Source of the DNA: Planctomycetota bacterium
GTDB taxonomy: Bacteria > Planctomycetota > Phycisphaerae > Phycisphaerales > Phycisphaeraceae
Assembly (NCBI GenBank): GCA_016350165.1
Contig: CP066225.1
Coordinates: forward strand, 4,216,001-4,280,000
DNA length: 64,000 bases
Direction of reading: 5' to 3'
Shown here: positions 1-64,000 of the stretch, one piece after another
Layout: every line of letters begins with the position of its first letter
Position numbering within the stretch: position 1 is the stretch's first letter
Made by a program: the position numbers and the translations under genes
The notes under the pieces: generated by a model
What the model was told of the DNA's origin: nothing
What the model saw: only the letters and a program-made list of their open reading frames with translations
The model's database searches: none

Positions 1-1182
1 AGAAAGTCGCAAAAGTCCAGTAATACAAGTAGTTTCCCCTGTATTATTCTTTTTCGCGATCCCCATCCAAACTGTTCCCACCGGCTTCTCATCTGTCCCA
101 CCATCAGGTCCAGCAATCCCCGTTACACCTATCCCATAATCTGCACCAGTTTCATGTACCGCTCCTTCCGCCATCGCTTTCACCACTTCCCTTGATACCG
201 CACCATGCTCCACAAGCAATTCATGTGGCACCTTCAGCAATGCTTCCTTCATCTCATTCGAATACGTCACAAACCCACCCGCATAAACTGAACTCGATCC
301 CGACACACTCGTTACCATCTCACCAATCATCCCACCTGTACAAGATTCCGCTGTCGCCAGTATCTTTCCCTGTTTTTTTAGCTCTTCCACAACAGTCTTC
401 TGCAGCGTCACACCATCTCGTCCAAAAACGACAGTCCCCATTTTCTCTTCAACTGCCTTCGTTGTTGCTTCCAACTCCTGATCTGCTTCATCCACCTCAT
501 CAAATTCAGCACGTACTCGCACCGAGCAAATCCCCTGGCTCACGGTTGTTCCAACAACAGGGTTACGATCTCTTGCCATCAATTCACCAAGCGTTTCTGC
601 AACATCAGATTCCCCCATACCAAACGTATTTACTTTGCATGTTCTGATCACACGTTGCATCCCACCCATATCCAATAACTCAGGCTCAATCTTTTCCTTA
701 AACATCGTCCGCATCTCAGACGGCACGCCCGGCATCACATAAATCACCGCACCATCCAACTCTGCCTTAATCCCCGGTGCAGTCCCACATCCATTCTCAA
801 TCATCTCACTCCCCACAGGTTTCATCGCTTGCACCACATTACGCTCAGGCATCTCACGCTCTAACTTCTCAGTGAAGTACTCTTTCACTGATCCAAGCAT
901 CTCCCCATCCTTCACAAGCTCCACACCCAACGCCTTAGCAAGTGCCTGTCTCGTCAGATCATCATCCGTCGGCCCAAGTCCACCACTTATTAGCACCACA
1001 CATGACCGCTCGCACATCGCTTCAATCACTTCACGGATCGCGCCCACCTCGTCCTCAACCGTCAGGTGCATTCCAACCTTCACACCAATCTTCGCTAGCT
1101 CGCCGCTCAACCACGCGCTGTTCGTATCCACCGTCTGTCCAAGAACCAGTTCATCACCAATTGAAATAATTGAAGCTTTCAT
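1..1182 (-). CDS. cinA: CinA-family protein (C-terminus cut by window edge)
   Basis: Reading from the ATG at 1182 leftwards, the frame stays open to base 1, giving 394 codons without a stop. The family usually has about 410-420 residues, so only the last 20-30 are missing. The N-terminus is the molybdopterin-binding-like domain: it opens MKASIISIGDELVLGQTVDT and has the SGGLGPTDDDLTRQ motif. The C-terminal part carries the nicotinamide-nucleotide amidase (PncC) domain, ending in a GIAGPDGGT motif. In the family, this domain hydrolyses NMN in pyridine-nucleotide salvage and the N-terminal domain has ADP-ribose pyrophosphatase activity. The gene is divergent from folD with about 135 bases between them. 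The older name, competence/damage-inducible, does not imply competence here. Confidence 0.93.
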   Translation of the reverse strand, partial: MKASIISIGDELVLGQTVDTNSAWLSGELAKIGVKVGMHLTVEDEVGAIREVIEAMCERSCVVLISGGLGPTDDDLTRQALAKALGVELVKDGEMLGSVKEYFTEKLEREMPERNVVQAMKPVGSEMIENGCGTAPGIKAELDGAVIYVMPGVPSEMRTMFKEKIEPELLDMGGMQRVIRTCKVNTFGMGESDVAETLGELMARDRNPVVGTTVSQGICSVRVRAEFDEVDEADQELEATTKAVEEKMGTVVFGRDGVTLQKTVVEELKKQGKILATAESCTGGMIGEMVTSVSGSSSVYAGGFVTYSNEMKEALLKVPHELLVEHGAVSREVVKAMAEGAVHETGADYGIGVTGIAGPDGGTDEKPVGTVWMGIAKKNNTGETTCITGLLRLS

Positions 1183-1317
1183 AACAAAAGTTTACCGCCC
1201 ACACCCCCGACTCACCAATCCACACCCTAAATATCAGCCAAATAACAGCCTGCCTCTCCCAATAACTGACCCCAGGCCAAACCTGCACAAAACCCCATTT
1301 CCCCCTATAATCCACCC

Positions 1318-2187
1318 ATGAGCGATCCAACAATCATTGACGGCAAAAAAGTTTCCAAACAGGTCCAAGAGCAGGCAGCAGCTCGCGTTGAGAAGATCAA
1401 GCAGGCCACTGGTGTCACACCATGCCTCGTCACTGTTCTCGTCGGCAGCGACCCCGCTTCCATCACCTACACTCAAATGAAGCGTAAACGCTGCGAAGCT
1501 GTTGGCATGAAGTCGATGAAAGTCGAACTTCCTACCGAAACAACCACTGAAGAGCTTCTCGCCAAGATCAAAGAGCTCGGCGACGACCCAGCCATCCACG
1601 GCATCCTCCTTCAGCACCCAGTTCCATCTCAAATCGATGAACGTGCGGCATTTGAAGCTATTCCAGCAGCTAAAGACGTCGACGGCGTCACCATCGCTTC
1701 ATTCGGTGCAATGGCATTCGACCTCCCCGGCTTCGGCTGTGCAACACCAGCAGGCATCTGTGATCTAATCGACGCCTACGACATCGACTGCACCGGCAAG
1801 CACGCAGTCGTCATCGGCCGCTCGCCAATCCTCGGCAAACCAATGGCCATGATGCTCCTCGCTCGCCATGCCACCGTCACCATTTGCCATTCACGCACAA
1901 CTGATCTCCCATCAGTCGTCAAGCAAGGCGACATCGTCGTCGCTGCCGTCGGCATCCCCAATTTCGTCAAGGGCGAGTGGCTCAAAGAAGGTGCAATCGT
2001 CATCGACGCTGGCTACAACCCCGGCAACGTCGGCGACTGTGACTACGAATCTTGTTTCTTAAAATCTTCAATGATCACTCCAGTCCCAGGCGGCGTCGGC
2101 CCAACAACCATCGCAGCTCTCATCAACCAGACCTCAATCGGTGCAGCCCGCCAACTCGGTCTCGATCTCGACAAGATCCAAAAGTAA
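1318..2187 (+). CDS. folD: Bifunctional methylene-THF dehydrogenase / methenyl-THF cyclohydrolase
   Basis: 289 residues, the usual FolD length. It interconverts 5,10-methylene-THF and 10-formyl-THF with NADP, feeding purine and formyl-methionine synthesis in the cytoplasm. The catalytic Tyr and Lys are seen in SITYTQMKRKRCE (Y-x3-K). The KDVDG motif follows, then the nucleotide-binding VVIGRSPILGKPMAMMLL and the C-terminal PVPGGVGPTTIA signature. The substrate-loop motif is LLQHPVP where Escherichia coli has VQLPLP, a variant seen in some phyla. The ATG at 1318 begins an N-terminus that aligns with the family. A perfect palindromic terminator follows within 50 bases, so the gene is probably transcribed alone. 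gcvT, also a one-carbon gene, lies 8 kb away. Confidence 0.96.
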   Translation: MSDPTIIDGKKVSKQVQEQAAARVEKIKQATGVTPCLVTVLVGSDPASITYTQMKRKRCEAVGMKSMKVELPTETTTEELLAKIKELGDDPAIHGILLQHPVPSQIDERAAFEAIPAAKDVDGVTIASFGAMAFDLPGFGCATPAGICDLIDAYDIDCTGKHAVVIGRSPILGKPMAMMLLARHATVTICHSRTTDLPSVVKQGDIVVAAVGIPNFVKGEWLKEGAIVIDAGYNPGNVGDCDYESCFLKSSMITPVPGGVGPTTIAALINQTSIGAARQLGLDLDKIQK

Positions 2188-2205
2188 AAACAAAATAATA
2201 ACCTC

Positions 2206-2236
2206 AACTGCGATCAAGCTTGATCGCAGTTTTTTT
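2206..2236 (+). terminator. Rho-independent terminator of folD
   Basis: A perfect inverted repeat reads AACTGCGATC/AAGCTT/GATCGCAGTT and is followed directly by six further T. It begins 18 bases after the folD stop codon. Confidence 0.9.
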
Positions 2237-2305
2237 ATGAACATCACATATAAAACACCACCAAGCTGCGAGCTTACTGCTCGCAGACTCTTGATTGCTT
2301 TAACC

Positions 2306-2395
2306 ACGATACGCTGTAGTGACACAACTCAAGGAATAGCCGCCGATCCATGATCGGCGCGCCCTCAAACCTCATCACCTCAATCCCTTTTATAA
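2306..2395 (+). repeat. Dispersed palindromic repeat (REP-like), copy 1
   Basis: The copy opens with ACGATACGCTGTAGTGACAC, then has ACTCAAGGAATAGC, the hairpin CGCCGATC-CAT-GATCGGCG (2341-2359) and a C-rich tail CCTCAAACCTCATCACC. The same order (box, ATAGCC, 7-9 bp hairpin with a 3-base loop, CCTCA-rich tail) recurs near 8.6, 9.6 and 59.8 kb, and reversed near 63.0 kb. The hairpin stems differ in sequence but stay paired, so the structure is what is conserved. Confidence 0.75.
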
Positions 2396-2410
2396 ACACA
2401 TCTCAAACAT

Positions 2411-2914
2411 TCACCCACCCATCACCGCTATCATTTCACTCGTCTCATCCGGCGCAATCACATACTTACGCTTGTCTGTTTCAATCAAAATAAGATGATC
2501 GCGATTATTACCGTAAAACAAAAAACTCTTCATCGTCGGATTGTAAAACCAACCAAAATATCCAAACAATCCGCCGCAACCAAACGTGCGAATCGTCCTT
2601 CTCATATCCTTCTTTTCCAGCTCACGTATTTCCGAAATCTCATCTCGAGCAATACGCACATCAGCCCCCCATCGACGAATCACCACCTCATTTGCATCAA
2701 CGGTGTAATACCGCGGAGCAAACCACGCGCAAGCACCCAAAAACAGCAAACTGATCAAGAGCGCAATCCCAAAGTAAAGCCACGCATTTCCCGACCCCTC
2801 ATCCAAATGCTTCCACAGCACCAATGCCGGGATACCCAAAACCAGCAACACCACAAATGCCGTAATTCCCTTGGTCAATTTGTCCCATGAACTTCGAAAT
2901 ATCTGCTCTTGCAT
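2411..2914 (-). CDS. Membrane protein with bacterial PH-like domain
   Basis: 167 residues from the ATG at 2914. This start is chosen over an upstream one because GAGG lies about 8 bases before it and the extra 39 residues look non-conserved. Two membrane segments (near residues 16-36 and 44-65) are followed by a soluble C-terminal domain of about 100 residues. That domain begins at APRYYTVDANEVVIRRWGAD and resembles bacterial PH domains (bPH_5/bPH_6 type). Such proteins sit in the inner membrane with the PH domain in the cytoplasm, and their function is generally unknown. A short Gly-rich, aromatic stretch (FGCGGLFGYFGWFYNP) is typical of this subgroup. There is no operon partner, and the flanks hold repeat copies. 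Confidence 0.75.
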   Translation of the reverse strand: MQEQIFRSSWDKLTKGITAFVVLLVLGIPALVLWKHLDEGSGNAWLYFGIALLISLLFLGACAWFAPRYYTVDANEVVIRRWGADVRIARDEISEIRELEKKDMRRTIRTFGCGGLFGYFGWFYNPTMKSFLFYGNNRDHLILIETDKRKYVIAPDETSEMIAVMGG

Positions 2915-3154
2915 GTGCCTAGCCTCAAAAACAAGGTCTCTTGTACCAAATGAGTATATAACAAGATGAAACAGCAGGTATGCGAAAATAACCACTCCTT
3001 TTCGTATACCTGCACGATATTCACGCCTCAATTCTTGCTCAAAAATGCTCAGCCTTTCCCAAGCAAACCTCCCCCAAATCCCCTAAAATAGACCAATCAC
3101 CGCCTCCGCGTTGATTCCGCTAAGTAGCCCATTATCCAAGAGTCAGACCACCCA

Positions 3155-3772
3155 ATGAGCCAGTTCAACACACAGCAATACGACATCGAACGCATCACCG
3201 GCCACTGCGCTTTCACCAACCGCCAACTCCAGCCCGGCGAAACATACTACGCCACCCTCGTCGAACTCACCGACGAAGAAATGGAGCAGCTCGCAAAGAC
3301 CGACAAAGCCAAGTCCGCACTCGGCCTAAAACGTCTCGACGTCTCCTCACAAGTTTGGGATCAAGGCAACCGTCCCAACAACATCTTCGGCTACTGGAAA
3401 GCGACCGTCCCTGAACCAAACGAGAAGAAGCGTCAGTTCGTCGATGACACCGTTCTCATGGACATGATCAAAAAGCTTGGCATCTCCGACGATGAAGACA
3501 AGCTTGCCTTCCGCTACGTCCTCGCACTCATCCTCATGCGTAAACGCCTTCTCCGCTACGACTCATCCGAAAAGCAAACCATCGAAAACGAAGACGGCAC
3601 CACAACCACACAAGAACTCTGGACCCTCACCCCAAAACTCAACGTCAAGAAAGGCCCAATGTCCAAGTGGGACGAAGATAATAAACTCGAACTCATCGAC
3701 CCCAAACTCAACGCAGAAAAAATCGAGCAAGTTACCATCCAACTCGGCGACGTCCTCAACGCCGACTTTTAG
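3155..3772 (+). CDS. Conserved hypothetical protein, planctomycete type
   Basis: 205 residues with no signal peptide or membrane segment. The N-terminus has TGHCAFTNRQLQPGETYYATL, which looks like a degenerate zinc-ribbon or knuckle start with only one Cys. The middle is charged and helical, and the C-terminus is Lys/Asp-rich. Codon use (C-ending codons) matches folD and the neighbouring metallo-hydrolase, so it appears native. I do not recognise a functional family; proteins opening with this Cys/Gly/Glu pattern recur in Planctomycetes as orphans. No Shine-Dalgarno sequence is evident before the ATG at 3155. A repeat copy follows the gene. Confidence 0.75.
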   Translation: MSQFNTQQYDIERITGHCAFTNRQLQPGETYYATLVELTDEEMEQLAKTDKAKSALGLKRLDVSSQVWDQGNRPNNIFGYWKATVPEPNEKKRQFVDDTVLMDMIKKLGISDDEDKLAFRYVLALILMRKRLLRYDSSEKQTIENEDGTTTTQELWTLTPKLNVKKGPMSKWDEDNKLELIDPKLNAEKIEQVTIQLGDVLNADF

Positions 3773-3825
3773 GTCGTACCAATAAAACTTCCAAACCCAC
3801 CCTTGAGTTGTCGCGTAAATAATAT

Positions 3826-3885
3826 TCTTACAACTCAAAATAGCCGCGGACCTACGGGCCACGGAAGCCTCACACCTCACTTCAT
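3826..3885 (+). repeat. Dispersed palindromic repeat, decayed copy 2
   Basis: ACAACTCAAAATAGCC leads into an imperfect hairpin (CCGCGG...CCACGG, 3844-3863) and then GAAGCCTCACACCTCAC. The leader and tail match the other copies closely, but the stem has lost pairs, so it is a degenerate member. Confidence 0.65.
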
Positions 3886-3923
3886 TCTTTGATTTATCTG
3901 TTGCCTTGGCTTAGGTACAATAA

Positions 3924-4244
3924 TTGGAACCCAATTACTTCAAAATCATAACAGAAGCACTTGAATCAAAGGGTTTTGTCGCGGTAAAGTGCAATTTAAC
4001 GCCTAGGCAAGGCGTCAAAATTCATTTGCACTGCCGATTTAATTGGACATTTAAGCAGGCATATATCAATTTTGATTACCAATCACAAGTGTTAACAGTG
4101 TTTCAGAAAAATTGGTTAACAAAAGACACTTTGTTTGAGCATAAAATGACAAATGATGCAGATGATTCAGCAGCAATCAAGAAGATGATTGAAGTTCTGG
4201 ATACTCAAACCAACGTTTGGAAAAAGACAAGTACTCAATCATGA
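3924..4244 (+). CDS. Small hypothetical protein, AT-rich, TTG start
   Basis: 106 residues opening with TTG at 3924; AGGT lies about 8 bases upstream. The TGA stop overlaps the ATG of the next gene in an ATGA arrangement (4241-4244), which implies translational coupling and supports both start choices. The base composition is clearly more AT-rich than the flanking genes, suggesting a recent arrival. The fold appears to be alpha/beta with basic and aromatic residues and no motif I recognise. No signal peptide or membrane segment is seen. It could be an accessory gene that inserted just upstream of the metallo-hydrolase. Confidence 0.55.
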   Translation: MEPNYFKIITEALESKGFVAVKCNLTPRQGVKIHLHCRFNWTFKQAYINFDYQSQVLTVFQKNWLTKDTLFEHKMTNDADDSAAIKKMIEVLDTQTNVWKKTSTQS

Positions 4245-5017
4245 AAGTAATATCCCTCCAATCCGGCTCCAACGGCAACTGCATCTACGTCGAAGCAGAC
4301 GGCCTACGTCTTCTCTTCGATGCCGGTATCTCAGGCAAGCAAGCCCAACTCCGTCTCGCCGAACACAACATCGACATCAACACGATCGACGCAATCATCA
4401 TCTCTCACGAGCACATCGACCACGTCAAATGTGCAGGCATCTACCACCGCAAATTCAACCTCCCCATCTACATCACCCCAAAAACTTGGACCGCAGCATA
4501 CAAGCAGCACAACCTCGGCGCCATCGGTACCGTCAACCATTTCGCACCAAACAGTACCTTCTATCTTCCAGATAGACCCGACGTCGCCATCACCGCAATC
4601 CCCACACACCACGATTGCATCGACGGCTCATGTTTCGTCATCGAACACAACCAAAAACGACTTGGCCTCTGTACCGACTTGGGTCATGCCTTCCCCGAAC
4701 TTAATACCCTCATCCCCACACTTGATGCACTCATCATCGAATCAAACTTCGACCCCGACATGCTCCATCATTCCGCATACCCCATCCACACCCAGCGCCG
4801 CATCGCCGGCCCCCACGGCCACCTCTCAAATCATGAAGCAGCCTCCTCACTCCAAACCCACGCCGACCACGCCAACCTCCAATGGGTCCTCCTCGCCCAC
4901 CTCTCCGAAAATAACAACACTCCCGACCTCGCCGCCGACACTCATATCGAGCACCACCAACTCACCACCCACATCGCCTCCCGCTTTCACGCCTCCCAAG
5001 CCTTTCATATCGAATAA
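4241..5017 (+). CDS. MBL-fold metallo-hydrolase, WalJ/YycJ type
   Basis: 258 residues from the ATG at 4241, opening MKVISLQSGSNGNCIYVEAD as is typical of the YycJ/WalJ branch. The zinc-binding HxHxDH motif is present as SHEHIDH near residue 58, with further metal ligands plausible in PTHHD and DLGHAF. Family members are putative 5'-3' exonucleases or phosphodiesterases linked in Firmicutes to cell-wall signalling and DNA repair. The substrate here is unknown. Length is normal. The upstream small gene overlaps it by 4 bases. The lipoprotein gene follows after 110 bases. Confidence 0.88.
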   Translation: MKVISLQSGSNGNCIYVEADGLRLLFDAGISGKQAQLRLAEHNIDINTIDAIIISHEHIDHVKCAGIYHRKFNLPIYITPKTWTAAYKQHNLGAIGTVNHFAPNSTFYLPDRPDVAITAIPTHHDCIDGSCFVIEHNQKRLGLCTDLGHAFPELNTLIPTLDALIIESNFDPDMLHHSAYPIHTQRRIAGPHGHLSNHEAASSLQTHADHANLQWVLLAHLSENNNTPDLAADTHIEHHQLTTHIASRFHASQAFHIE

Positions 5018-5127
5018 TTACACTTCTAATAAACCCTTCCACACACATCCCACGTCTAAACATATACTTCCTCAGCACCCACAACCGATAAACACAATAC
5101 TCCCCATAACTAAAGACGGACACTATC

Positions 5128-6018
5128 ATGCGACACCAAAACCCAATCTTCCTCACCTTCCTTCTCCTCACCTCACTCCTCCTCCCCGCATGTAAAAACT
5201 CCCAAACCGTCATCCCCGAAACAGATAAACTCCTCCCCAAACCCATTTCCCCCACAGCTTCACTCACCGCCGATGAGCTTATCGCCAAGTACAACGACAA
5301 TATCAAACCCATCGATTACCTTCGTGCCTCCGCCACTTTCGATCTCAAATACGTTGATGAAGAAAAAGAAACCCATCACGAAAACGGTTCAGGCAACTTC
5401 TACTTCCAACGCCCACTCGACATGACCCTCGTCCTCAAAAAAGCAGGCATCGAAATCTTCTGGGCAGGTTCCAACCCCGACCTCTATTGGCTTTTCGACC
5501 TGCACAATGACGAGCTTTTCTATGGCTACCACAAGTTCGCATCCGACCCCAATACACTCCGCCTCTCAATCCCAATACAACCACAAGATGTCACAGCCCT
5601 TATCGGCTTCAAAACACTCAACGAAGAATTAGAAGGCATGCGTGCACCACTCAAGTACATCAACGGCTACTCCGTTCTTGACCAAAACAACTTCCGTTAT
5701 TACATCAACCCCGACACAGGTCTTCCCGCACGTATTGACTACCTCGACCCAATCACCCAAATCCCCGTCGTCGCATCACTCCTGACCCATGGCAAATCCT
5801 ACACCGACACCAAACCCTCACCCAAGCTTCCCGCGCGTGCCGATATCTATGCCATCAACGCCGATGCTTACCTCAAACTCTATCTTCACGACTACACCCA
5901 CCGCAAGCCAAACGAAAAACTCTTTGACCTCAACCGCATGATCAAGGTCCACAAGCCAAACAAAGTCATGCAACTCGACCAAGCCATCCCCGGTGCCGAA
6001 CCAATCTCTAATCAATGA
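5128..6018 (+). CDS. Putative outer-membrane or periplasmic lipoprotein
   Basis: 296 residues. A short basic start and hydrophobic core run into a lipobox, LLLPAC, with the lipidated Cys at residue 22. The mature part begins with a Pro/Thr-rich linker and then a beta-rich domain (DYLRASATFDLKYVDEEK..., NFYFQRPLDMTLVLKKAG...) reminiscent of LolA/DUF4292-like lipoprotein carriers, but this is only a resemblance. It is probably envelope-located. No linked transport genes are seen. A strong terminator follows 22 bases after the stop. Confidence 0.75.
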   Translation: MRHQNPIFLTFLLLTSLLLPACKNSQTVIPETDKLLPKPISPTASLTADELIAKYNDNIKPIDYLRASATFDLKYVDEEKETHHENGSGNFYFQRPLDMTLVLKKAGIEIFWAGSNPDLYWLFDLHNDELFYGYHKFASDPNTLRLSIPIQPQDVTALIGFKTLNEELEGMRAPLKYINGYSVLDQNNFRYYINPDTGLPARIDYLDPITQIPVVASLLTHGKSYTDTKPSPKLPARADIYAINADAYLKLYLHDYTHRKPNEKLFDLNRMIKVHKPNKVMQLDQAIPGAEPISNQ

Positions 6019-6040
6019 TTAGCTATCAATACAACCAACA

Positions 6041-6070
6041 AAAAAGCGACTCACTTCGAGTCGCTTTTTT
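6041..6070. terminator. Terminator between the lipoprotein gene and ispH
   Basis: AAAAAGCGACTC-ACTTC-GAGTCGCTTTTTT forms a GCGACTC/GAGTCGC stem with A and T tracts on either side. It can therefore stop transcripts arriving from both convergent genes. Confidence 0.88.
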
Positions 6071-6092
6071 CTATTATTTATTTCAGCCCCAA

Positions 6093-7076
6093 TCACCCAC
6101 AACCACAACTACCATTCCCCGACGCGCCCCCATTACACGACTCCCGCAGTACCCTCAAACTCCGTGGCAAATTAAAGTGCACATCCTCCTCAACAATGTG
6201 CGATTCATCCACAACCCCCTCATACTTCTCAATCAATTCCTTCACAATCTCTTCAACCAAGTGCTCCGGAGCACTCGCACCAGCCGTGATCAATACGCTC
6301 TTCACTCCATCGAACCACACATGATCAATCTCCGATACATCATCCACCAAATACGCACTCGTACCAGCATTCTCACTGATCTCCGTCAAACGCACTGAGT
6401 TTGAACTGTTCTTCGATCCAACCACAAGCACAAGATTCGCTTCCTCAGCCAATGCTCTCACAGCTAACTGACGATTAGTCGTTGCATAACAGATATCCTC
6501 ACTCGGCGGCTGCTTGATCCCCGGATACCTTCTCTTAATCGCATCGATAATCACATTCGCATCATCCATGCTCAACGTTGTCTGCGTTAGATACACCAAC
6601 TGATCCTGATCGTCCTCTCCAAACGGCAACTTCTCAACATCATCAGGACTTTCTACAATCGAAAACGCATCCGGTGCCTCACCCACCGTACCTACGACCT
6701 CATCGTGACCCGCATGACCAACTAGCAACAATTTATAACCTTGCTTCGCATACCGAATTGCTTCCATATGCACCTTCGTCACCAGCGGGCAAGTCGCATC
6801 GATCATCGTACAGTTACGAGCCTTCGCCGCTTCCCTCACCTCAGGCGAAACACCATGTGCACTAAAAATCACCGTCGAATCGCTCGGCACCTCCTCGATC
6901 GAATCAACAAACACGACCCCTTCCTTTTTAAAGCTCTCAACCACATGCCTGTTATGCACGATCTCGTGATACACATACAACGGCGTCCCAACGATCTTCA
7001 ATGCCTCATCGACCGTCTCAATCGCCATGTTCACGCCCGCACAAAACCCTCTTGGATTCGCTAGTATGATCTTCAT
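6093..7076 (-). CDS. ispH: 4-hydroxy-3-methylbut-2-enyl diphosphate reductase
   Basis: 327 residues from the ATG at 7076; longer upstream extensions lack conservation. IspH is the last enzyme of the MEP isoprenoid pathway and reduces HMBPP to IPP and DMAPP with an Fe-S cluster. The three cluster cysteines are at C12 (RGFCAGV), C96 (DATCPLV) and C196 (DICYATTNRQ). Substrate-binding HxxxH-type motifs such as VGHAGHDEV and the SSNS-like SKNSSNSVRL are present. The last 15 residues form a Gly/Ser tail with three extra cysteines (C-NGGASGNGS-C-G-C-G), outside the normal family length. It is convergent with the lipoprotein gene. The electron donor could include the flavodoxin at 11.7 kb; this is inference. 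Confidence 0.96.
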   Translation of the reverse strand: MKIILANPRGFCAGVNMAIETVDEALKIVGTPLYVYHEIVHNRHVVESFKKEGVVFVDSIEEVPSDSTVIFSAHGVSPEVREAAKARNCTMIDATCPLVTKVHMEAIRYAKQGYKLLLVGHAGHDEVVGTVGEAPDAFSIVESPDDVEKLPFGEDDQDQLVYLTQTTLSMDDANVIIDAIKRRYPGIKQPPSEDICYATTNRQLAVRALAEEANLVLVVGSKNSSNSVRLTEISENAGTSAYLVDDVSEIDHVWFDGVKSVLITAGASAPEHLVEEIVKELIEKYEGVVDESHIVEEDVHFNLPRSLRVLRESCNGGASGNGSCGCG

Positions 7077-7448
7077 AACAACACATCTTACAGCCCATCC
7101 TCCAACCCATCTACTCCCTTTTCCAATCCTCATATCCCTCATACCCCATACACAAGATACCACCCACCTCTGATCCCCTTGTACGCTTTATAACGACCAA
7201 CTTGCCACTTTATTCCCACCATCCCGCACAACCCGAGTCTCCGATAAACATCTTCCCCCTCATGCTGCAACCACAATTAAGCAACCAACTTCACATGCCG
7301 AAATCACTTTCAGAAACAGCGGGCTCTTCATTGGTGAAGAACCCACAAAAAGTGGAGTAGGAAAGCCGGTCCAGGATCTCGCCTCTGTTACCCATACAAG
7401 GCAGCTCCGCGATCTTATCGATCGCTCGGCTACGATGGGAAATCATAC
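7077..7448. other. Intergenic region between ispH and the sigma factor gene
   Basis: 372 bases between divergent genes, so both promoters must lie here. The last 150 bases before the sigma gene contain several short inverted pairs (for example CGATCTTATCGATCG) and GGGAAA near the start codon. I see no convincing ORF, tRNA or known riboswitch. Confidence 0.5.
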
Positions 7449-8330
7449 ATGGCTAAAGGTCAACTTAAATCCGATCTCGCCCTATACCTCAAGCAAATCG
7501 ATGAGTCACCGCTCCTCACTGCTGATCAGGAAAAGGATCTCTGTCGCAAGATCATTCACCAAAACTGCCCCGCAGCACGCGAACACATGATCCGTTCCAA
7601 CCTTCGTCTCGTGGTCTCTGTTGCAAAACGATACAACCGCCGAGGACTTCCACTTCAAGATCTTATCGAAGAAGGTAATCTCGGCCTCCTCCGAGCCGTC
7701 GAAGGCTTCGATCCCGAAATGGGCGCACGTTTCTCAACATACGCATGTTGGTGGATTAAACAAGCCATCAAACGCGCACTCATCAACGCAGTACAACCCA
7801 TCCACATCCCAGCCTATATGGTTGAACTCATCTCCAAATGGAAACGCGCCTCACGTGAACTCGAAGAAGAGCTAGGTCGCCAACCAAACGTCAACGAACT
7901 TGCCGAGTACATGGAGCTTCCTCCAAAGAAAATCAAGATCATTCATAAAGCAGTCCGTGCAGCTCAACGTCCATCGCAAAATGGTTCCGGTGAAGATGGC
8001 GAAGCCCCATCACTCTCAGAACTCATCTCTGATGAACGTACACTCACTCCCGACGAGCAGCTAGCGCTCTCCGATGATCTTAAAATCATTACACAACTAC
8101 TCGAAGCCATCGACGATCGCGAAGCAAAAATCCTTCGTCTCCGATACGGCCTCAACGATCAAGAACCCATGACTCTAAAAGAAATCGGCCAACATATCGG
8201 CCTCACCCGCGAACGCGTTCGTCAAATTGAAATCGAAGCACTCAAAAAGCTCAATGCTCGTATGTCCTCCGACCGCCCACTCGCCGCAATCAAAGCACGT
8301 ATGCAATACGTCGAAAAACAATCCGCATAA
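7449..8330 (+). CDS. RNA polymerase sigma factor, sigma-70 family (RpoD/SigA-like)
   Basis: 293 residues. Region 1.2 ([19 protein letters not shown]) is followed by region 2 with the core-binding and -10 recognition helix ([32 protein letters not shown]..., [17 protein letters not shown]). Region 3 is about residues 110-190. Region 4 has the -35 helix-turn-helix, with [20 protein letters not shown] near residue 240. Region 1.1 is absent, as in short primary or group 2 sigma factors. It is therefore a vegetative or near-vegetative sigma. An Asn/Gly/Asp-rich acidic linker (near residues 178-190) joins regions 3 and 4. A terminator lies 45 bases downstream, so it is monocistronic. Confidence 0.93.
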
Positions 8331-8373
8331 TAGAGCAGGGCACATACAATCCACTTAAACCAGTTCGTACTCC

Positions 8374-8411
8374 ACGACACGTCTAACGCACCAATAGACG
8401 TGTCGTTTTTA
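8374..8411 (+). terminator. Terminator of the sigma factor gene
   Basis: The inverted repeat ACGACACGTCTA / TAGACGTGTCGT, with a loop of about 9 bases, is followed by TTTTT. Confidence 0.88.
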
Positions 8412-8444
8412 TGTGCCCGCCAACCATCCAAGATCCTACAAGTC

Positions 8445-8495
8445 CAATAGCCGGCGATCCTCGATCGCCGGAAACTCTCAATCCTCATACCTCAC
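8445..8495 (+). repeat. Dispersed palindromic repeat, copy 3
   Basis: AATAG precedes the 9-bp hairpin CCGGCGATC-CTC-GATCGCCGG (8451-8471) and the tail GAAACTCTCAATCCTCATACC. This copy lacks the upstream ACGATACG box directly before it, although one lies at 8529. Confidence 0.7.
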
Positions 8496-8528
8496 CCAAC
8501 GCACAAATGAATCAATAACAACCAACCA

Positions 8529-8640
8529 ACGATACGCTACAGTGAAACAAAAAGATATTTCAGCTGTTTTCTAGACGATACGTTTTAGTGAAACATCTCA
8601 TCATTAGCCGCGGAGCTACGCTCCGCGGAAGCCCCACACC
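8529..8640 (+). repeat. Dispersed palindromic repeat, copy 4, with two upstream boxes
   Basis: Two near-identical boxes (ACGATACGCTACAGTGAAAC at 8529 and ACGATACGTTTTAGTGAAAC at 8575) precede TTAGCC and the hairpin CCGCGGAGC-TAC-GCTCCGCGG (8608-8628). The tail is GAAGCCCCACACCTCAACC. This is the most complete copy in the window. Confidence 0.78.
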
Positions 8641-8714
8641 TCAACCCCAATTAACCAAATCTTTTGCTCATAGCCGCAATAGCCCGCCCGGCTCCGTAGA
8701 GGGCTCATCAAAAA

Positions 8715-9521
8715 CTAAATACCTAAAAAGTCATCTCGCATATCCCTCAGTGCAGGGAATCTCCCCCGATATTCATCCAAAACATCCAAATCAATATCCC
8801 ACATCACGAGCCCTTCATCCTCACCACCATCACTTCTTACCTCACCTAGTGCATCCACCACCAAACTTCTGCCGTTATAAGTTAAAAACGGATCTTCACC
8901 CACACGGTTCACCGCCACCACAATCGCCTGATTTTCAATCGCTCTTGCTTTACACAAACTAATCCAATGATCGATGCGCTTCTCAGGAAAGTTCGCAATC
9001 ACCGTAATCACTTCCGCACCCTTCGCTGCTCCATGCCTGAAAATCTCAGGGAACCTTACGTCATAACAAACAAACGGCGAAACCGTCAGCTCGCCCCATT
9101 TAAACACCACAACTTCATCACCACTGTTATAAAAATCAGTTTCCTGCCCATAAGAAAACGGGTGAATCTTCGTGTACCGACAAACCTCTTCCCCCGCATC
9201 ATTCACAACCAAACACTGATTAAGTCCACGTCGATCTTCATCACGAACAACCAACCCACCCATCACATATACCCCATGCTTCATCGCCAACTTCTTTAAA
9301 AATCCTTCCGTTTCCTTCTCCTCACCCTCTGCTACCTTATTCACCTTCAGTGAAAACCCACTACTAAACATCTCAGGCAAGCAAACCATCGCCCCCTTCT
9401 TAATCTCATCTTTTCGCTCATCCAACAACCGTTCAACAGTCTCAAAATTCTTCGCACGATCTTCCCATGCGATATCAAACTGAACCCCAATAACCTGCTG
9501 CGTTCGATGTTTCGTATTCAT
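8715..9521 (-). CDS. Carbon-nitrogen hydrolase (nitrilase superfamily, omega-amidase-like)
   Basis: 268 residues, the usual length for a single-domain nitrilase-family amidase. The Glu-Lys-Cys triad is visible: Glu in CLPEMFSSGF (near residue 50), Lys in YTKIHPF (near 120) and the nucleophile Cys in FVCYDVRFPE (near 155). The YTKIHPF and CYDVRFPE contexts match the YafV/NIT2 omega-amidase branch, which hydrolyses alpha-ketoglutaramate or alpha-ketosuccinamate. A precise substrate is inference. The ATG at 9521 opens MNTKHRTQQVIGVQFDIAWE, which fits the family. It stands alone, between repeats on both sides. Confidence 0.88.
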   Translation of the reverse strand: MNTKHRTQQVIGVQFDIAWEDRAKNFETVERLLDERKDEIKKGAMVCLPEMFSSGFSLKVNKVAEGEEKETEGFLKKLAMKHGVYVMGGLVVRDEDRRGLNQCLVVNDAGEEVCRYTKIHPFSYGQETDFYNSGDEVVVFKWGELTVSPFVCYDVRFPEIFRHGAAKGAEVITVIANFPEKRIDHWISLCKARAIENQAIVVAVNRVGEDPFLTYNGRSLVVDALGEVRSDGGEDEGLVMWDIDLDVLDEYRGRFPALRDMRDDFLGI

Positions 9522-9533
9522 ACCTCTATTCTA

Positions 9534-10066
9534 CTACGCACCACCCCAGCCAACCACCAATCCCCCCCACCAACTAAAAACCGACGATTCGTTTAAGTGA
9601 AACAACTCAAAATAGCCAGCGAGCCACGCTCGCCGTGCTCACCCCTCACACCTTTCTATTGCTCACAATTAAACTCCCCCCCACGTAGCAAACGCCATAC
9701 CAAACCAGCCTCATTTCAAAACGTGCGCGCAAACACGCAATCGCCTCTCAAAAATAATCAAAACCTTAACCATTTCTGACCATTTCCAACCCAAACCGCG
9801 CCATTCTTAAATGTTTTTGATCCATTTCTAACCAAAACTATCTACGGGAAAGTCATCGAAAATCAATTACCGCGCGCACAAACACGCAAACAAACCCCTT
9901 GTTTTGAAGCATATTTTCCGTTTCTCGTACAATATTAAAACAAAACAAACAAGATGCGTTCATTTCGTAAACAGCAACTCAAATTTCACACCCATATTAT
10001 GACCATCTCAAAAACCAACTTCCAACAAAAACGTGCGCACAAAACCGCATCATCCAAAACCCAAAC
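9534..10066. other. Non-coding tract with repeated GTGCGCGC and CCATTTC words
   Basis: No supported gene. After repeat copy 5, the tract holds GTGCGCGCAAACACGC (9723), two TTTCTGACC/TTTCTAACC-type words (9752-9835), CGCGCGCACAAACACGC (9871-9887) and GTGCGCACAAAACCGC (10033). The same vocabulary appears in the tracts near 26.5-26.8 kb and, reversed, 62.6-62.95 kb. The role is unknown. Confidence 0.55.
9584..9652 (+). repeat. Dispersed palindromic repeat, copy 5
   Basis: The box ACGATTCGTTTAAGTGAAAC is followed by AACTCAAAATAGCC, the hairpin GCGAGC-CAC-GCTCGC (9619-9633) and the tail GTGCTCACCCCTCACACC. Confidence 0.75.
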
Positions 10067-10096
10067 AAAAAAAGCGGCAACAAAAGTCACCGCTTT
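10067..10096 (-). terminator. Terminator of gcvT
   Basis: Read on the minus strand, AAAGCGG ... CCGCTTT forms a 7-bp stem (extendable through GTGAC/GTTGC) followed by an uninterrupted T run. It lies just past the gcvT stop. Confidence 0.8.
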
Positions 10097-10119
10097 CTAT
10101 TTTTAATTTAATCTAAAGC

Positions 10120-11229
10120 TTACTTCTTTTCAGCCTTATAAAACGGCAACGCAACAACCTCAGCCTCAATCTCCGCGCTACCCAGTTCAACTATCACCTT
10201 ATCACCCGCGCCAACCGTACCCGGCTTCACATATGCCATCGCGATCGGACAGCCAAGTGTCGGCGAAGCACATCCGCTCGTCACAATACCCAATTCACCC
10301 GCACCATTCTTAACCGTCATCCCCTGACGTGGTGTACGCTTGCCATCAATCTTCAAACCAACCAACGTCTTTTTCAATCCCTCAGCCTTAACCTTCTTCA
10401 AAGCTTCTTGACCGATGAACTTTTCGCCCATCTCGTCAATATCTTTGTCCAGGCTCACCGCAAAATCTAAACCCGCTTCAAACGGATTCGTTTCTTCATC
10501 TAACTCATGACCATACAACGGCATCCCCGCTTCCATGCGAAGCGTATCACGTGCGCCCAAACCGCAAGGCTTAACCGCAGCGTCATCGCCTTTGTCTTTC
10601 AACAAAAGCTTCACAGCCATGTTCGCCATGTTTGCACCAAGGATGACTTCAACCCCATCCTCACCCGTGTACCCAGTGCGGCTAATCGTCATCTTCAAAA
10701 TCAACAAATTCTTCTGACAGAATCCGTATCTCTTAAGTGAAGGCACTTCTTTTGAAAACTGGCCAATCATCTCCATGACCTTTGGACCTTGAACCGCAAC
10801 CATCGCTGTCGATTCCGTCTGATCGTCAATTTTAACAACCAGATCGCCCTTCACATCATCAAAATGCTTCAGCAGCTTTTCTCTGTTTGATGCGTTAACG
10901 ACTAGCATCCAGTAGTCTTCAAATTTATAAATCAACACATCATCCAGAACATTGCCATCTTCATTACAGACCAGACTGTAACGACACTGACCTTCCTTCA
11001 TGTTCGAGATGCGACGGGTTAAAAGTCTTTCAAGGAAACGTCGCGCATGCCTGCCGCTGAATTTCACACGTCCCATGTGTGACACGTCAAACAAGCCGCC
11101 GCTGTTTCTGACTTGATTATGTTCTTCAATAATTGAACCAAAGCTGATCGGCATTTCCCACCCAGCGAAGTCTACAAACTTCGCGCCGTTATCCTGCATG
11201 AACTTATAAAAAGGTGTTTTCTTCAACAC
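10120..11229 (-). CDS. gcvT: Aminomethyltransferase (glycine cleavage T protein)
   Basis: 369 residues, normal for GcvT. It transfers the methylene unit from the lipoyl arm of the H protein to THF, releasing ammonia. The N-terminus (KTPFYKFMQDNGAKFVDFAGW), the FDVSHMG motif and the catalytic-Asp region NVLDDVLIY are present. So are the YTGEDGVE motif and the substrate-contacting GARDTLRMEAGMPLYG. The start is GTG at 11229 with AAGGA about 7 bases upstream. No gcvH, gcvP or lpd gene is nearby, so the system is split over the chromosome. The upstream leader does not show a tandem glycine riboswitch. Confidence 0.95.
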   Translation of the reverse strand: MLKKTPFYKFMQDNGAKFVDFAGWEMPISFGSIIEEHNQVRNSGGLFDVSHMGRVKFSGRHARRFLERLLTRRISNMKEGQCRYSLVCNEDGNVLDDVLIYKFEDYWMLVVNASNREKLLKHFDDVKGDLVVKIDDQTESTAMVAVQGPKVMEMIGQFSKEVPSLKRYGFCQKNLLILKMTISRTGYTGEDGVEVILGANMANMAVKLLLKDKGDDAAVKPCGLGARDTLRMEAGMPLYGHELDEETNPFEAGLDFAVSLDKDIDEMGEKFIGQEALKKVKAEGLKKTLVGLKIDGKRTPRQGMTVKNGAGELGIVTSGCASPTLGCPIAMAYVKPGTVGAGDKVIVELGSAEIEAEVVALPFYKAEKK

Positions 11230-11625
11230 GTATATCCTTAATTTAACAGGCGTTGTTCACTTATCTCGCGAACAGGTTTTGCTCCCAAATAACGTCAACA
11301 ATCGAACGAACCGTTTTTCAATGTAATACTTGATTCAAGGTGAAAGCGTTCTTCAATTGTCTCTGCATCTGGCAATCTCGCCATCTCGCAATCTTTATAT
11401 ATAAACACACTCCATGCTACATCTCGCAAATCACTCATCCCATCTCGAAACACACATCCCTCCCGATTCTCCCGCCTTACTCCCTAAACCCGTCCCATGC
11501 GATTTGCAGCATTTCCATATATTACCCTCTTTCGAGCAAGGCGGGGGATTTTCTTGCTTATTTAACCCGACTTAGTCGCACAACACTGATACGTATTAAT
11601 CCGAGATGCAGACATGATGTGCCAA
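11230..11625. other. Intergenic region upstream of gcvT
   Basis: About 400 bases between gcvT and the terminator of the flavodoxin gene. On the minus strand there is a TGTTC-N11-GAACA inverted pair close to the gcvT start. I see no ORF with a ribosome site and no recognisable riboswitch core. Confidence 0.45.
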
Positions 11626-11669
11626 TAAAAAAACACCACTCTGCTAGCGCCCATGAAAGCAGAGTGGTG
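11626..11669 (-). terminator. Terminator of the flavodoxin operon
   Basis: A perfect 12-bp stem, CACCACTCTGCT (11634-11645) with AGCAGAGTGGTG (11658-11669), is followed on the minus strand by TTTTTTT. It lies 57 bases after the flavodoxin stop. Confidence 0.9.
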
Positions 11670-11725
11670 CACGATGTATAAGAAGGACTGATTTTCTTAT
11701 ATGTTTTTCTAATCTTCTGAATTTG

Positions 11726-12292
11726 TTAGCCAGTTGCGGATTCTTTTCTTTCGGTATTCTTCTTTACGAGTTCTAACTCTTTTGATACCTGTTTTACCCA
11801 CTCAGCGATACGTTCGCCGGTCATATCGCCTTCACCTTCCTCATCGAGTGCGAGCCCATAAAAATGCTGACCATCATCAGTTACTGCCTTGCTGTCATCG
11901 AAGATGTAACCTTCGGTAGGCCAGAAGCCAATTTCACCTTCGCCGCCACGTTCGATAAGCTTTTCGTATAGAAGGCCCATCGCGTCCTGATACGAATCTG
12001 AATATGCCCCTGCATCACCAAGTCCAAAGACAGCCACCTTAATTCCTTTCAAATCTACGGTGTCGAGTTGTTCGTAAACATCGATCCAGTCACTCTGTAG
12101 TTCGCCGATGTCCCATGTCGGTATACCCGCAATAAGTACTTCATATGAAGTTAAATCTTCTGCAGAGAGTTCGCAGATGTCTTTGGCTTCGATGTTCCAA
12201 TCACTACGAATATCCTGCAGTTCTTCGTTGATTAGTTCCGCAGCATCTTGCGTATTTCCAGTGCTGCTGCCATAAATAATTCCGATTTTCAT
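11726..12292 (-). CDS. fldA: Long-chain flavodoxin
   Basis: 188 residues. It is a small FMN-binding electron carrier that substitutes for ferredoxin under iron limitation. The phosphate-binding loop is GSSTGNTQ near residue 9. The first FMN loop is PTWDIGELQSDW near 58, and the second is GLGDAGAYSDSYQDAMG near 90. The insertion in the last strand marks it as long-chain. The C-terminus carries a Lys/Glu tail. A small gene lies directly upstream on the same strand and the pair sits behind a Fur-like operator, so induction by iron starvation is likely. Possible partners include IspH and other Fe-S enzymes; this is inference. Confidence 0.95.
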   Translation of the reverse strand: MKIGIIYGSSTGNTQDAAELINEELQDIRSDWNIEAKDICELSAEDLTSYEVLIAGIPTWDIGELQSDWIDVYEQLDTVDLKGIKVAVFGLGDAGAYSDSYQDAMGLLYEKLIERGGEGEIGFWPTEGYIFDDSKAVTDDGQHFYGLALDEEGEGDMTGERIAEWVKQVSKELELVKKNTERKESATG

Positions 12293-12432
12293 CGTTCTAG
12301 TTCCCGTAACATCAGGGTGTTCGTGTTGTTATCCTGCCGCCGTGTTTGGCCCCGCTGTTTCGTTTTTAAGTCACGATCTGTCCGCAGCGTGGAAGCCTGC
12401 ATTTTGCCCGTTGAGGGTTGTGCTCTTTGCCG

Positions 12433-12660
12433 TTAATTGCGACCAAACGGGTCTTTCCCACCCGGGTGCTTCATCTCCCCAAGTGCATCAGCGGCGAGCA
12501 TTTCGCTGTAATCCTCAACCGCTTGATTGACCAGTTTTTGCAACTTTTTCACCTCGCCCGGCCCGAGTTCGAGGCTCGCGCACCCGACTTTCAGCTCATA
12601 TTTCCCCATGCCCCGCCGCGACATTTGCATCAGTTTGGAGGTTTCTGGCGTGAAAAACAT
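12433..12660 (-). CDS. Small hypothetical protein in the flavodoxin operon
   Basis: 75 residues from the ATG at 12660, with AGGTAAG about 6 bases upstream. The protein has two parts: an N-terminal beta-like half with a single Cys (KYELKVGCASLELGPGEV) and an amphipathic helix (EVKKLQKLVNQAVEDYSEML). The C-terminus is GGKDPFGRN. I do not recognise the family. It is the first gene after the Fur-like box and is followed after about 140 bases by flavodoxin on the same strand. Co-induction under low iron is therefore expected. Confidence 0.68.
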   Translation of the reverse strand: MFFTPETSKLMQMSRRGMGKYELKVGCASLELGPGEVKKLQKLVNQAVEDYSEMLAADALGEMKHPGGKDPFGRN

Positions 12661-12681
12661 TGGTGTCTTACCTGTAATTAA

Positions 12682-12702
12682 TATTGAGAATCAGTTTCAA
12701 TA
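12682..12702 (-). promoter_or_regulatory. Fur-box-like operator
   Basis: The core TGAGAATCAGTTTCA (12685-12699) matches the 7-1-7 Fur consensus TGATAAT-N-ATTATCA at 11 or 12 of 14 positions, and the dyad extends to TATTGA...TCAATA. It lies 22-42 bases upstream of the first gene of the flavodoxin operon, where it would cover the promoter. Confidence 0.68.
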
Positions 12703-13063
12703 ACTCTTGCATAGTTTAGCATCGATGTGAAGGGCGTCAAGGGGGAGGGGGGAAAGGTTTTTGGCCGGAAGATGAGATGCTAGAGGGAGGAGGTTGATTG
12801 GGCGTTGTTGTGCGTGGTAACGAGATATGAGTGATGTGTTAGAAAATGAAGATTGACGAGATGCTTGAGGTATCTGCAAAAGTGGGTTTGATTGGTGGCT
12901 ATGTAGGTGAAAGGGTTTTAGCTGTTGATTGTGATTGGTTGTTGTGTTTTTTGTCGCGGGCGAATCCATATCGGTTTAATATATTGATGTGATTTGATGA
13001 AAACGCTATGTGGCTAATGATGGCATCAAGTTATCTGACAACTTATTTTTCCAGGAGCAAAGT
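12703..13063. other. Intergenic region, abrupt change to G-rich plus strand
   Basis: About 360 bases between divergent genes. The plus strand changes from C-rich to G-rich here (GGGGGAGGGGGGAAAGG near 12740). A 90-codon open frame on the minus strand (12697-12969) is very rich in Asn, Gln, Ser and His and has no family look, so it is left out. No RNA gene is recognised. Confidence 0.5.
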
Positions 13064-13723
13064 ATGTGGAAGAACACGTTATTAAAGAATGAGACCGATT
13101 CTGTAGAGTGCCTGATTCTTGCGCCAAGTATTGCGGAATTAATGAATGCATCACAATCAGCAAAACATGCAAGGTTGTGTAGAACCTATGCTGAAGATGA
13201 GATTCTTTATCTATTAGTTGCTATGAACAAGTTAGCTGAGCAAGGAAAGCTTGAGCCGACTTACAGCAGTTACCTGAAATTTGCCATGGATCATTGTCCG
13301 ACAGTCACGGAAGAAACGCTTGTGCCCAACTTTGAGGATGATGAACTTGAAGATGAAACATTGGGGCATATTTTAAAGGTATTTATAGAAGAAATTGAGC
13401 AAAGGGAGCCGGAAGAGGATGGTGAGGTGGTGGGATATGATTACGTTGCCGAAGCCCGGAAGGATTGTTTAGTCGGTTCAATCCCAGTATCTGGTGATGG
13501 GCAAGTTTCGGATCAACAGGCGAAGGCGTTAGATTATGTTGAAGCGAATCAAGAGGATATTTTTGGGGTTTTAAAGTCAAAGATTGTGCTGGCAGCATCG
13601 GAATTTTATGACCTTTCAAATACGGATGATCTGCTAAAGAATATCAGTTGCGTGAATGTAGGGGTTACGAGCAGAAATTATGATGGCATGTCTTACGTGG
13701 AATATTGCTTCATGACCAATTAG
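13064..13723 (+). CDS. Hypothetical protein, paralog A, truncated by an in-frame TAG
   Basis: 219 residues from the ATG at 13064, which has AGGAG 6 bases upstream. From here it aligns without gaps to paralog B (MWKNTLLKN...CLILAPS with MRSETLLEC...CLIHAPS). Both have a GKLEPT motif, an acidic middle and a C-terminal half with QQAKALDYVEANQEDIF, a pattern that resembles DUF6985-type proteins; this is an unproven resemblance. The reading frame is interrupted by TAG at 13721 where B has a conserved Trp, so a TGG to TAG change is the simplest explanation. The in-frame continuation to 13873 still resembles B. An earlier GTG at 13010 is possible but less supported. Confidence 0.65.
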   Translation: MWKNTLLKNETDSVECLILAPSIAELMNASQSAKHARLCRTYAEDEILYLLVAMNKLAEQGKLEPTYSSYLKFAMDHCPTVTEETLVPNFEDDELEDETLGHILKVFIEEIEQREPEEDGEVVGYDYVAEARKDCLVGSIPVSGDGQVSDQQAKALDYVEANQEDIFGVLKSKIVLAASEFYDLSNTDDLLKNISCVNVGVTSRNYDGMSYVEYCFMTN

Positions 13724-13873
13724 GCGCATGAAGACGGCGATGAACATTTGGTGTTGATTGTTTTGCACAAGTCACGTGTTGTTTATGTTGGGTTTTACGG
13801 GGATGGTTGGCGTGATGAGGAAAACAAAAGCGAAGGTTCCTTTATCAATCCGTTTGATGGTTCTGTGATTTGA
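13724..13873 (+). pseudogene. Orphaned C-terminus of paralog A after the TAG
   Basis: In the same frame as paralog A, this stretch encodes 49 more residues including DEHLVLIVLHKSRVVYVGFY. It matches DEHMILIEMHKHRVLSDCFY at the end of paralog B. It is probably no longer translated, unless the TAG is read through. Confidence 0.6.
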
Positions 13874-13911
13874 TCGATTAACTCGAATTGGATAGTAAGG
13901 GGCAATTCAAG

Positions 13912-14661
13912 ATGCGGAGCGAAACACTTTTAGAATGTTCACCAGGTGAAGCCCAGTGTTTGATTCATGCGCCATCGATTGCGGCGTTGGCGATTGCGTC
14001 AAGGACACGAATTGATGATGCAAAGGATAGGGTTTATTCGGAAAATGAATTCTTTCATTTGGTGAGTTGGACATGTGAGTTGGTCAAAGAAGGAAAACTT
14101 GAACCAACCTTCGACAGTATGTTCGGTCATATCACTGAGTATTGCCCAACATTAACGCTTAAGTCAAAGGTGTATGGTTTTTGGAATCCGACACTTGAGA
14201 ATTACATCAAGAAGCTTGCCAAATCATTTGAGAAGAAAAGACGGATAGAAGCAAAAAGAAATAAACGTAGCAAGGGAAGTGTGAAAAAGGAATATGATTG
14301 TGATATTGAAGCTGCGAAAGGTTTAGTGATCGGCCGACTTTTCTTTGAAGGCAATGATGCCCTACAACAGTGCCAAGTTGAGGCGATTGATTATATAGAA
14401 GCCAATGAGGTGATGATATTGGATGCGCTGAAATCGCGGCTTGAGATTTTTGCTTCGGAGACTTATGAGCTTACGGATTTAAGTGATATTTTTGAGAAGG
14501 TGAGTTGCCGCGAAATTGGTATAGATATGAAGCAGGAGGATGGCGTGTCTTTTACAAGCTATTACTTCGATACCAGATGGGATGATTGGAATGATTGGGA
14601 TGAACATATGATCTTAATTGAGATGCACAAACACCGTGTATTGAGTGATTGTTTTTACTAG
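13912..14661 (+). CDS. Hypothetical protein, paralog B
   Basis: 249 residues from the ATG at 13912, with AAGGGG about 10 bases upstream. A TTG at 13888 would add eight residues not shared with A. The N-terminal part (residues 1-80) has CLIHAPSIAALAIASRT and GKLEPTFDSMF. A Lys/Arg-rich linker near 105-130 (KKRRIEAKRNKRSKGSVKK) separates it from the C-terminal half with QCQVEAIDYIEANEVMILDALKSRL. The end is Trp/Asp-rich (DTRWDDWNDWDEHM). It arose by tandem duplication with the gene upstream. There is no membrane segment and the function is unknown. The setting next to a reverse transcriptase suggests accessory DNA. Confidence 0.78.
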   Translation: MRSETLLECSPGEAQCLIHAPSIAALAIASRTRIDDAKDRVYSENEFFHLVSWTCELVKEGKLEPTFDSMFGHITEYCPTLTLKSKVYGFWNPTLENYIKKLAKSFEKKRRIEAKRNKRSKGSVKKEYDCDIEAAKGLVIGRLFFEGNDALQQCQVEAIDYIEANEVMILDALKSRLEIFASETYELTDLSDIFEKVSCREIGIDMKQEDGVSFTSYYFDTRWDDWNDWDEHMILIEMHKHRVLSDCFY

Positions 14662-14746
14662 TTGGAAAGCAAACGGTGAAGATGGTTTTAGTTGAAGTTT
14701 GATTAGTACAGTTTATGGATGTTATTACTTGGAAGTAGGTATTTAG

Positions 14747-15361
14747 ATGAAAGATGTTTTTGTTGTGACTCATGCGGAGGCGGCGCATCATATTGAAGGG
14801 CTTGTTGGGGGTTGGTATGATTCTGAACTTACTGATCTTGGCAGGGAACAGGCGAGGGCGATGGGGGAGCGGTTAAGTGAGTTAGTAGGCGGGCGGAAGG
14901 TTGTGATTTATTCATCTGATCTGAAGCGGGCTGCGCAGACGGCGGCGATTGTAGCTGAGCGCTTTGAGACTACATATACAGTGTCAAAAAGTTTACGTGA
15001 AGCTAGTTATGGTGTTGCTGAAGGGAAGGAGCAGGCTTGGTTGGATGAGCATTGGGTGAAGACGCCTGAGGATAATCGTTTGGATCATCGGAATGTTGAA
15101 GGTGGTGAGACGTTGCGGGAGTTGAGTGAGCGGGTTTATGGGTTTAGTGGACCTCGGATGTTTGAGTCGCAGGATGAGTTTGTTGTGTTTGTGAGCCACG
15201 GTTTTGCGAGCACGTTTATTATTGCGAACTGGATTGGCCTAAGATTAGAAGATGTATCGCATGTGCATTTTAATTTATCGACAGCGAGCATTACGCAATT
15301 GCATTGGGATGATCACTTTAGAACGCGATCGGTGAAGCGATTGAATGAAGTTGTGCTTTAA
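14747..15361 (+). CDS. Histidine phosphatase-family protein with altered RHG motif
   Basis: 204 residues with the phosphoglycerate-mutase-like fold. The nucleophile His is H9, but the usual RHG/RHGE motif reads THAEA, so the phosphate-clamping arginine is Thr. Other conserved positions are kept: SSDLKRAAQTA near 56-66, REASYG near 84, and the second His at 151 in FVSHGFAST. Family members dephosphorylate small metabolites or proteins. With the Arg missing, the activity may be weak or changed. The stop codon overlaps that of the convergent reverse transcriptase gene by a few bases. The unusual neighbours make a housekeeping mutase role unlikely. Confidence 0.8.
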   Translation: MKDVFVVTHAEAAHHIEGLVGGWYDSELTDLGREQARAMGERLSELVGGRKVVIYSSDLKRAAQTAAIVAERFETTYTVSKSLREASYGVAEGKEQAWLDEHWVKTPEDNRLDHRNVEGGETLRELSERVYGFSGPRMFESQDEFVVFVSHGFASTFIIANWIGLRLEDVSHVHFNLSTASITQLHWDDHFRTRSVKRLNEVVL

Positions 15362-16275
15362 TGTGTTTCGAATTCTGATTGGGTGATGATCATTTGGTGG
15401 TAGGCTTTGAGGGATTGGAGTTGTTGGGGCGAGTGGGTTGTTGGTTTGTTGTTATCGTGGGCGTGTTGGATGGCGCGGATGAGGCGGCGGGTTTCTCTTG
15501 GTAGATTTACTTTTTCATTGACGACGAGGCCGGTGACGCGCTGTTGGCGGTGATTGCGAATGATGCGTTTTTTGCGGTTGTTCAGTTTGTAGCCGAATTG
15601 ATGGAGTAAGTATGCGGCGGCGTTTACGAGGTTGCGAGCTGCTTCTGAATCTTTGGTGTCGAGTGAGAAGGTGATGTCGTCAGCATAACGGGTGTAGATG
15701 GCTTTGTGGTTTTGAGCGAGTGTGGTGAGGGCGGTGTCGAGTTTGTAGTTGAGGAGATTGGAGAGAATAGGGCTGGTGGGTGCGCCTTGGGGGAGATGGT
15801 CGATGTGAGTGGTGATGGAGGTGAGTAGTTGTGCGGAGTCAGCGTCGTAGCCGAGGAAGCGGAAGTAGTGGTTGACGCGCTGGGCTGGTGTGGATTGAAA
15901 GAAGTTGCGGATGTCGAGCTTAATGATCATGGGTGAGTTGGTGTGCGCTTTTGCGTTGGTGACGACGGAGTGATTCTTGCGGAAGCCGACAGCGTTGGGA
16001 TGGACGGCGAGCTTGGTGAGAAGACGCTTGGCGATGGTGCGTTGTAGTTTTTTGAGTTCGGGGTTTGGGGCGGTGATAAGGCGTTTGTGGCCGTTGGATT
16101 TTGGGACGGTGAAGGTGTGGTAGTCGAGCGGAATAAGCTTTATTTGTCGGTGTGAAATGTCGAGGCGATGCTCGAGGTCGAGGAGGTTGAATCGTGCGGG
16201 GGTCGTGGGGGTTTGGTGTTGGGGCTCGGATGAGTTGGATGAAAAGAGTGATTTGAGTTTGTTGAAGATGCCCAT
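15358..16275 (-). CDS. Retron-type RNA-directed DNA polymerase (reverse transcriptase)
   Basis: 305 residues. Reverse-transcriptase motifs appear in order: VPKSNGHKRLITAPNPELK (residues 58-76, RT0/1), GFRKNHSVVTNAKAH (97-111, including the retron-typical NAxxH), KLDIRNFFQS (119-128, catalytic Asp), LPQGAPTSP (161-169), YTRYADD (194-200, catalytic Asp pair) and VTGLVVNE (247-254, retron-type VTG). There is no maturase, protease or effector domain, and the size is that of a stand-alone retron RT. The ATG at 16275 has GGGAG 7 bases upstream. A 106-nt multi-stem RNA is predicted just upstream on the same strand and is a candidate msr-msd. No standard retron effector is recognised next door. Retrons are anti-phage systems; a defence role here is inference. 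Confidence 0.88.
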   Translation of the reverse strand: MGIFNKLKSLFSSNSSEPQHQTPTTPARFNLLDLEHRLDISHRQIKLIPLDYHTFTVPKSNGHKRLITAPNPELKKLQRTIAKRLLTKLAVHPNAVGFRKNHSVVTNAKAHTNSPMIIKLDIRNFFQSTPAQRVNHYFRFLGYDADSAQLLTSITTHIDHLPQGAPTSPILSNLLNYKLDTALTTLAQNHKAIYTRYADDITFSLDTKDSEAARNLVNAAAYLLHQFGYKLNNRKKRIIRNHRQQRVTGLVVNEKVNLPRETRRLIRAIQHAHDNNKPTTHSPQQLQSLKAYHQMIITQSEFETH

Positions 16276-16298
16276 GGTTGACTCCCGAAAGTGAGTTG

Positions 16299-16342
16299 GA
16301 AGTAAAAATAAAGATGCAGGGTTGTTGCACCTGCATCTTTAT
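16299..16342 (-). terminator. Terminator-like hairpin before the reverse transcriptase gene
   Basis: A perfect 13-bp stem, ATAAAGATGCAGG with CCTGCATCTTTAT (16308-16320 and 16330-16342), has a 9-base loop and is followed on the minus strand by TTTTTAC. It could end ftsI-operon transcripts, or be the msd hairpin of a retron RNA. Confidence 0.6.
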
Positions 16343-16448
16343 ACCTTGCTCCAGAGTGCGACTCTGGACACTAATTTTGAGGTGCCGAATTGGAACCTGG
16401 CTGACGAAACATCAGCTCTTTAGCTCTGCATTTGAGCTACACCAAGGT
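16343..16448 (-). ncRNA. Candidate structured RNA (retron msr-like or tRNA-like)
   Basis: On the minus strand, ACCTTG (16448-16443) pairs with CAAGGT (16348-16343), closing a 106-nt segment. Inside are AGCTC-7-GAGCT, GCTGA-TGTTTCG-TCAGC, an AGGT/ACCT pair and CCAGAGT-CGC-ACTCTGG. The start, GGTGTAGCTCAAATGCAGAGC, mimics a tRNA D-arm and GGTTCCAAT mimics a T-arm. However, the spacing is wrong for a tRNA and position 33 of the anticodon-like loop is not U. A TAGC lies just after the closing stem, as in retron msr regions. No long msd stem is seen within the closed part. Confidence 0.45.
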
Positions 16449-16490
16449 GAATGCAATATAGCGTAAGTTGTTGTGAAGGGGAAGAGTGAT

Positions 16491-18449
16491 TTAGTTTTTG
16501 TCTGCGGGCCAACCCTCTTCGGCTTTGTAATCTTCGTCGGTGACTTTGGGTGGGACGCCTAGATATTGAAGTGCTTTTTCCATGACTTCTCGTACGGCTG
16601 GTGCTGAGACGGTGCCGCCGTAGTGGGCTACTTTTTTGTTTGGGTCTTTAACGAAGCAGCCAATGACGAGTTTGGGTTCGTCGACTGGGGCGCCTGCGAC
16701 GAATGAACTCATGTAGCGGTCTTGGAAGTAACCTTTGCCGGGGTTGACGAGTTGTGCGGTACCAGTTTTGCCGAAGAAGTCGTATTTCTTGGAGATTGCG
16801 CGTTTGCCGCCACCTTCTTGGACTTGGCGATGCATGGTTTCACGCGTGAATTGAGCGACGGCTGTTGTGAGTACACGTTGTTCAGTATAGAGGCCTGAGT
16901 ATTGGTCACGCAGTTCGATGGTGGGTGTGACTTTGACGCCGTCATTTGCGATGGCTGAGATAGCGGTGATCATTTGTAAAGCGGTGACACCGATTTCCTG
17001 GCCGAAGGAGAGTGAGTGCTTGGAGTAGTTTTTGTTCCAGCCGCTTGGTTTGTAGAGAAGGCCGGGGATCTCGCCGGGGAGTTTGCTGTTGGTGGATTTG
17101 CCGAAGCCGAAGGTGGTGAGGATCTCGTACATCTGTTGATTGGTGATGCGGTTTGAGGCTTGGCTCATGCCGATGTTTGAGGAGTAGATGAGTACTTCTG
17201 GCCAAGTGTATTTATCTTTGCCATGTGTTGTGGCGTCGCGAATAAGGCGGCCGTAGGGTGTGGTCCATCTGCCTTGTTTACTTGAGAATGATTCGCCAGC
17301 TTTGACTTTGCCGAGTTGTGTGATGCCGGACCAGATGATGGGTTTCATGATAGAGCCGGGCTCAAAAAGGTCTGTAACGCAGCGGTTTTTTTGCAGTTCT
17401 TGTTTTGCGGTACGGAATTCACGAGGATCGAAGCCGGGGTTGGTGGCCATGGCGAGAATCTCGCCGGTGTGTGGGTCCATAACGATCATCATGGCATACT
17501 GCGGTGTGTATTTTTTCATAAGTCGATCGAGAACATCTTCAGCCATTTCCTGGATGAATGTATCGATCGAGAGAGCGATGTTTTCGCCGTTTTCGTTGGG
17601 TTGGTATTTCGCTTGATCAACACCAAGAGCGCGGCCACGTGCGTCACGTGAATAAACGAACTGGCCTTTCTCAGCGGTGAGACGTTTATCGTAAGTGAGT
17701 TCAAGACCTGAAAGTCCAACACCTTCATCACCAACGAAGCCGATGAGTTGACCGGCGGTTGAGCCTTGCGGGTACTCACGAATGATTGTGTCATCAAGCG
17801 CAAGGCCTGGGAGTTTGAGTTTCTTATATATCTCAAGACGTTCATCGGTGAGTGCTTTGTCTATAACGATGTAACGACTCTTGGGGCTTTGGCTCATCTT
17901 TTTTTCAATCCAGAGCGGATCATAGTTGAAGTAATGAGCGATGGTGTCAGAGAAGATGCCACGATCTTCGATGAGCTTAGGGTCGATGAAGAGTTTTTTC
18001 TTTACGCGGCTGACTGCGAGTGGCCGGCCTTGTCTGTCTGTGATCATGCCACGACGCCCAAGAAGATTGACCTTGGAGTGGTAGCGATTCATGCGTTGCT
18101 GGAGTTGCTCTTCGGGTTGTGTCTGAAGTTGAACGACTCTACCTAGCATTGTGAGGAAGAGGATCGTGATGCAGCCAGCCATGATTGAACCGATGAGCAG
18201 GACACGGTTTGCGCCTTGGGTTTCATCACCTTTTTCACCAGCCTTCATCATCTTTGGTGCACCGACATGTGACATACCTTTGCCAGCACCGCCGCGCATT
18301 GTGAAAAGACCACCTTCGCCTAGTGCAGCATTGGGGTTTTGCTCTTCTTTGTCTTCCTGTAGTTCCCCCTCGTCCGCAGAATTGTCCAAGCGGCAATCAT
18401 TCTCTTCCTTTGAAGAGTCATCTAAATGATCGAACAAACCGTCTTGCAT
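16491..18449 (-). CDS. ftsI: Penicillin-binding protein, FtsI-type septal transpeptidase
   Basis: 652 residues. A Gly/Asp-rich cytoplasmic N-terminus of about 80 residues precedes one membrane anchor (residues 81-105). The PBP dimerisation domain follows, from RRGMITDRQGRPLAVS. The transpeptidase domain has SxxK at S366-K369 (EPGSIMKP), SxN at S423-N425 (YSSNIG) and KTG at 561-563 (FGKTGTAQ). It cross-links peptidoglycan at the division septum. It ends the minus-strand block rsmH, LysM, small peptide, FtsL-like, ftsI, the expected dcw order. The long acidic N-terminal tail is unusual. Presence of ftsI argues that this lineage divides with peptidoglycan, unlike many Planctomycetes that lack ftsI. 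Confidence 0.93.
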   Translation of the reverse strand: MQDGLFDHLDDSSKEENDCRLDNSADEGELQEDKEEQNPNAALGEGGLFTMRGGAGKGMSHVGAPKMMKAGEKGDETQGANRVLLIGSIMAGCITILFLTMLGRVVQLQTQPEEQLQQRMNRYHSKVNLLGRRGMITDRQGRPLAVSRVKKKLFIDPKLIEDRGIFSDTIAHYFNYDPLWIEKKMSQSPKSRYIVIDKALTDERLEIYKKLKLPGLALDDTIIREYPQGSTAGQLIGFVGDEGVGLSGLELTYDKRLTAEKGQFVYSRDARGRALGVDQAKYQPNENGENIALSIDTFIQEMAEDVLDRLMKKYTPQYAMMIVMDPHTGEILAMATNPGFDPREFRTAKQELQKNRCVTDLFEPGSIMKPIIWSGITQLGKVKAGESFSSKQGRWTTPYGRLIRDATTHGKDKYTWPEVLIYSSNIGMSQASNRITNQQMYEILTTFGFGKSTNSKLPGEIPGLLYKPSGWNKNYSKHSLSFGQEIGVTALQMITAISAIANDGVKVTPTIELRDQYSGLYTEQRVLTTAVAQFTRETMHRQVQEGGGKRAISKKYDFFGKTGTAQLVNPGKGYFQDRYMSSFVAGAPVDEPKLVIGCFVKDPNKKVAHYGGTVSAPAVREVMEKALQYLGVPPKVTDEDYKAEEGWPADKN

Positions 18450-18484
18450 CCGTCTTAACCAACTCCTTCAATCAGCGTGTATGA

Positions 18485-18793
18485 TCAGTAGTTTGTGATT
18501 GGGGCAGGGGCTTCTGCAGTTCGCTGATCGAGTGCACCGACAACAGGCTCGAACGCTAACTCTGATTTTTTAATGACTCGCTCGACTTCACTTGGTTTCG
18601 CTTTTTCAGCGATCCTGACTTGAACATCCCAGATATTGCGACGGATCTTGTCTACCTTGCGATGCTCTGCGGTCATTTCATTCATAATTTCAAGACGTTG
18701 TTGACGCAAAGATAGCAGTCCAACTCCGATCCCCGCTGCTAAAATGATTGCGATCAACATTCTTGCAAACATAACAGTGACTTCCCTGTTCAT
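18485..18793 (-). CDS. FtsL-like single-pass membrane protein
   Basis: 102 residues. A short cytoplasmic start is followed by a membrane helix (FARMLIAIILAAGIGVGLLSL, residues 9-29) and then a predicted coiled coil rich in Arg, Glu and Lys (RQQRLEIMNEMTAEHRKVDK...). The C-terminus is a Pro/Ala-rich tail. This architecture and its position directly upstream of ftsI and downstream of rsmH match FtsL, which joins FtsB/FtsQ and activates FtsWI. Sequence identity alone would not prove it, since FtsL diverges fast. The gene ends 35 bases before ftsI begins. Confidence 0.72.
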   Translation of the reverse strand: MNREVTVMFARMLIAIILAAGIGVGLLSLRQQRLEIMNEMTAEHRKVDKIRRNIWDVQVRIAEKAKPSEVERVIKKSELAFEPVVGALDQRTAEAPAPITNY

Positions 18794-18808
18794 GCCACTT
18801 CAAATGAA

Positions 18809-18934
18809 CTAATAACGTTCGTACCAGTCCACAAATTTTTTACACCATGCTGTTTTTTCAATCAGTTGCCAACCGATGATGCCGGCTGACAGGACGAATG
18901 TGAAAGTTAGCATGACAAGTAGTTTGAGCATCAT
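18809..18934 (-). CDS. 41-residue membrane peptide in the division block
   Basis: The frame from the ATG at 18934 to the TAG at 18809 encodes 41 residues opening MMLKLLVMLTFTFVLSAGII, then GWQLIEKTAWCKKFVDWYERY. It has one membrane helix and a short basic, aromatic tail. AAAGGA lies 9-10 bases upstream of the start. It sits between the LysM protein and the FtsL-like protein, 45 bases after the former and 15 before the latter, on the same strand. Clean spacing in a tight operon supports expression. The function is unknown; it could be a divisome accessory peptide. Confidence 0.62.
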   Translation of the reverse strand: MMLKLLVMLTFTFVLSAGIIGWQLIEKTAWCKKFVDWYERY

Positions 18935-18979
18935 CGTACACGATCCTTTGGTTGTGTGGAATGCGGAGGTGTGGTCCGT

Positions 18980-20371
18980 TTATTTCGTAGGCATCTTCAG
19001 CTTTTGGCCAATCTTCACAGCATCAGGACTGCTGAGAGATTTCTTGTTCATGTCGTAAATTTCACGCCATCTACCGCCGTCACCTAACTCGCGCTTAGCG
19101 ATACGGATTAAGCTGTCGCCACTTTTAACGGTGTACGAACTGGGTTTATTCGTTGCTGCAGTAGTTGCAGGAATATTGCGTAATGGTTTTGTCGTAGTAT
19201 TTGTTGCAGGTTTGTTGATGTTTTGCTTCGGAGCAATATCAGGAAGTTTAAGCTTCATGCCGATGCGGAGATCGCGATCGCTTTTCATACCGTTAACTGC
19301 AAGAATCTTTTTCCAGTGTCTTACGCTGCCAAGATATTTCTGTGAGATTTCGCTGAGGGTGTCACCCTTTTGCACGACGATGGTTTTTTCTTTAGAAGCT
19401 TGTGTATTGCTGCCAAGGATTGGCTTGCCACTGGCTGTCGTCGTGGTTTCGAGCTTCTTGATAACGTCTGGGTCATATGGGATGGTGAGTTTAGCACCAG
19501 CGTAGACGATGCCTTTTTCATTAACGAGTTTTGGATTGGCTTTTTGAATGAGTCGCCATTTGTTGCCATCGCCGTAGTACTTGATAGCAAGGCCGAATAG
19601 TGTTTCGTTATCAACGACGATGTGTATACGAGCTTGGCGCTTCTGATCGATCGTGACCTTAGGTGCGTTCAGCGTGTTCGTTGGCTTGGTTGAGTTGTTG
19701 CGATCAACGAAGGGGGTACGAACAGATGTGGTGTTTGTTGCGTTCTGGCCAGTTGCACGGTTTTGTGCTGCAAGGACATTACGTTCGTAAGCGGTCATCG
19801 GTTTAGCTGCGGGAGTGCTCGAACCGGGTACATTTGATGTGGGTGTGGCTTGGTTGAGTGTAGCGGTAGTGTTTGGATTCTTCTGAGCAGCTTGGTTGAA
19901 CCAGCTTCTTGCACGAGCAGCGTTGTTGGATGGTTTTGGATTAGTTGCTGTTGATGCAGGTTTATTTTGAGTCGTTGCAGTGGTATTGTTTGAGGATTTG
20001 GACTGGTTGTCCGCTGCAAATGCACTGAGGAATCTTGGACGTGTTGGTGTTGCACGTTCAGTAGGTGAGGGTGTTGATGGACGAGATTCAGGTGAGCGTT
20101 TTGGAGCTACGCCAGTTTCCTGAACATTCTCGCGACGTGATCGAACGTTGTCACGAGTCGTACCTCGTGTTTCCATAGCACCACGTGGTACACCACGACG
20201 TGTCATGCTCGTGTGTTCACGTTCACTGTATGATTGCATGTCCACTTCAGCGGTGGGTTGCGCATTCTGAGTCGTTGCCACATGATCAGCGACGATGATA
20301 CCGATCAGCATCACCACTGCTACGCCAAAGAGCAAGCCTACTTTTGTTTCGCGTGTCATATGCTCTGCCAT
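18980..20371 (-). CDS. Membrane-anchored protein with three LysM domains
   Basis: 463 residues. A membrane anchor near residues 11-30 (VGLLFGVAVVMLIGIIVADHV) is followed by about 210 residues of Thr/Asn/Pro/Ser-rich low-complexity linker. Three LysM repeats then lie near residues 249-300, 333-380 and 412-461. Each has the YxGD-type core (IKYYGDGNKWRLIQKANPKL, QKYLGSVRHWKKILAVNG, KRELGDGGRWREIYDMNKK). LysM binds N-acetylglucosamine chains in peptidoglycan. The location between rsmH and ftsI suggests a cell-wall tethering or division role. No catalytic domain is present. A start four codons later is also possible. Confidence 0.85.
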   Translation of the reverse strand: MAEHMTRETKVGLLFGVAVVMLIGIIVADHVATTQNAQPTAEVDMQSYSEREHTSMTRRGVPRGAMETRGTTRDNVRSRRENVQETGVAPKRSPESRPSTPSPTERATPTRPRFLSAFAADNQSKSSNNTTATTQNKPASTATNPKPSNNAARARSWFNQAAQKNPNTTATLNQATPTSNVPGSSTPAAKPMTAYERNVLAAQNRATGQNATNTTSVRTPFVDRNNSTKPTNTLNAPKVTIDQKRQARIHIVVDNETLFGLAIKYYGDGNKWRLIQKANPKLVNEKGIVYAGAKLTIPYDPDVIKKLETTTTASGKPILGSNTQASKEKTIVVQKGDTLSEISQKYLGSVRHWKKILAVNGMKSDRDLRIGMKLKLPDIAPKQNINKPATNTTTKPLRNIPATTAATNKPSSYTVKSGDSLIRIAKRELGDGGRWREIYDMNKKSLSSPDAVKIGQKLKMPTK

Positions 20372-20760
20372 CCTTGTCAGAGGTTCTAACGGTGCTACAT
20401 GTCAGTGCTGTTTCAGTCCGTGAATCAACACTGTTTGTGTGCTGCCTTCCTGGCAACACGCCAACCCCTTTCACCACAACCTGCAATCAAATCTCCCGCC
20501 CGTTTGATCCCATTTTCAACCCCAGTGTCGATCTGACCCACGCGATCTGTTTTTCATCTGAGTCAATCATTGAAACGACTCGTAAATGATATCAAAAAAC
20601 AGTGCATAGCGCCGCTACTTTTTCCTGATTTCTCTCAGAAACTTCAGCTGTTAACAGGCTTTACACAAATTGCGTTGGCTCTGGAAAATATAGGCCTTTG
20701 GTAAATGTCTATTCAGCGCATTGAGTGACAAATGTAACTGTGCTTGAGCGGCTCTGAGAA
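20372..20760. other. Intergenic region between rsmH and the LysM gene
   Basis: 389 bases with no supported gene or RNA. The plus strand changes from G-rich to C-rich across it. A promoter for the LysM-ftsI part of the block may lie here. Confidence 0.4.
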
Positions 20761-21864
20761 TTACTTGATGCGCTCAATGACGCGCATCTTCGCGCTGCGG
20801 CTACGTGGGTTCTGTTCGCACTCATCTTCTGCTGCGATCACAACCTTCCGTGTAATGCGCTTGTAAAACTCTTTGCCTTGCGCCATGTCACGGAATTTGT
20901 TCTTCACTCGCCGATCTTCAAGCGAATGAAAACTGATAATCCCCGCACGACCATTTACATCTAAAAGCACTGGCAACTCATTCAAGAGATGATCCAACGC
21001 ATCCAACTCACCATTGACTGCGATCCGTAACGCCATGAAAGTGCGCGTTGCCGGGTCAATCTGTCCGCCCCTTTGGCCGCCGCCTTTTCCACCGCGACGA
21101 CCTTTGCCTCCCTTACCTTTATTCTTCCAAGGAGCTGGCCTCTTTCCGCCAATCCAAGCCGACCCGCCTGGATAACACCCTCTGACCAAATCAGCCAGTT
21201 CCTCAGTCGTTTCTATCGGACGTTCATGCCGAATTTCCACAATTTTCTTCGCAATTCGTCTGCTGAGCCGCTCTTCACCGTACCCGTAGATCAAATCCGC
21301 TAATTCTTTCTCAGGCAATTCGTTAACGAGCTCGCCTGCCGTCACGCCTTGGCTCATGTCCAGACGCATGTCCAGCTTCCCACCACCCTTGAAACTCAGT
21401 CCACGCTCAGGGTCATCCATCTGATTTGATGCAAATCCCAAGTCGGCCAGCAATACATCCACTTTGTCCACACCTATGCCATCTAATGCGTGTCGTGCAT
21501 TGACGAAATTGCTATGAATGATGTTCACTTTAACGCTGTGCTTCTCACCCGCTTCACTCAGACGTTCACGTGCATAAGCTGCATTGCTCGCATCGGTATC
21601 AAGTCCGATGTATCTGCCGCCTTTGATATTGGGCATCATCAGCAGCCCATGTCCGCCACGTCCCACCGTACAGTCCAGTACCGTTTTGCCTTCACCAATC
21701 GCAAGAAGATCAAGAACCTCACGCCAAAGTACCGGGATATGACCTATCTCGCCGGCAATATCACCCCATGCGTAAACACTTTCCCCCTCAGGAGTTGAAA
21801 CTCCCTCATGCTCGCTCATCGGCTTCTTCTCATTCTCAGGATGCTGTTCGTTCTTATCTTCCAT
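20761..21864 (-). CDS. rsmH: 16S rRNA (cytosine1402-N4)-methyltransferase
   Basis: 367 residues from the ATG at 21864; upstream in-frame codons are Trp/Gly-rich and unconserved. RsmH methylates C1402 of 16S rRNA. The signature HIPVLWREVLDLL is followed by the SAM site TVGRGGHG, DTDASNAAYARERL, DLGFASNQMDDPERGLSF and MRLDMSQG. The C-terminal IDPATRTFMALRIAVNGEL and IISFHSLEDRRVK motifs are present. Between CYPGGSAWIGGKRP and DPATRTF lies an insert of about 25 residues almost entirely Gly, Lys and Arg, not found in most homologues. It could contact rRNA. An acidic N-terminal extension of about 40 residues is also present. It starts the division block, as is usual; no mraZ is seen. Confidence 0.94.
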   Translation of the reverse strand: MEDKNEQHPENEKKPMSEHEGVSTPEGESVYAWGDIAGEIGHIPVLWREVLDLLAIGEGKTVLDCTVGRGGHGLLMMPNIKGGRYIGLDTDASNAAYARERLSEAGEKHSVKVNIIHSNFVNARHALDGIGVDKVDVLLADLGFASNQMDDPERGLSFKGGGKLDMRLDMSQGVTAGELVNELPEKELADLIYGYGEERLSRRIAKKIVEIRHERPIETTEELADLVRGCYPGGSAWIGGKRPAPWKNKGKGGKGRRGGKGGGQRGGQIDPATRTFMALRIAVNGELDALDHLLNELPVLLDVNGRAGIISFHSLEDRRVKNKFRDMAQGKEFYKRITRKVVIAAEDECEQNPRSRSAKMRVIERIK

Positions 21865-22036
21865 CCCAATATCATACCCCCAACCAACCACCTCTCCCAA
21901 CCACCTCTCCCAACCGCCATCCCATCCACTTTTTCTGTTCAATTTTGCACTCACTTACACTAGCCCATAAATCCACCACGCATCCCCTGAGTTCTCCGGG
22001 CTGTCGTCCATGCGCTCACCTCCCTACAATACCTCC

Positions 22037-22591
22037 ATGAGCAAACTCAAGATCAGATCGACCACCGTCCTCTCCGTCCGTCGTGGCAACCAGGTTGCGA
22101 TTGCTGGTGATGGGCAGGTTACTATGGGCAATACCGTCGCCAAGGCCGACGCGACCAAAGTTCGTAAGCTCCCTGACCTCGGCACAGATAAAGCTGGCGT
22201 ACTCGTTGGTTTCGCAGGTTCAGCAGCCGACGCCTTCGCGCTACTCGAACGTTTTGAAGAACACCTTCGTGATTCACCAGCCAACGTGAAGCGAGCAGCC
22301 GTCGAACTCGCAAAGCAATGGCGCACCGATCGTGCACTCCGTCGCCTCGAAGCACTTCTCTCCGTCGCTGATCGCTCATGCTCACTCCTCGTTTCCGGCA
22401 CAGGTGACGTCATCGAACCATCCGACGGCATCCTCGGCATCGGCTCCGGCGGCGACTTTGCTCGCTCCGCCGCTCGCGCTCTTCTCGCACATACCGATCA
22501 ATCTCCAGAAGACATCGTCCGCAATGCCATGGCCATCGCCGGTGACCTCTGCATCTACTCAAACACTAACATCACCGTCGAAACTCTTTGA
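22037..22591 (+). CDS. hslV: ATP-dependent protease subunit HslV
   Basis: 184 residues from the ATG at 22037. The proteasome-like N-terminal nucleophile is the Thr at residue 9 or 10 (MSKLKIRS then TTVLSVRR), so an eight-residue propeptide must be removed. Conserved motifs follow: [56 protein letters not shown] and AGDLCIYSN. HslV forms a double-hexamer peptidase that works with the ATPase HslU. No hslU lies in the window, whereas hslVU usually form an operon. A terminator follows directly, so hslV is transcribed alone. Confidence 0.94.
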
Positions 22592-22616
22592 AATCAACAC
22601 CAAAAAATAATCACTT

Positions 22617-22644
22617 AAAAGCTCACCTCACCGTGAGCTTTTTT
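22617..22644 (+). terminator. Terminator of hslV
   Basis: AAAAGCTCAC-CTCACC-GTGAGCTTTTTT gives a 10-bp stem with a T run, 26 bases after the stop. Confidence 0.88.
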
Positions 22645-22733
22645 CATGTACCGCCACATCCAATTCGTCTGTACGAAGCAATGAGTACCAACTAAACTCA
22701 AATAGCGATAATAATTACTTTCGGGAGTAACGG

Positions 22734-24392
22734 ATGAAACCAATCTTTTACGTACTTGTTCTCAGTATCAGCCTGTTACTGGTAAACGCGCATATTTCCG
22801 CTCAATCAGAGTCAAGCACATTTCAACTCAACAAGCTTTCATTTGAAAACATCACGGTTCATTACGAATCCGTTTTCGAAGGTCGTCGTGATGACATTCA
22901 ATCAACAATCGAGCAATTTGCTCAATCAATCAACACAGAATCGCAGCGTCAAAATTGGCTTAATACCGATGGTCAATCACTCCTGCAAGACATATACAAA
23001 ATCCTCGGTTTTACACCAACTAAACCTCAACTCGTTGAACATAAAAACCTGCTTAAACAGTACTATTTAGACCTTCCGCCATTCGATCGCCACCTCCATC
23101 TCTATCTCGTCACCAAGCAAAATTCAAAAATATATCTCAGGACAGGGGGCACAATTCCTGCGTTTCATTATATTCCTGAAGAAGATGCTGTTGCCGCCAG
23201 CATTGAATTAGATAGCCAGTTAGAAAAGCAATCAATCGCAATACCACTTGTTGTTGATATCAATGATGAGTTGCAAATCGCATTACAAAAACAACTCAGC
23301 AAGTTCTCCGATCAAATCGGCTTAACACTGGATAGTTCCTTCGCAGCAATCGGTATCCATGAATTGGCTGAAGGTATTGTCGGGATGTACGTACTCGGCC
23401 CTGATTCACCACATTACCGATGGTTCACCGACGGCATCGCCGAAGCAATAACCTTTGAACTTACCTCTAAATACTTCGGCAAAAACGTTTACGATTACTA
23501 CTCATCACGTAACACGATTGATGAATATAAACATCTTAAAAAACAGATCAATCTTGCCTATTGGCTACGCGCCGATCTCGAAATTGATACCGCATTCCAA
23601 TCCGAAAGTGATATCAAACTTGCCCGCTATGTTTTCGCTCGCCACGAACTTCAGTACCTCATCAAAACGCACAGTCTCGCATCTATTGCTGCAATCATTC
23701 ACGAGCTTCAACAGCTCACTGATCCCAAAGATAAACTCTTTATCGCCATTCAAAATGCCACCGGCACAGACATGCATCAACGCATGTTTGCTTATCAATC
23801 CTTCAACTCACGTGACGAAGGCATCATTCAATACGCAAAGCAATACACCACTACAATCAAGAATAAGCAATACAAAAAAGCATTGATCGCACACCTTCGG
23901 CTCAACGAATTACAAGGCGGCTTGAAAATTTCCAGCACTGCAACCGCTATTCAACTGCTGCACAAACTCGGCCAAACTCACGTAGCCAACCAACTCCAAA
24001 CCCAAAAACTCACTTGGCTAAAGCAAAACAATCAGCACCAAAATTTAATTATGCTCAAACACTACATCCTGACCGCTGCGATTAAATTCGAGCAGCATAA
24101 CCTCTTCACCGATCTCGCAGATGAAATGCTATTGCGTTACGCTGACAACCCCTCAGCTCTCACTGTTCGCATGCTCAATCTTGCCGATCAAGACAACCTT
24201 AAAGATGCTCAAGACATTGCTCGTCAAATCATCAAACTCAACCCCGACCCACTCAGCCATTGGCACTTCATTGCTCAATCCATGCTCAATCGCTCTGCTG
24301 ATCTAAAACCAGACATCGATACCGAATTGCAACCTCTGCCATCCGACCAATATCAGGATATGGAGACAGGCTTCAACGCCAGCTCCTTCTAG
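22734..24392 (+). CDS. Secreted hypothetical protein, peptidase-MA-like
   Basis: 552 residues. A signal peptide (MKPIFYVLVLSISLLLVNAHISA) is predicted to be cleaved near residue 24. The middle holds IGIHELAEGIVGMYVLG (near residue 205), followed by RWFTDGIAEAITFEL. This layout recalls gluzincin peptidases (HExxH then GxxE), but the first motif reads HELAE, without the second zinc His. It may therefore be an inactive or altered member. The C-terminal 170 residues are helical, with repeats that look like degenerate TPRs. It should be periplasmic. It stands alone between hslV and tRNA-Leu. A TTTCGGGAG sequence just upstream supports the start. Confidence 0.75.
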   Translation: MKPIFYVLVLSISLLLVNAHISAQSESSTFQLNKLSFENITVHYESVFEGRRDDIQSTIEQFAQSINTESQRQNWLNTDGQSLLQDIYKILGFTPTKPQLVEHKNLLKQYYLDLPPFDRHLHLYLVTKQNSKIYLRTGGTIPAFHYIPEEDAVAASIELDSQLEKQSIAIPLVVDINDELQIALQKQLSKFSDQIGLTLDSSFAAIGIHELAEGIVGMYVLGPDSPHYRWFTDGIAEAITFELTSKYFGKNVYDYYSSRNTIDEYKHLKKQINLAYWLRADLEIDTAFQSESDIKLARYVFARHELQYLIKTHSLASIAAIIHELQQLTDPKDKLFIAIQNATGTDMHQRMFAYQSFNSRDEGIIQYAKQYTTTIKNKQYKKALIAHLRLNELQGGLKISSTATAIQLLHKLGQTHVANQLQTQKLTWLKQNNQHQNLIMLKHYILTAAIKFEQHNLFTDLADEMLLRYADNPSALTVRMLNLADQDNLKDAQDIARQIIKLNPDPLSHWHFIAQSMLNRSADLKPDIDTELQPLPSDQYQDMETGFNASSF

Positions 24393-24559
24393 CCTTACCA
24401 CTGTCACATCAGACCCGTACCGACACTTAATTGCTTCCGGATCACTTGCTGAGCCGATATTCATTATCCACACCATCCTCACTACCCAACTCAAGCCCTC
24501 TAATAGGTTTGAATCACCTCAGCTTTCAGCTACAATGCCTCCTCACAATTCAAAATCAT

Positions 24560-24643
24560 GCCCGTGTGGCGGAATTGGCAGACGCGCCGTCTTCAGGTGG
24601 CGGTCCCGGCAACGGGGTAGAGGTTCGAGTCCTCTCACGGGCA
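24560..24643 (+). tRNA. tRNA-Leu (anticodon CAG)
   Basis: 84 nt. The acceptor GCCCGTG pairs with CACGGGC, with discriminator A. The anticodon stem CCGTC/GGCGG holds the loop TTCAGGT, giving CAG. A long variable arm typical of tRNA-Leu and the T-loop GGTTCGAGTCC follow. CCA is not encoded. A terminator lies 7 bases after. Confidence 0.95.
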
Positions 24644-24649
24644 TTCCAT

Positions 24650-24681
24650 AACCCTTTGCATCTTCATGTAAAGGGTTTTTT
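24650..24681 (+). terminator. Terminator of tRNA-Leu(CAG)
   Basis: AACCCTTTGCAT-CTTC-ATGTAAAGGGTT, with one mismatch, is followed by TTTT. Confidence 0.85.
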
Positions 24682-25004
24682 CATGTCTTTCTTCTCATTC
24701 TCTTAATGAGAAATTTCTTTCATTGATCACACATTTGCTTGAAATATTCGCAGTATTTAATCAGTTATTTTCCAAAATCAAGCAAGGCCGATTATTCACG
24801 GAATTCGTGGTAACCCATTTGTGGGTTTACACTAAAAATTTCGGAAACTTCGTAAAAATATTCTGTTTGCTTGTATTCGTGTGTTATATTAATTCAGTCA
24901 CCATACAGATGCATTTTCAGTGGTGATCTTACGTTGCCTGATTGATTTCGTGTTTCTATGGGCACCTTACATCAGCAGTTTGGCAAAGCCGTCGGGGCAA
25001 CCAA
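24682..25004. other. AT-rich intergenic region
   Basis: About 320 bases, markedly AT-rich. An open frame of 67 codons from a TTG at 24723 is hydrophobic but has no ribosome site or family resemblance. Nothing else is recognised. Confidence 0.4.
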
Positions 25005-25571
25005 ATGTCAAAACAAATCGCGCTTCCGTTTCCGGAGTCATGGTGGATCATTCAAGCACGCGTCCTCGCGGGTTGCACTCCTGCTGCGCATCTCGATTCC
25101 ACAACAAATGATCGTATCGCTGCCCTTATCAACCTCAACGTCACACTCATCATCGACCTCAGCCCAACCGCTGATACTTCATATACGCGCATATTCAATC
25201 AACTAAAACAACAGCAAAAAAGCCCAATCCGCTATCTACCCATCGACCTCAACACCAAATGCATCCCCTCTTCATCAAAAGTAAAATCCATCCTCGACAC
25301 CATCGATAAAGAAGTTGCAAACCAAGGCCTCGTCTACATTCATTGCAAAGCCTTACGTGGCTGTACAGGCCTCATCTCCGCATGCTATCTCATCCGAAAT
25401 AACCACACCCCCGAGCAAGCCATCCAATACATCGGCTCCGCGCAAGCTTCCATCCCACCACAATATAACACCATGCCGCGCACCTATGCCCAGTTCAATC
25501 TCATTCACGATTGGCCGCAATACGATCCACCCAAAATCCCAAGCCCTCTCAAAACAACCCCTACAAAATAA
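25005..25571 (+). CDS. Protein-tyrosine-phosphatase-like protein, probable pseudoenzyme
   Basis: 188 residues from the ATG at 25005, with GGGG about 8 bases upstream. The start resembles small dual-specificity phosphatases of bacteria: PESWWIIQARVLAGCTPA corresponds to the usual WVIPGRLLAGEYP pattern. The P-loop is IHCKALRGCTG, so the nucleophile Cys114 is kept. However, the invariant Arg six residues later is Cys120 and the first Gly is Leu. Without that Arg, phosphate binding should be lost, so it may bind phosphotyrosine or act as a decoy. The helix after the loop (GLISACYLIRNNHTPEQAIQYI) is normal. Convergent with hscB. Confidence 0.75.
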   Translation: MSKQIALPFPESWWIIQARVLAGCTPAAHLDSTTNDRIAALINLNVTLIIDLSPTADTSYTRIFNQLKQQQKSPIRYLPIDLNTKCIPSSSKVKSILDTIDKEVANQGLVYIHCKALRGCTGLISACYLIRNNHTPEQAIQYIGSAQASIPPQYNTMPRTYAQFNLIHDWPQYDPPKIPSPLKTTPTK

Positions 25572-25582
25572 GCATCATTCGC

Positions 25583-26101
25583 CTACACCTCTTCAGGTGT
25601 CTGTTCAAGCATCCGCTCAATATATCGCAGCGAATTAAGATGCAATCTGATCTGCTTCCCCTCAGATTCCGTAACCGTCTTGCCACTCACCTTCGAAAAG
25701 ATCTGACCCAACATCCCCAAATATTCTTCACGTTCTTCCTCTGCCCACTGCCTTAATTTCTGCACAGTCGCATTATCTTTCGCCTCAACAGCTGCTTCCA
25801 TCTCCTCCCTGATTTCCATCATTTCCATCAACAACGTCGGAGGCAAACTCTTATCATCTTCCTTACTTGGCCCGCCCATTAACGCCAGCAACGCATTCGC
25901 TCTCGATTCATCATCTCTAAGCGCTTGATAGGCAACATTGATCTCCGAACTATACTCAGCCGCATCCATCTGCTCGATCGGATCAACATACTTGTCCGGA
26001 TGATACTTCGCCGACAGCTTTACAAATTCTTTCTGTAGTGCATCCAGATCAATCTCAAAAGATCTTTCCAAACCGAAAATTTCATATGGATCTTGCTTCA
26101 T
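25583..26101 (-). CDS. hscB: J-domain co-chaperone, HscB-like
   Basis: 172 residues. The N-terminal J-domain opens MKQDPYEIFGLERSFEIDLD and has the HPDK motif in KYHPDKYVD. The C-terminal helical bundle (near residues 95-172) matches the IscU-binding HSCB domain. HscB delivers the scaffold protein IscU to the Hsp70 HscA for Fe-S cluster transfer. No other isc genes are near, so the system is dispersed. The segment DAAEYSSEINVAYQALRDDESRANALL is characteristic of HscB, favouring it over a generic DnaJ. Confidence 0.88.
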   Translation of the reverse strand: MKQDPYEIFGLERSFEIDLDALQKEFVKLSAKYHPDKYVDPIEQMDAAEYSSEINVAYQALRDDESRANALLALMGGPSKEDDKSLPPTLLMEMMEIREEMEAAVEAKDNATVQKLRQWAEEEREEYLGMLGQIFSKVSGKTVTESEGKQIRLHLNSLRYIERMLEQTPEEV

Positions 26102-26954
26102 ACCTCAATTCTACCCACAACCTGCATCCACTGCATCTATACGCATTCCCAAAACCATTGTAATACACTTGCCTTTCCGCATTAAATTCCTACATGCTCT
26201 TCAAAAGTTCAAGGCTTCTCCCCATTAGTTCATTACATCAGCATGAACCCAACAGTTACGCCGCAGCACTCACCGTACTGTTGCCAATAGATAACAGCAA
26301 AAAGCCGACTTTAGAATCTGCTAGTTCGTCTACGAACCCATTACAGAAAAGTCTTTAACCGTAACTCAGAAAGGCTAATCAATGGTTAGAATAATACACT
26401 TGCTAGATCAAATGAATCGAATGTTCGTCCAGTAGGTCGGAATAAAAACAGGCGAATAGCCATGTAAGATTCCATCATTGGCCGCGACAAATTTGACTTT
26501 TTCGCTTTTGACCATTTTTTGCTGCTTTATTTCTGACCATTTCTAACCAATTCCAAGTCATTTCTAACCAAAGTTGCATCGTTTCTGTTCATTTCCGTCC
26601 AAAACCGCTCGTTTTCGGGTTCGTGCGCGCATTCCCTTGTAACCTTCGCAATCTCAATCACTTTCAAATATGTAAACCCAATGCAAGGCCATCGATGAGC
26701 GAAATAGTCAAAACGAGAATCACCCATTTTTGTGTTCATACCCACAAACTTTAGTGCGCGCAGTAACACAAAACGAATCAATTTTCGACAACAACAAAAT
26801 CCAGCAGATTGGTGCAAAAGGCAGGATCATCCCCAATTTTTCCAAAATCGAGTCGCTGCTTGGCAGGATCGACTGGCATGGAGTATAATTGCTCACCACA
26901 ATTAACCGTCATATTCAATTTGTGACGTAACTAATTGCCAGTAAAACACTTAAT
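26102..26954. other. 850-base non-coding tract with repeated words
   Basis: Between hscB and tRNA-Leu(UAG). From 26507 to 26600 there are five variants of TTTCTAACCA / TTTCTGACCA / TTTCCGTCCA spaced about 15-20 bases apart. GTGCGCGC occurs at 26623 and 26754. A 96-codon open frame on the minus strand (26527-26817) is produced by these repeats and is not credible as a gene. The first 400 bases hold nothing recognised. Confidence 0.55.
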
Positions 26955-27038
26955 GCGGGTGTGGCGAAACTGGCAGACGCGCCAGATTTAGGTTCTGGTG
27001 GTAGAAATACCGTGTAGGTTCGAGTCCTATCACCCGCA
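26955..27038 (+). tRNA. tRNA-Leu (anticodon UAG)
   Basis: 84 nt. The acceptor GCGGGTG pairs with CACCCGC, with discriminator A. The anticodon stem CCAGA/TCTGG holds the loop TTTAGGT, giving UAG. A long variable arm and the T-loop GGTTCGAGTCC are present. Confidence 0.95.
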
Positions 27039-27044
27039 CTTATA

Positions 27045-27076
27045 AAAAAGGCCAGTCATACGACTGGCTTTTTTTC
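27045..27076 (+). terminator. Terminator of tRNA-Leu(UAG)
   Basis: GCCAGTC-ATAC-GACTGGC, preceded by A6 and followed by T7. Confidence 0.9.
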
Positions 27077-27220
27077 ATGCCCACACATCTCCTAACAGCC
27101 CCTCATTCCCACTCAATTCCACATCCTCACCCCAAATACCTCAACACAGCCTTCCATTACACGTCTCTATTCTCACTCCAAATCAACACAATCCTCGCTC
27201 ATCAAACCTTTTACTATTCG

Positions 27221-27297
27221 ACGAAGACGCGTTGCTCTCTGATATTATCAGGCACTTAAAAGTGTTATAAACATTAGGCAGTCTAATCAAGAGATAG
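27221..27297. repeat. 77-base direct repeat, copy 1
   Basis: It aligns without gaps to 27388-27464 at about 55 of 77 positions. The best-kept blocks are GATATTATC (GATAATATC in copy 2), TGTTATAA and GTCTAATCAA. The copies are 167 bases apart. The role is unknown. Confidence 0.6.
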
Positions 27298-27387
27298 AGG
27301 TCAGCAGGATCATTGCCCCTTCGCACTCAACACACATCACACACATTCTGTCTTCCAAAGATGGTGTGCATAGCCTGCCATAGAACA

Positions 27388-27464
27388 GCGAAGAACCGCC
27401 GTTTGCTGATAATATCTGGCAATAAAAAATGTTATAAATGCCGAGCTGTCTAATCAAAGGATAG
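27388..27464. repeat. 77-base direct repeat, copy 2
   Basis: Second copy of the repeat at 27221. It ends four bases before the stop codon of the VWA gene, so it sits in the 3' end of that operon's transcript. Confidence 0.6.
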
Positions 27465-27467
27465 ATT

Positions 27468-28607
27468 TTAAGTGGTCAGGATATCTCGTTCAGCAGCCCA
27501 TTGGCTGATATCTTGTTGATTAATCGCCGCCGCCATCAGTTCCGGGAACATTTCAGGTGTACAAGCAAACGCTGGTGCACCTAGCGCTGACATTTTTGCA
27601 CCCAATTCACGATCGTAGTACGGGGCTCCTTCATCGCTAAGTGCCAGCAATGTAATGAATTTAACGCCTGAACTGATCATATTATGGGTCCGTTTCAGTA
27701 AGTCCTTTGCCACGCCTCCTTCATACAAATCAGAGATCAATACAAAGATCGTCTCTTGTGGCGATTCAATCAATCCCTGGCAATAACCCACCGCACGATT
27801 GATATCTGTCCCGCCCCCAAGTTGCGTTGAAAAAAGGACTTCCACCGGATCATGCAGTTCTTCAGTCAGATCCACTACCGCTGTATCAAATACGACCAGC
27901 TTCGTATCCACTGCCGGTATCGAGGCCATCACCGCGCCGAAGATGCCTGAGTAGACGATTGATGAAGCCATGGAGCCAGACTGGTCAACGCAAAGAATGA
28001 TCTTCTTCAAAGCCGATTGCTTGCGGCCATAACCTATTCTCGTTTCAGGAATAATCGTCTTATAGTCCGGCTGATAATGCTTCAAATTCGCACGAATCGT
28101 CCGCTGCCAATCAATCTCATTATGCTTCGGACGTCGATTACGTGCCGCTCTATTTAACGCCCCCGTAATCGCCTGTTGCATTGGGCTTTCGAGCTTACGT
28201 ACAAGCTCTTCAACGACTTGCGCAACAACCTGTCTCGCGGTTTCCTTTGTTTTTTCAGGGATAATGCCGTGCATTGAAAGCAGCGTGGCAACCATATGCA
28301 CATCGGGTTCAATCGCTTCGAGCATTTCGGGTTCAGTCAGCATTTGCGTAAGGTCGAGTTTCTCGAGCGCATCACGCTGCATGACCTGCACAACCTGCTT
28401 CGAAAAGTACTTACGAATATCACCCAGCCAACGAGGGACGTTTGGAGCTGATGGGCCGAGGCCGCCGTGACGGTTTGAGTCGTAAAGTGCTTCGAGAGCT
28501 TTGTCCATGGCGGAATCGTCGGCGTTTAAGTTGATTTTCAGAGCGTCGGCTTTGTTGCCGCCGAGGATCAGACGCCAGCGTCGGAGGTGTTCTTCTTTGT
28601 CGATCAT
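27468..28607 (-). CDS. VWA-domain protein of the MoxR/DUF5682 system
   Basis: 379 residues. The helical N-terminal half (1-200) is followed by a von Willebrand A domain. Its metal-binding DxSxS is D208-S212 (VDQSGSMASS), with the Thr of GGGTDINR near 270 and the Asp of LISDLYEGG near 301. VWA proteins work with MoxR-type AAA ATPases as metal-dependent partners, as in magnesium or cobalt chelatases. There is no signal peptide or membrane segment, so it is cytoplasmic. Its ATG overlaps the stop of the DUF5682 gene in ATGA form, indicating coupling. It is the last gene of the operon; no clear terminator is seen. Confidence 0.9.
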   Translation of the reverse strand: MIDKEEHLRRWRLILGGNKADALKINLNADDSAMDKALEALYDSNRHGGLGPSAPNVPRWLGDIRKYFSKQVVQVMQRDALEKLDLTQMLTEPEMLEAIEPDVHMVATLLSMHGIIPEKTKETARQVVAQVVEELVRKLESPMQQAITGALNRAARNRRPKHNEIDWQRTIRANLKHYQPDYKTIIPETRIGYGRKQSALKKIILCVDQSGSMASSIVYSGIFGAVMASIPAVDTKLVVFDTAVVDLTEELHDPVEVLFSTQLGGGTDINRAVGYCQGLIESPQETIFVLISDLYEGGVAKDLLKRTHNMISSGVKFITLLALSDEGAPYYDRELGAKMSALGAPAFACTPEMFPELMAAAINQQDISQWAAERDILTT

Positions 28608-30931
28608 GATGACACCTCTAAGTTGAGGAGTTTTGAGATAATGGGGAGGACTTGTGATGCACGATCAAAATCGAAATCGGCTGAGTCTAATTGTTGATTA
28701 GAGGCAAGGTTTGATGAACCTTGTTTGACACGTTCGCCGATTTGTCTGCGTTCAGGTTGTTGGAAGGTTGAGAATGCGCGACGTAGTAATGGGAGAAGAT
28801 CGTTGAAATCATCTGATTTTATCGAGGAAACCCAATCGTCGATGATGTCGAAGAGTTTTTGATCGTGAATGAGGATGAGGCCGGAGCCGTGAAGGAAACC
28901 TTGAAGCCATGCGGCGGCTTCGTTGCGGTCGGCTGCGGTTGAAAGGGTGAGTGACATTTGTGTTGCGGCGTCTTCGGGTGAGATTTGGTTTGCATCGTAG
29001 AGGATGCGAAGTGCGCGGCCGGCGATGAGTTGATGGGCTGTATGTTGATGTGCGATACGGTTTAATGCGTCGTACCACTGTTCAAGAAGCTTATCGTCCT
29101 GAAGTGTGGTGAGTGCAGTGTGCAGATCGATGATGAGTTTGAAGAGTTCGTCGGCGGCTTCGTCATTGATTGAAGAGCAGAGGCCGGGCAGGGCAATGCA
29201 GACGCGGACGTGGATACCTTCGACAATGTTTGCGACGAGCGATGCATCGGTTTGCCTGACGTTGCCGTAGCGTAAGACGCGGGCGAGGGGTGGGAGTGCG
29301 GCCATGAGTTGTGGAATGTCGCCGCTGGTGGCTGCGCGGTTTTGAATCGATGAAACAAGTGTTTCAACGGCTTTGGGCAGATCGGCGAGTAATGCATCGT
29401 CAAGAAGTTTAGTGAGTTTTTTGAGGTTGGGTGCGTCCTGTGCGGTTTTGATTGTGAAGTTGGATGATGCGGATTCGATGGTGTTGCCGAAGCGTGAAGC
29501 TTCGATGAGCTTGATGGTGAATTCAGGCTGCCATTGCACTTGCCAGTATTCGTGGAATGTACCTTTGTTTTGCCGTGCGTATTCAGGGGTGTATTCGCCC
29601 CACGGGATGTCGAGGAGATTGAGTCGATGGAGAAGTTGACTTCGCTTGAGGTCCATGGGTTTACGGAGATCGAAGTCGTGGTTTTTGATTTCAGATTTAG
29701 GTGGGAAACGCAGGGATTTTTGTAGTGCGGCGAGATCGCGTTGTAGTGGTGGCATGGGTGCGTCATCGGGAACGGCGCCGAGTTTGTCGCCGATGATGAG
29801 CTTGTCGTGAATGAGTTGCATCGGCGCGTCTTGCCCGGCGCAGATGACGGTGAGTGCAGACTCATTGAGTTCATCTAAGCTTGGGATAGATCGGTTGCGA
29901 AGGGCGGCGAGCGTTTCACTTAGCCGAACAGCTTCGATGACGTGGGCTGATGAGGTGTCGAGATCCTTGGAACGCATGAGGCGAGCCACGCGCGTTAACC
30001 AGTGCGTGGCGATGTCGGGTTTGTCGGTCCAGAGGAGTTCGTACCATGCGGGTGAGATGACGCCTGCGCCGTAACCTGATGCGAAGGCGAGACGGTTGTA
30101 GGTCCAGGGTGACCATGCGGCTTCGGTCTTAACTTTTTTAAGGCCTTTAAGAAGTTCGTTGTCGTGCTTGATTGTTGGGAAGCGTTCTGGATCAAGGGCA
30201 GGGGCATGCCACGCACCGCAGATCACAGCGATACGCTCGTGTCCTTCTTTGATTGCTGCACGAATGGTTTTACGCATGAAGGCTTCACGTTGCTGCTCAC
30301 GCAGATCGTTTTCGGGGGGAAGCTCATCACGGAGTGTGGTCATGGCTTCTTTGATGGCTGTGAAGACTTCGTTGTTGTTGTGCTGACGCGTTTCAACGAT
30401 GTGATCCCACCAACGTTCGCCATCGGTGTAGCCTGCGGCTTCGGCGAGATGGGTGAGTGGATCGTTGCGGAAAAATGCATCGAGTTGTGAAGATTCATCA
30501 AGTTCTTCTGCGGTTTCAGTTGGTGCATCGCCCTGGGTTTTTGATTCGGTTTCAGATTCAACTTGTTTGAGTTGTTCTTCGAGTTCTTTTTGTTCTTGGA
30601 GTCTTTGTGCGAGTTGGAGAGATTGGGGGAGGTCCATGAAGCGCGTTTGTATCTTGTTTTGCAGTCCGAATTGGATAGCGCACCATTCGGGAGAGAATGC
30701 AGCGAATGGATAGAAGGCTGCTTGCTGAGGATCGCTCGGCATGTAGATGAGCAATGAGACAGGCGGCTGCATTTGCTGGTGTGCAGCGAGTTCGATGATG
30801 TTGTCGGCATCGGGCGGACCTTCGATGAGGATGCAATCAGGTTGCAAAGAATGAAGGGCGCGCTGAAGGCTTTTAGCGGAGCCGGGTCCATGATGGCGTA
30901 TGCCGAAGATGTGAACTTTGTTGTCGCTCAC
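28604..30931 (-). CDS. DUF5682-family protein
   Basis: 775 residues. The N-terminus HIFGIRHHGPGSAKSLQRAL, then LIEGPPDADNII and, later, VICGAWHAPALDPERFP are hallmarks of DUF5682. These motifs recall the TraB/ChaN/EreA-like hydrolase superfamily (paired His and Glu); that link is inference. An acidic low-complexity insert lies near residues 115-150. The rest is helical. The family is found almost only next to MoxR AAA ATPases, VWA, DUF5691 and SWIM proteins. It may be the catalytic or effector part of the system. It follows the CbrC-like gene by 15 bases and overlaps the VWA gene. Confidence 0.88.
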   Translation of the reverse strand: MSDNKVHIFGIRHHGPGSAKSLQRALHSLQPDCILIEGPPDADNIIELAAHQQMQPPVSLLIYMPSDPQQAAFYPFAAFSPEWCAIQFGLQNKIQTRFMDLPQSLQLAQRLQEQKELEEQLKQVESETESKTQGDAPTETAEELDESSQLDAFFRNDPLTHLAEAAGYTDGERWWDHIVETRQHNNNEVFTAIKEAMTTLRDELPPENDLREQQREAFMRKTIRAAIKEGHERIAVICGAWHAPALDPERFPTIKHDNELLKGLKKVKTEAAWSPWTYNRLAFASGYGAGVISPAWYELLWTDKPDIATHWLTRVARLMRSKDLDTSSAHVIEAVRLSETLAALRNRSIPSLDELNESALTVICAGQDAPMQLIHDKLIIGDKLGAVPDDAPMPPLQRDLAALQKSLRFPPKSEIKNHDFDLRKPMDLKRSQLLHRLNLLDIPWGEYTPEYARQNKGTFHEYWQVQWQPEFTIKLIEASRFGNTIESASSNFTIKTAQDAPNLKKLTKLLDDALLADLPKAVETLVSSIQNRAATSGDIPQLMAALPPLARVLRYGNVRQTDASLVANIVEGIHVRVCIALPGLCSSINDEAADELFKLIIDLHTALTTLQDDKLLEQWYDALNRIAHQHTAHQLIAGRALRILYDANQISPEDAATQMSLTLSTAADRNEAAAWLQGFLHGSGLILIHDQKLFDIIDDWVSSIKSDDFNDLLPLLRRAFSTFQQPERRQIGERVKQGSSNLASNQQLDSADFDFDRASQVLPIISKLLNLEVSS

Positions 30932-30946
30932 TGTTTGCCTTTCTAG

Positions 30947-31621
30947 TTAATCGCAATCCCAATAGCCACGTAATTGGCCACAGACTTGGCAGTGGTGCAT
31001 GTAACAAATTACTTGACCGCCGAGACTATCCCATGCGTATTTGTGTGAATTATCAACGATCGAGAGGAAAGCTTTTTGGCCGTCACCTGAGAACTCATTG
31101 AATTCTTTTTGTGTCCATTCGCCGATGTATGGCATGATGCGACCGCAATGATATCGCCAACGTTCGCCTTGCCATGTTGCGTAGTTTGGTGTGCGTGTGA
31201 GTTCGAGAATATCTTTTGGGTCGATTTTGTAGCTTCGCCAACCATCATTATTTGGTGGGCCAGCTTCGACACCTTGCTCGATTGCGGATTCAGTGATTGG
31301 TCCTGGAAGGCCGTGTGTTGCTCCTTGAGCGATTTGCTCGTCAGACACCATGCCTAGCTCAGTGTCGTTTGTGATCGATGCATAGCCTTGACGTAGGCAT
31401 TTATAGCAGCAGAGTTTTTCGTCATCGGATGTATCAATCCAGTTTTCGTTGTCGAGTGAGTAGCGGATGCCACAGCCGATGCTTAGATTGAAGCAGTGAT
31501 CGGCTTGTTGTTTGCATACATCACAAGTGCCGCGTCCTTTGTATTGGGGGCAGCATTCGACAGGGCCTTGATAGAGTGGAAATGGGATTCCCAAGTCTTG
31601 GAATGTTTGTTTGTGAGGCAT
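30947..31621 (-). CDS. CbrC-like (UPF0167) cysteine-rich protein within the MoxR operon
   Basis: 224 residues with many Cys pairs: CCPQYKGRGTCDVCKQQADHC near the N-terminus, CCYKCLRQGY near 71, and a C-terminal CQVCGQLRGYWDCD. The FPLYQGPVECC start and the WDCD end match CbrC, linked in Escherichia coli to colicin E2 tolerance; the biochemical role is unknown. It probably binds zinc. It lies between the AAA ATPase and DUF5682 genes, with gaps of 30 and 15 bases, in the same direction. I do not know this gene as a standard member of the cluster. Another CbrC-family gene lies at 63.1 kb. Confidence 0.8.
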   Translation of the reverse strand: MPHKQTFQDLGIPFPLYQGPVECCPQYKGRGTCDVCKQQADHCFNLSIGCGIRYSLDNENWIDTSDDEKLCCYKCLRQGYASITNDTELGMVSDEQIAQGATHGLPGPITESAIEQGVEAGPPNNDGWRSYKIDPKDILELTRTPNYATWQGERWRYHCGRIMPYIGEWTQKEFNEFSGDGQKAFLSIVDNSHKYAWDSLGGQVICYMHHCQVCGQLRGYWDCD

Positions 31622-31651
31622 GGTATGGTTTGGGGTTGGGCTAATCGATGA

Positions 31652-32755
31652 TTAGAGTATGTCACGGCATGAGCGGTAAATATCTTTCCAGCCGTCACGT
31701 TCTTTGACGACGGTTTCGAGATATTCTTTCCAGACGATTGAGTCTTGGACTGGGTCTTTGACGATGGCGCCGGTGAGACCTGATGCAACGTCGGTGGCTT
31801 TGAGTTGGCCGTCACCGAAGTGGGCGGCGAGGGCGACGCCGCTGTTGACGACGCTGATTGCTTCGGCGGTTGAGAGTGTGCCTGAAGGTGATTTGATTTT
31901 TGTTTTACCGTCGGATGTCTTGCCTTCACGAAGCTCTCTGAAGACGGTGACTACACGACGAATTTCTTCGAGTGCTGGAGGATCGGCTGGTAGTTCAAGC
32001 GCTTTGCCTAGGGAAGCGACACGCTGCTGAACGATGGTGACTTCTTCATCTGCAGTTGCAGGCGGTGGGAGAATGACGGTGTTGAAACGACGCTTTAGGG
32101 CGCTTGATAATTCGTTGACGCCTTTGTCGCGGTTGTTTGCGGTTGCGATGATGTTGAAGCCTTTGGTTGCTTGAATCTCGCTGTTGAGTTCGGGGACAGG
32201 AAGAGTTTTTTCCGAGAGAATTGTGATGAGTGTGTCTTGAACGTCGGCGGGTATACGTGTGAGTTCTTCGACGCGAGCGATTTGGCCGAGCTGCATGGCG
32301 CGCATGACGGGTGAGTGAACAAGTGCTTCTTTTGAAGGGCCTTTGGCGAGAAGTTGAGCGTAGTTCCAACCATAGCGGATCGCTTCTTCGGCGGTTCCAG
32401 CAGTACCTTGGACGAGGAGCGTTGAGTCGCCAGAAATGGCTGCAGCGAGGTGTTCGCTGACCCACGTTTTGGCTGTGCCGGGGACGCCAAGGAGGAGGAG
32501 TGCGCGATCGGTTGCGAGTGTTGCAACAGCGATTTCCATGAGACGACGATTGCCGATGTATTTGGGTGTGATTTCGAAGCCGTTGTCGAGGGTGCCGCCG
32601 AGGAGGTATGTGACGACGGACCAAGGTGAGAGTTTCCAGCTTGGTGGTTTTTGGCGTGTGTCTTGTTCAGCTAATGCATTGAGTTCATCGGCGAACTGTT
32701 GTTCAGCGTGTTGCCTGATGATTTCAGTGGCTTGGTTTTGCATGGTTGTAGTCAC
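31652..32755 (-). CDS. MoxR-type AAA ATPase
   Basis: 367 residues. Walker A is GVPGTAKT (residues 90-97). Walker B and the sensor region follow in AMQLGQIARVEELTRIPADVQ (near 154-172), then FNIIATANNRDKGVNELSSALKRRF with sensor 1 Asn and Arg finger. The MoxR subgroup pairs with VWA proteins and acts as a chaperone or remodelling ATPase. The C-terminal lid domain begins near residue 250. The N-terminal 70 residues are helical and specific to this cluster type. It should form a hexamer in the cytoplasm. It follows DUF5691 by 39 bases. Confidence 0.92.
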   Translation of the reverse strand: MTTTMQNQATEIIRQHAEQQFADELNALAEQDTRQKPPSWKLSPWSVVTYLLGGTLDNGFEITPKYIGNRRLMEIAVATLATDRALLLLGVPGTAKTWVSEHLAAAISGDSTLLVQGTAGTAEEAIRYGWNYAQLLAKGPSKEALVHSPVMRAMQLGQIARVEELTRIPADVQDTLITILSEKTLPVPELNSEIQATKGFNIIATANNRDKGVNELSSALKRRFNTVILPPPATADEEVTIVQQRVASLGKALELPADPPALEEIRRVVTVFRELREGKTSDGKTKIKSPSGTLSTAEAISVVNSGVALAAHFGDGQLKATDVASGLTGAIVKDPVQDSIVWKEYLETVVKERDGWKDIYRSCRDIL

Positions 32756-32794
32756 GGTGACCTCGTTGTTTTTGCTATGTATGTTTAATTGTTG

Positions 32795-34405
32795 TTATTG
32801 ATTCGTTGAAAGATTGTTGAGCATGTCGCGTCGGAATTTGATGGTGTCGATACATTGCGTGATGAGCTCTTCGAAGTTGGCTGACCAGTGTTCGTTTTGC
32901 TTGGGCAGTTTTGATTCGAGTGTTTCAGCGAGTGAAGTTGAGTAGTAGTGAGGTATTGTTTCGGTGAGAAGGTGGCGGAGTGCATAGTCGTAGTTGACGC
33001 TTTTATCTTGGAGACGACTGGATAGCCAGGGGATGATGGCGAGTGATAGTTGGTCGTTCCATTGGAAGTTGCATGTCAGAATGAGTTCATCAACATGATC
33101 GTGAATGATCTTCTTTTGATATTGCGAGAGCATGTCGGTGCATAGTTGTGATGCGTTTGCAGGGGTGAGTTTTTTGGAGAGCGTGGTGGTTGCTTCGTTG
33201 CGCCAAGAGAGGTTGACGGGGTCGCTTCCGACGGGTGATCTGAGGGTGATTGTGGTTAGGAGTGCGTGAATCCATTTAGGATTGTTTTGCGTGACTGCGG
33301 CTTGGGTCCAGCCGTCGATTAGAGCGAGGGCCCATTCGGTTTGGTGTGCGATGTTGATGAGGTTGATCGGGTCTGATTCGAGTGAATCGAAGTAAGAAAG
33401 CGGGGTGAGTGAGACGATTTGATTGAGTAAAGAAGCTTTGTTGCCAAGGCTTAGACGACGGCGAGCTTCGAGGCTGTCAAGCTTCATAGAGTCGTCGTTT
33501 GTATCGGGGAGTGTGACGGTGAGTGATGCTTTTTTCTTGAGGAGCTTGCCTTTAGGCGGGACGTAGGTGATGAGGTTTAGGAGACGATCTATCATGCGCT
33601 TAGATAGTGGTGAGTCGGGGAGTGTTGAGAGAAGAGAGGCTGCGTTTTTTTTGACTTGCTTGGATCGGTCGTCGAGTTTTTGCTCAAGCCAATCAGCATC
33701 GGATGGGATGAGATTGTCTTCGAGTGTTTTAATGAATGATGCGCGATGGTCGGCGGATTCTTCTTTCCATGTTTCGTCAATGAGTTGACGTGCTTTCTGA
33801 GGATCGGTGGTGTTGAGGGTCGTGAGGATTTGAAGACGTTGCTTGTGTGTGCCTATTTCCCAGAGTTTAAGCTGGTCTTGTTCTGATTGTGAGGTGAATG
33901 CGTTTGCCCATGATGGGTTTTGAGAGGCGAGCCATTGGCCCCGTTGGCCGACGAGTTTGATGAGAGCTTGGCGGAAGGTTGAGTTGGTTTGTGAGCAGAT
34001 GTTTTTAAGGAGATTGGGGAGAGCTTCAGGTGGTGCGACGAGGTTGGATTTGTTGGCTGCGTCGGTCCACTGAATGAGTAATGGTTCGGATTTGTTTTGG
34101 AGGATTTGCGCAAGTTGTTGAGAGGCTTTGCGCGAGCAGGTTTGCTCGACAGACTCGAAAGGTACTATTTTTACAGTGGTTTTAGAAAGGGTCTGTGAGG
34201 TGAAGCCTGCGTGTTGGTAGATGGAGAGGGTTGCAAGTTCGGTGAGGAGTAGATCGTTGGGCGTTGTGTTTGAAGGTGTGGGTAGTGACCATGGAGAGTC
34301 GGTTGGTTGAGGTGTCGTGCGGTCGGTGCCGAGGATGGCTGAGGTGACAAGTTGCTGCCAACGTGAGGTGGGGTGATTGGTTATGGGTGCGGTTGCTGTT
34401 GTCAT
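32795..34405 (-). CDS. DUF5691-family protein
   Basis: 536 residues, all helical, with HEAT-like stretches (for example LLSTLPDSPLSKRMIDRLLN). The N-terminus WQQLVTSAILGTDRTTPQ is typical of DUF5691, which co-occurs with SWIM proteins and MoxR ATPases. No catalytic motif is evident, so a scaffold or adaptor role is the simplest inference. The ATG at 34405 lies one base after the SWIM gene stop, with GAGGGTG just before it, which implies coupling. Confidence 0.85.
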   Translation of the reverse strand: MTTATAPITNHPTSRWQQLVTSAILGTDRTTPQPTDSPWSLPTPSNTTPNDLLLTELATLSIYQHAGFTSQTLSKTTVKIVPFESVEQTCSRKASQQLAQILQNKSEPLLIQWTDAANKSNLVAPPEALPNLLKNICSQTNSTFRQALIKLVGQRGQWLASQNPSWANAFTSQSEQDQLKLWEIGTHKQRLQILTTLNTTDPQKARQLIDETWKEESADHRASFIKTLEDNLIPSDADWLEQKLDDRSKQVKKNAASLLSTLPDSPLSKRMIDRLLNLITYVPPKGKLLKKKASLTVTLPDTNDDSMKLDSLEARRRLSLGNKASLLNQIVSLTPLSYFDSLESDPINLINIAHQTEWALALIDGWTQAAVTQNNPKWIHALLTTITLRSPVGSDPVNLSWRNEATTTLSKKLTPANASQLCTDMLSQYQKKIIHDHVDELILTCNFQWNDQLSLAIIPWLSSRLQDKSVNYDYALRHLLTETIPHYYSTSLAETLESKLPKQNEHWSANFEELITQCIDTIKFRRDMLNNLSTNQ

Positions 34406-34406
34406 G

Positions 34407-35777
34407 TCAGGACACCCTCGCTAGTTGGTTGAGTTGGTTTGTTTTTGGCCAGGCGAAGTAGGCGTTGTTGAAGCAGATACCGAGTGGGAGGAGGTGTGTG
34501 CCGGTCCATTCACCGACGATGTTGAAGGGATGGTTGCCGGTGATTGCGAGGAGGGTCCAGCCGTCGCGGAAGTTGGGTGGGAGTGGGAGGAGGTTGTCGT
34601 TTTGATCGAGGATACACCAACGTGATTGGGATTTGAACTTAGTGTGGATGGCGGTGACGGATGCGAGTGAGAAAAGGGTTGAATCGAGGAGTGGGTTGGC
34701 GGCGAGTGCGGTGGTGTGATTGTTGAGAGTTTGGTTGATGTCGAGGTGCCCGGGGATGGTGTTGATGAGTGTGGGTTCACTTTGATCTTTGATGATGGCG
34801 CGGTTGGGGTATGAGCCGGGGTAGTAGATGATTTCGCTGGTGAATGAGGTGCCGACGAACAGAGAAGTGTTGGGTGGCTGATTACCGACGCCGAAGTCGA
34901 GGATTTGTGCGGGCTGGCATGTTTTCTGGTTGAGAAGCCAGGTGCGTAGGGTTGCGATGCGGTCGTCTTCGTTGAGGGTTTGGCCGACGACGAGGTATGT
35001 GCCGGGGGATGAGGGGAGGGTGAGAAGTTCTTCGCGTGTGGTGGTCCAGCCTATGTATGAGCGGAGATCGGCTTGAGTTTCTGGTGAGAGTTGGTCGAGG
35101 TTGCGGTAACCTTGGATGAGGAGGTGGATGCGAGAGAGGTGATGCATAAATTGTGATTGCCAATTGTCGCCTGAGCTGATGGATTGACTGAGTTGGCGAA
35201 CGAGGTTGGCGAGGCCGGGGGCTTGGGCGTCGATCATGCGCGAGGCCATTTCGTTCCAGTATGAGGGGGATTGGGTTTGTGCGGTGGCGAGGCCTTGGGA
35301 GAGGGTGTCACTGATGAAACGGGAGAGTTCGTCGAGGCCGGCTTGGATGTTGGCTTCACGTTTTTTGATGCGTTTTGCTTGTGCGGCGGGGTCGGCGGCC
35401 TTTGCTGCTTTGGTTTTGGCTTTTTCCTGTTGTTTTTGTGAACGTTGCTCACGTTTATCGAGCCAGTCTGTGACCCACTCGGGTGGGGAGGATTGAGGGA
35501 TGAAGTCGGGTTGCTCGGCGAAGATGAGCATGAGGCCTAGGGAGTGTTTGCAGGGGAATTTGCGGCTTGGGCAACTGCATTTGAAAGCTGGGCCGCGGAG
35601 GTCGATGCGTACCTGATATGGTTTTTTGCCGCTGCCTTTGGCTTCGCCCCAGATTGCGGTGTCGGATTGACCTGCGTTACTCCACTTACTGGTATTGGAT
35701 TGTGTTTTACCAGCTTTGATAGAAGCGGCGTCAGGCGCGAGGTCCAAGACCCGTTGAGATGTCCAAATTTCAGCCAT
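34407..35777 (-). CDS. SWIM zinc-finger protein of the MoxR/DUF5682 system
   Basis: 456 residues from the ATG at 35777; a TTG seven codons earlier is less likely. The SWIM motif CxCx6CxH is C67, C69, C76, H78 (FKCSCPSRKFPCKH). This zinc finger binds nucleic acid or protein. It is followed by a basic, Gln/Ala/Lys-rich helix (residues 105-145) and a long C-terminal domain without known motifs. It is the first gene of the six-gene operon. A -35/-10 pair lies about 45-70 bases upstream and an inverted repeat lies just beyond it. Confidence 0.87.
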   Translation of the reverse strand: MAEIWTSQRVLDLAPDAASIKAGKTQSNTSKWSNAGQSDTAIWGEAKGSGKKPYQVRIDLRGPAFKCSCPSRKFPCKHSLGLMLIFAEQPDFIPQSSPPEWVTDWLDKREQRSQKQQEKAKTKAAKAADPAAQAKRIKKREANIQAGLDELSRFISDTLSQGLATAQTQSPSYWNEMASRMIDAQAPGLANLVRQLSQSISSGDNWQSQFMHHLSRIHLLIQGYRNLDQLSPETQADLRSYIGWTTTREELLTLPSSPGTYLVVGQTLNEDDRIATLRTWLLNQKTCQPAQILDFGVGNQPPNTSLFVGTSFTSEIIYYPGSYPNRAIIKDQSEPTLINTIPGHLDINQTLNNHTTALAANPLLDSTLFSLASVTAIHTKFKSQSRWCILDQNDNLLPLPPNFRDGWTLLAITGNHPFNIVGEWTGTHLLPLGICFNNAYFAWPKTNQLNQLARVS

Positions 35778-35819
35778 CCAGCTACCCCGGAATTGCAAGG
35801 AAAGAAAGAATGAGCATGA

Positions 35820-35849
35820 ATTCTAATTATGTTGGGTGCAGATCGTCAA
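35820..35849 (-). promoter_or_regulatory. Putative sigma-70 promoter of the MoxR/DUF5682 operon
   Basis: On the minus strand, TTGACG (35849-35844), an 18-base spacer and TAGAAT (35825-35820) match the vegetative consensus well. The start codon of the first gene is 43 bases further on. Confidence 0.62.
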
Positions 35850-35863
35850 AGGAAAATGAAAGA

Positions 35864-35903
35864 TGTAACAAAATGTAGAGATGTGTGTTTACATTTTCTT
35901 ACA
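35864..35903. promoter_or_regulatory. Strong inverted repeat upstream of the MoxR/DUF5682 promoter
   Basis: TGTAACAAAATGTA (35864-35877) and TACATTTTCTTACA (35890-35903) pair at 13 of 14 positions across a 12-base spacer. The centre lies about 60-70 bases upstream of the predicted transcription start. That is typical of an activator site, although a repressor acting on a second promoter is possible. Confidence 0.6.
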
Positions 35904-36426
35904 TGCGTGTGATTTGTTGGTGAGAAATGATTTTCATTGTTGGGATTTTGTAAAGCGTTTTAGTGAGAGAAGAGAAGTACGTAAGTTAACTTTAAGTCAT
36001 GTGGCTCATCCAGAGCTTTTGCACAATCATGCGGATTTATAGTTAAAAACGAAAAAAATTGAAACATTATGCATTAAGACACGTCTTATAGGTATATTTA
36101 GATAAACAGGTATCGTGCGCCCCGGGAAGGCAGGGCAAATGTCAGTGGGATTGAGCATGTTTTTATAACCGCTTAATTGGATGGCAGATACGTAGAAATG
36201 TCTTCAGGAATGTGTACCTGTAATGCAAGTTGACTGTGGGCTGAAGGATTTATTTTTCTTTATTGGGGTCGATTTGCATGGGGCATGGGCGTGGGTGAAG
36301 TAAGTAAAGACAGCGACGATTATTGGGGTGTGGGAATGTGTTGTCGTGCGGCTTGATGTGGATCAAGTGTCGTGGACGGTGTTGCTGTATTCGGGCTGAC
36401 AATTTAACTCATGAAACTATAGATGT
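35904..36426. other. Intergenic region upstream of the type II secretion operon
   Basis: About 520 bases. AT-rich at first, then it holds GCGCCCCGGGAAGGCAGGGC near 36117, which looks structured but fits no riboswitch I know. It must contain the promoter of the secretion operon. No credible ORF is present. Confidence 0.45.
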
Positions 36427-38148
36427 ATGACACAGATAGATCAGACGATTGAAGGGCAGTTGGCGCATGTTTGGCAACGTGATGGAATACTCACGGAGGT
36501 TCAGGCGAATGAGTTGCTGAGGTGTCATAAGGCGAATGGGAAGCCGTTGGAGGTACTGGCGGGGGAATTGGGGTTTGCAGATAGCGGTCAGATTATTGGG
36601 AGTCTTGTTGAGGTTTATGGTGTTGAGGTCGTTGATTTAGAGAAGGTGAAGCCGGAAACGAATGCGCTGGAGTTGGTTGGAGCTGATTTAGCGTATAAAC
36701 ACAAATTAATGCCGTTGGAAGTCGATGGTGGTCGACTGTTGATTGCGATGGCGAATCCGTTTGATGGGGAAGCGCTGAAGGCGGCGAGGATTGAGAGTGG
36801 TCGTCGAATTTCGGTGTGTTATGCACGTGAGTTGGAATTGTTTGAAGCGATTGAGCGAGCGTATGGTTCGAATGTCGCGCGAATGATTGCGGATTTGAGA
36901 GGTTCTGAGTCGAATGGTTCGGCGGATGATGACGAGGTGATAAGCCGAGCGTCTGTGGTTGAGTTGCAGGAGATGGCGAGGGAGCCATCGGTGGTTAACT
37001 TGGTGAATCTGATTTTGCTTGAAGCGGTTGAAGCGAATGCGAGTGACGTGCATATCGAGCCGTTTGAGAAGAAGATTTACCTGAAGTATCGGATTGATGG
37101 TGCGTTGCAGAATTTTCCTCCGCCGCCTGCGCATTTGTGTGCGGCGATTGTGAGTCGTATCAAGATCATGGCGGATATGAATATTGCGGAAAGGTTTGTG
37201 CCGCAGGACGGTCATATTCGGTTTAAGACAGCTCAGGATAAGGTTGATATTCGTGTGTCGACTGTGCCGACGGTGTTTGGCGAGTCGGTGGTTATGCGCA
37301 TTTTGAATCGTAGTTTAGGGCTTATTGAGCTTGAACATTTGGGGTTGAGTGGTGCGAAGCTTGGAACATTTGAGCATGCGATTGAGAAACCACATGGGAT
37401 TGTGTTGGTAACGGGGCCTACGGGTTCAGGTAAGACGACGACGTTGTATGCTGCGTTGAATAAGGTTTTCAGTCCTGAGAAGAAGATTATTACGATTGAG
37501 GAGCCGGTGGAGTACCAGTTGGATGGTATCAATCAGATTCCGGTGAATCATAAACGTGGTGTGGACTTTGCGACAGGTTTGCGAGCGATTCTGCGTCAAG
37601 ACCCGGACGTGATTATGGTGGGTGAAATTCGTGATAATGAGACGGCAGACATTGCGATTCGTAGTGCGTTGACAGGGCATATGGTGTTCTCGACGCTGCA
37701 CACGAATAATGCAGCAGGTGCGGTGACAAGATTGTTGGATATGCAGGTTGAGCCTTATTTGTTGGCCTCTTCATTAGAGACGGTGTTGGCACAGCGGCTG
37801 GTTAGACGAATTTGTAAACATTGTCGCGCGGAGGTTGAGCCTGATGGGGGGTTGATTGACCGTATGGGTGTGAGTTCAACGGCTTACTCGGGTGTTCAGT
37901 TCTATAAAGGGCAGGGTTGCAAGTATTGTCGTGATACGGGGTATTCGGGGCGGCAAGGTATTTATGAATTGTTGCCTGTTACAGAAGAAATTCGTCATGC
38001 GATTATGCATCAGGCGAGTGCTGCGGAGATTATGAAGCATGCACCGACTGGGCATGAAGTCATGAGAATGGATGGTTTCCATAAGGCGTGTCGAGGTGAG
38101 ACAACGTTGGAGGAAATTTTGAGGGTGACGCAGGATTCAGAAATGTAA
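36427..38148 (+). CDS. gspE: Type II secretion ATPase GspE
   Basis: 573 residues. The N-terminal MSHEN/GspE_N domain (1-150) is followed by the secretion ATPase domain. Signatures are SDVHIEPFEKKIYLKYRIDG, Walker A GPTGSGKTTT, the Asp box ITIEEPVEY, Walker B LRQDPDVIMVGEIRD and the His box GHMVFSTLHTN. A C-terminal zinc module has CKHC and CKYC. GspE powers pseudopilus assembly at the inner membrane. PilB is similar, but the downstream pseudopilin set points to type II secretion. First gene of an eleven-gene operon. No clear Shine-Dalgarno sequence precedes the ATG. Confidence 0.93.
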   Translation: MTQIDQTIEGQLAHVWQRDGILTEVQANELLRCHKANGKPLEVLAGELGFADSGQIIGSLVEVYGVEVVDLEKVKPETNALELVGADLAYKHKLMPLEVDGGRLLIAMANPFDGEALKAARIESGRRISVCYARELELFEAIERAYGSNVARMIADLRGSESNGSADDDEVISRASVVELQEMAREPSVVNLVNLILLEAVEANASDVHIEPFEKKIYLKYRIDGALQNFPPPPAHLCAAIVSRIKIMADMNIAERFVPQDGHIRFKTAQDKVDIRVSTVPTVFGESVVMRILNRSLGLIELEHLGLSGAKLGTFEHAIEKPHGIVLVTGPTGSGKTTTLYAALNKVFSPEKKIITIEEPVEYQLDGINQIPVNHKRGVDFATGLRAILRQDPDVIMVGEIRDNETADIAIRSALTGHMVFSTLHTNNAAGAVTRLLDMQVEPYLLASSLETVLAQRLVRRICKHCRAEVEPDGGLIDRMGVSSTAYSGVQFYKGQGCKYCRDTGYSGRQGIYELLPVTEEIRHAIMHQASAAEIMKHAPTGHEVMRMDGFHKACRGETTLEEILRVTQDSEM

Positions 38149-38225
38149 AGGGTTAAGGGGGAGGTTGGATACCGGGATAAGAAGTCGAGTCTTAATGGCT
38201 GCAGCTGTAAGAGAAACTTAAGTTT

Positions 38226-39479
38226 ATGATCAGTACATCTACATTTGATTATGAAGCGATAGATGGGAGCGGGAAGTCGTGTGAGGGCCAAATCTCGGCG
38301 GGCAGTCGTGAGCAGGCGATCGCGAATCTTGCGGGGCAGGGTGTTTTTGTGACGCAGATGGCGGAGATTGGTGGTCATGAAAAGAAGGTGGCGGGTAAGC
38401 AAGAGAATCGTGAGGGATTTAGTTGGCCGAGTGGGAACCGTGTGTCTGCGAAGCAGATGTTGTTGGTTTGGCGTCAACTTGCAACAGGTGTTGAAGCGGG
38501 GTTGTCGTTACTTGAAACATTGCAGATTGTTGAACAGCAATCGGATGTGCCTGCGGTGAAAGCACTCTTGGGTGATCTTGCGAATCGCGTGAAGGGTGGT
38601 GAGTCGATGTCGGATGCGATGAAGGCTCACTCGAAAGTTTTCTCGAAGATGCAAGTAAGTATGGTTGCAGCAGGTGAGACAGCGGGGATGTTGGAGAAGG
38701 TGTTTGAGTCGCTGGTTGGTTTTGCGGAACGTGAGAACGAGATTAAAAGACGCGTGCAGGCAGCATTGTTTTATCCGGTGATTGTGCTTGCAGTGGCGGT
38801 GATTTCGGTCATTGTGATTTTGGTGTTTGTGATCCCGACGATTATTGGCGCGGTGAGTGATAGTTCGATGGTGTTGCCGCTGCCGACTCGAATGTTGTTG
38901 GTGATTCGCGATGTGGTTGTTTATTGGGGTTGGTTGGTTTTGGGTTTAAGTGCGTTTGGCTATTGGCGGTTTAAACTGTGGACAGCAACGGAAGAGGGGT
39001 TGTTGAAGTTTGATGCGTTTAAGTTGAGGTTGCCGATTGTTGGGAACACGATTCGTAAGATTGCAGTGGCAAGGTTTGCGAGAACGTTAGGTACGATGGC
39101 AAAATCAGGGATTAATATTCTTGAAGCGCTGAGTGTACTGCGTGATTCGTTGGGTAATGAAGCGCTTGCTGTGAAGACAGATGAGGTGAAGAGTGGGATT
39201 ACTCAGGGGCAATCGATTGCGAAGCCGTTGGAGGAGACGGGGGAATTCCCGCCGATGTTTATCCAGGTGATTGCACTTGGTGAGAAAACGGGACGGTTGG
39301 ATGAAATGCTGATACATGCAGCGGATGCGTTTGATAAAGATACAGAGGTTGCGATTGACCGGTTGATGGTTGTGCTACCTACGTTGATCATTTTGGTTTT
39401 GGCGGTGGTTGTCGGATTTATTTTATTGTCAGTTTTACTGCCTATCCTGGAGATGCAGACAGCGATCACAGGTGTGTAG
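38226..39479 (+). CDS. gspF: Type II secretion inner-membrane protein GspF
   Basis: 417 residues with two T2SSF domains (near 80-205 and 285-405) and three membrane helices. The first helix is VIVLAVAVISVIVILVFVIPTII, another is VYWGWLVLGLSAFGYW, and the last is LIILVLAVVVGFILLSVLLPIL. The conserved Q-L-A-T-G-x-x-A-G motif appears as WRQLATGVEAGLSLLETL. GspF is the platform protein on which GspE acts. It lies 77 bases after gspE. Confidence 0.92.
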   Translation: MISTSTFDYEAIDGSGKSCEGQISAGSREQAIANLAGQGVFVTQMAEIGGHEKKVAGKQENREGFSWPSGNRVSAKQMLLVWRQLATGVEAGLSLLETLQIVEQQSDVPAVKALLGDLANRVKGGESMSDAMKAHSKVFSKMQVSMVAAGETAGMLEKVFESLVGFAERENEIKRRVQAALFYPVIVLAVAVISVIVILVFVIPTIIGAVSDSSMVLPLPTRMLLVIRDVVVYWGWLVLGLSAFGYWRFKLWTATEEGLLKFDAFKLRLPIVGNTIRKIAVARFARTLGTMAKSGINILEALSVLRDSLGNEALAVKTDEVKSGITQGQSIAKPLEETGEFPPMFIQVIALGEKTGRLDEMLIHAADAFDKDTEVAIDRLMVVLPTLIILVLAVVVGFILLSVLLPILEMQTAITGV

Positions 39480-39510
39480 TTTTCTCTTATAAAAAAAAGG
39501 GAGTTTTGAG

Positions 39511-39933
39511 ATGTATAGGAAAGAAGGTCTTGGTGTTCGTGGCGGTTTTACGCTGATCGAAATTTTGGTGGTTGTGGTTTTGATTGGTGTTTTGATGGCG
39601 TTAGTTGCACCGAAATTTATTGGGCGTATTGGTCAGGCGAAGAGTGCCGTGGCAGCTCAGAAGATTGTGAGTATTGAGTCAGCGATCAGTACGTTTAATC
39701 TGGATTATGAACGTTATCCAGAAAATCTTCGTGAGTTGATTGAGAAGCCCGCAGATATTGAAGATGCGAAATGGATGCCACCAAGCTTGAAGGAAAAAGA
39801 TTTGCTTGATCCTTGGGGTAATGAAATTGAATACGTTTTTCCAGGAAATCATGGGTATTTTGATTTGATCAGTTATGGTGCGGACAGCCAAGAAGGCGGA
39901 GAAGGCGACAATGCGGACATCACTAACTGGTAA
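39511..39933 (+). CDS. gspG: Major pseudopilin GspG
   Basis: 140 residues. The prepilin peptidase site is GGFTLIEILVVVVLIGVLMA, with cleavage after Gly and the conserved Glu5. The C-terminal calcium-site region has DPWGNEIEYVFPGNHGYFDLISYGADSQEGG, the hallmark of GspG rather than a type IV pilin. It forms the body of the pseudopilus. AAGGGAG precedes the ATG. The next gene begins inside its last codons. Confidence 0.95.
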   Translation: MYRKEGLGVRGGFTLIEILVVVVLIGVLMALVAPKFIGRIGQAKSAVAAQKIVSIESAISTFNLDYERYPENLRELIEKPADIEDAKWMPPSLKEKDLLDPWGNEIEYVFPGNHGYFDLISYGADSQEGGEGDNADITNW

Positions 39934-40534
39934 AGAAAAGGGCTTTACGCTCATTGAAATACTGGTAGTGCTAACGCTTGTTGGCGTGCTTGTTGGGATG
40001 ACTGTTGTGCGATTGGGCGGAACACTTGAGAAGGCGCGGACGCGATCAGTTGCTGAGCGAGTTTATAGTTTGATGAAATTCGCTCAGCAAAGAGCGATCA
40101 ATACAGGTCGATCATGTCGGCTTGTAATTGATGAAGATGATCGTGTGGCTTTTCTTGAGGAACTGGGGAAGGATAAAGAAGGGGAAGAAGATGTTGAGGA
40201 TTATGAGGTGGAAGTTGGGACGTGGTTTGCAGTGAAAAACGCGTTCGTGAAACGAGTTGAACTTCGAGATGATGTGAGGATTGAGCTCGTTGAGAATGAG
40301 CAGGAGATGGAAGGAGAATTGGAGGAAGAGGGGGATATGATTAGCCCTGAACTAGTTGTGGTCTATTATACGGATAGACCGAGTAAGCGTGTGATGGTTC
40401 ATGTCGTTGGCGAGGGGGGGGGGATGACAATAACGAGCGGTTATGCAGGCGGTGAAATTGAACTGCATAAAGAGCTTCGAAATGAGTATGAAGAAATGAG
40501 GCGGGATCTAGATTTGACTGAGAATGAGTATTAA
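39911..40534 (+). CDS. gspH: Pseudopilin GspH-like
   Basis: 207 residues from the ATG at 39911, which lies inside the end of gspG; GGAGAAGG precedes it. A prepilin motif, KGFTLIEILVVLTLVGVLVG, is followed by AQQRAINTGRSCRLVID, the usual GspH context. The body is unusually acidic (EEDVEDYEVEVG, EQEMEGELEEEGD). A minor pseudopilin at or near the tip. Confidence 0.85.
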   Translation: MRTSLTGKEKGFTLIEILVVLTLVGVLVGMTVVRLGGTLEKARTRSVAERVYSLMKFAQQRAINTGRSCRLVIDEDDRVAFLEELGKDKEGEEDVEDYEVEVGTWFAVKNAFVKRVELRDDVRIELVENEQEMEGELEEEGDMISPELVVVYYTDRPSKRVMVHVVGEGGGMTITSGYAGGEIELHKELRNEYEEMRRDLDLTENEY

Positions 40535-40548
40535 AGCTGAAGAGCAGG

Positions 40549-41019
40549 ATGAATAACGAGACGCAAAATAATCAATACGTAAATGAAGCTGAGCATGTCA
40601 TGCGATGTCGCTGCGGCGGTTTTACGATGATTGAAATGTTGTGTGCAGGTGTGATTCTTGCGATCTGCGGTACGGTGATTGGTGCGTTGACGATTCGACA
40701 GATGACGTCTATTGAGATGTCACGTGATTATCAAGCGGTGGCGGTGATTGTTGATGAAGTATTTACGAAGGTTGATGTAATTGGGCCAGCGAGGATTATG
40801 CTTGAAGGGCCGACGGAAGGGCAATCGGATAATCCCGCTTATGAAAGATTTAGCTGGGATTTAGAGGTTGAGGAGAATGAAGAGCATGCGGATTTATATG
40901 AGATCGATCTGACTGTTCAGTGGCAAGTGAATGGTGGTATTAGAGAATATAAAGCACATACGGCGTTGTATGACCCTTCCAACTCTCGAACGACTAGTTT
41001 GAATTGGGGGGATATTTAG
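40549..41019 (+). CDS. gspI: Pseudopilin GspI-like
   Basis: 156 residues. A 24-residue Asn/Gln-rich leader with three Cys is followed by a prepilin motif, GGFTMIEMLCAGVILAICG. The short body is consistent with a minor pseudopilin. The GspI assignment rests on operon order (after H, before J). Fifteen bases separate it from gspH. Confidence 0.72.
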   Translation: MNNETQNNQYVNEAEHVMRCRCGGFTMIEMLCAGVILAICGTVIGALTIRQMTSIEMSRDYQAVAVIVDEVFTKVDVIGPARIMLEGPTEGQSDNPAYERFSWDLEVEENEEHADLYEIDLTVQWQVNGGIREYKAHTALYDPSNSRTTSLNWGDI

Positions 41020-41021
41020 TT

Positions 41022-41762
41022 ATGAAAACTAGACGTGATGGATTTGGGTTTACGCTTGTTGAATTGCTTGTGACGATGACATTATTGGCACTGGTGACGG
41101 GGATCAGTACGTTGATGTTGAGGCAGGTGGTGAATGTGAAAGGGCGTGTGGATGAGGGATATGATCTTCAGCAACAGGCTCGACATGCGATTGAGATGGT
41201 GTCGAATTCGTTGATGAATGTTGCGAGATTTCCGCAGCGTAGGCAGTGGGTCTTGCAGGGAGTTGATGGTGAGTGGGAGGGGCTGAATGATGATGAGGTT
41301 ACGTATTTTGGAGTTGTGCATCAACAAGTTCGGTATGGTTATGCTGAGAGTGATGTGAAGGAAGTGCATTTTAGAATTGAAAGGCGAGAGGAAACTGAGG
41401 AAACGCCTGCGATGGGTGCGTTGGTTTTAAGGTTAGATCCGACATTGAATGAGGAGCCAGATGAGGGGGGGGTGGAGATGGTGGTTGCAAAGAATATTGT
41501 AGGGCTAAATGTTGAATATCATGATGGTGTGGATTGGGTGCATGACTGGGAAGTTGATCAAGGTTTGAAGTATCCACAGTTAATGCGTGTTACTGTTACG
41601 GCTGAAGATTCGATGAAGCCAAGGCGTCGTGTTACGCTTACACGTTTGGTGAATTTACCTTGGATGAAAGATTTGGAGTGGAAGCAACCTAAGAAAAAGA
41701 AAAGGGGTAAAGGGCAGGGTAATCAGCGTCGTGGCAATCGGCGTAGAGGGGGGCGAGCATGA
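41022..41762 (+). CDS. gspJ: Pseudopilin GspJ-like
   Basis: 246 residues from the ATG at 41022, with GGGGGGAT upstream. The prepilin motif is FGFTLVELLVTMTLLALVTG. The body contains QQQARHAIEMVSNSLMNVARF, like the QQ-x-RAL region of GspJ. The C-terminus is a Lys/Arg/Gly/Asn-rich tail (KKKKRGKGQGNQRRGNRRRGG), which is odd for a pseudopilin. The stop overlaps the gspK start. Confidence 0.8.
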   Translation: MKTRRDGFGFTLVELLVTMTLLALVTGISTLMLRQVVNVKGRVDEGYDLQQQARHAIEMVSNSLMNVARFPQRRQWVLQGVDGEWEGLNDDEVTYFGVVHQQVRYGYAESDVKEVHFRIERREETEETPAMGALVLRLDPTLNEEPDEGGVEMVVAKNIVGLNVEYHDGVDWVHDWEVDQGLKYPQLMRVTVTAEDSMKPRRRVTLTRLVNLPWMKDLEWKQPKKKKRGKGQGNQRRGNRRRGGRA

Positions 41763-43060
41763 ATCGATTAAGAGAACGAGGTTCGGCAATTGTGCTCGTG
41801 ATGTGGGTCGTGATCATCGCGACAGTGTTGTTAGTTGGTATGACACAACGATCGATGATGGGTTTGTCGCTTGGGCGAAGTGAAGTTGAGAGAGTGCGTG
41901 CACATTGGTTGGCACGCGGGGGAGTTGAAAAAGCGTTGTGTGTATTGGCCACTGATATTGATGAAGGCGATTCGCTGCAAGATCTCTGGTTTGACGATAA
42001 AGAGCAGTTTGTGCAAGAGTATGAAGGGGTTGGTAGCTTTAAGGTTCATTATCTTGATTATTCAGATGGTGGATTGGTTGAACGTTATGGTGCGTTGGAT
42101 TTGGCGAGTAGACTAAATGTGAACGCAGCTAATGTAGAGATGATTGCGATGTGCCCAGGTAGTGATGAAGTGATTGCTGCATCGATTCTGGATTGGCGTG
42201 ACAGTGATTCGCGTACTAGAGGTTCGGGAGCTGAGAACGGGTATTACGGTGAGATGGATTTGCCATATAGTGCTCGTAATAAAGCTTTTGAAAGTGATGG
42301 GGAAGTGATGTTGATTCAAGGAGTGGACAAGGGAAATTATTTTGGGAGATTTAAGTCAGTATCGCATCGCCGACAGTTGCTTTATCAGATTACAAGTGAA
42401 ATAGGCAGCATTGATGATGCGCAAGATTTAGGGCTTGCATATTGGTTGACTGCATATGGAAAGCGTAATGCGAAATCAGATGATGGTTCACAGCAAATTT
42501 ATAACATCAATAGTGTTTCAGAAAATGATCTGCAGAATTCATTGAATCTCTCGAAAGAACTCGCAAAAGCAATTGTCGAGAAGCGTGGTAATAATGGGTT
42601 TGAGAGTCTTTTTGATTTACTTGATGTAGAAGTGAAGAGCGATTCGAAAGAGAAGCCGCAGCAGGGGAAAATCAATGAGGTTTCAATTGGATGGATTGCT
42701 GAGAATTTTGAGAGCTTAACAATCTCAGATGAAGATGAAATTTATACGGGCTTGAATATTAATACTGCGTCATCATATCTATTGAACTGTTTGCCTGAGA
42801 TTGATAGTCGAGCAGTTGATCAGATAGTCAGCTTTCGTGATTCATCGGAGGGGCCGTTTGTTGATATGAAGCAATTGTTAGATGTAGTGGGGGATGATGT
42901 GTTTCGAGATATCGCTGAGTTTGTTGTTACTCAAAGTCAGACTTTTGAAGTGACATGTACTGCCGAGACGCTGCAGGGGGTGAGAAGGCAAATTACGGTT
43001 GTCGTGGAGCGTGATAACGACAAGGTCAAAATTATATACTGGCATCAGAGTGAAACGTGA
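41759..43060 (+). CDS. gspK: Pseudopilin GspK-like
   Basis: 433 residues. The start RERGSAIVLVMWVVIIATVL is the divergent prepilin motif of GspK, which lacks the usual Glu5. The GspK body follows, with helix-hairpin-helix-like segments: RLNVNAANVEMIAMCPGSDE, LNINTASSYLLNCLPEID and NGFESLFDLLDV. GspK caps the pseudopilus with I and J. It overlaps gspJ (ATGA) and gspL (GTGA). Confidence 0.85.
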   Translation: MNRLRERGSAIVLVMWVVIIATVLLVGMTQRSMMGLSLGRSEVERVRAHWLARGGVEKALCVLATDIDEGDSLQDLWFDDKEQFVQEYEGVGSFKVHYLDYSDGGLVERYGALDLASRLNVNAANVEMIAMCPGSDEVIAASILDWRDSDSRTRGSGAENGYYGEMDLPYSARNKAFESDGEVMLIQGVDKGNYFGRFKSVSHRRQLLYQITSEIGSIDDAQDLGLAYWLTAYGKRNAKSDDGSQQIYNINSVSENDLQNSLNLSKELAKAIVEKRGNNGFESLFDLLDVEVKSDSKEKPQQGKINEVSIGWIAENFESLTISDEDEIYTGLNINTASSYLLNCLPEIDSRAVDQIVSFRDSSEGPFVDMKQLLDVVGDDVFRDIAEFVVTQSQTFEVTCTAETLQGVRRQITVVVERDNDKVKIIYWHQSET

Positions 43061-44607
43061 AAAAAGATAAACAACAAGATGTATGGGGTGTGAGTATTGA
43101 TGAATCATCAATACGTGTAGCTTGCGTACGCAGTAACGGTGATCGGTATGAAGTCGTTGAACGCAAGTCGTGGTCGGTTGACTCGCAAGCGTACTGGGAT
43201 CGACGATGGGATCGAATATTTGCTCCGGTTATAACTATGCTTCAAGGTAAGCGTGTTGTCTTAGCTGTGAGTGACGAGCATATACTGTATAGTTCGCTGG
43301 TTTTGCCGAGTGTTTCGGGCAATGTGGTTGAACAGATGATTACTTCACAGGCTGAAGTATTAACTGCTGAATACCAGACCGATTTTGAGTGGACATGGTT
43401 TACAGATACGAAAACCGATGACACGAAAAATGGGCAGCAAGTTGTGCTCGCAGGTATGCGTCAGAAAATGTGTGAGCAAATTAAACTCGCTTTAAGTGGG
43501 TTTGCATCTGATGTTGTGATCGTACCAGAATCTGTTGCCACGTTGGGATTGGCTGGTGATTTGCAACAGGATACCGCAGTACGTTGGGTAAATGAAAATT
43601 ATGTGAGTTGTGTTTTTGTTAGCAATGGAGTGATCCAAACCGTAGAAGTTGAAGCGAATGAATTGGTGCCTGTAGGTAGTGTAATTGGTGGAAATGCAAC
43701 AGATATAGCTGATGATTATCTTGTCGTTGATAAAACATCTTCGCAATACGATGCATATTGCAGTGATCGCGTGACTGAATCACACACGAAGCTGAATCAG
43801 CAATTGACTAAGAAATCAATGCCTTTGCCGATCGAATATCTTTCTGCTGTTGGGGCAGGGTTATATGCTAGTACGCATACTTTGGATCAGTATTGTTTTT
43901 ATTGTAGTGAGCAACCTGATCAACAACGTAATGCAAATGCTATCAAACATAAATCAGTCTGGATATTGCTTGGGTTGATGTTATGCGTTGTGTTGTATTT
44001 GTATCAGTTAAAACAATACAGTTTGTCAAATTTGCAAACGCAAGTGAAGAATATCGAAGCCAGTTTAGAGCCATATGGTGGGACTCGTGGCGTGACTGCA
44101 ATGCAAGATCATTTGCAAAATCGAGAGATGCCGTTTGTTGGCGTGATGGGTGAATTGTCCAGAATTATTGGTAAAGATCAAACAATATTCACACGTATTC
44201 AGATGGGGCAAAAAGGAATACTTCGGCTGCACGGGATGATTCGATCTGTACCTGAACTAAATAAGCTTGTAGATAAGCTTTCCAAGTCGCAGATGTTCAA
44301 TGATGTTCGTGTGAACCGTGTGTCTGAGAATCAACAACAAGGAAAGCAAGAATTTGAAATTACACTTTCATTGGTGCAAACCTATCGCTACGCACTTGAA
44401 ATGAGGAAGCGTGAAAGAGCTAAAGACGCAGAGGTAGCGAAAATGAAGGAAGTTGAAACTTCAAAAGAAGATGAGAGTGCGAAAGTTGTTGAGAAAGAAT
44501 CAATTAAGCGCAAGGATGGATCTGCTAGTGGCCCAAAGAAGCCATCAAAAGATCAAAAGAAAATGATGAAGTTGCAAAAGAAACAGATTGAGAAACAGAA
44601 CGGATAA
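43057..44607 (+). CDS. gspL: GspL/PilM-like assembly protein
   Basis: 516 residues from GTG at 43057, overlapping the gspK stop. The N-terminal actin-like cytoplasmic domain opens DVWGVSIDESSIRVACVRSN, with a second half near 200-280. One membrane helix (WILLGLMLCVVLYLYQL, near 310) leads to a periplasmic ferredoxin-like part. A Lys/Glu/Ser-rich tail of about 70 residues ends the protein. In type II systems GspL links GspE to the membrane. PilM/PilN fusions are similar, so the name rests on operon context. Confidence 0.78.
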   Translation: MKKDKQQDVWGVSIDESSIRVACVRSNGDRYEVVERKSWSVDSQAYWDRRWDRIFAPVITMLQGKRVVLAVSDEHILYSSLVLPSVSGNVVEQMITSQAEVLTAEYQTDFEWTWFTDTKTDDTKNGQQVVLAGMRQKMCEQIKLALSGFASDVVIVPESVATLGLAGDLQQDTAVRWVNENYVSCVFVSNGVIQTVEVEANELVPVGSVIGGNATDIADDYLVVDKTSSQYDAYCSDRVTESHTKLNQQLTKKSMPLPIEYLSAVGAGLYASTHTLDQYCFYCSEQPDQQRNANAIKHKSVWILLGLMLCVVLYLYQLKQYSLSNLQTQVKNIEASLEPYGGTRGVTAMQDHLQNREMPFVGVMGELSRIIGKDQTIFTRIQMGQKGILRLHGMIRSVPELNKLVDKLSKSQMFNDVRVNRVSENQQQGKQEFEITLSLVQTYRYALEMRKRERAKDAEVAKMKEVETSKEDESAKVVEKESIKRKDGSASGPKKPSKDQKKMMKLQKKQIEKQNG

Positions 44608-44612
44608 TAATT

Positions 44613-45152
44613 ATGCTTGAGCAACGAGACAAAAGAACACTTTTTTTAGGTGCGATAGCATTAGCTGTGATGTTACTGTTTACCTATGTAGCGATGCCTA
44701 TGTTTGATCATTGGCGTGAGATGAGTACTCAGTTGAATGCTGCTGAAGTAAAGATGGTTGAATATCAGCAAGAGTTACTTCGGATCAAGAGTAAAACTGC
44801 AACTCTAGAATCAATCTACGGTAAGTGCATTAAAAATGAATTGCCTACCACAGATGAGGCAAGACAGAAGTATTTTAAAGCTTTTGAAAGATTGCTTCAG
44901 GAAAGTGGCATACGTAAGCGAGTTGTGAATGCTCAGCCAATAAAACCTTTTCCTGGAAATCGTAATTTACAGTTGGTTGGCATCAAGATAAAAGGACAAT
45001 GTAAGCCAGATAGATTATTGCAATGTATGTCAAAAATGAATGAGTTTGAAAAACTTGTTTTGATTGATAACGTTCAGATCGCCAAGATGCCTAAAGGTGA
45101 TCAGCTTGAAGTGAGTTTAATAGCTTCTTTAGTTGCGAGGGCAGAAAAATGA
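44613..45152 (+). CDS. gspM: GspM/PilO-like protein
   Basis: 179 residues: an N-terminal membrane helix (LFLGAIALAVMLLFTYVAMPM, residues 10-30), a coiled coil (near 35-70) and a ferredoxin-like domain. This is the GspM/PilO architecture. It pairs with GspL in the inner membrane. Its stop overlaps the next start. Confidence 0.75.
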   Translation: MLEQRDKRTLFLGAIALAVMLLFTYVAMPMFDHWREMSTQLNAAEVKMVEYQQELLRIKSKTATLESIYGKCIKNELPTTDEARQKYFKAFERLLQESGIRKRVVNAQPIKPFPGNRNLQLVGIKIKGQCKPDRLLQCMSKMNEFEKLVLIDNVQIAKMPKGDQLEVSLIASLVARAEK

Positions 45153-45619
45153 AAACAAGTATGGCAGATTGGCTTAATCTAGGAAAAATTGTAGTCGTGA
45201 TGAAACTTGTACTTGTGAGCATGCTTTTGTATGCAGGTTATGTCACAATTGGTTTGCCGCATAGTGGCGGCGACGAAGTAACAGCCTTAGGTATTACTTC
45301 CAATAAAACTGATAGAAAAGATAAAAGTGGTAAGCAACAAAGTACGAATACAAAAGCGAAAAAGAAAAGTTGTCTTGCAACGTCATTTGAGCAATATAAA
45401 ACTCGTAATATTTTTCAGCCTATTCCGGATACTTCATTTAAAGGTCAGTTAGTCGGCATTCTTGAAGATCGTGCTGTTTTTAATAATGGTGAAGGAAAAG
45501 TAGGCGATCGGATTATGGGAGCCGAGATAGTTAAGATCGGTAATGGTTGGGTGGAAATAAAGCACAACGATCAAAAACGAAAGCTGACCCTATGGGAAAG
45601 TGCGGTTCGCTCTAAATGA
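45149..45619 (+). CDS. GspC-like protein
   Basis: 156 residues. One membrane helix (VVMKLVLVSMLLYAGYVTIG, near 16-35) is followed by a Lys/Ser-rich linker and a short beta domain of about 70 residues. That domain has FKGQLVGILEDRAVFNNGEGKVGDRIMGAEIVKIG, which resembles the homology region of GspC that contacts the secretin N0 domain. There is no PDZ domain. Its position right before the secretin supports the role. Confidence 0.68.
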   Translation: MKTSMADWLNLGKIVVVMKLVLVSMLLYAGYVTIGLPHSGGDEVTALGITSNKTDRKDKSGKQQSTNTKAKKKSCLATSFEQYKTRNIFQPIPDTSFKGQLVGILEDRAVFNNGEGKVGDRIMGAEIVKIGNGWVEIKHNDQKRKLTLWESAVRSK

Positions 45620-45680
45620 GTTGAGCATCTTATTTGTGGTTGAATAATAAAAGAAAAAAATAAATCGATAGAGGTTTGAG

Positions 45681-48638
45681 ATGATACAACAATACAATCA
45701 AACAATACTTAAAAGCATCGCGATATTAATAGCATGTATTCTTACTTTTTCTTCAGCATACGCAGAGCCTGAAAAAGCATCTTCAAATAAAGTAGCTGAT
45801 AAGACTGAGCAAATTGAAGATAGTAAGAAAGATGTAGATGCTGAAAAAGCAGAAGAGGCGAAAAAAAAAGAAGAAGAAAAAATTTCTTTGACGTTCAATA
45901 ATATGGGTGTCGAGAAGATTGCTAAATTTTTGAGCGAAAAATTGGGCAAGCCAGTGATTCCTCACGAAAAGGTACGCTCCAAGAAAATTACAATTATTTC
46001 AGATCAAAAGATGGAGCTTAAGAAAGCGTTACGCATCCTCAGGCAAGCGATGCTACAGCATGGCGTAATTATGGAGGAATTAGATACGATCATTAACCTT
46101 CGTTCTGTAGACGATACCCCAAAAATTACGCTGCCCATCTACACGGACACAGATCAACTAGATGACATCGAAGACACATCACAAGTGATTCGTAAAATTT
46201 TTAAGCTAGAACACTATGATGTAGTTAAAGTTCAAGAAGCGATTATGCCAATGCTTCCGTCCTTCGGGCAAGTAGTCGCTGACCCCAACACAAAAACACT
46301 CATCGTTACAGATGTAGTCAGTAACTTAAAGCAAGTCGAAGACATTATTCGTACAATGGATGTTCCTTTAGCAAGCCAAACAGTTAAGAAAATTTTGGTA
46401 ATTAAAGAAACCGATGCGAGTTGGGTTGTTTCAGTTCTCGAACAATTATTAAATAAGAATCAGGGTAATAGACGTAATAACCGTTCACAAAGGAAGCCTG
46501 ATAATAAGAATCAAAACACTGTTGTTTTAGAGAAGGAATCAGGTACGGTTATGTTAGTGCCTGAAGTGAGTCGTAACTGGATTATTGCAGTTGCACCAGC
46601 TGATGTGATGACACAAATCATCGATTGGGTTGAAGAGCTAGATAAACCGGGCAAAGATTCTGAAGATTTTCAAATGTATCCGATTCAGTTTTCGGATATC
46701 GATGAAATCAGTAAGCAGATCAATAACGCACTCATGTCAATGCCTGATATGCAGAAGTCGGTGCGTGTTGTGCCATTTAGAACTTCGCGAGTTTTGATGG
46801 TGACTGGTACACAACGCGGCCATCAACTTGTCCGTTCTCTTATTGAACAACTCGACATCGAAAATGCATCTGACCGTATTATTAAAGTATTCACACTAAA
46901 GTATATTGATGCAGAAGTTGTTGCATCAAATATTGAAAAGCTTTTTGACAAACGTCAAGTTGAATTCCAAAGCAGATGGGGCACGCAATATAGACAAAAT
47001 AAATCGAGCTCTAATCTGAAAGTGACATCAGATAAACGTCGTAATGCAATTATCGTGCAAACAGATGCACGTACACTCGAGGAGATTGAAAAGACAATTA
47101 CAGAGCAATGGGATGTCCCCGTTGATGCTGAAGATGTGATGCCTCGCATCTATGTTTTGCAATATGCTGACCCAATTCAAATCAAAGAGTTGCTCGAAGA
47201 TTTGTTCTCAAAGAAATTAAAGCAATCACGTTCATGGTGGGATGAATCACCTGCAGAAGAAGTTACTCCTGTTGGTCGCTTGTTTGGGCAATTCAGTTTC
47301 CAAGCATTAACTGACTCAAATCAACTGATCGTGACAACAAAGCATCAAGAGAATTACGAAGTCATTGATAATATTATTAAACAGCTTGATCAGCCTCAAG
47401 ATATTGGCTTACCAATTATGATTGAGTTGAAGCACGCTAATGCTGAGGAATTGGCAGAGCAACTGAATGCGACACTCGCAGAGCGTGGTACACTCGCTCA
47501 AATTATGCGTTCATCAAGAACCTTATCAGGTGACTCAGATACAGGTGGAATTTCAGCAATCCTCAATAGTAATAGCAATCAACGCAACTCAAATAGCAAT
47601 AACAACCAGAAGCAAAATCAAACGAATATGATGGACTTCTGGTGGAGTAAACCTAAACCTGGTAGTAAGAAAGATGCGAAAACTTCGAGTAGTTTGATTG
47701 GCAAAATTCGTATCGTTCCAATTTTACGCCGTAACTCACTTTTAGTCATTGCCCCAACGGCTTACCGTGAACAATTACGCAACATGATTCAAGAACTTGA
47801 TAGCCCCGGATTACAAGTGATTATTCATGCTGTTATTGCTGAGATTCAACATAACGATGAATCAACTCTTGGCACAAGATTTTCATCCGATCCAAGCTTG
47901 TTGACTGATGCAAATCTTATTGATCAGTCACTTGGCTTCAACGGAAATGGAATCTACAAAGATCTAGCAGGTGGAATAACTGGGGTTGGCGGTGAGCAGT
48001 TTTCACGTGGTATCTTCGAATCTAACGTTAATCTCAATGTACTTATCCAACTTTTGGTTCGTAAATACGGCTTAAAAATTATGTTCGAACCTAAAATCTA
48101 CACCGCTGACAATCAAGAAGCTGAATTTTTCGATGGGCAAGATGTGCCGATTCAAAATTCATCTCAATCTTCTGGTGAAGGTACCGCGATCAAGCGAACC
48201 TTTAGTTACGTGCCAGTCGGAACACGTATGACTGTAAGGCCACATATCACACAAAATCGTGAAGTGGACTTAACCGTTAATCTAGAATTGTCTCGTATTT
48301 TGCCTGGTGAAACATTCTTCTCTAACCCTGTTTTCGATAGACGTGAAACAAGTACGCATGTTATTGTTAATGCAGGTCAAACCATCATGCTTAGTGGCAT
48401 CATTCGTCAAGAAGATTTCGTGGATGAGCGGAAACTTCCTTTGCTTGGTGATCTTCCACTTGTCGGTGGCCTCTTCAGAAGTACTCAGAAATCCAAGCAA
48501 AACCGTGAAATGATCGTCTTTATCACACCAACAGTTGTTTCAAACGATCCCGTCGAAACAAATGATGTCATGGCTCCATACTTGGATATTAAGAATAAAC
48601 TCGAAGCGGATTTTAAAGATCAAAACACAAAAGAATAA
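45681..48638 (+). CDS. gspD: Type II secretin GspD
   Basis: 985 residues, longer than the usual 650-750. A signal peptide (ILIACILTFSSAYA, cleaved near 28) is followed by an acidic Lys/Glu linker. The N0-like domain (near 70-155) is followed by an extended series of N1/N2-type repeats (for example VVADPNTKTLIVTDVVSNLKQ and VTSDKRRNAIIVQTDARTLE), at least four by eye. An Asn/Ser/Gln-rich loop lies near 625-655. The C-terminal secretin pore domain has VPVGTRMTVRPHITQNREVDL, VNAGQTIMLSGIIRQED and KLPLLGDLPLVGGLFRS. It forms the outer-membrane channel. Last gene of the operon. Confidence 0.93.
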   Translation: MIQQYNQTILKSIAILIACILTFSSAYAEPEKASSNKVADKTEQIEDSKKDVDAEKAEEAKKKEEEKISLTFNNMGVEKIAKFLSEKLGKPVIPHEKVRSKKITIISDQKMELKKALRILRQAMLQHGVIMEELDTIINLRSVDDTPKITLPIYTDTDQLDDIEDTSQVIRKIFKLEHYDVVKVQEAIMPMLPSFGQVVADPNTKTLIVTDVVSNLKQVEDIIRTMDVPLASQTVKKILVIKETDASWVVSVLEQLLNKNQGNRRNNRSQRKPDNKNQNTVVLEKESGTVMLVPEVSRNWIIAVAPADVMTQIIDWVEELDKPGKDSEDFQMYPIQFSDIDEISKQINNALMSMPDMQKSVRVVPFRTSRVLMVTGTQRGHQLVRSLIEQLDIENASDRIIKVFTLKYIDAEVVASNIEKLFDKRQVEFQSRWGTQYRQNKSSSNLKVTSDKRRNAIIVQTDARTLEEIEKTITEQWDVPVDAEDVMPRIYVLQYADPIQIKELLEDLFSKKLKQSRSWWDESPAEEVTPVGRLFGQFSFQALTDSNQLIVTTKHQENYEVIDNIIKQLDQPQDIGLPIMIELKHANAEELAEQLNATLAERGTLAQIMRSSRTLSGDSDTGGISAILNSNSNQRNSNSNNNQKQNQTNMMDFWWSKPKPGSKKDAKTSSSLIGKIRIVPILRRNSLLVIAPTAYREQLRNMIQELDSPGLQVIIHAVIAEIQHNDESTLGTRFSSDPSLLTDANLIDQSLGFNGNGIYKDLAGGITGVGGEQFSRGIFESNVNLNVLIQLLVRKYGLKIMFEPKIYTADNQEAEFFDGQDVPIQNSSQSSGEGTAIKRTFSYVPVGTRMTVRPHITQNREVDLTVNLELSRILPGETFFSNPVFDRRETSTHVIVNAGQTIMLSGIIRQEDFVDERKLPLLGDLPLVGGLFRSTQKSKQNREMIVFITPTVVSNDPVETNDVMAPYLDIKNKLEADFKDQNTKE

Positions 48639-48683
48639 TTACAGCACACACTACATCGTGTCCTGTATTCAATAGTTATAATG

Positions 48684-48729
48684 CTTCACCAGATGTGATA
48701 TTTTCGCATCTGGTGAAGTTTTCAAATTT
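48684..48729 (+). terminator. Terminator of the type II secretion operon
   Basis: A 12-bp stem, CTTCACCAGATG with CATCTGGTGAAG, and an 11-base loop are followed by TTTTC and further T-rich sequence. It lies 46 bases after gspD. Confidence 0.85.
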
Positions 48730-48749
48730 TCACTTAACAGGTGTTACCT

Positions 48750-49238
48750 ATGATGAATTCAATAATGAGCCGATTGTTATGCATAGCATGCGTATGCTCA
48801 ATGATTGTCTTAGTCAATGGGTGTCACTCAACTAATCAAAAGCAGCCAGTTGTTCAAAATCTTCAAAGCTCCACCAATCTTCAAATTGAGCGAGGTGGCG
48901 ATGGGGATGGTTTTCGTTACGTTGCATGGATTGATAACCGTCGTGATCAAGTCATTGTGACGCTATATCGTCCCTATGGCATGCGTTGGGAATACGAAGG
49001 GCAAATCCTAGATGACGATGTCGATGTGTGGCTCATGAACACCCAACTCTACCGTGAGGATTTCTGTCTCCAACCCAATCTCTGGCAACACAAAGACTAC
49101 GGCCAATGGCTCAAAGCAACATCTATCACCGGCAAAATTTCTATCATCCACGATCGTTATCTCAGTGAGTATCACATTCTCTTACGGGGCGACTCTCCAG
49201 AAGGCTCTATCATCCGTCAGCAGAAATGGGGTTTTTAG
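48750..49238 (+). CDS. Small putative lipoprotein
   Basis: 162 residues from the ATG at 48750, with AGGTG about 8 bases upstream; a GTG at 48741 is the alternative. Hydrophobic start with a lipobox-like VNGC near residue 25. The mature part has an Arg/Asp/Trp-rich beta domain (GFRYVAWIDNRRDQVIVTLYR, YGMRWEYEGQILDDDV). It has some flavour of YcfL/DUF1425 lipoproteins, but this is weak. The 3' end runs into TTTTTAGTGAAACATC, which resembles the box of the dispersed repeats. Function unknown. Confidence 0.62.
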   Translation: MMNSIMSRLLCIACVCSMIVLVNGCHSTNQKQPVVQNLQSSTNLQIERGGDGDGFRYVAWIDNRRDQVIVTLYRPYGMRWEYEGQILDDDVDVWLMNTQLYREDFCLQPNLWQHKDYGQWLKATSITGKISIIHDRYLSEYHILLRGDSPEGSIIRQQKWGF

Positions 49239-49328
49239 TGAAACATCATGTTCAATTATTGCCAATACTTTCACATTCAGTGGAACAGATTCCCTTGTCT
49301 AGACAGACTATACTCAAATTAGTGCAAA

Positions 49329-49571
49329 GTGACTTGTAGTCAATCTTTATCTACTGGAGTTGATAGGCAAGCAGTGTCAGCATTAAACCGTTCAGGAAAG
49401 CTTCATAGGTTTGATATCCATGAGGAAGTTTTTGAAAGGTGGGAAAAGCAATCATTGGTAACTGAAATCAAAGATTATGATTTGCAAACAGGCACCTACA
49501 ACCATGAGTTTCGTTTCGCGCCGGAGATCTCAGAGCAATTAAATTGGTATATGTATAACGGAGAATTTTAA
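49329..49571 (+). CDS. Small hypothetical protein, AT-rich
   Basis: 80 residues from GTG at 49329. It is charged and aromatic with no motif I recognise and no signal or membrane segment. The next frame starts directly after its stop. Base composition is AT-rich compared with the flanks. It could be a fragment of a larger gene; no longer open frame is seen upstream. Confidence 0.4.
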   Translation: MTCSQSLSTGVDRQAVSALNRSGKLHRFDIHEEVFERWEKQSLVTEIKDYDLQTGTYNHEFRFAPEISEQLNWYMYNGEF

Positions 49572-49904
49572 TTGAAAAATGAATCAGTAAAAATTTGCTG
49601 TGATGCGTTTCAATGGATGATTGATTCTGCAGGACATTCAGGATTTTCGATCATTGTTGCGGGCGATATAAGTGATGTTGTTTTCTATTTACAAGCTCGA
49701 GCATACGATGAAAATCAAGAAAATAAGTTAGATAACATCCCACGTACTGTTGATCCTCCAAAGCCATTTTGCTTAAAAATGCAAAATGTTATTCAGTATT
49801 GTCCATTTTGTGGCACAAGCTTAAAAAAAATTGCTAGTAATAATTCTTCAAAAATGGAGCTATTGATAAAACTTCATATGAAATATGATCTTTCAATGCA
49901 ATGA
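49572..49904 (+). CDS. Small zinc-ribbon hypothetical protein
   Basis: 110 residues from TTG at 49572. The C-terminal part has PFCLKMQNVIQYCPFCGTSLKK, a pattern seen in many small orphan proteins where CPFCG forms half of a zinc ribbon; another CC pair is at residues 9-10. AT-rich, like the preceding gene. Proteins of this look often sit in accessory or toxin-immunity settings, which is inference only. A better start is not visible. Confidence 0.5.
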   Translation: MKNESVKICCDAFQWMIDSAGHSGFSIIVAGDISDVVFYLQARAYDENQENKLDNIPRTVDPPKPFCLKMQNVIQYCPFCGTSLKKIASNNSSKMELLIKLHMKYDLSMQ

Positions 49905-50102
49905 TACGTGAATGACATGTAAATTTAACGATTCTTGCTGTACTAGTTAAAATGGTGGATGAAGTGTGTGATATGTAATTAACTCTGTAATCATCGCATG
50001 TAGTTTATAGGCTCACATTGGAAATTACAGATTTCCTAGAATGTGATACATGGCAATTAAATGGAGTTAGTTATCGACATCAGTACTAAAATAGTAATAC
50101 AT

Positions 50103-50138
50103 AAAAACCCTGTCGCTATCTCTAGCACAGGGTTTTCT
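50103..50138 (-). terminator. Terminator of tRNA-Ser
   Basis: On the minus strand, AAAACCCTGT ... ACAGGGTTTT with a loop of about 15 bases ends in TTTTT, 5 bases past the tRNA. Confidence 0.82.
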
Positions 50139-50142
50139 TAAG

Positions 50143-50229
50143 CGGAGAGGGAGGGATTCGAACCCTCGAGGGGATTGCTCCCCCACACGAATTCCAATCG
50201 TGCGCCTTAAACCGCTCAGCCACCTCTCC
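50143..50229 (-). tRNA. tRNA-Ser (anticodon GGA)
   Basis: 87 nt on the minus strand. The acceptor GGAGAGG pairs with CCTCTCC, with discriminator G. The anticodon stem CACGA/TCGTG has the loop TTGGAAT, giving GGA. A long variable arm and T-loop GGTTCGAATCC are present. Confidence 0.95.
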
Positions 50230-50315
50230 AGGTCACAATTGCGATAATTTCGCAAAGCGATTTCAGATCAGATATCCTATTGTTTTTACAGGATTTGTAA
50301 AGGGAAGCCCCAGCT

Positions 50316-51068
50316 GTGAATAACCAATCGGGCCTGAAAAGAGGCATAACTGGCATAATCGTCGTGGACAAACCTTTGGGTATTAGTTCAATGGATGTGG
50401 TACGTCGTGTACGCAAAGTCGTCCCACGTATTGTCGTCCAAGGTAAGAACGGCCGCCTTAAGGAAAAATGGGCGCGTGTCGGCCACGGCGGTACCCTCGA
50501 TCCTCTTGCCACCGGCGTCGTCATTGTCTGCATCGGCAAAGCCACCAAATCCGTCTCCAAGCTCATGGGCATGGAAAAAACCTATATCGCCGAGATCGAC
50601 CTTTCAGCTTTCACCATCACCGACGATGCCGAAGGTGATCGCGAAGAAGTCCAAGTCGACAACATCCCAACGCAAGATCAAATCCGCACCACACTCGACA
50701 CACATTTCACAGGCCGCATCATGCAGACGCCACCCAAATACTCAGCGATCCATGTCGATGGCAAACGCGCTTACAAACTCGCACGTGCAGGCAAAGACGT
50801 CAAAATCGAACCACGCCCCGTTGATATCTACAGCATCACAATCGACCGCTACACATATCCCAATCTCACCCTCACCATCCGTTGCGGTAAAGGCACATAC
50901 ATCCGATCTATCGCACGCGATCTCGGCAATAAACTAAACACCGGCGGCTACCTTACCGCACTCCGCCGAACACAAGTCGGCCCATTCAAAGTCCAAGACG
51001 CACACCCAATCGAACGCTTTGAAACCAAAGTAGAGCAGGGTGATTTAATGGTATTGATGGAATTCTAA
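50316..51068 (+). CDS. truB: tRNA pseudouridine-55 synthase
   Basis: 250 residues from GTG at 50316, with AGGGAAG about 9 bases upstream. TruB makes pseudouridine 55 in the T-loop of tRNAs. Signatures are GIIVVDKPLGISSMDVVRRVRK, GHGGTLDPLATGVVIVCIG with the catalytic Asp, KTYIAEI, PPKYSAIHVDGKRAYKLAR and GTYIRSIARDLG. A short Lys/Arg-rich insert (GKNGRLKEKWAR) comes before the catalytic motif. It is not in the usual nusA-infB-rbfA operon. Convergent with the DUF4062 gene. Confidence 0.94.
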   Translation: MNNQSGLKRGITGIIVVDKPLGISSMDVVRRVRKVVPRIVVQGKNGRLKEKWARVGHGGTLDPLATGVVIVCIGKATKSVSKLMGMEKTYIAEIDLSAFTITDDAEGDREEVQVDNIPTQDQIRTTLDTHFTGRIMQTPPKYSAIHVDGKRAYKLARAGKDVKIEPRPVDIYSITIDRYTYPNLTLTIRCGKGTYIRSIARDLGNKLNTGGYLTALRRTQVGPFKVQDAHPIERFETKVEQGDLMVLMEF

Positions 51069-52064
51069 TCAAGTCTCAATTACGGTTTCACTTTTTGGGT
51101 TTGGATGACTTAATTCGATCTTTCTGTAATATGCAAGTATATCTCGTCCATGTTCAGTGATGCCCCATTTTACTAAACGAATATCATCTGAAATTCTTAC
51201 TCGATCTATTAAATTAAAGGTTTCTAAATCACATAACCATGTTTTAACATCATTAGTAGATATCAATTCTTCAGATTGGTTTCTACCTAATATTTCGGAA
51301 GAGAGATATATATTAAATCGATATGAGTAATCTTGTTCTAGTAATCGTTTTGATATTTTTAAAAATAATTCTACATAATTAAAAGGTTTAGAATATTTTT
51401 TATCTTTAGTAGAAATTTCAAAACTATAGCTTTGCAATTGCTTTATAGATTGTTTTATTGATTGTTCTTTATTGTCAAGTGCCGAAAGTTCATTGATTTG
51501 ATTGCGTAAGAAAGCGTTTTCTTCACTTAAGCGAGCCAGTTCATTTGGGATTTCTGGGTTAGTAATTTGATCGGATCGGACCCAACCTTTGCGTGGTTTA
51601 AGATTGAATTGCTTTGTTAATGATATTGCAATTTTTCCGTATAAATCATCCTTATTTGACCAAGATTGCATCATTTTAGTGCGTATTTTATTTTTGAAAT
51701 TATCTAATGCTCGTATGTCCTTGTCCGATTTGTCACAAATATTTTGAGGCCACTGAGCTTTGTCGTCAATAATAAAGCCAAGAGTTGGCACACCTTGTTC
51801 GCAGGCATAGTCATATTCTTTCTCTGTATAACTAATACCTTCATCGGTAACAGAACCATAGCGATGGGCTGTGATTACGACGTAATAATCAGAATCGTCA
51901 ATCTGTCTTTTAATCAGTTGCCATTGCTCTTCATCCCCGGCACTAAACATCTCCATACCTAGTGGGATATGACCCATTTCAAGGATGGCTTTAATAACCT
52001 GATCACGTTCGTTCTTTAGATCTTCATATGTAGAACTGATAAAAATTTGATACTTCTTATCCAT
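51069..52064 (-). CDS. DUF4062-domain protein, AT-rich, probable acquired gene
   Basis: 331 residues from the ATG at 52064, with GGGAG about 7 bases upstream. The N-terminal DUF4062 domain (residues 1-85) has YQIFISSTYEDLKNERDQV, a region around MEMFSAGDEEQW, and DSDYYVVITAHRYGS. DUF4062 is a TIR-related fold common in prokaryotic conflict systems. A coiled-coil segment (near 170-205) follows, then a C-terminal part that ends in a winged-helix-like module (VKWGITEHGRDILAYYRKIE). The gene is strikingly AT-rich between GC-richer truB and tatC, which suggests horizontal transfer. No partner gene is adjacent. A defence role is inference. Confidence 0.85.
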   Translation of the reverse strand: MDKKYQIFISSTYEDLKNERDQVIKAILEMGHIPLGMEMFSAGDEEQWQLIKRQIDDSDYYVVITAHRYGSVTDEGISYTEKEYDYACEQGVPTLGFIIDDKAQWPQNICDKSDKDIRALDNFKNKIRTKMMQSWSNKDDLYGKIAISLTKQFNLKPRKGWVRSDQITNPEIPNELARLSEENAFLRNQINELSALDNKEQSIKQSIKQLQSYSFEISTKDKKYSKPFNYVELFLKISKRLLEQDYSYRFNIYLSSEILGRNQSEELISTNDVKTWLCDLETFNLIDRVRISDDIRLVKWGITEHGRDILAYYRKIELSHPNPKSETVIET

Positions 52065-52094
52065 CACTGCTCCCAAAAATAAGAATCCAAAAAA

Positions 52095-53153
52095 TTAACT
52101 CGGCAAATCATCCTCACTCATCGGTGGCTTATCAACCAACTTCATCAAGAATAAACCAAACTCAAACAAGAAATACAGCGGCACCGCAAGCAGCAACATA
52201 CTGAAAACATCCGCAGGTGTAAGGATCGCACCTGCAGCAAAACAAGCAAAAAATGCATACTTTCTCATCGCAGCAACATGTGCAGGATCAACCAGACGTG
52301 TATACCCAACCAGAAGCATCACCACAGGTAACTGGAACCCAACACAAGCACCTAATGCCATGATCGTCACGAACGAAATATACTGATTGATCTCAAACAG
52401 CGGATTAATGATCCGGTCGTTCGTGTTATATGTCTGCGATAAAATTTGCTTGCCAGTCCATATCTTTCTTCGCCGGTCTCTCGCATCAAACCACTCCGCA
52501 CCAATCGGTGGATTAACTGGATCTTCCCACAATACCGGTATAGTCGGAAACGTAATCTTTGAAACGTCTATCTCTTGATTAGCTTCTTCTTCAACCACTT
52601 CAACATCATTCGTACCAACCAAAATATCAATCATGGGATTGGTATATTTCGTCGTCACATTCGGATACGAATTCAAAAACGTCAAAAAGAAAAACAACGT
52701 CGTTGGCAACAAAATGTAATACGTAAACAACACACCTAAGAAAGTCATCACAGTTGAAAACGGCGCAAGGATATACGCAAACTTTCTTTCATTGTCATAC
52801 AACCCCTCAGCCACAAATTTCCATAGCTGATAAATAATCCAAGGCGACGCAACAATCAAAGCCGAAATAATCGACACCTTCAAATACACCGACACAAACC
52901 CTGCCGTCGCATCCGTCGCAATCGTCTGAGGCGATAACCCCAATGCAACCTGCACCTGATTCAAAGGCGACGTAATCCAACCAACAATCGTCGTGCCATA
53001 ATAAATCGTCACCACTAGCGCAACCAACAACCCAATCAACGCACGGATCAAATACGAGCGCAACTCCTCAAGGTGTTCACCAAAAGTCATACGCAACTCT
53101 TCAGTGCGTTCCTCAATCGGCGTCTTCTCAGGTTCTGGTTGATCCAATGGCAT
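52095..53153 (-). CDS. tatC: Sec-independent translocase subunit TatC
   Basis: 352 residues; most TatC are about 240-260. The conserved start is EELRMTFGEHLEELRSYLIRAL. Six membrane segments can be placed, with KFVAEGLYDNERKF at the TM2-TM3 loop. Between TM3 and TM4 the periplasmic loop carries an insert of about 90 residues (near 160-255), rich in Asp, Asn and Pro, of the kind found in Planctomycetes. TatC binds twin-arginine signal peptides. No tatA/B gene is adjacent. An acidic N-terminal tail is also present. Confidence 0.92.
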   Translation of the reverse strand: MPLDQPEPEKTPIEERTEELRMTFGEHLEELRSYLIRALIGLLVALVVTIYYGTTIVGWITSPLNQVQVALGLSPQTIATDATAGFVSVYLKVSIISALIVASPWIIYQLWKFVAEGLYDNERKFAYILAPFSTVMTFLGVLFTYYILLPTTLFFFLTFLNSYPNVTTKYTNPMIDILVGTNDVEVVEEEANQEIDVSKITFPTIPVLWEDPVNPPIGAEWFDARDRRRKIWTGKQILSQTYNTNDRIINPLFEINQYISFVTIMALGACVGFQLPVVMLLVGYTRLVDPAHVAAMRKYAFFACFAAGAILTPADVFSMLLLAVPLYFLFEFGLFLMKLVDKPPMSEDDLPS

Positions 53154-53264
53154 AAAGAAATTGTAATCTGAATTCGTCTCGGAGTGTTAGTTTCAGGATA
53201 ACTGCCGCAACCACCGCGCATTATCACAACATATAGACGTAAATCGGGTCTTTTGCACACCCAC

Positions 53265-54368
53265 CTATATTATGAGCATCGCATCCCCATAAGAATAGAA
53301 CCGGTACTCATTTTCAATCGCCGTCCGATACCATTCCAGCAGTTGCTTCAGCTCCATCCCCGGCAACGATGCCACCAATGCCAACAACGTCGACGAAGGC
53401 AAGTGGAAATTCGTCATCAGCATATCTGTAAATCGAAACTCAAACCCAGCATTCGGCGTGATAAACAGCTTCGTATTCGTTCTGTAACACCCCGTTTCAT
53501 CCAACTCAGGCATCACGCTCGGAAACTCGCCCGGCAACGACTCCAGTGCTCTCACCGATGTCGTCCCAACCACAAAACACTTCCCATTCCTCTCCCTCGT
53601 CTCCTGTATTGCACGCAGCGTCTGCTCATGCACCGAGAAACTCTCTTCATGAATATCATGATCTTTCAAATCATCCACACGCACAGGCTCAAACGTCCCC
53701 AGTCCAATATCCAGCGTCACCGCCTCACGCTTCACACCCTGAGCTTTCAATTGTTCCAACAATTCAGGCGTAAAGTGCAACCCAGCCGTCGGCGCAGCCA
53801 CAGACGTCGGCCGATCCGCATACACCGTGTTGTACCGCGTTTTGTCATAATCCGTCACCTCCACCATGTCCTGGTTTTTCCGCGCCTTCCGAATATACGG
53901 CGGCAGTGGCGTCGAACCCAACGAATCCAAAACCTCCTGCGTTCCTCGATCAGAAAGCAGCTCCGCCTCCCATTCCCCCGGCGACCCGCTTTTCCCAATC
54001 AACCTTAACTCCGCATCATCCGACAGCACAATCAACTCACCAGCCTGCAATTTCCCTCTCGTCTCAATCAACGTCAACCAATTCCCCCCAGCCGAAGGCT
54101 GTAAATACAACCCGCGCACCTTCCCATTTGTCGCCTTCCTCACACCATGCCACCACGCCTGAATCACACGCGACTGATTCACCAGCATCAGATCTCCCTC
54201 GCCAAGCAACCCCAGCCCCGGCAAGTCCTTCACCTGCAAATGCGTCAGTTTATTACTTGCTCGATCACAAACCAACAGCTTCGCACTATCCCGCGGCTCC
54301 GCCGGCTGTGTCGCAATCAACCGCTCAGGCAAATCAAAATGTAACTCATCTGTACGCATATCAATCAT
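53265..54368 (-). CDS. queA: S-adenosylmethionine:tRNA ribosyltransferase-isomerase
   Basis: 367 residues. QueA transfers the ribosyl part of SAM to preQ1 in tRNA, giving epoxyqueuosine. Signatures are FDLPERLIATQPAEPRDSAKLLV, GDLMLVNQSRVI, YNTVYADRPTSVAAPTAGLHFT, LDIGLGTFEPVRVDD, VVGTTSVRALES and TNFHLPSSTLLALVASLPG. Start ATG at 54368; another in-frame ATG lies three codons on. It is linked in function to the queuosine-precursor transporter at 61.7 kb, though not in the same operon. Confidence 0.95.
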   Translation of the reverse strand: MIDMRTDELHFDLPERLIATQPAEPRDSAKLLVCDRASNKLTHLQVKDLPGLGLLGEGDLMLVNQSRVIQAWWHGVRKATNGKVRGLYLQPSAGGNWLTLIETRGKLQAGELIVLSDDAELRLIGKSGSPGEWEAELLSDRGTQEVLDSLGSTPLPPYIRKARKNQDMVEVTDYDKTRYNTVYADRPTSVAAPTAGLHFTPELLEQLKAQGVKREAVTLDIGLGTFEPVRVDDLKDHDIHEESFSVHEQTLRAIQETRERNGKCFVVGTTSVRALESLPGEFPSVMPELDETGCYRTNTKLFITPNAGFEFRFTDMLMTNFHLPSSTLLALVASLPGMELKQLLEWYRTAIENEYRFYSYGDAMLII

Positions 54369-54669
54369 TCACTCTCAAAAATCGAATCGATCCACTTCCA
54401 TTTCGAAACCAATTCGCATTAGTGCTGCAATAGCTTAATCATTGGAACTATTACAGTGGGGGATACTTCCGGGGGCATGATAGCGGATTTCGACCTCACA
54501 AGCCCAATGTTGATTCCCATCACACTCCATGTTGCCCCCAGTCAACATGCCGCACATTCCACCCCTGACGCATTTGTCACGCCATCGCTTAACTCATTGC
54601 TCCACATGACCTTAAACCCTACACCCCGCATCCCTCTTTCATGGCACACCCCCTGCATCTCCCACCACC

Positions 54670-55035
54670 ATGAACATCGAAAAGACAACCAGCCTCATGG
54701 TGGACCACATCCGCAGCGAAAAGTACAGCCCCGTCGCCAAGTTCGACAATCAGGGGCAGCTCCACCAAATCAGCGGCCAAGTCTCCGACAACCCATCCCT
54801 CAGCGGCCTCGACTCCGCCGACATCTCCAACACCAGTGTCCCCGTCAGCATCAAAACCGTCACCGAAGTTGTCCGCCCCCTCAATGAAGGCTGTCAGTGT
54901 GAAAACATCGGCCCTCAAGACGAAGGTTCATGGCGTGACAATGCCGACCCTGTCAAAGGCGGCGTCAGTGACATCCCCGCAAGTCTCGGTGGATGGGGAA
55001 GCTCCATCGGCAACCTCTTGGATGTCTTCGGCTAA
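54670..55035 (+). CDS. Small hypothetical protein
   Basis: 121 residues. Ser/Asp/Gly-rich and mostly polar, with no signal peptide or membrane helix. The C-terminus is SLGGWGSSIGNLLDVFG. Two Cys sit in EGCQCENIG. The codon choice matches the C-rich native style of this region. No Shine-Dalgarno sequence is seen before the ATG. I do not recognise the family. It is followed by the nuclease gene after about 90 bases. Confidence 0.55.
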   Translation: MNIEKTTSLMVDHIRSEKYSPVAKFDNQGQLHQISGQVSDNPSLSGLDSADISNTSVPVSIKTVTEVVRPLNEGCQCENIGPQDEGSWRDNADPVKGGVSDIPASLGGWGSSIGNLLDVFG

Positions 55036-55127
55036 CCCCACCATTTCCCTTCTCACTAGTACACACACATCAATTCCAATACACTGATCAGAGGTACGCA
55101 AAACGTGTTCGATATTTATCTAAGTGC

Positions 55128-55778
55128 ATGGACAATGCGCGGGGCATTCTTCACTTGGCTCAAAACCACTATAAAAATAGCCATAAATCAGTAACCGTCG
55201 ACGAATACTACCGTCGCCGCCTAATCAAACGCACGCTCATCGCCACGTTCGCTCTCATTTGTATCATTACCTTTTCCATCCTCGATCATCATCACTGGTT
55301 CCTCTATCAAGGCAGTGAGTTCGATCAACTCAACAACCGTCACGCCTACGTTACTAAGATCATCGACGGCGACACTATCATCGTCACCATCCCCGACCTT
55401 TACGATGAGCTAGGCAATCCCCTGCAAGAACGTATCCGACTCTGGGGCCTCGACACACCCGAAATCCAGCGCACTCGGGCAGACCAAATCATTCGCAAAG
55501 CTGAACCCTACTCCGGCCAAGCAACCCAGCTCACACGCCAACTCTCCGAAGGCAAAACCATTCAGCTCAAACTCCAAAAATCACGCCTCCGAGGCCAATT
55601 CGGCCGCCTCCTCGCTTACATCATCCTCCCAGACGGTTCAGATCTCGGTGAACACCTCCTCATCTCAGGTTTCGCAGCTGTCGAACTCCGCTGGCACCAC
55701 CAAAAACTCCAACGCTATCAACTGCTCGAACAGAGTGCTAAACGAGGCCAAGTTGGCATGTGGGACACATCAAAATAA
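55128..55778 (+). CDS. Membrane-anchored thermonuclease-family protein (SNase-like)
   Basis: 216 residues from the ATG at 55128. The upstream in-frame extension overlaps the previous gene and is not conserved in style. One membrane helix (IKRTLIATFALICIITFSIL, near 34-53) is followed by a staphylococcal-nuclease OB fold. Motifs: VTKIIDGDTIIV, RIRLWGLDTPE, RGQFGRLLAYI and GEHLLISGFAAVE. The catalytic Asp, Arg and Glu positions look kept. It probably degrades nucleic acid at the cell surface or in the periplasm. It is not in an obvious operon. Confidence 0.85.
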   Translation: MDNARGILHLAQNHYKNSHKSVTVDEYYRRRLIKRTLIATFALICIITFSILDHHHWFLYQGSEFDQLNNRHAYVTKIIDGDTIIVTIPDLYDELGNPLQERIRLWGLDTPEIQRTRADQIIRKAEPYSGQATQLTRQLSEGKTIQLKLQKSRLRGQFGRLLAYIILPDGSDLGEHLLISGFAAVELRWHHQKLQRYQLLEQSAKRGQVGMWDTSK

Positions 55779-56060
55779 TCTTCACATCCTTTTATCACAG
55801 TTTGCGTGGTTAATTCCTATATGAAACAGCCCATGTTTCATCAGTAGTGCAATGTTATGATCTGCTTTTCACGAAACGACCCACTGGTCAACGAGAAAAT
55901 AATTTCGCAAAACGCATTAAAGCATGTAGAAATGTCATCTTGGGGTTGAATTTCCGCCGCAGGCGCAGACAATGAGATACACTTAACGGTCTTTACCGTT
56001 TGCATTTACGTTGATTCTTCAACACGTTTGGTTTTACCCAATCAGCATAAGCAGCGGAAT

Positions 56061-56297
56061 ATGATTGCCAGAAACAGGCCATCAACTGAGATCGATCTCT
56101 ACGGCGAGCACCGGCAACGTATGCTCAACGAAACCAGCGCCTTTCTCACTTGGGCTCTCTCCCAAAAAGGCAGCAACTTCCCTCGTATCCCACATCGACG
56201 TGTCTCTGAGGGTGGGTTCACGCAATTCATAAAATTGCGCGGAGCCAGGCAAGCCGTAGTGAATTGGTGGGACAATACACTCCGCCAGCTAAAATAA
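56061..56297 (+). CDS. Small basic hypothetical protein
   Basis: 78 residues from the ATG at 56061; a TTG eleven codons earlier is an alternative. Basic, with EIDLYGEHRQRMLNETSAFLTWALSQ and a C-terminal VVNWWDNTLRQLK. No motif I recognise. The conserved-looking Trp/Arg content and the start support a real gene, but the evidence is moderate. Confidence 0.58.
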   Translation: MIARNRPSTEIDLYGEHRQRMLNETSAFLTWALSQKGSNFPRIPHRRVSEGGFTQFIKLRGARQAVVNWWDNTLRQLK

Positions 56298-56407
56298 GGG
56301 ATTAATTTATTTACGCTGATGGTTTAATCGTTGTATTGTTGAATTGATCATGAATTCATCGCCAGCATCATCCAACTGGCATAGACAAATTGAGATTAGG
56401 GTTTTAA

Positions 56408-57052
56408 ATGTCTGTAAAAGCTAACATCAGAACTGGGTTCAGAGGACGTTACGGCATCATCGCACTCGTACTCCTAGGCTTCATGCTTTACTGCCTCTAT
56501 GACGGCTTAGTCGCGTACCCAAACAAAAAGATGATCTACGAAACTTACATGGAAATCCGTTACCCAAACGGTGACATGCAAAATCCAAACGATAACTGGG
56601 TCACCGATTGGCAAGATCAAGTTGCCAAGTTTAAAGATGATGGCATTAAAGTCGATGGCACCGAACAGCCAGAAGAAAAAACACAAGGCGATATCTACAC
56701 ACAATTCATCATGGCAGGTATCTCCGGTGTCCTCGGCCTCCTCGCCGGTGGCTACTTCCTCTCCATCGGTGGCAGCTTTGTCGAAGCAGACGAACAAGGC
56801 ATATCTTCCAAGAAATCACAAAAAATCTCTTGGGATAAAATCACATCAGTTGACATCTCACGCTGGGAAAGCAAAGGCATCGCTGTTCTTCACTTCGACG
56901 ACGCTGGTAAATCTGGCATCATCACGCTCGACGACTGGAAATTTGATCGTGAGCCAACCGTCGATATCTTCAAACTTGTGAAGACGCATACCGACCACGT
57001 TCCTCATGATGATCCAAACGATGGCGATGCAGACATGGATGAAATCGCCTAA
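56408..57052 (+). CDS. Membrane protein with PH-like C-terminal domain
   Basis: 214 residues. The first membrane helix (GIIALVLLGFMLYCLYDGLVA, near 16-36) is followed by a soluble loop of about 60 residues with Asp/Asn/Trp. The second helix (FIMAGISGVLGLLAGGYFLSI, near 100-120) leads into a beta-rich domain (FVEADEQGISSKKSQKISWDKITSVD...) like bacterial PH domains. The acidic C-terminus (DDPNDGDADMDEIA) is unusual. Function unknown. A strong terminator follows. Confidence 0.72.
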   Translation: MSVKANIRTGFRGRYGIIALVLLGFMLYCLYDGLVAYPNKKMIYETYMEIRYPNGDMQNPNDNWVTDWQDQVAKFKDDGIKVDGTEQPEEKTQGDIYTQFIMAGISGVLGLLAGGYFLSIGGSFVEADEQGISSKKSQKISWDKITSVDISRWESKGIAVLHFDDAGKSGIITLDDWKFDREPTVDIFKLVKTHTDHVPHDDPNDGDADMDEIA

Positions 57053-57078
57053 TCATCAATTAGATAGACATAAAATAA

Positions 57079-57108
57079 AAGCAGGTCGCATCAGTGACCT
57101 GCTTTTTT
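57079..57108. terminator. Terminator between convergent genes near 57.1 kb
   Basis: AAAAGCAGGTC-GCATCAGT-GACCTGCTTTTTT. A and T tracts on both sides allow use in both directions. Confidence 0.88.
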
Positions 57109-57126
57109 CGTTTTTATTTCAATTCA

Positions 57127-58092
57127 TCACTTACTATTAGGCTGTACACCACTCGTCTTATCATCCGAAATGCGTTGCACCTTTATCACTGGTATTTTTC
57201 GCATCTTCTGATTACGCGTAAAGACCACATTCATCGACATACCAGCCGCTGTGTTCGATCGACTCGTTGTCCCTTGTACAGACATCATCGAGCCGGAATT
57301 CATCACGCTAATCGTCGGCGAAGCAGCAATGCCAATCTGCTCTTGTACATATAACGGTGCATTCACAATCAAATTGCCCCTGTAATACCTAGCCGTGCAA
57401 GGCCCTGCCGGCGCCCAAATGCCAGGCTCAATCGTCTGCATCACAAGCTCAGCAATCTCATTCCCACGCGCTGTCTTCGTCTTACGCACCGAATCATCAT
57501 TCGCCTCATCACCAAACAAATTTTGACTCGAACTCCCACTCCTCGATCCACCCGATGACGTATTCGAAAGTGCATCATTCAAATCAAACGATGGTGCATT
57601 GTTGAAATCAGGTATATCCATCGTTAGTTCGCCGATGTGATACGTCCTCACGACACGATGACGCATCGCCTGCCGTTTCGTCATCACAGCAATGTACCAA
57701 TCAGTCGTTCTCGTAATTAACTTCTCGTCAGGCGAAATTTGTCGCAACATCAAATCCAGCAATTGACTCGCTGGGATCGCTTTGAATTCCATCGTTAAAG
57801 GCTGCTCAGGATCAATCCCTTCAAGCTCAAGCTTGCTCCAGTTAATCACCACCTTAATGCCCGTACGTTTTGACCACTGATCGATCGCTTCACGTGCAGG
57901 CTTCCCCGCCATCTTCACATTCTTAAATGTCATCCCAATCTTATCACGCGTCGTTGAACCAGCTTTCCCCTTCTCCAGATTCTTCGCCATACGTATCGCT
58001 TGCACGCGATCCTGTAGCGACTGTGCATGCACATTCACCCCGCCAATCATCAGCGAGCAGAGCAGGGCTGCCATCGTGGTTGTCTTACTCAT
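57127..58092 (-). CDS. Secreted hypothetical protein with STN-like domain
   Basis: 321 residues from the ATG at 58092, giving a clean signal peptide (MSKTTTMAALLCSLMIGGVN, then VHAQS, cleaved near 25). The region AREAIDQWSKRTGIKVVINW (near 70-90), followed by PLTMEFKAIPASQLLDLMLRQI, resembles the secretin/TonB short N-terminal (STN) fold. A Ser/Gly-rich linker lies near 185-200. The C-terminus is basic. In Planctomycetes such proteins are common and uncharacterised. It may interact with secretin-like systems; this is inference. Confidence 0.75.
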   Translation of the reverse strand: MSKTTTMAALLCSLMIGGVNVHAQSLQDRVQAIRMAKNLEKGKAGSTTRDKIGMTFKNVKMAGKPAREAIDQWSKRTGIKVVINWSKLELEGIDPEQPLTMEFKAIPASQLLDLMLRQISPDEKLITRTTDWYIAVMTKRQAMRHRVVRTYHIGELTMDIPDFNNAPSFDLNDALSNTSSGGSRSGSSSQNLFGDEANDDSVRKTKTARGNEIAELVMQTIEPGIWAPAGPCTARYYRGNLIVNAPLYVQEQIGIAASPTISVMNSGSMMSVQGTTSRSNTAAGMSMNVVFTRNQKMRKIPVIKVQRISDDKTSGVQPNSK

Positions 58093-58225
58093 AATTAGAC
58101 CCATCATCGGAATGTCGCGTGTTCATGATCCGTCATTACCCACCCACATCTCACCATTGTAAAACCCTCAGCCACCTTCTCACAAGAGAATTCGACCCAG
58201 CGTTTCAAATACAACCACCAGTCAC

Positions 58226-59629
58226 TCAATTTTGTTTCGCAATCTCCCTCAGCTTCGGCAACAAAATCTCCGACGACACAATCTTCACGCACGCAGCAAC
58301 CGGAATCGCAATCAACATCCCCAAAATCCCCAAGATCGCCGCACCAAGCAAGACCACAATCATCACCGTCAGCGGGTCCAAATTCGTCGCCTTACCTTGC
58401 ACCAAAGGCTCAACCACCCAGCCATCCAAACCTTGTGCAATAAAGTACACCAGTGAAGGCCACAAGAAAATCGCCAGATAATTCATCGATCCATCCTCCA
58501 CCAGCGGTGCCACCGCATCGCCCGACAACGCTGTCAAATACGTCGTCAAAATTACCGTAGGCCAAATCAAAACCGGTGCATATGGAATCAAGTTCAGCAA
58601 ACCACCGATGATCGCAAGCAGTAACCAGAACGGCACACCACAGATCGACCAACCCACCGCAAGCACCACCGTAATGATCGACATCTGAATCAACCGTCCA
58701 CGTATAAATGCAGCAATCGATGCGTCCATCTTCTTCAACATATCAAGCGTCTGGTCCTTATACGTATGCGGTATAAACGGCACAAACCAGTCGATCATCG
58801 CTTGGAACTTCCAAACAAAGAAGAAAAACGCGAACACAATAATACCCGCACTAAGCGCTAGATAGGACGCAAAACCCAACGTCGATGCAATCACACCAAA
58901 CGATGTCGATAAAAACTTCGACAATGAATTCGTTATCGTCGTAATAATGTCAGGCGGTATCAATGGTGCAGAAGATTTCTCACTTCCCGTTGCAGCCGTT
59001 TGCTCTTCACTCGAAGATATCGCTTCACCTTCAGGCTTCTCGCTTGCCTGATCATCAGTATGCTCAACTAACGCAGTATTATCTTCCCCTTCAGACTTGC
59101 CCTCAGTTCCCCCTTCTTTCGCCTTCTCATCATCACCACCAAAGATATTCAAAACCGATTCACGTAAATCAAACGACTTGCTCTGCGAAATCTCACTAAT
59201 CTCTGTTTGCAACGTATTAATGTATTTAGGCGCCGATCGAATCAACCGCGATGACTGCGACACCAAAGGCGGAACCACATAAATCACCAAACCCAACACC
59301 GCAATCGCAACCAACGACATAATCGCACACGCACTAAACGGCCGCGATATATGCGCCTTCCTTTCCATCATCGTCACCAACGGATTCACGATATATGCCA
59401 ACGTAAACGCGATCGCCAATGGAATCAGCACACCACTTACAAGATTCAGCAAATCAAACAGCGGCGGCAACACAATCGTCAACACCGTAATGATTACCAA
59501 CAACCCAACACTCACCTGAAACCACAATCGTCTCCAAATCGGTATCCGTGGCGTGTGATGTATATTCGCAGGCTGCTCATGCGGCTTCCTCTCTTCATTC
59601 CCTGCATCATTCTTATTCTCGTCACTCAT
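58226..59629 (-). CDS. AI-2E-family transporter
   Basis: 467 residues from the ATG at 59629, which has AGGAG 7 bases upstream. The earlier starts are too close to the ribosome site. Seven or eight membrane helices with the family order: two N-terminal helices, a third (FSACAIMSLVAIAVLGLVIYVVP), then a soluble region, then the C-terminal cluster (IITVVLAVGWSICGVPFWLLLAIIGGLLNLIPY). The PVLIWPTVIL and GWVVEPLVQGKATNLDPL motifs are family hallmarks. An acidic Glu/Ser/Lys-rich insert of about 80 residues lies near 155-230. Family members export signals or ions; the substrate cannot be told. Confidence 0.9.
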   Translation of the reverse strand: MSDENKNDAGNEERKPHEQPANIHHTPRIPIWRRLWFQVSVGLLVIITVLTIVLPPLFDLLNLVSGVLIPLAIAFTLAYIVNPLVTMMERKAHISRPFSACAIMSLVAIAVLGLVIYVVPPLVSQSSRLIRSAPKYINTLQTEISEISQSKSFDLRESVLNIFGGDDEKAKEGGTEGKSEGEDNTALVEHTDDQASEKPEGEAISSSEEQTAATGSEKSSAPLIPPDIITTITNSLSKFLSTSFGVIASTLGFASYLALSAGIIVFAFFFFVWKFQAMIDWFVPFIPHTYKDQTLDMLKKMDASIAAFIRGRLIQMSIITVVLAVGWSICGVPFWLLLAIIGGLLNLIPYAPVLIWPTVILTTYLTALSGDAVAPLVEDGSMNYLAIFLWPSLVYFIAQGLDGWVVEPLVQGKATNLDPLTVMIVVLLGAAILGILGMLIAIPVAACVKIVSSEILLPKLREIAKQN

Positions 59630-59824
59630 GAGCATACTCCTGTTAGCGATATGACATCCGTGTAGTTCTTCAACTACATAAAGCAATCAACATATTAAAC
59701 ACGATCGCACATCATCACCGCAAGCATCAACCTCATATCTCCTCACGCTCGCACTTACCAACACCAACATCCCCAACCCTGCAACATTCAACTTTCATCA
59801 TTTCCAACCACACCCATCTCTTCA

Positions 59825-59885
59825 TTTAAAAATAGCCGCCGATCCACGATCGGCGCGCTCACCCCTCAAACCTCTCCCACCTCAC
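59825..59885 (+). repeat. Dispersed palindromic repeat, copy 6
   Basis: AAAAATAGCC leads into the hairpin CGCCGATC-CAC-GATCGGCG (59837-59855) and the tail CGCTCACCCCTCAAACCTC. Nearly the same stem as copy 1, 57 kb away. Confidence 0.75.
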
Positions 59886-59912
59886 AATCCACCAACCCAC
59901 TCTCCGCGCAAC

Positions 59913-59940
59913 AAAAAACCGCCTCCAAAATAGAGGCGGC
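59913..59940 (-). terminator. Terminator of the Minf_1886-family gene
   Basis: On the minus strand, CCGCCTC-TATTTTG-GAGGCGG is followed by TTTTTTG, 50 bases past the gene. Confidence 0.85.
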
Positions 59941-59990
59941 ATCTAATCGACTTAATTTATCAGATAGATCTCTATCTGTTATTTGATCCC

Positions 59991-60386
59991 TCAGTTCAAC
60001 TGCAATTCTGGCATGAACGCATCACGGAAATCAAACACACCAATGAAATCCTCAATGCAGTCGTCTTCAGTCTTGTGCATCATCCCAGCTTCAATCATCT
60101 CAAAAACGATGTTACCGAAATCTTCACATGTATTGATTCGCCAATGCTTCAATACCGTCCGAGCAAGCAGACCATATTCACGGATCGCATAATCTCTCAG
60201 GCCTTCACATAAATCAGCTCCTGAGACGTGACGCGATTCCATTTCCTCTGCAGGCATTTCACCTTCATCCGCCAATTCGCCATGAAGATCACGTACGGTA
60301 TATTCCAGACCCCTTTGTACAAACACAAAGGCATCTAATGCGTATCTCGATTCACGGGTGATGGCTAGTAAGTCTTTAGCGGCCAT
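59991..60386 (-). CDS. Minf_1886-family protein
   Basis: 131 residues. The pattern RYALDAFVFVQRGLEYTVRD, then HVSGADLCEGLRDYAIREYG and the end DCIEDFIGVFDFRDAFMPELQL matches the Minf_1886 family (found in Planctomycetes, Verrucomicrobia and relatives). All-alpha and acidic, with no known function. Usual length. It is transcribed alone and ends in a terminator. Confidence 0.88.
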   Translation of the reverse strand: MAAKDLLAITRESRYALDAFVFVQRGLEYTVRDLHGELADEGEMPAEEMESRHVSGADLCEGLRDYAIREYGLLARTVLKHWRINTCEDFGNIVFEMIEAGMMHKTEDDCIEDFIGVFDFRDAFMPELQLN

Positions 60387-60724
60387 GATGGTAACCTGTT
60401 AAGAATCCTTTGGGGTCTTGTACCTAACATTTGTGTCAACGAATAAAGGTACTCTCTGAACACATAGGTATTATACCCTAGTCTCTGAGAAGACAAGCAA
60501 TTCGCCTTCTTTATTTCGCACGATTATCGCTTCAAAGTAAGGCAAGTCAGGTCCGTTCAGTATAACTCAAAATGTGAAAGTCACGTGAGAGAATTATTAG
60601 GGAAATCACCTGCTTTTCACGACTTTGCATGTCTCAAAAGTCCAGACTTGCTCATTTACTTTTCATAAGCGCTTCTCGCACAAACTGATAACTTCAATTT
60701 CGGCAACCGAGCCCTTAGACCAAT
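60387..60724. other. Intergenic region upstream of the Minf_1886 gene
   Basis: About 340 bases between two minus-strand genes. It must hold the promoter of the left gene. No ORF, RNA gene or repeat copy is recognised. Confidence 0.4.
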
Positions 60725-60750
60725 AAAAAAAGCAGCGCAACGCGCTGCTT
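60725..60750 (-). terminator. Terminator of the 60.8-61.5 kb gene
   Basis: On the minus strand, AAAGCAGCGC-GTT-GCGCTGCTTT is followed by TTTT. Confidence 0.9.
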
Positions 60751-60815
60751 TACGTTTTTCCATCAATTATCGGCAGGGATCGACCTAAATCAGCTTAACC
60801 CGCCAATTTCTACGC

Positions 60816-61514
60816 TCAGGACCCGCCCATACGCATTGTGTCCAGCGAATCTGGGAACGGATACGTCGGATAGACCGCCGTTGGAGCAGAATTCCACATC
60901 CAAGGTGAAGGATACACATCACCACTGAAACCCGACTCATGCATAATCCGCAATACCGTCTCGAATGACGGTTCTGCACCTGGATTATCAATATCAAGCA
61001 ATTTATTTGCCTTCGCTCCGAGGAACGAAACCGACGCCACCGGCCGGCGGATCGGCTTCTGCTTAATCATCTCTGAAACAAATCTGAAGCCGTAACGCAA
61101 ATCAGAAAGCGTCAGATTATCATGATTCTTAGGACGCAAAAGCCCTAAAACCTCAACCGCATCCATATCAAACTTAATCACAGACAGCGATTCACGATGA
61201 GCAAACCAGTTCGCATACTCAGTAATCGACTGTGCATCCCACTGTGATGTTGGCAGCATATGAGCCAACTGGGCAATGATCCCGTGTGAGTTGTCTTCGA
61301 CGTTAACTGCACAGACCAGTGAGTGATATTTCCCAGCCAGCAAATCGTCGAGCAGATTCTGCCCCCACATCAGGCGAATGTTTGGCATTTTAATGGCTGT
61401 TGGTGCAGGCTTCGTATTTGGAAGCATGACGAGCCGTTCATGGAGTTTTTGGTCTTCCATGAGGATGTCGCCGTCACCGTCGTAGATGCGTGGTTTGTTG
61501 TGGTTGGATGCCAT
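60816..61514 (-). CDS. Conserved hypothetical protein, planctomycete type
   Basis: 232 residues with no signal peptide or membrane helix. A middle segment reads LLAGKYHSLVCAVNVEDNSHGIIAQLAHMLPTSQW and is followed by KFDMDAVEVLGLLRPKNHD. The C-terminus is Pro/Tyr/Trp-rich (YPSPWMWNSAPTAVYPTYPF). The ATG at 61514 and the terminator downstream support a single-gene unit. I have no functional assignment. Codon style is native. Confidence 0.75.
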   Translation of the reverse strand: MASNHNKPRIYDGDGDILMEDQKLHERLVMLPNTKPAPTAIKMPNIRLMWGQNLLDDLLAGKYHSLVCAVNVEDNSHGIIAQLAHMLPTSQWDAQSITEYANWFAHRESLSVIKFDMDAVEVLGLLRPKNHDNLTLSDLRYGFRFVSEMIKQKPIRRPVASVSFLGAKANKLLDIDNPGAEPSFETVLRIMHESGFSGDVYPSPWMWNSAPTAVYPTYPFPDSLDTMRMGGS

Positions 61515-61696
61515 TCGTTTAATCCCTTGGTCAATTCATATAGAGAAACTGGATTTCAACAAAGTAAAAAGAGACTGATTTTAAACAGTACCGATTTCTT
61601 TCTGAAAGGATTGTATCAAAGCTTGCACGGCAGGTCTGCGGTGCTAAGGTAATAAATGTCAGGAAATTGTGTTTCTGTTTGGGAGAGCAGAGGCGG

Positions 61697-62548
61697 ATGC
61701 AGACGACTGAACGCGAGAACAAGAAGATGACTGGATTCGAGCACTTGCCTCATATAGATGAGGCGAAGCTGAAGGAACGCCGAGAGCGTGTGTTTATATT
61801 GATGGCAGGCCTGTTTCTGGGCACGCTGACGATGTTGAATATTCTGGGGATCACCCGGTTTATCAAGCTGTATGAAATCGGCTTCGGGGAAGGTGATGCA
61901 ACCTGGAGTTTGGTGTTTGCGGTGGCGGTGGGTGTGCTGCCTTACCCGATGACATTTCTGTGTACGGACCTGATCAGTGAGTTTTATGGGAAACGCCGAG
62001 CGAATTATGTGGTTTTGATCGGGCTGCTGCTCAATGCTTGGGTTGTCTTCATCTTATGGGTCGGCGGGATTTTGCCGGGCTGGGAAGCGATTGATGCGGA
62101 AACTGGGCGGTTGGTTGCAGATGCAGCGGGGAGGAAGCCGTTATTCTTTGAGTTGCAGGCACTTGCGTTTGGGGCAGTGGGGGCTTCGATGATCGCGTAT
62201 TTGGCGGCTCAGCTCTGCGATGTGTGGCTGTTTCACTTCTGGAAGAAGCTGACGAAGGGTAAGCATTTGTGGCTAAGGAATAATGGCTCGACGTTGGTGA
62301 GTCAGATGGTGGATACGACGGCGGTGATTTTGATTACGTATTACTTTACGACGCCTAGTCTGCCAATCCCGGATGGGACGAGCGTGTGGTTCCAGTTACT
62401 GGTGGGATATATTGCTGCGGGTTATATCTTTAAGATGTTCGCAGCACTGGTTGATACGCCGATCATTTACGCGGCTGTTTATTATCTGAAAGATTATCTG
62501 CGGATTGATCCGACGAAGATGCACGAATTCGGCGATGTAGAAGATTAA
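61697..62548 (+). CDS. Queuosine precursor transporter (VUT/YhhQ family)
   Basis: 283 residues from the ATG at 61697, with AGAGGCGG just before; a start ten codons on is possible. Six or more membrane helices. Family motifs are present: GVLPYPMTFLCTDLISEFYGKRRANYVV, AQLCDVWLFHFWKK, WLRNNGSTLVSQMVDTTAVILI and ALVDTPIIYAAVYY. YhhQ imports queuine-pathway bases such as preQ0 or preQ1. The periplasmic loop between helices 3 and 4 is extended by about 30 residues. QueA at 53.3 kb uses preQ1 and fits the pathway. Confidence 0.92.
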   Translation: MQTTERENKKMTGFEHLPHIDEAKLKERRERVFILMAGLFLGTLTMLNILGITRFIKLYEIGFGEGDATWSLVFAVAVGVLPYPMTFLCTDLISEFYGKRRANYVVLIGLLLNAWVVFILWVGGILPGWEAIDAETGRLVADAAGRKPLFFELQALAFGAVGASMIAYLAAQLCDVWLFHFWKKLTKGKHLWLRNNGSTLVSQMVDTTAVILITYYFTTPSLPIPDGTSVWFQLLVGYIAAGYIFKMFAALVDTPIIYAAVYYLKDYLRIDPTKMHEFGDVED

Positions 62549-62589
62549 TTATTCAGTGAACGAAATGTGTTGAGATCATGTCGTTTTTG

Positions 62590-62950
62590 TGTGCGAAGGC
62601 GCGCATGAATTGAAGTGTTTATGTGCATGTGATGTTGTTGAACTTTTGTGTGCGCGAACGACGAAACGTGATTTTGTGATTTTATATTTGGACGTTTTAA
62701 GCGTTCGGCTTTGCGCGCACAAATACGCATTTTGCAGATGTAAGTTGAGGGTTGGTTGTGCGTTAGGTTCGCGGAGTTGTCGTTAGTTGCAGAAATGCAA
62801 AAACAGCTAAAAACAAAGGGTTTGGGGCGGGTTTAGTGAAGTTTCGTTGCGTTTTGAGCAGTTTTGGTTGGGCTTTGAGGAAGTTATTTTGCTTTTGTGC
62901 GCGCATATCGCGATTTTTGAGTTTGATATTTGAACAAAACATGCGCGCTT
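62590..62950. other. Non-coding tract with TGCGCGC words, reversed orientation
   Basis: 360 bases without a credible gene. It holds GCGCGC (62599), TGTGCGCG (62649), TGCGCGCACAAATACGC (62712), GTGCGCGCAT (62897) and TGCGCGC (62942). Most match the reverse of the words in the 9.7-10.0 kb tract. Two 60-codon open frames here are not supported. Confidence 0.55.
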
Positions 62951-62984
62951 GGCTTGAGGTGGTTATTTTGGCGGAGATGAATTT

Positions 62985-63045
62985 TGAGGTGGGGAGGTGA
63001 TGAGGTATGTGTACGGCGAGCGTGGCTCGCCGGCTATTTGGGAAT
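62985..63045 (-). repeat. Dispersed palindromic repeat, copy 7 (reversed)
   Basis: On the minus strand, AATAGC leads into the hairpin CGGCGAGC-CAC-GCTCGCCG (63032-63014) and a C-rich tail (CCTCATCACCTCCCCACCTC). This is the only reverse copy and it lies in G-rich sequence. Confidence 0.72.
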
Positions 63046-63149
63046 TTGAATGTTGGGTGATTAGATTTTGATGATGGGAAATTTTGGAGTGGTTTGCTAA
63101 ATTGTGATGGTGGAGATTCTGTTGGGTGTCATGATTCAAAGGGCAAAAC

Positions 63150-63812
63150 ATGTTTGAGAAAATTCTGAGATTGTTCGGCGGCGGATCAAAGGAAGAAACT
63201 GCGAAGAAGAATGAACTGGTTGGTAATGATGGTGAGAAAAAAGATGGTGGTGAGGTTGTGGTGAAAGAAGCGGTGGTGCGAGATGAGTTGCCAAAGTTTA
63301 AATATCACCCGGACCCGATTGCGACGGGATCGATTGAGGCCTCGGAAGATAAGTGTGCTTGTTGTGGGATGCGGCGTGGTTATCTATGTGTGGTGGGTTA
63401 TTTTGGACAAGGCGATGAAGAGTTTATGTGTCCGTGGTGTATCTCAGATGGGACGGCAAGGCGGAAGCTGCATAACAATTTATTTGATGAATGGACGTTA
63501 CAGAAGGCGGGGATATCAAAAGAGATTATTGATGAGGTTCATCAACGGACGGTGCCTTATGAATCGTGGCAGACGCCGGAATGGCAGGCGTGTTGTGGGG
63601 ATGCGTGTGAGTATCACGGAACGCCTGAGCGGGAGGATTTAGAGAAGTTGAGTTTTGAAGAAGGGCAGGAATTGTATTATGACTGCTTTGAAGATGAGGC
63701 GGATTGGAGGGAGCATGTTGCGGAGTTTGATAAAGAGACGATGCATGGTGGTGTGTACAAGTTTGTATGCAAGCATTGTGGGAAGGTGTTGATGTATTAC
63801 GATTGTGATTGA
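63150..63812 (+). CDS. CbrC-family (UPF0167) protein
   Basis: 220 residues. A variable N-terminus of about 45 residues precedes the UPF0167 start (LPKFKYHPDPIATGSIEAS). Cys pairs follow: CACCGMRRGYLCVV, CPWC near 100, WQACCGDACEYHG and the end CKHCGKVLMYYDCD. Expected to bind zinc. In Escherichia coli, cbrC is a CreBC-regulated gene linked to colicin E2 tolerance. AAGGG lies about 8 bases before the ATG. A decayed partial copy follows. A more distant relative lies inside the MoxR operon. Confidence 0.85.
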   Translation: MFEKILRLFGGGSKEETAKKNELVGNDGEKKDGGEVVVKEAVVRDELPKFKYHPDPIATGSIEASEDKCACCGMRRGYLCVVGYFGQGDEEFMCPWCISDGTARRKLHNNLFDEWTLQKAGISKEIIDEVHQRTVPYESWQTPEWQACCGDACEYHGTPEREDLEKLSFEEGQELYYDCFEDEADWREHVAEFDKETMHGGVYKFVCKHCGKVLMYYDCD

Positions 63813-63818
63813 TAGAAG

Positions 63819-64000
63819 TGGCAGGTGTGCTGTGGTGATGCTTGTGAGTATTTGGGGTTTGCTGAGAAAGAGGACTTAAAGGGGCTGGCTCGGGGGGGAG
63901 GCGAGGGCGATGTCGAAGCAGTACGGGTTCAGTGATGAGTGGTTTGGTTGGTGGCGGTTTGTGAGGCGATATGAAAAGGGCGGGCATATTCTTGTGTACA
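63819..64000 (+). pseudogene. Decayed partial copy of a CbrC-family gene
   Basis: Right after the CbrC stop, the frame KWQVCCGDACEYLGFAEKED matches WQACCGDACEYHGTPERED in the intact gene. Past a run of seven G (63894-63900) the match continues in another frame, as SKQYGFSDEWFGWWRFVRRY and then KGGHILVY. That is the usual C-terminal part of the family. The N-terminal half is missing and a frameshift splits the rest. It runs off the window end. Confidence 0.7.

Follow-up and report, generated by a model that had tools for sequence, protein, structure and literature searches.

The DNA analyzed here, a stretch of 64,000 nucleotides from a Planctomycetota bacterium (the window), raises the question of what a multi-branched RNA does upstream of a reverse transcriptase (RT) gene. 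An earlier note, made from the letters of the sequence, had offered three answers: that it is a retron msr-msd of a new kind, that it is a degenerate tRNA serving as an integration site, or that it is an independent small RNA. The first of these is strongly supported by covariation, by the coupling of the RNA to the RT and by a layout like that of the retron Ec86. We consider it highly probable that this 106-nt RNA serves as msr-msd in an untyped retron, with the downstream RT as its partner, because matches to a covariance model of the RNA sit upstream of retron-like RTs and include the Ec86 msr-msd. The lineage very probably consists of this RNA and a retron-type RT without a recognizable effector gene. 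"Untyped" is meant relative to the PADLOC models; a published type classification or census may already include the lineage.

The RNA in the window has a compact, branched fold on the minus strand. Four stems lie inside a 6-bp closing helix over 106 nt (16343-16448), the helix being formed by ACCTTG (16448-16443, arm a1) and CAAGGT (16348-16343, arm a2). A perfect 13-bp hairpin (16342-16308) follows directly after the closing helix and leads into a short T run. The closing helix, the four stems, and the hairpin had been named in the earlier note and are present where it had placed them, and the fold is better than that of shuffled sequence: the energy of the 158-nt segment has a z-score of -6.4, equaled by none of 200 shuffles, and that of the 108-nt core a z-score of -3.8, equaled by one of 200. 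The first base after a1, G16442, is the candidate priming guanosine. It is followed by msr stem 1 (16421-16439, loop AAATGCA), which both fold and covariation support, and by msr stem 2 (16400-16416), a stem with a UUU triloop (GCTGATGTTTCGTCAGC). Stem 3 (16380-16398) is predicted in the window; it is absent from the family consensus structure given by RNAalifold, which counts against the msr-msd reading. On the Ec86 layout, the template (msd) would occupy 16349-16379, about 31 nt if copying ends at stem 3, with G16349 as the predicted first templated base; it contains the msd hairpin TCCAGAGT-CGC-ACTCTGGA (16350-16368). Kissing between the AAATGCA loop and the msd loop was considered and dropped: by eye there are at most three pairs, without matching changes.

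Homologues of the RNA were gathered through related RTs. Searched with the RT, the window's own genome and 60 kin gave matches in 16 of the 61. Among the seven best RT matches outside the window's own genome (L003-L009), an RNA built on the same plan precedes the RT in L004-L008, and the RNAs of L009 and L003 were added by inspection and then confirmed by the covariance model. An RT profile search of contigs contributed the best 80 of at least 583 relatives, and a further one, of 397 genomes of the class, found 40 with an RT at E ≤1e-40. An earlier regular-expression scan had picked 42 segments in 42 loci, two of them chance-like (L065 and L082); it was replaced by the covariance model, R1, which was built from the RNA alone, with no RT information. 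Among 87 loci, R1 gave 21 matches at E <1e-5, the next best match lying at 0.09, and 28 of 32 further sources matched as well, the misses being L114, L126, L128, and L131. The resulting set of 64 loci, used below, includes the window and leaves out repeats of one contig.

The paired bases of the RNA change together across homologues. The covariance check that the earlier note had proposed gave strong compensatory changes in two alignments. The first is a MAFFT alignment of 25 hand-picked RNAs (A3), mostly of the short-hairpin kind, for which RNAalifold predicts 24 pairs, 18 of them with changes on both sides. Its cells are paired in 97.3% of cases, versus 80.7% in shuffles and 30-44% when the structure is slid, and 121 cells are double-changed, versus 33 in shuffles and at most 23 when slid. 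The second (A5) holds 66 matches aligned by the covariance model and thus leans to the structure; 96.4% of its cells are paired, and 304 are double-changed versus 82 in shuffles and 17-44 when slid. Within A5, two-sided changes occur at six of the seven pairs of the a1/a2 helix and at all four modeled pairs of the msd hairpin, and 99.4% of the cells of stem 2 are paired. The candidate priming base is G in 66/66 rows, and the base before a2 is G in 65/66. The msd hairpin varies in length and sequence; a1, a2, and stem 2 are kept.

The lineage of RNA plus RT lives mainly in Planctomycetota. Of 21 named contigs matched by R1, 18 are titled Planctomycetota or groups assigned there, some of them counted through groups that we take to be members of the phylum; the other three are titled Hydrogenedentota (L027), Methylomirabilis (L029), and Acidobacteriota (L045). 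Plasmids and phages yielded 12 and 24 records with related RTs, respectively, all below 60% identity. At gathering scores, Rfam has no known family at the RNA in the window, nor any at seven loci scanned (the window's, three relatives, and three Chitinophaga retron loci).

RNA and RT travel together. R1, applied to 392 Planctomycetota genomes, found 27 matches in 25 of them, and an RT open reading frame (ORF) lay downstream on the same strand at 27/27 of these loci, amounting to 25 distinct RTs. Twenty of the 25 R1-positive genomes were absent from the RT hit lists of the 61-genome and 397-genome searches, one of these 20 (G501) apparently being the same as contig L036, which was already in the RT profile search. 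A second sample of 395 phylum genomes of at least 95% completeness gave an R1 match in 26; this sample overlaps the first, and its loci were partly inspected. A quickly built tree of 126 RTs, 61 of them RNA-bearing, explains that label with three changes, versus a mean of 42 in shuffles. The RT counts (61) omit L112, L122, and L133, which the motif filter missed; each has an RT, that of L133 cut by the contig end. Four RTs that branch within the RNA-bearing clade or at its base lack an R1 match (L114, for which about 195 nt upstream of the RT start were covered, L054, L068, and L100), and this counts against the msr-msd reading. A good R1 match is also lacking at L126 (an RT fragment), L128, and L131. 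The last two have related RTs with an MGLL-type N-terminus and a different upstream RNA, whose end repeats are, by eye, longer in L128.

Some loci carry two RNAs for a single RT. Tandem msr-msd pairs occur in L008 (1077-1190 and 1243-1353) and L140 (1312-1404 and 1501-1622), and the copies in L008 differ in their msd hairpins. This suggests that a single RT may be able to serve two templates. Tandem RNA copies next to one RT are also found in G041 and G531, where we count them in favor of the retron reading.

The RT itself is of the retron type. The 305-aa protein (15358-16275, minus strand; PF00078, RVT_1) has retron RTs as its best PADLOC models, led by RT_XIII at 270.5 bits. Its best NCBIfam models are likewise retron RTs, with scores that fall short of the curated cut-offs (at best 218.6 bits where 235 are needed), and the group II and DRT models of NCBIfam score below the retron ones. 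A profile of the clade searched against PDB places the Ec86 RT first (E 1.6e-52), and an AlphaFold model of the RT (pLDDT 93.2) has the same protein as its top Foldseek match (E 2.4e-23). Retron RT motifs, as given in excerpts of one source, are NAXXH, VTG, and YADD (PMC6868368). The corresponding residues N107, A108, H111, V247-T248-G249, and Y197-A198-D199-D200 are invariant in 8/8 RTs. In a 57-row RT alignment (A4), which omits L137, L154, L156, and L157 for odd or cut starts, YADD, A108, H111, and G249 are invariant, and N107, V247, and T248 are conserved in less than 90% of rows. Elsewhere in this genome, at G000:C1:4727556-4728332 (L018), is another retron-type RT; it is joined to a TIR domain and scores 503.5 bits with PADLOC RT-TIR_XII.

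The RNA family can be aligned with the msr-msd of Ec86. R1 was run on 80 RT loci from viral contigs, the best of 431 relatives, and gave 11 weak matches (E 0.03-0.34), about four distinct sequences by score; no viral match was better than E 0.031, and 11/11 lay just upstream of an RT on the same strand. One of these loci (L197) encodes an RT whose alignment with the solved Ec86 RT shows no difference in 320 residues, and its msr-msd is among the weak matches, at E 0.037 in the search of 80 loci and 0.0023 when four loci only are searched. On score alone the match is weak, since its E-value is 0.037, and this counts against the retron reading. In the alignment, a1 and a2 of R1 fall on the Ec86 inverted repeats, the invariant G falls on the guanosine within the AGC after the Ec86 repeat, and stem 2 falls on the Ec86 stem tipped UGUUUCG. 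Weak matches elsewhere are mixed in placement. In the 87-locus search, seven of nine, including those of three Chitinophaga loci, are on the strand of an RT and no more than about 350 nt upstream of it, and two are not; in the 32-source search one of four lies directly upstream of an RT, and three do not. The two and the three count against the retron reading.

Several features expected of a retron RNA are found here. The passages of PMC8989520 that we draw on describe retron RNAs as enclosed by inverted repeats a1 and a2, with a conserved adjacent guanosine that primes synthesis. The window lineage has a structured RNA enclosed by a1 and a2 beside the RT, and the conserved G adjoins the inverted repeat in 66/66 rows. 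Known retrons, in the part of PMC6868368 that treats them, have the priming G inside a conserved AGC. In place of AGC, the 66 rows here have GGY, the base after GG being mostly C (33) or T (29), and this counts against the retron reading. An excerpt of the same source reports that a fragment from the C-terminus of the Ec86 RT binds an msr stem of 8 bp whose loop is UUU (PMC6868368). By analogy, stem 2 is the probable RT-binding stem, since it too ends in a UUU triloop.

The RNA appears to have its own promoter and terminator. Just upstream of it in the window lie a -10-like TATATT (16455-16460, minus strand) and a weak -35-like TTCCCC (16478-16483), with a score of 8. Across the 64 loci, the best sigma70-like site ends a median of 9 nt before a1 (10-90% range, 6-10), its mean score is 8.16 versus 6.48 in shuffles, and 29/64 loci score at least 9 of 12. 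The 13-bp hairpin and T run (16304-16342, minus strand) form a terminator-like element between RNA and RT. A hairpin of at least 9 bp stands after a2 in 51/64 loci, the window included, compared with 19% of shuffles and 5.6% of 251 controls; T-rich sequence follows 22 of these 51. In one locus (L122), the RNA (2450-2560, plus strand) has its own promoter-like and terminator-like signals and the RT is on the minus strand, a layout that is possibly a misassembly because the contig is only 3.3 kb long. These signals and the L122 layout favor the independent small RNA proposed in the earlier note; its association with the RT speaks against independence.

We propose a pathway of five steps, in which the RNA acts as a retron msr-msd. 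Judging from the anatomy of the locus, a short RNA would be made from its own promoter and would in most cases stop at the 13-bp hairpin, while some transcripts would read through into the RT. Arms a1 and a2 would then pair, and the RT would bind the msr, probably via stem 2 with its UUU loop, as reported for Ec86. Priming on the 2'-OH of G16442, the RT would start copying at G16349 and proceed backwards along the msd, through the hairpin, yielding a short msDNA of roughly 30 nt. The RT-msDNA complex may be held at the membrane by the N-terminal helix of the RT or, in relatives, by transmembrane segments. Since no shared neighboring gene was found, the RT-RNA-DNA complex may itself do the sensing and provide the output, or these may fall to a small gene of less than 90 aa or to unlinked genes. 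The likeliest role would be anti-phage defense, by analogy with the retron family.

No neighboring gene is widely shared among the loci compared. Among ORFs of at least 90 aa around the 64 loci, only the RT and frames overlapping it are widely common, and the next two ORF families occur in three loci each; no linked or fused effector was found in this comparison. Flanks of up to 6 kb were compared in about one-third of loci and of about 1.5 kb in the rest, and small or distant genes fall outside the comparison because of the 90-aa limit and these flank lengths. In the window, a histidine phosphatase gene is convergent after the RT and a transpeptidase gene lies before it. A genome of the same genus (G001) keeps the transpeptidase gene, without an RT or R1 match beside it, has its relative of the phosphatase elsewhere, and has no R1 match anywhere. 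Two tandem genes in the window (13010-13723 and 13888-14661, plus strand), 34% identical over 223 positions, represent a duplicated unknown family. Their proteins were considered as effectors and rejected: Pfam, PADLOC, and NCBIfam give no match for them, and they belong to no family present in at least three of the 64 loci.

The N-terminus of the RT often looks membrane-directed. In the window, it begins MGIFNKLKSLF and is predicted to form a short amphipathic helix (MGIFNKLKSLFSSNSS; 16228-16275, minus strand; AlphaFold helix 3-11, hydrophobic moment 0.60), modeled at a low pLDDT of 50-56. Leaving the window RT out, transmembrane-like N-termini occur in 21/60 RNA-bearing RTs versus 2/65 other RTs. 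When 61 RNA-bearing RTs are classed, 22 are transmembrane-like, 24 amphipathic by hydrophobic moment, and 15 neither, an assignment that rests on analyst-chosen start codons; many of the 15 begin MGLF-like by eye. A start-anchored xG[LFIWM] pattern was rejected as a family marker: it is present in 32/61 RNA-bearing RTs, but discriminates poorly because 20/65 other RTs also carry it, whereas the transmembrane score does discriminate. RNA length differs weakly with transmembrane type (p 0.035, kinship ignored). As far as the sequence can tell, the lineage would be a two-part retron, perhaps membrane-held.

Where the output of the retron lies can be explained in two ways. It is quite possible that the effector is unlinked or encoded by a small, missed gene and that the N-terminal segment of the RT only positions the complex. 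The reach of our ORF comparison (at least 90 aa, about 1.5 kb on each side in about two-thirds of loci) leaves room for such a gene, and N-termini that vary between a helix, one, and two transmembrane segments suit an anchor better than a toxin; most retron effectors are, in the portions of the literature consulted, linked or fused, which stands against it. More doubtful is the idea of a membrane effector built into the RT. Its amphipathic or transmembrane N-terminal segment would then be silenced by the RT-msDNA complex, and phage attack on the msDNA or on that complex would free it to damage the membrane, without a separate toxin gene.

A rival reading, which we hold very unlikely, makes the RNA a cis-acting leader or attenuator in the RT mRNA, to which the RT binds for self-control and which is not copied into DNA. 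Such a leader would lie on the strand of the RT, as the RNA does in 27/27 loci, and a terminator-like hairpin between RNA and RT, shared in position by 51/64 loci, also fits an attenuator and to that extent counts against the msr-msd reading. However, the layout and the invariant G match a retron msr-msd, the msd hairpin varies and a1, a2, and stem 2 are retained, the pattern that a template would show, and the RNA occurs in tandem copies. L122, where the RNA runs opposite to the RT with its own signals, also argues against a leader, with the possible misassembly of that 3.3-kb contig in mind.

That the locus is a decayed tRNA gene or a tRNA-like integration site is almost certainly wrong: stems 1 and 3 of the window do recall D- and T-arms, as which the earlier note had read them, but this likeness is not kept in homologues, where the stems covary away from the tRNA consensus by compensation, and the site beside the G001 transpeptidase gene has no RT, R1 match, or tRNA. 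The earlier note's prediction that tRNA models would reject the RNA was borne out. Neither ARAGORN nor Rfam at gathering scores calls a tRNA at its position in the window, a permissive Rfam scan of 15300-16700 (E up to 10) gave three matches, none of them a tRNA, and ARAGORN found 0 tRNAs in 64 RNA stretches, the window included. On these sequences, the tRNA look is coincidence, because there are no tRNA calls among the 64. Elsewhere in the window, ARAGORN calls a tRNA-Leu (CAG) at 24559-24644 (plus strand), which is absent from the Rfam matches at gathering scores.

The retron reading makes the lineage useful in two respects. It would let one test whether an RT-msDNA complex acts alone, and it supplies many small natural templates of known structure. 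What sets it apart is that only RNA and RT are found, that the template RNAs are compact, and that the RT N-termini are often of membrane type. At the level of titles and the opening parts of abstracts, we found no description of the lineage under Planctomycetota, membrane-type, or lone-RT retrons. Planctomycetota retrons are not described in the excerpts found, where the search word occurs only in the title of a reference or in a list of phyla.

Known retrons have been sorted into 13 types on the basis of their effectors and operon structure, a scheme that leaves some lone RTs unassigned (PMC12548924, in excerpt). By most accounts they have three parts, the effector being linked or fused, with known exceptions that lack a clear neighbor. 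Types XII (RT-TIR) and XI (RT-protease) were rejected for the window RT, which has 305 aa and RVT_1 only; those models match its RT part only. Type XIII (PADLOC RT_XIII) is its top PADLOC model, and R1 has weak matches upstream of the RT in Chitinophaga loci. Membership was nevertheless rejected: the window RT matches the core only (144-404 of 469 model positions, 270.5 bits), whereas the Chitinophaga RT of L087 scores 644.7 bits over 4-434.

Two described retrons share single traits with the lineage. Retron Eco6 (Ec48) has, in excerpts of two sources, a two-transmembrane accessory protein said to compromise membrane integrity (PMC8989520, PMC12405507). Likened by description only, both tie membrane segments to a retron, but the Eco6 protein is a separate accessory and the segments here are at the RT's own N-terminus. 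Retron-Bth1 is presented, in the text available from one source, as a lone RT without an apparent effector gene that makes RT-DNA, lies outside the chromosome, and contains an interrupting group II intron (PMC12548924). Again by description only, it shares with our lineage the absence of an apparent effector gene and differs in its extrachromosomal location and group II intron.

The closest likeness is to Ec86 (Eco1), a type II-A retron. Both have the order a1, G, stem, UUU-loop stem, linker, msd, a2 upstream of the RT, and the Ec86 RT is the best match by profile and by fold. The Ec86 locus has a 326-aa ORF upstream, whereas the window lineage is without such an ORF. Compared with Ec86, the window lineage has a shorter msd and GGY instead of AGC, and it adds an N-terminal membrane-type segment to the RT and a terminator-like hairpin before it.
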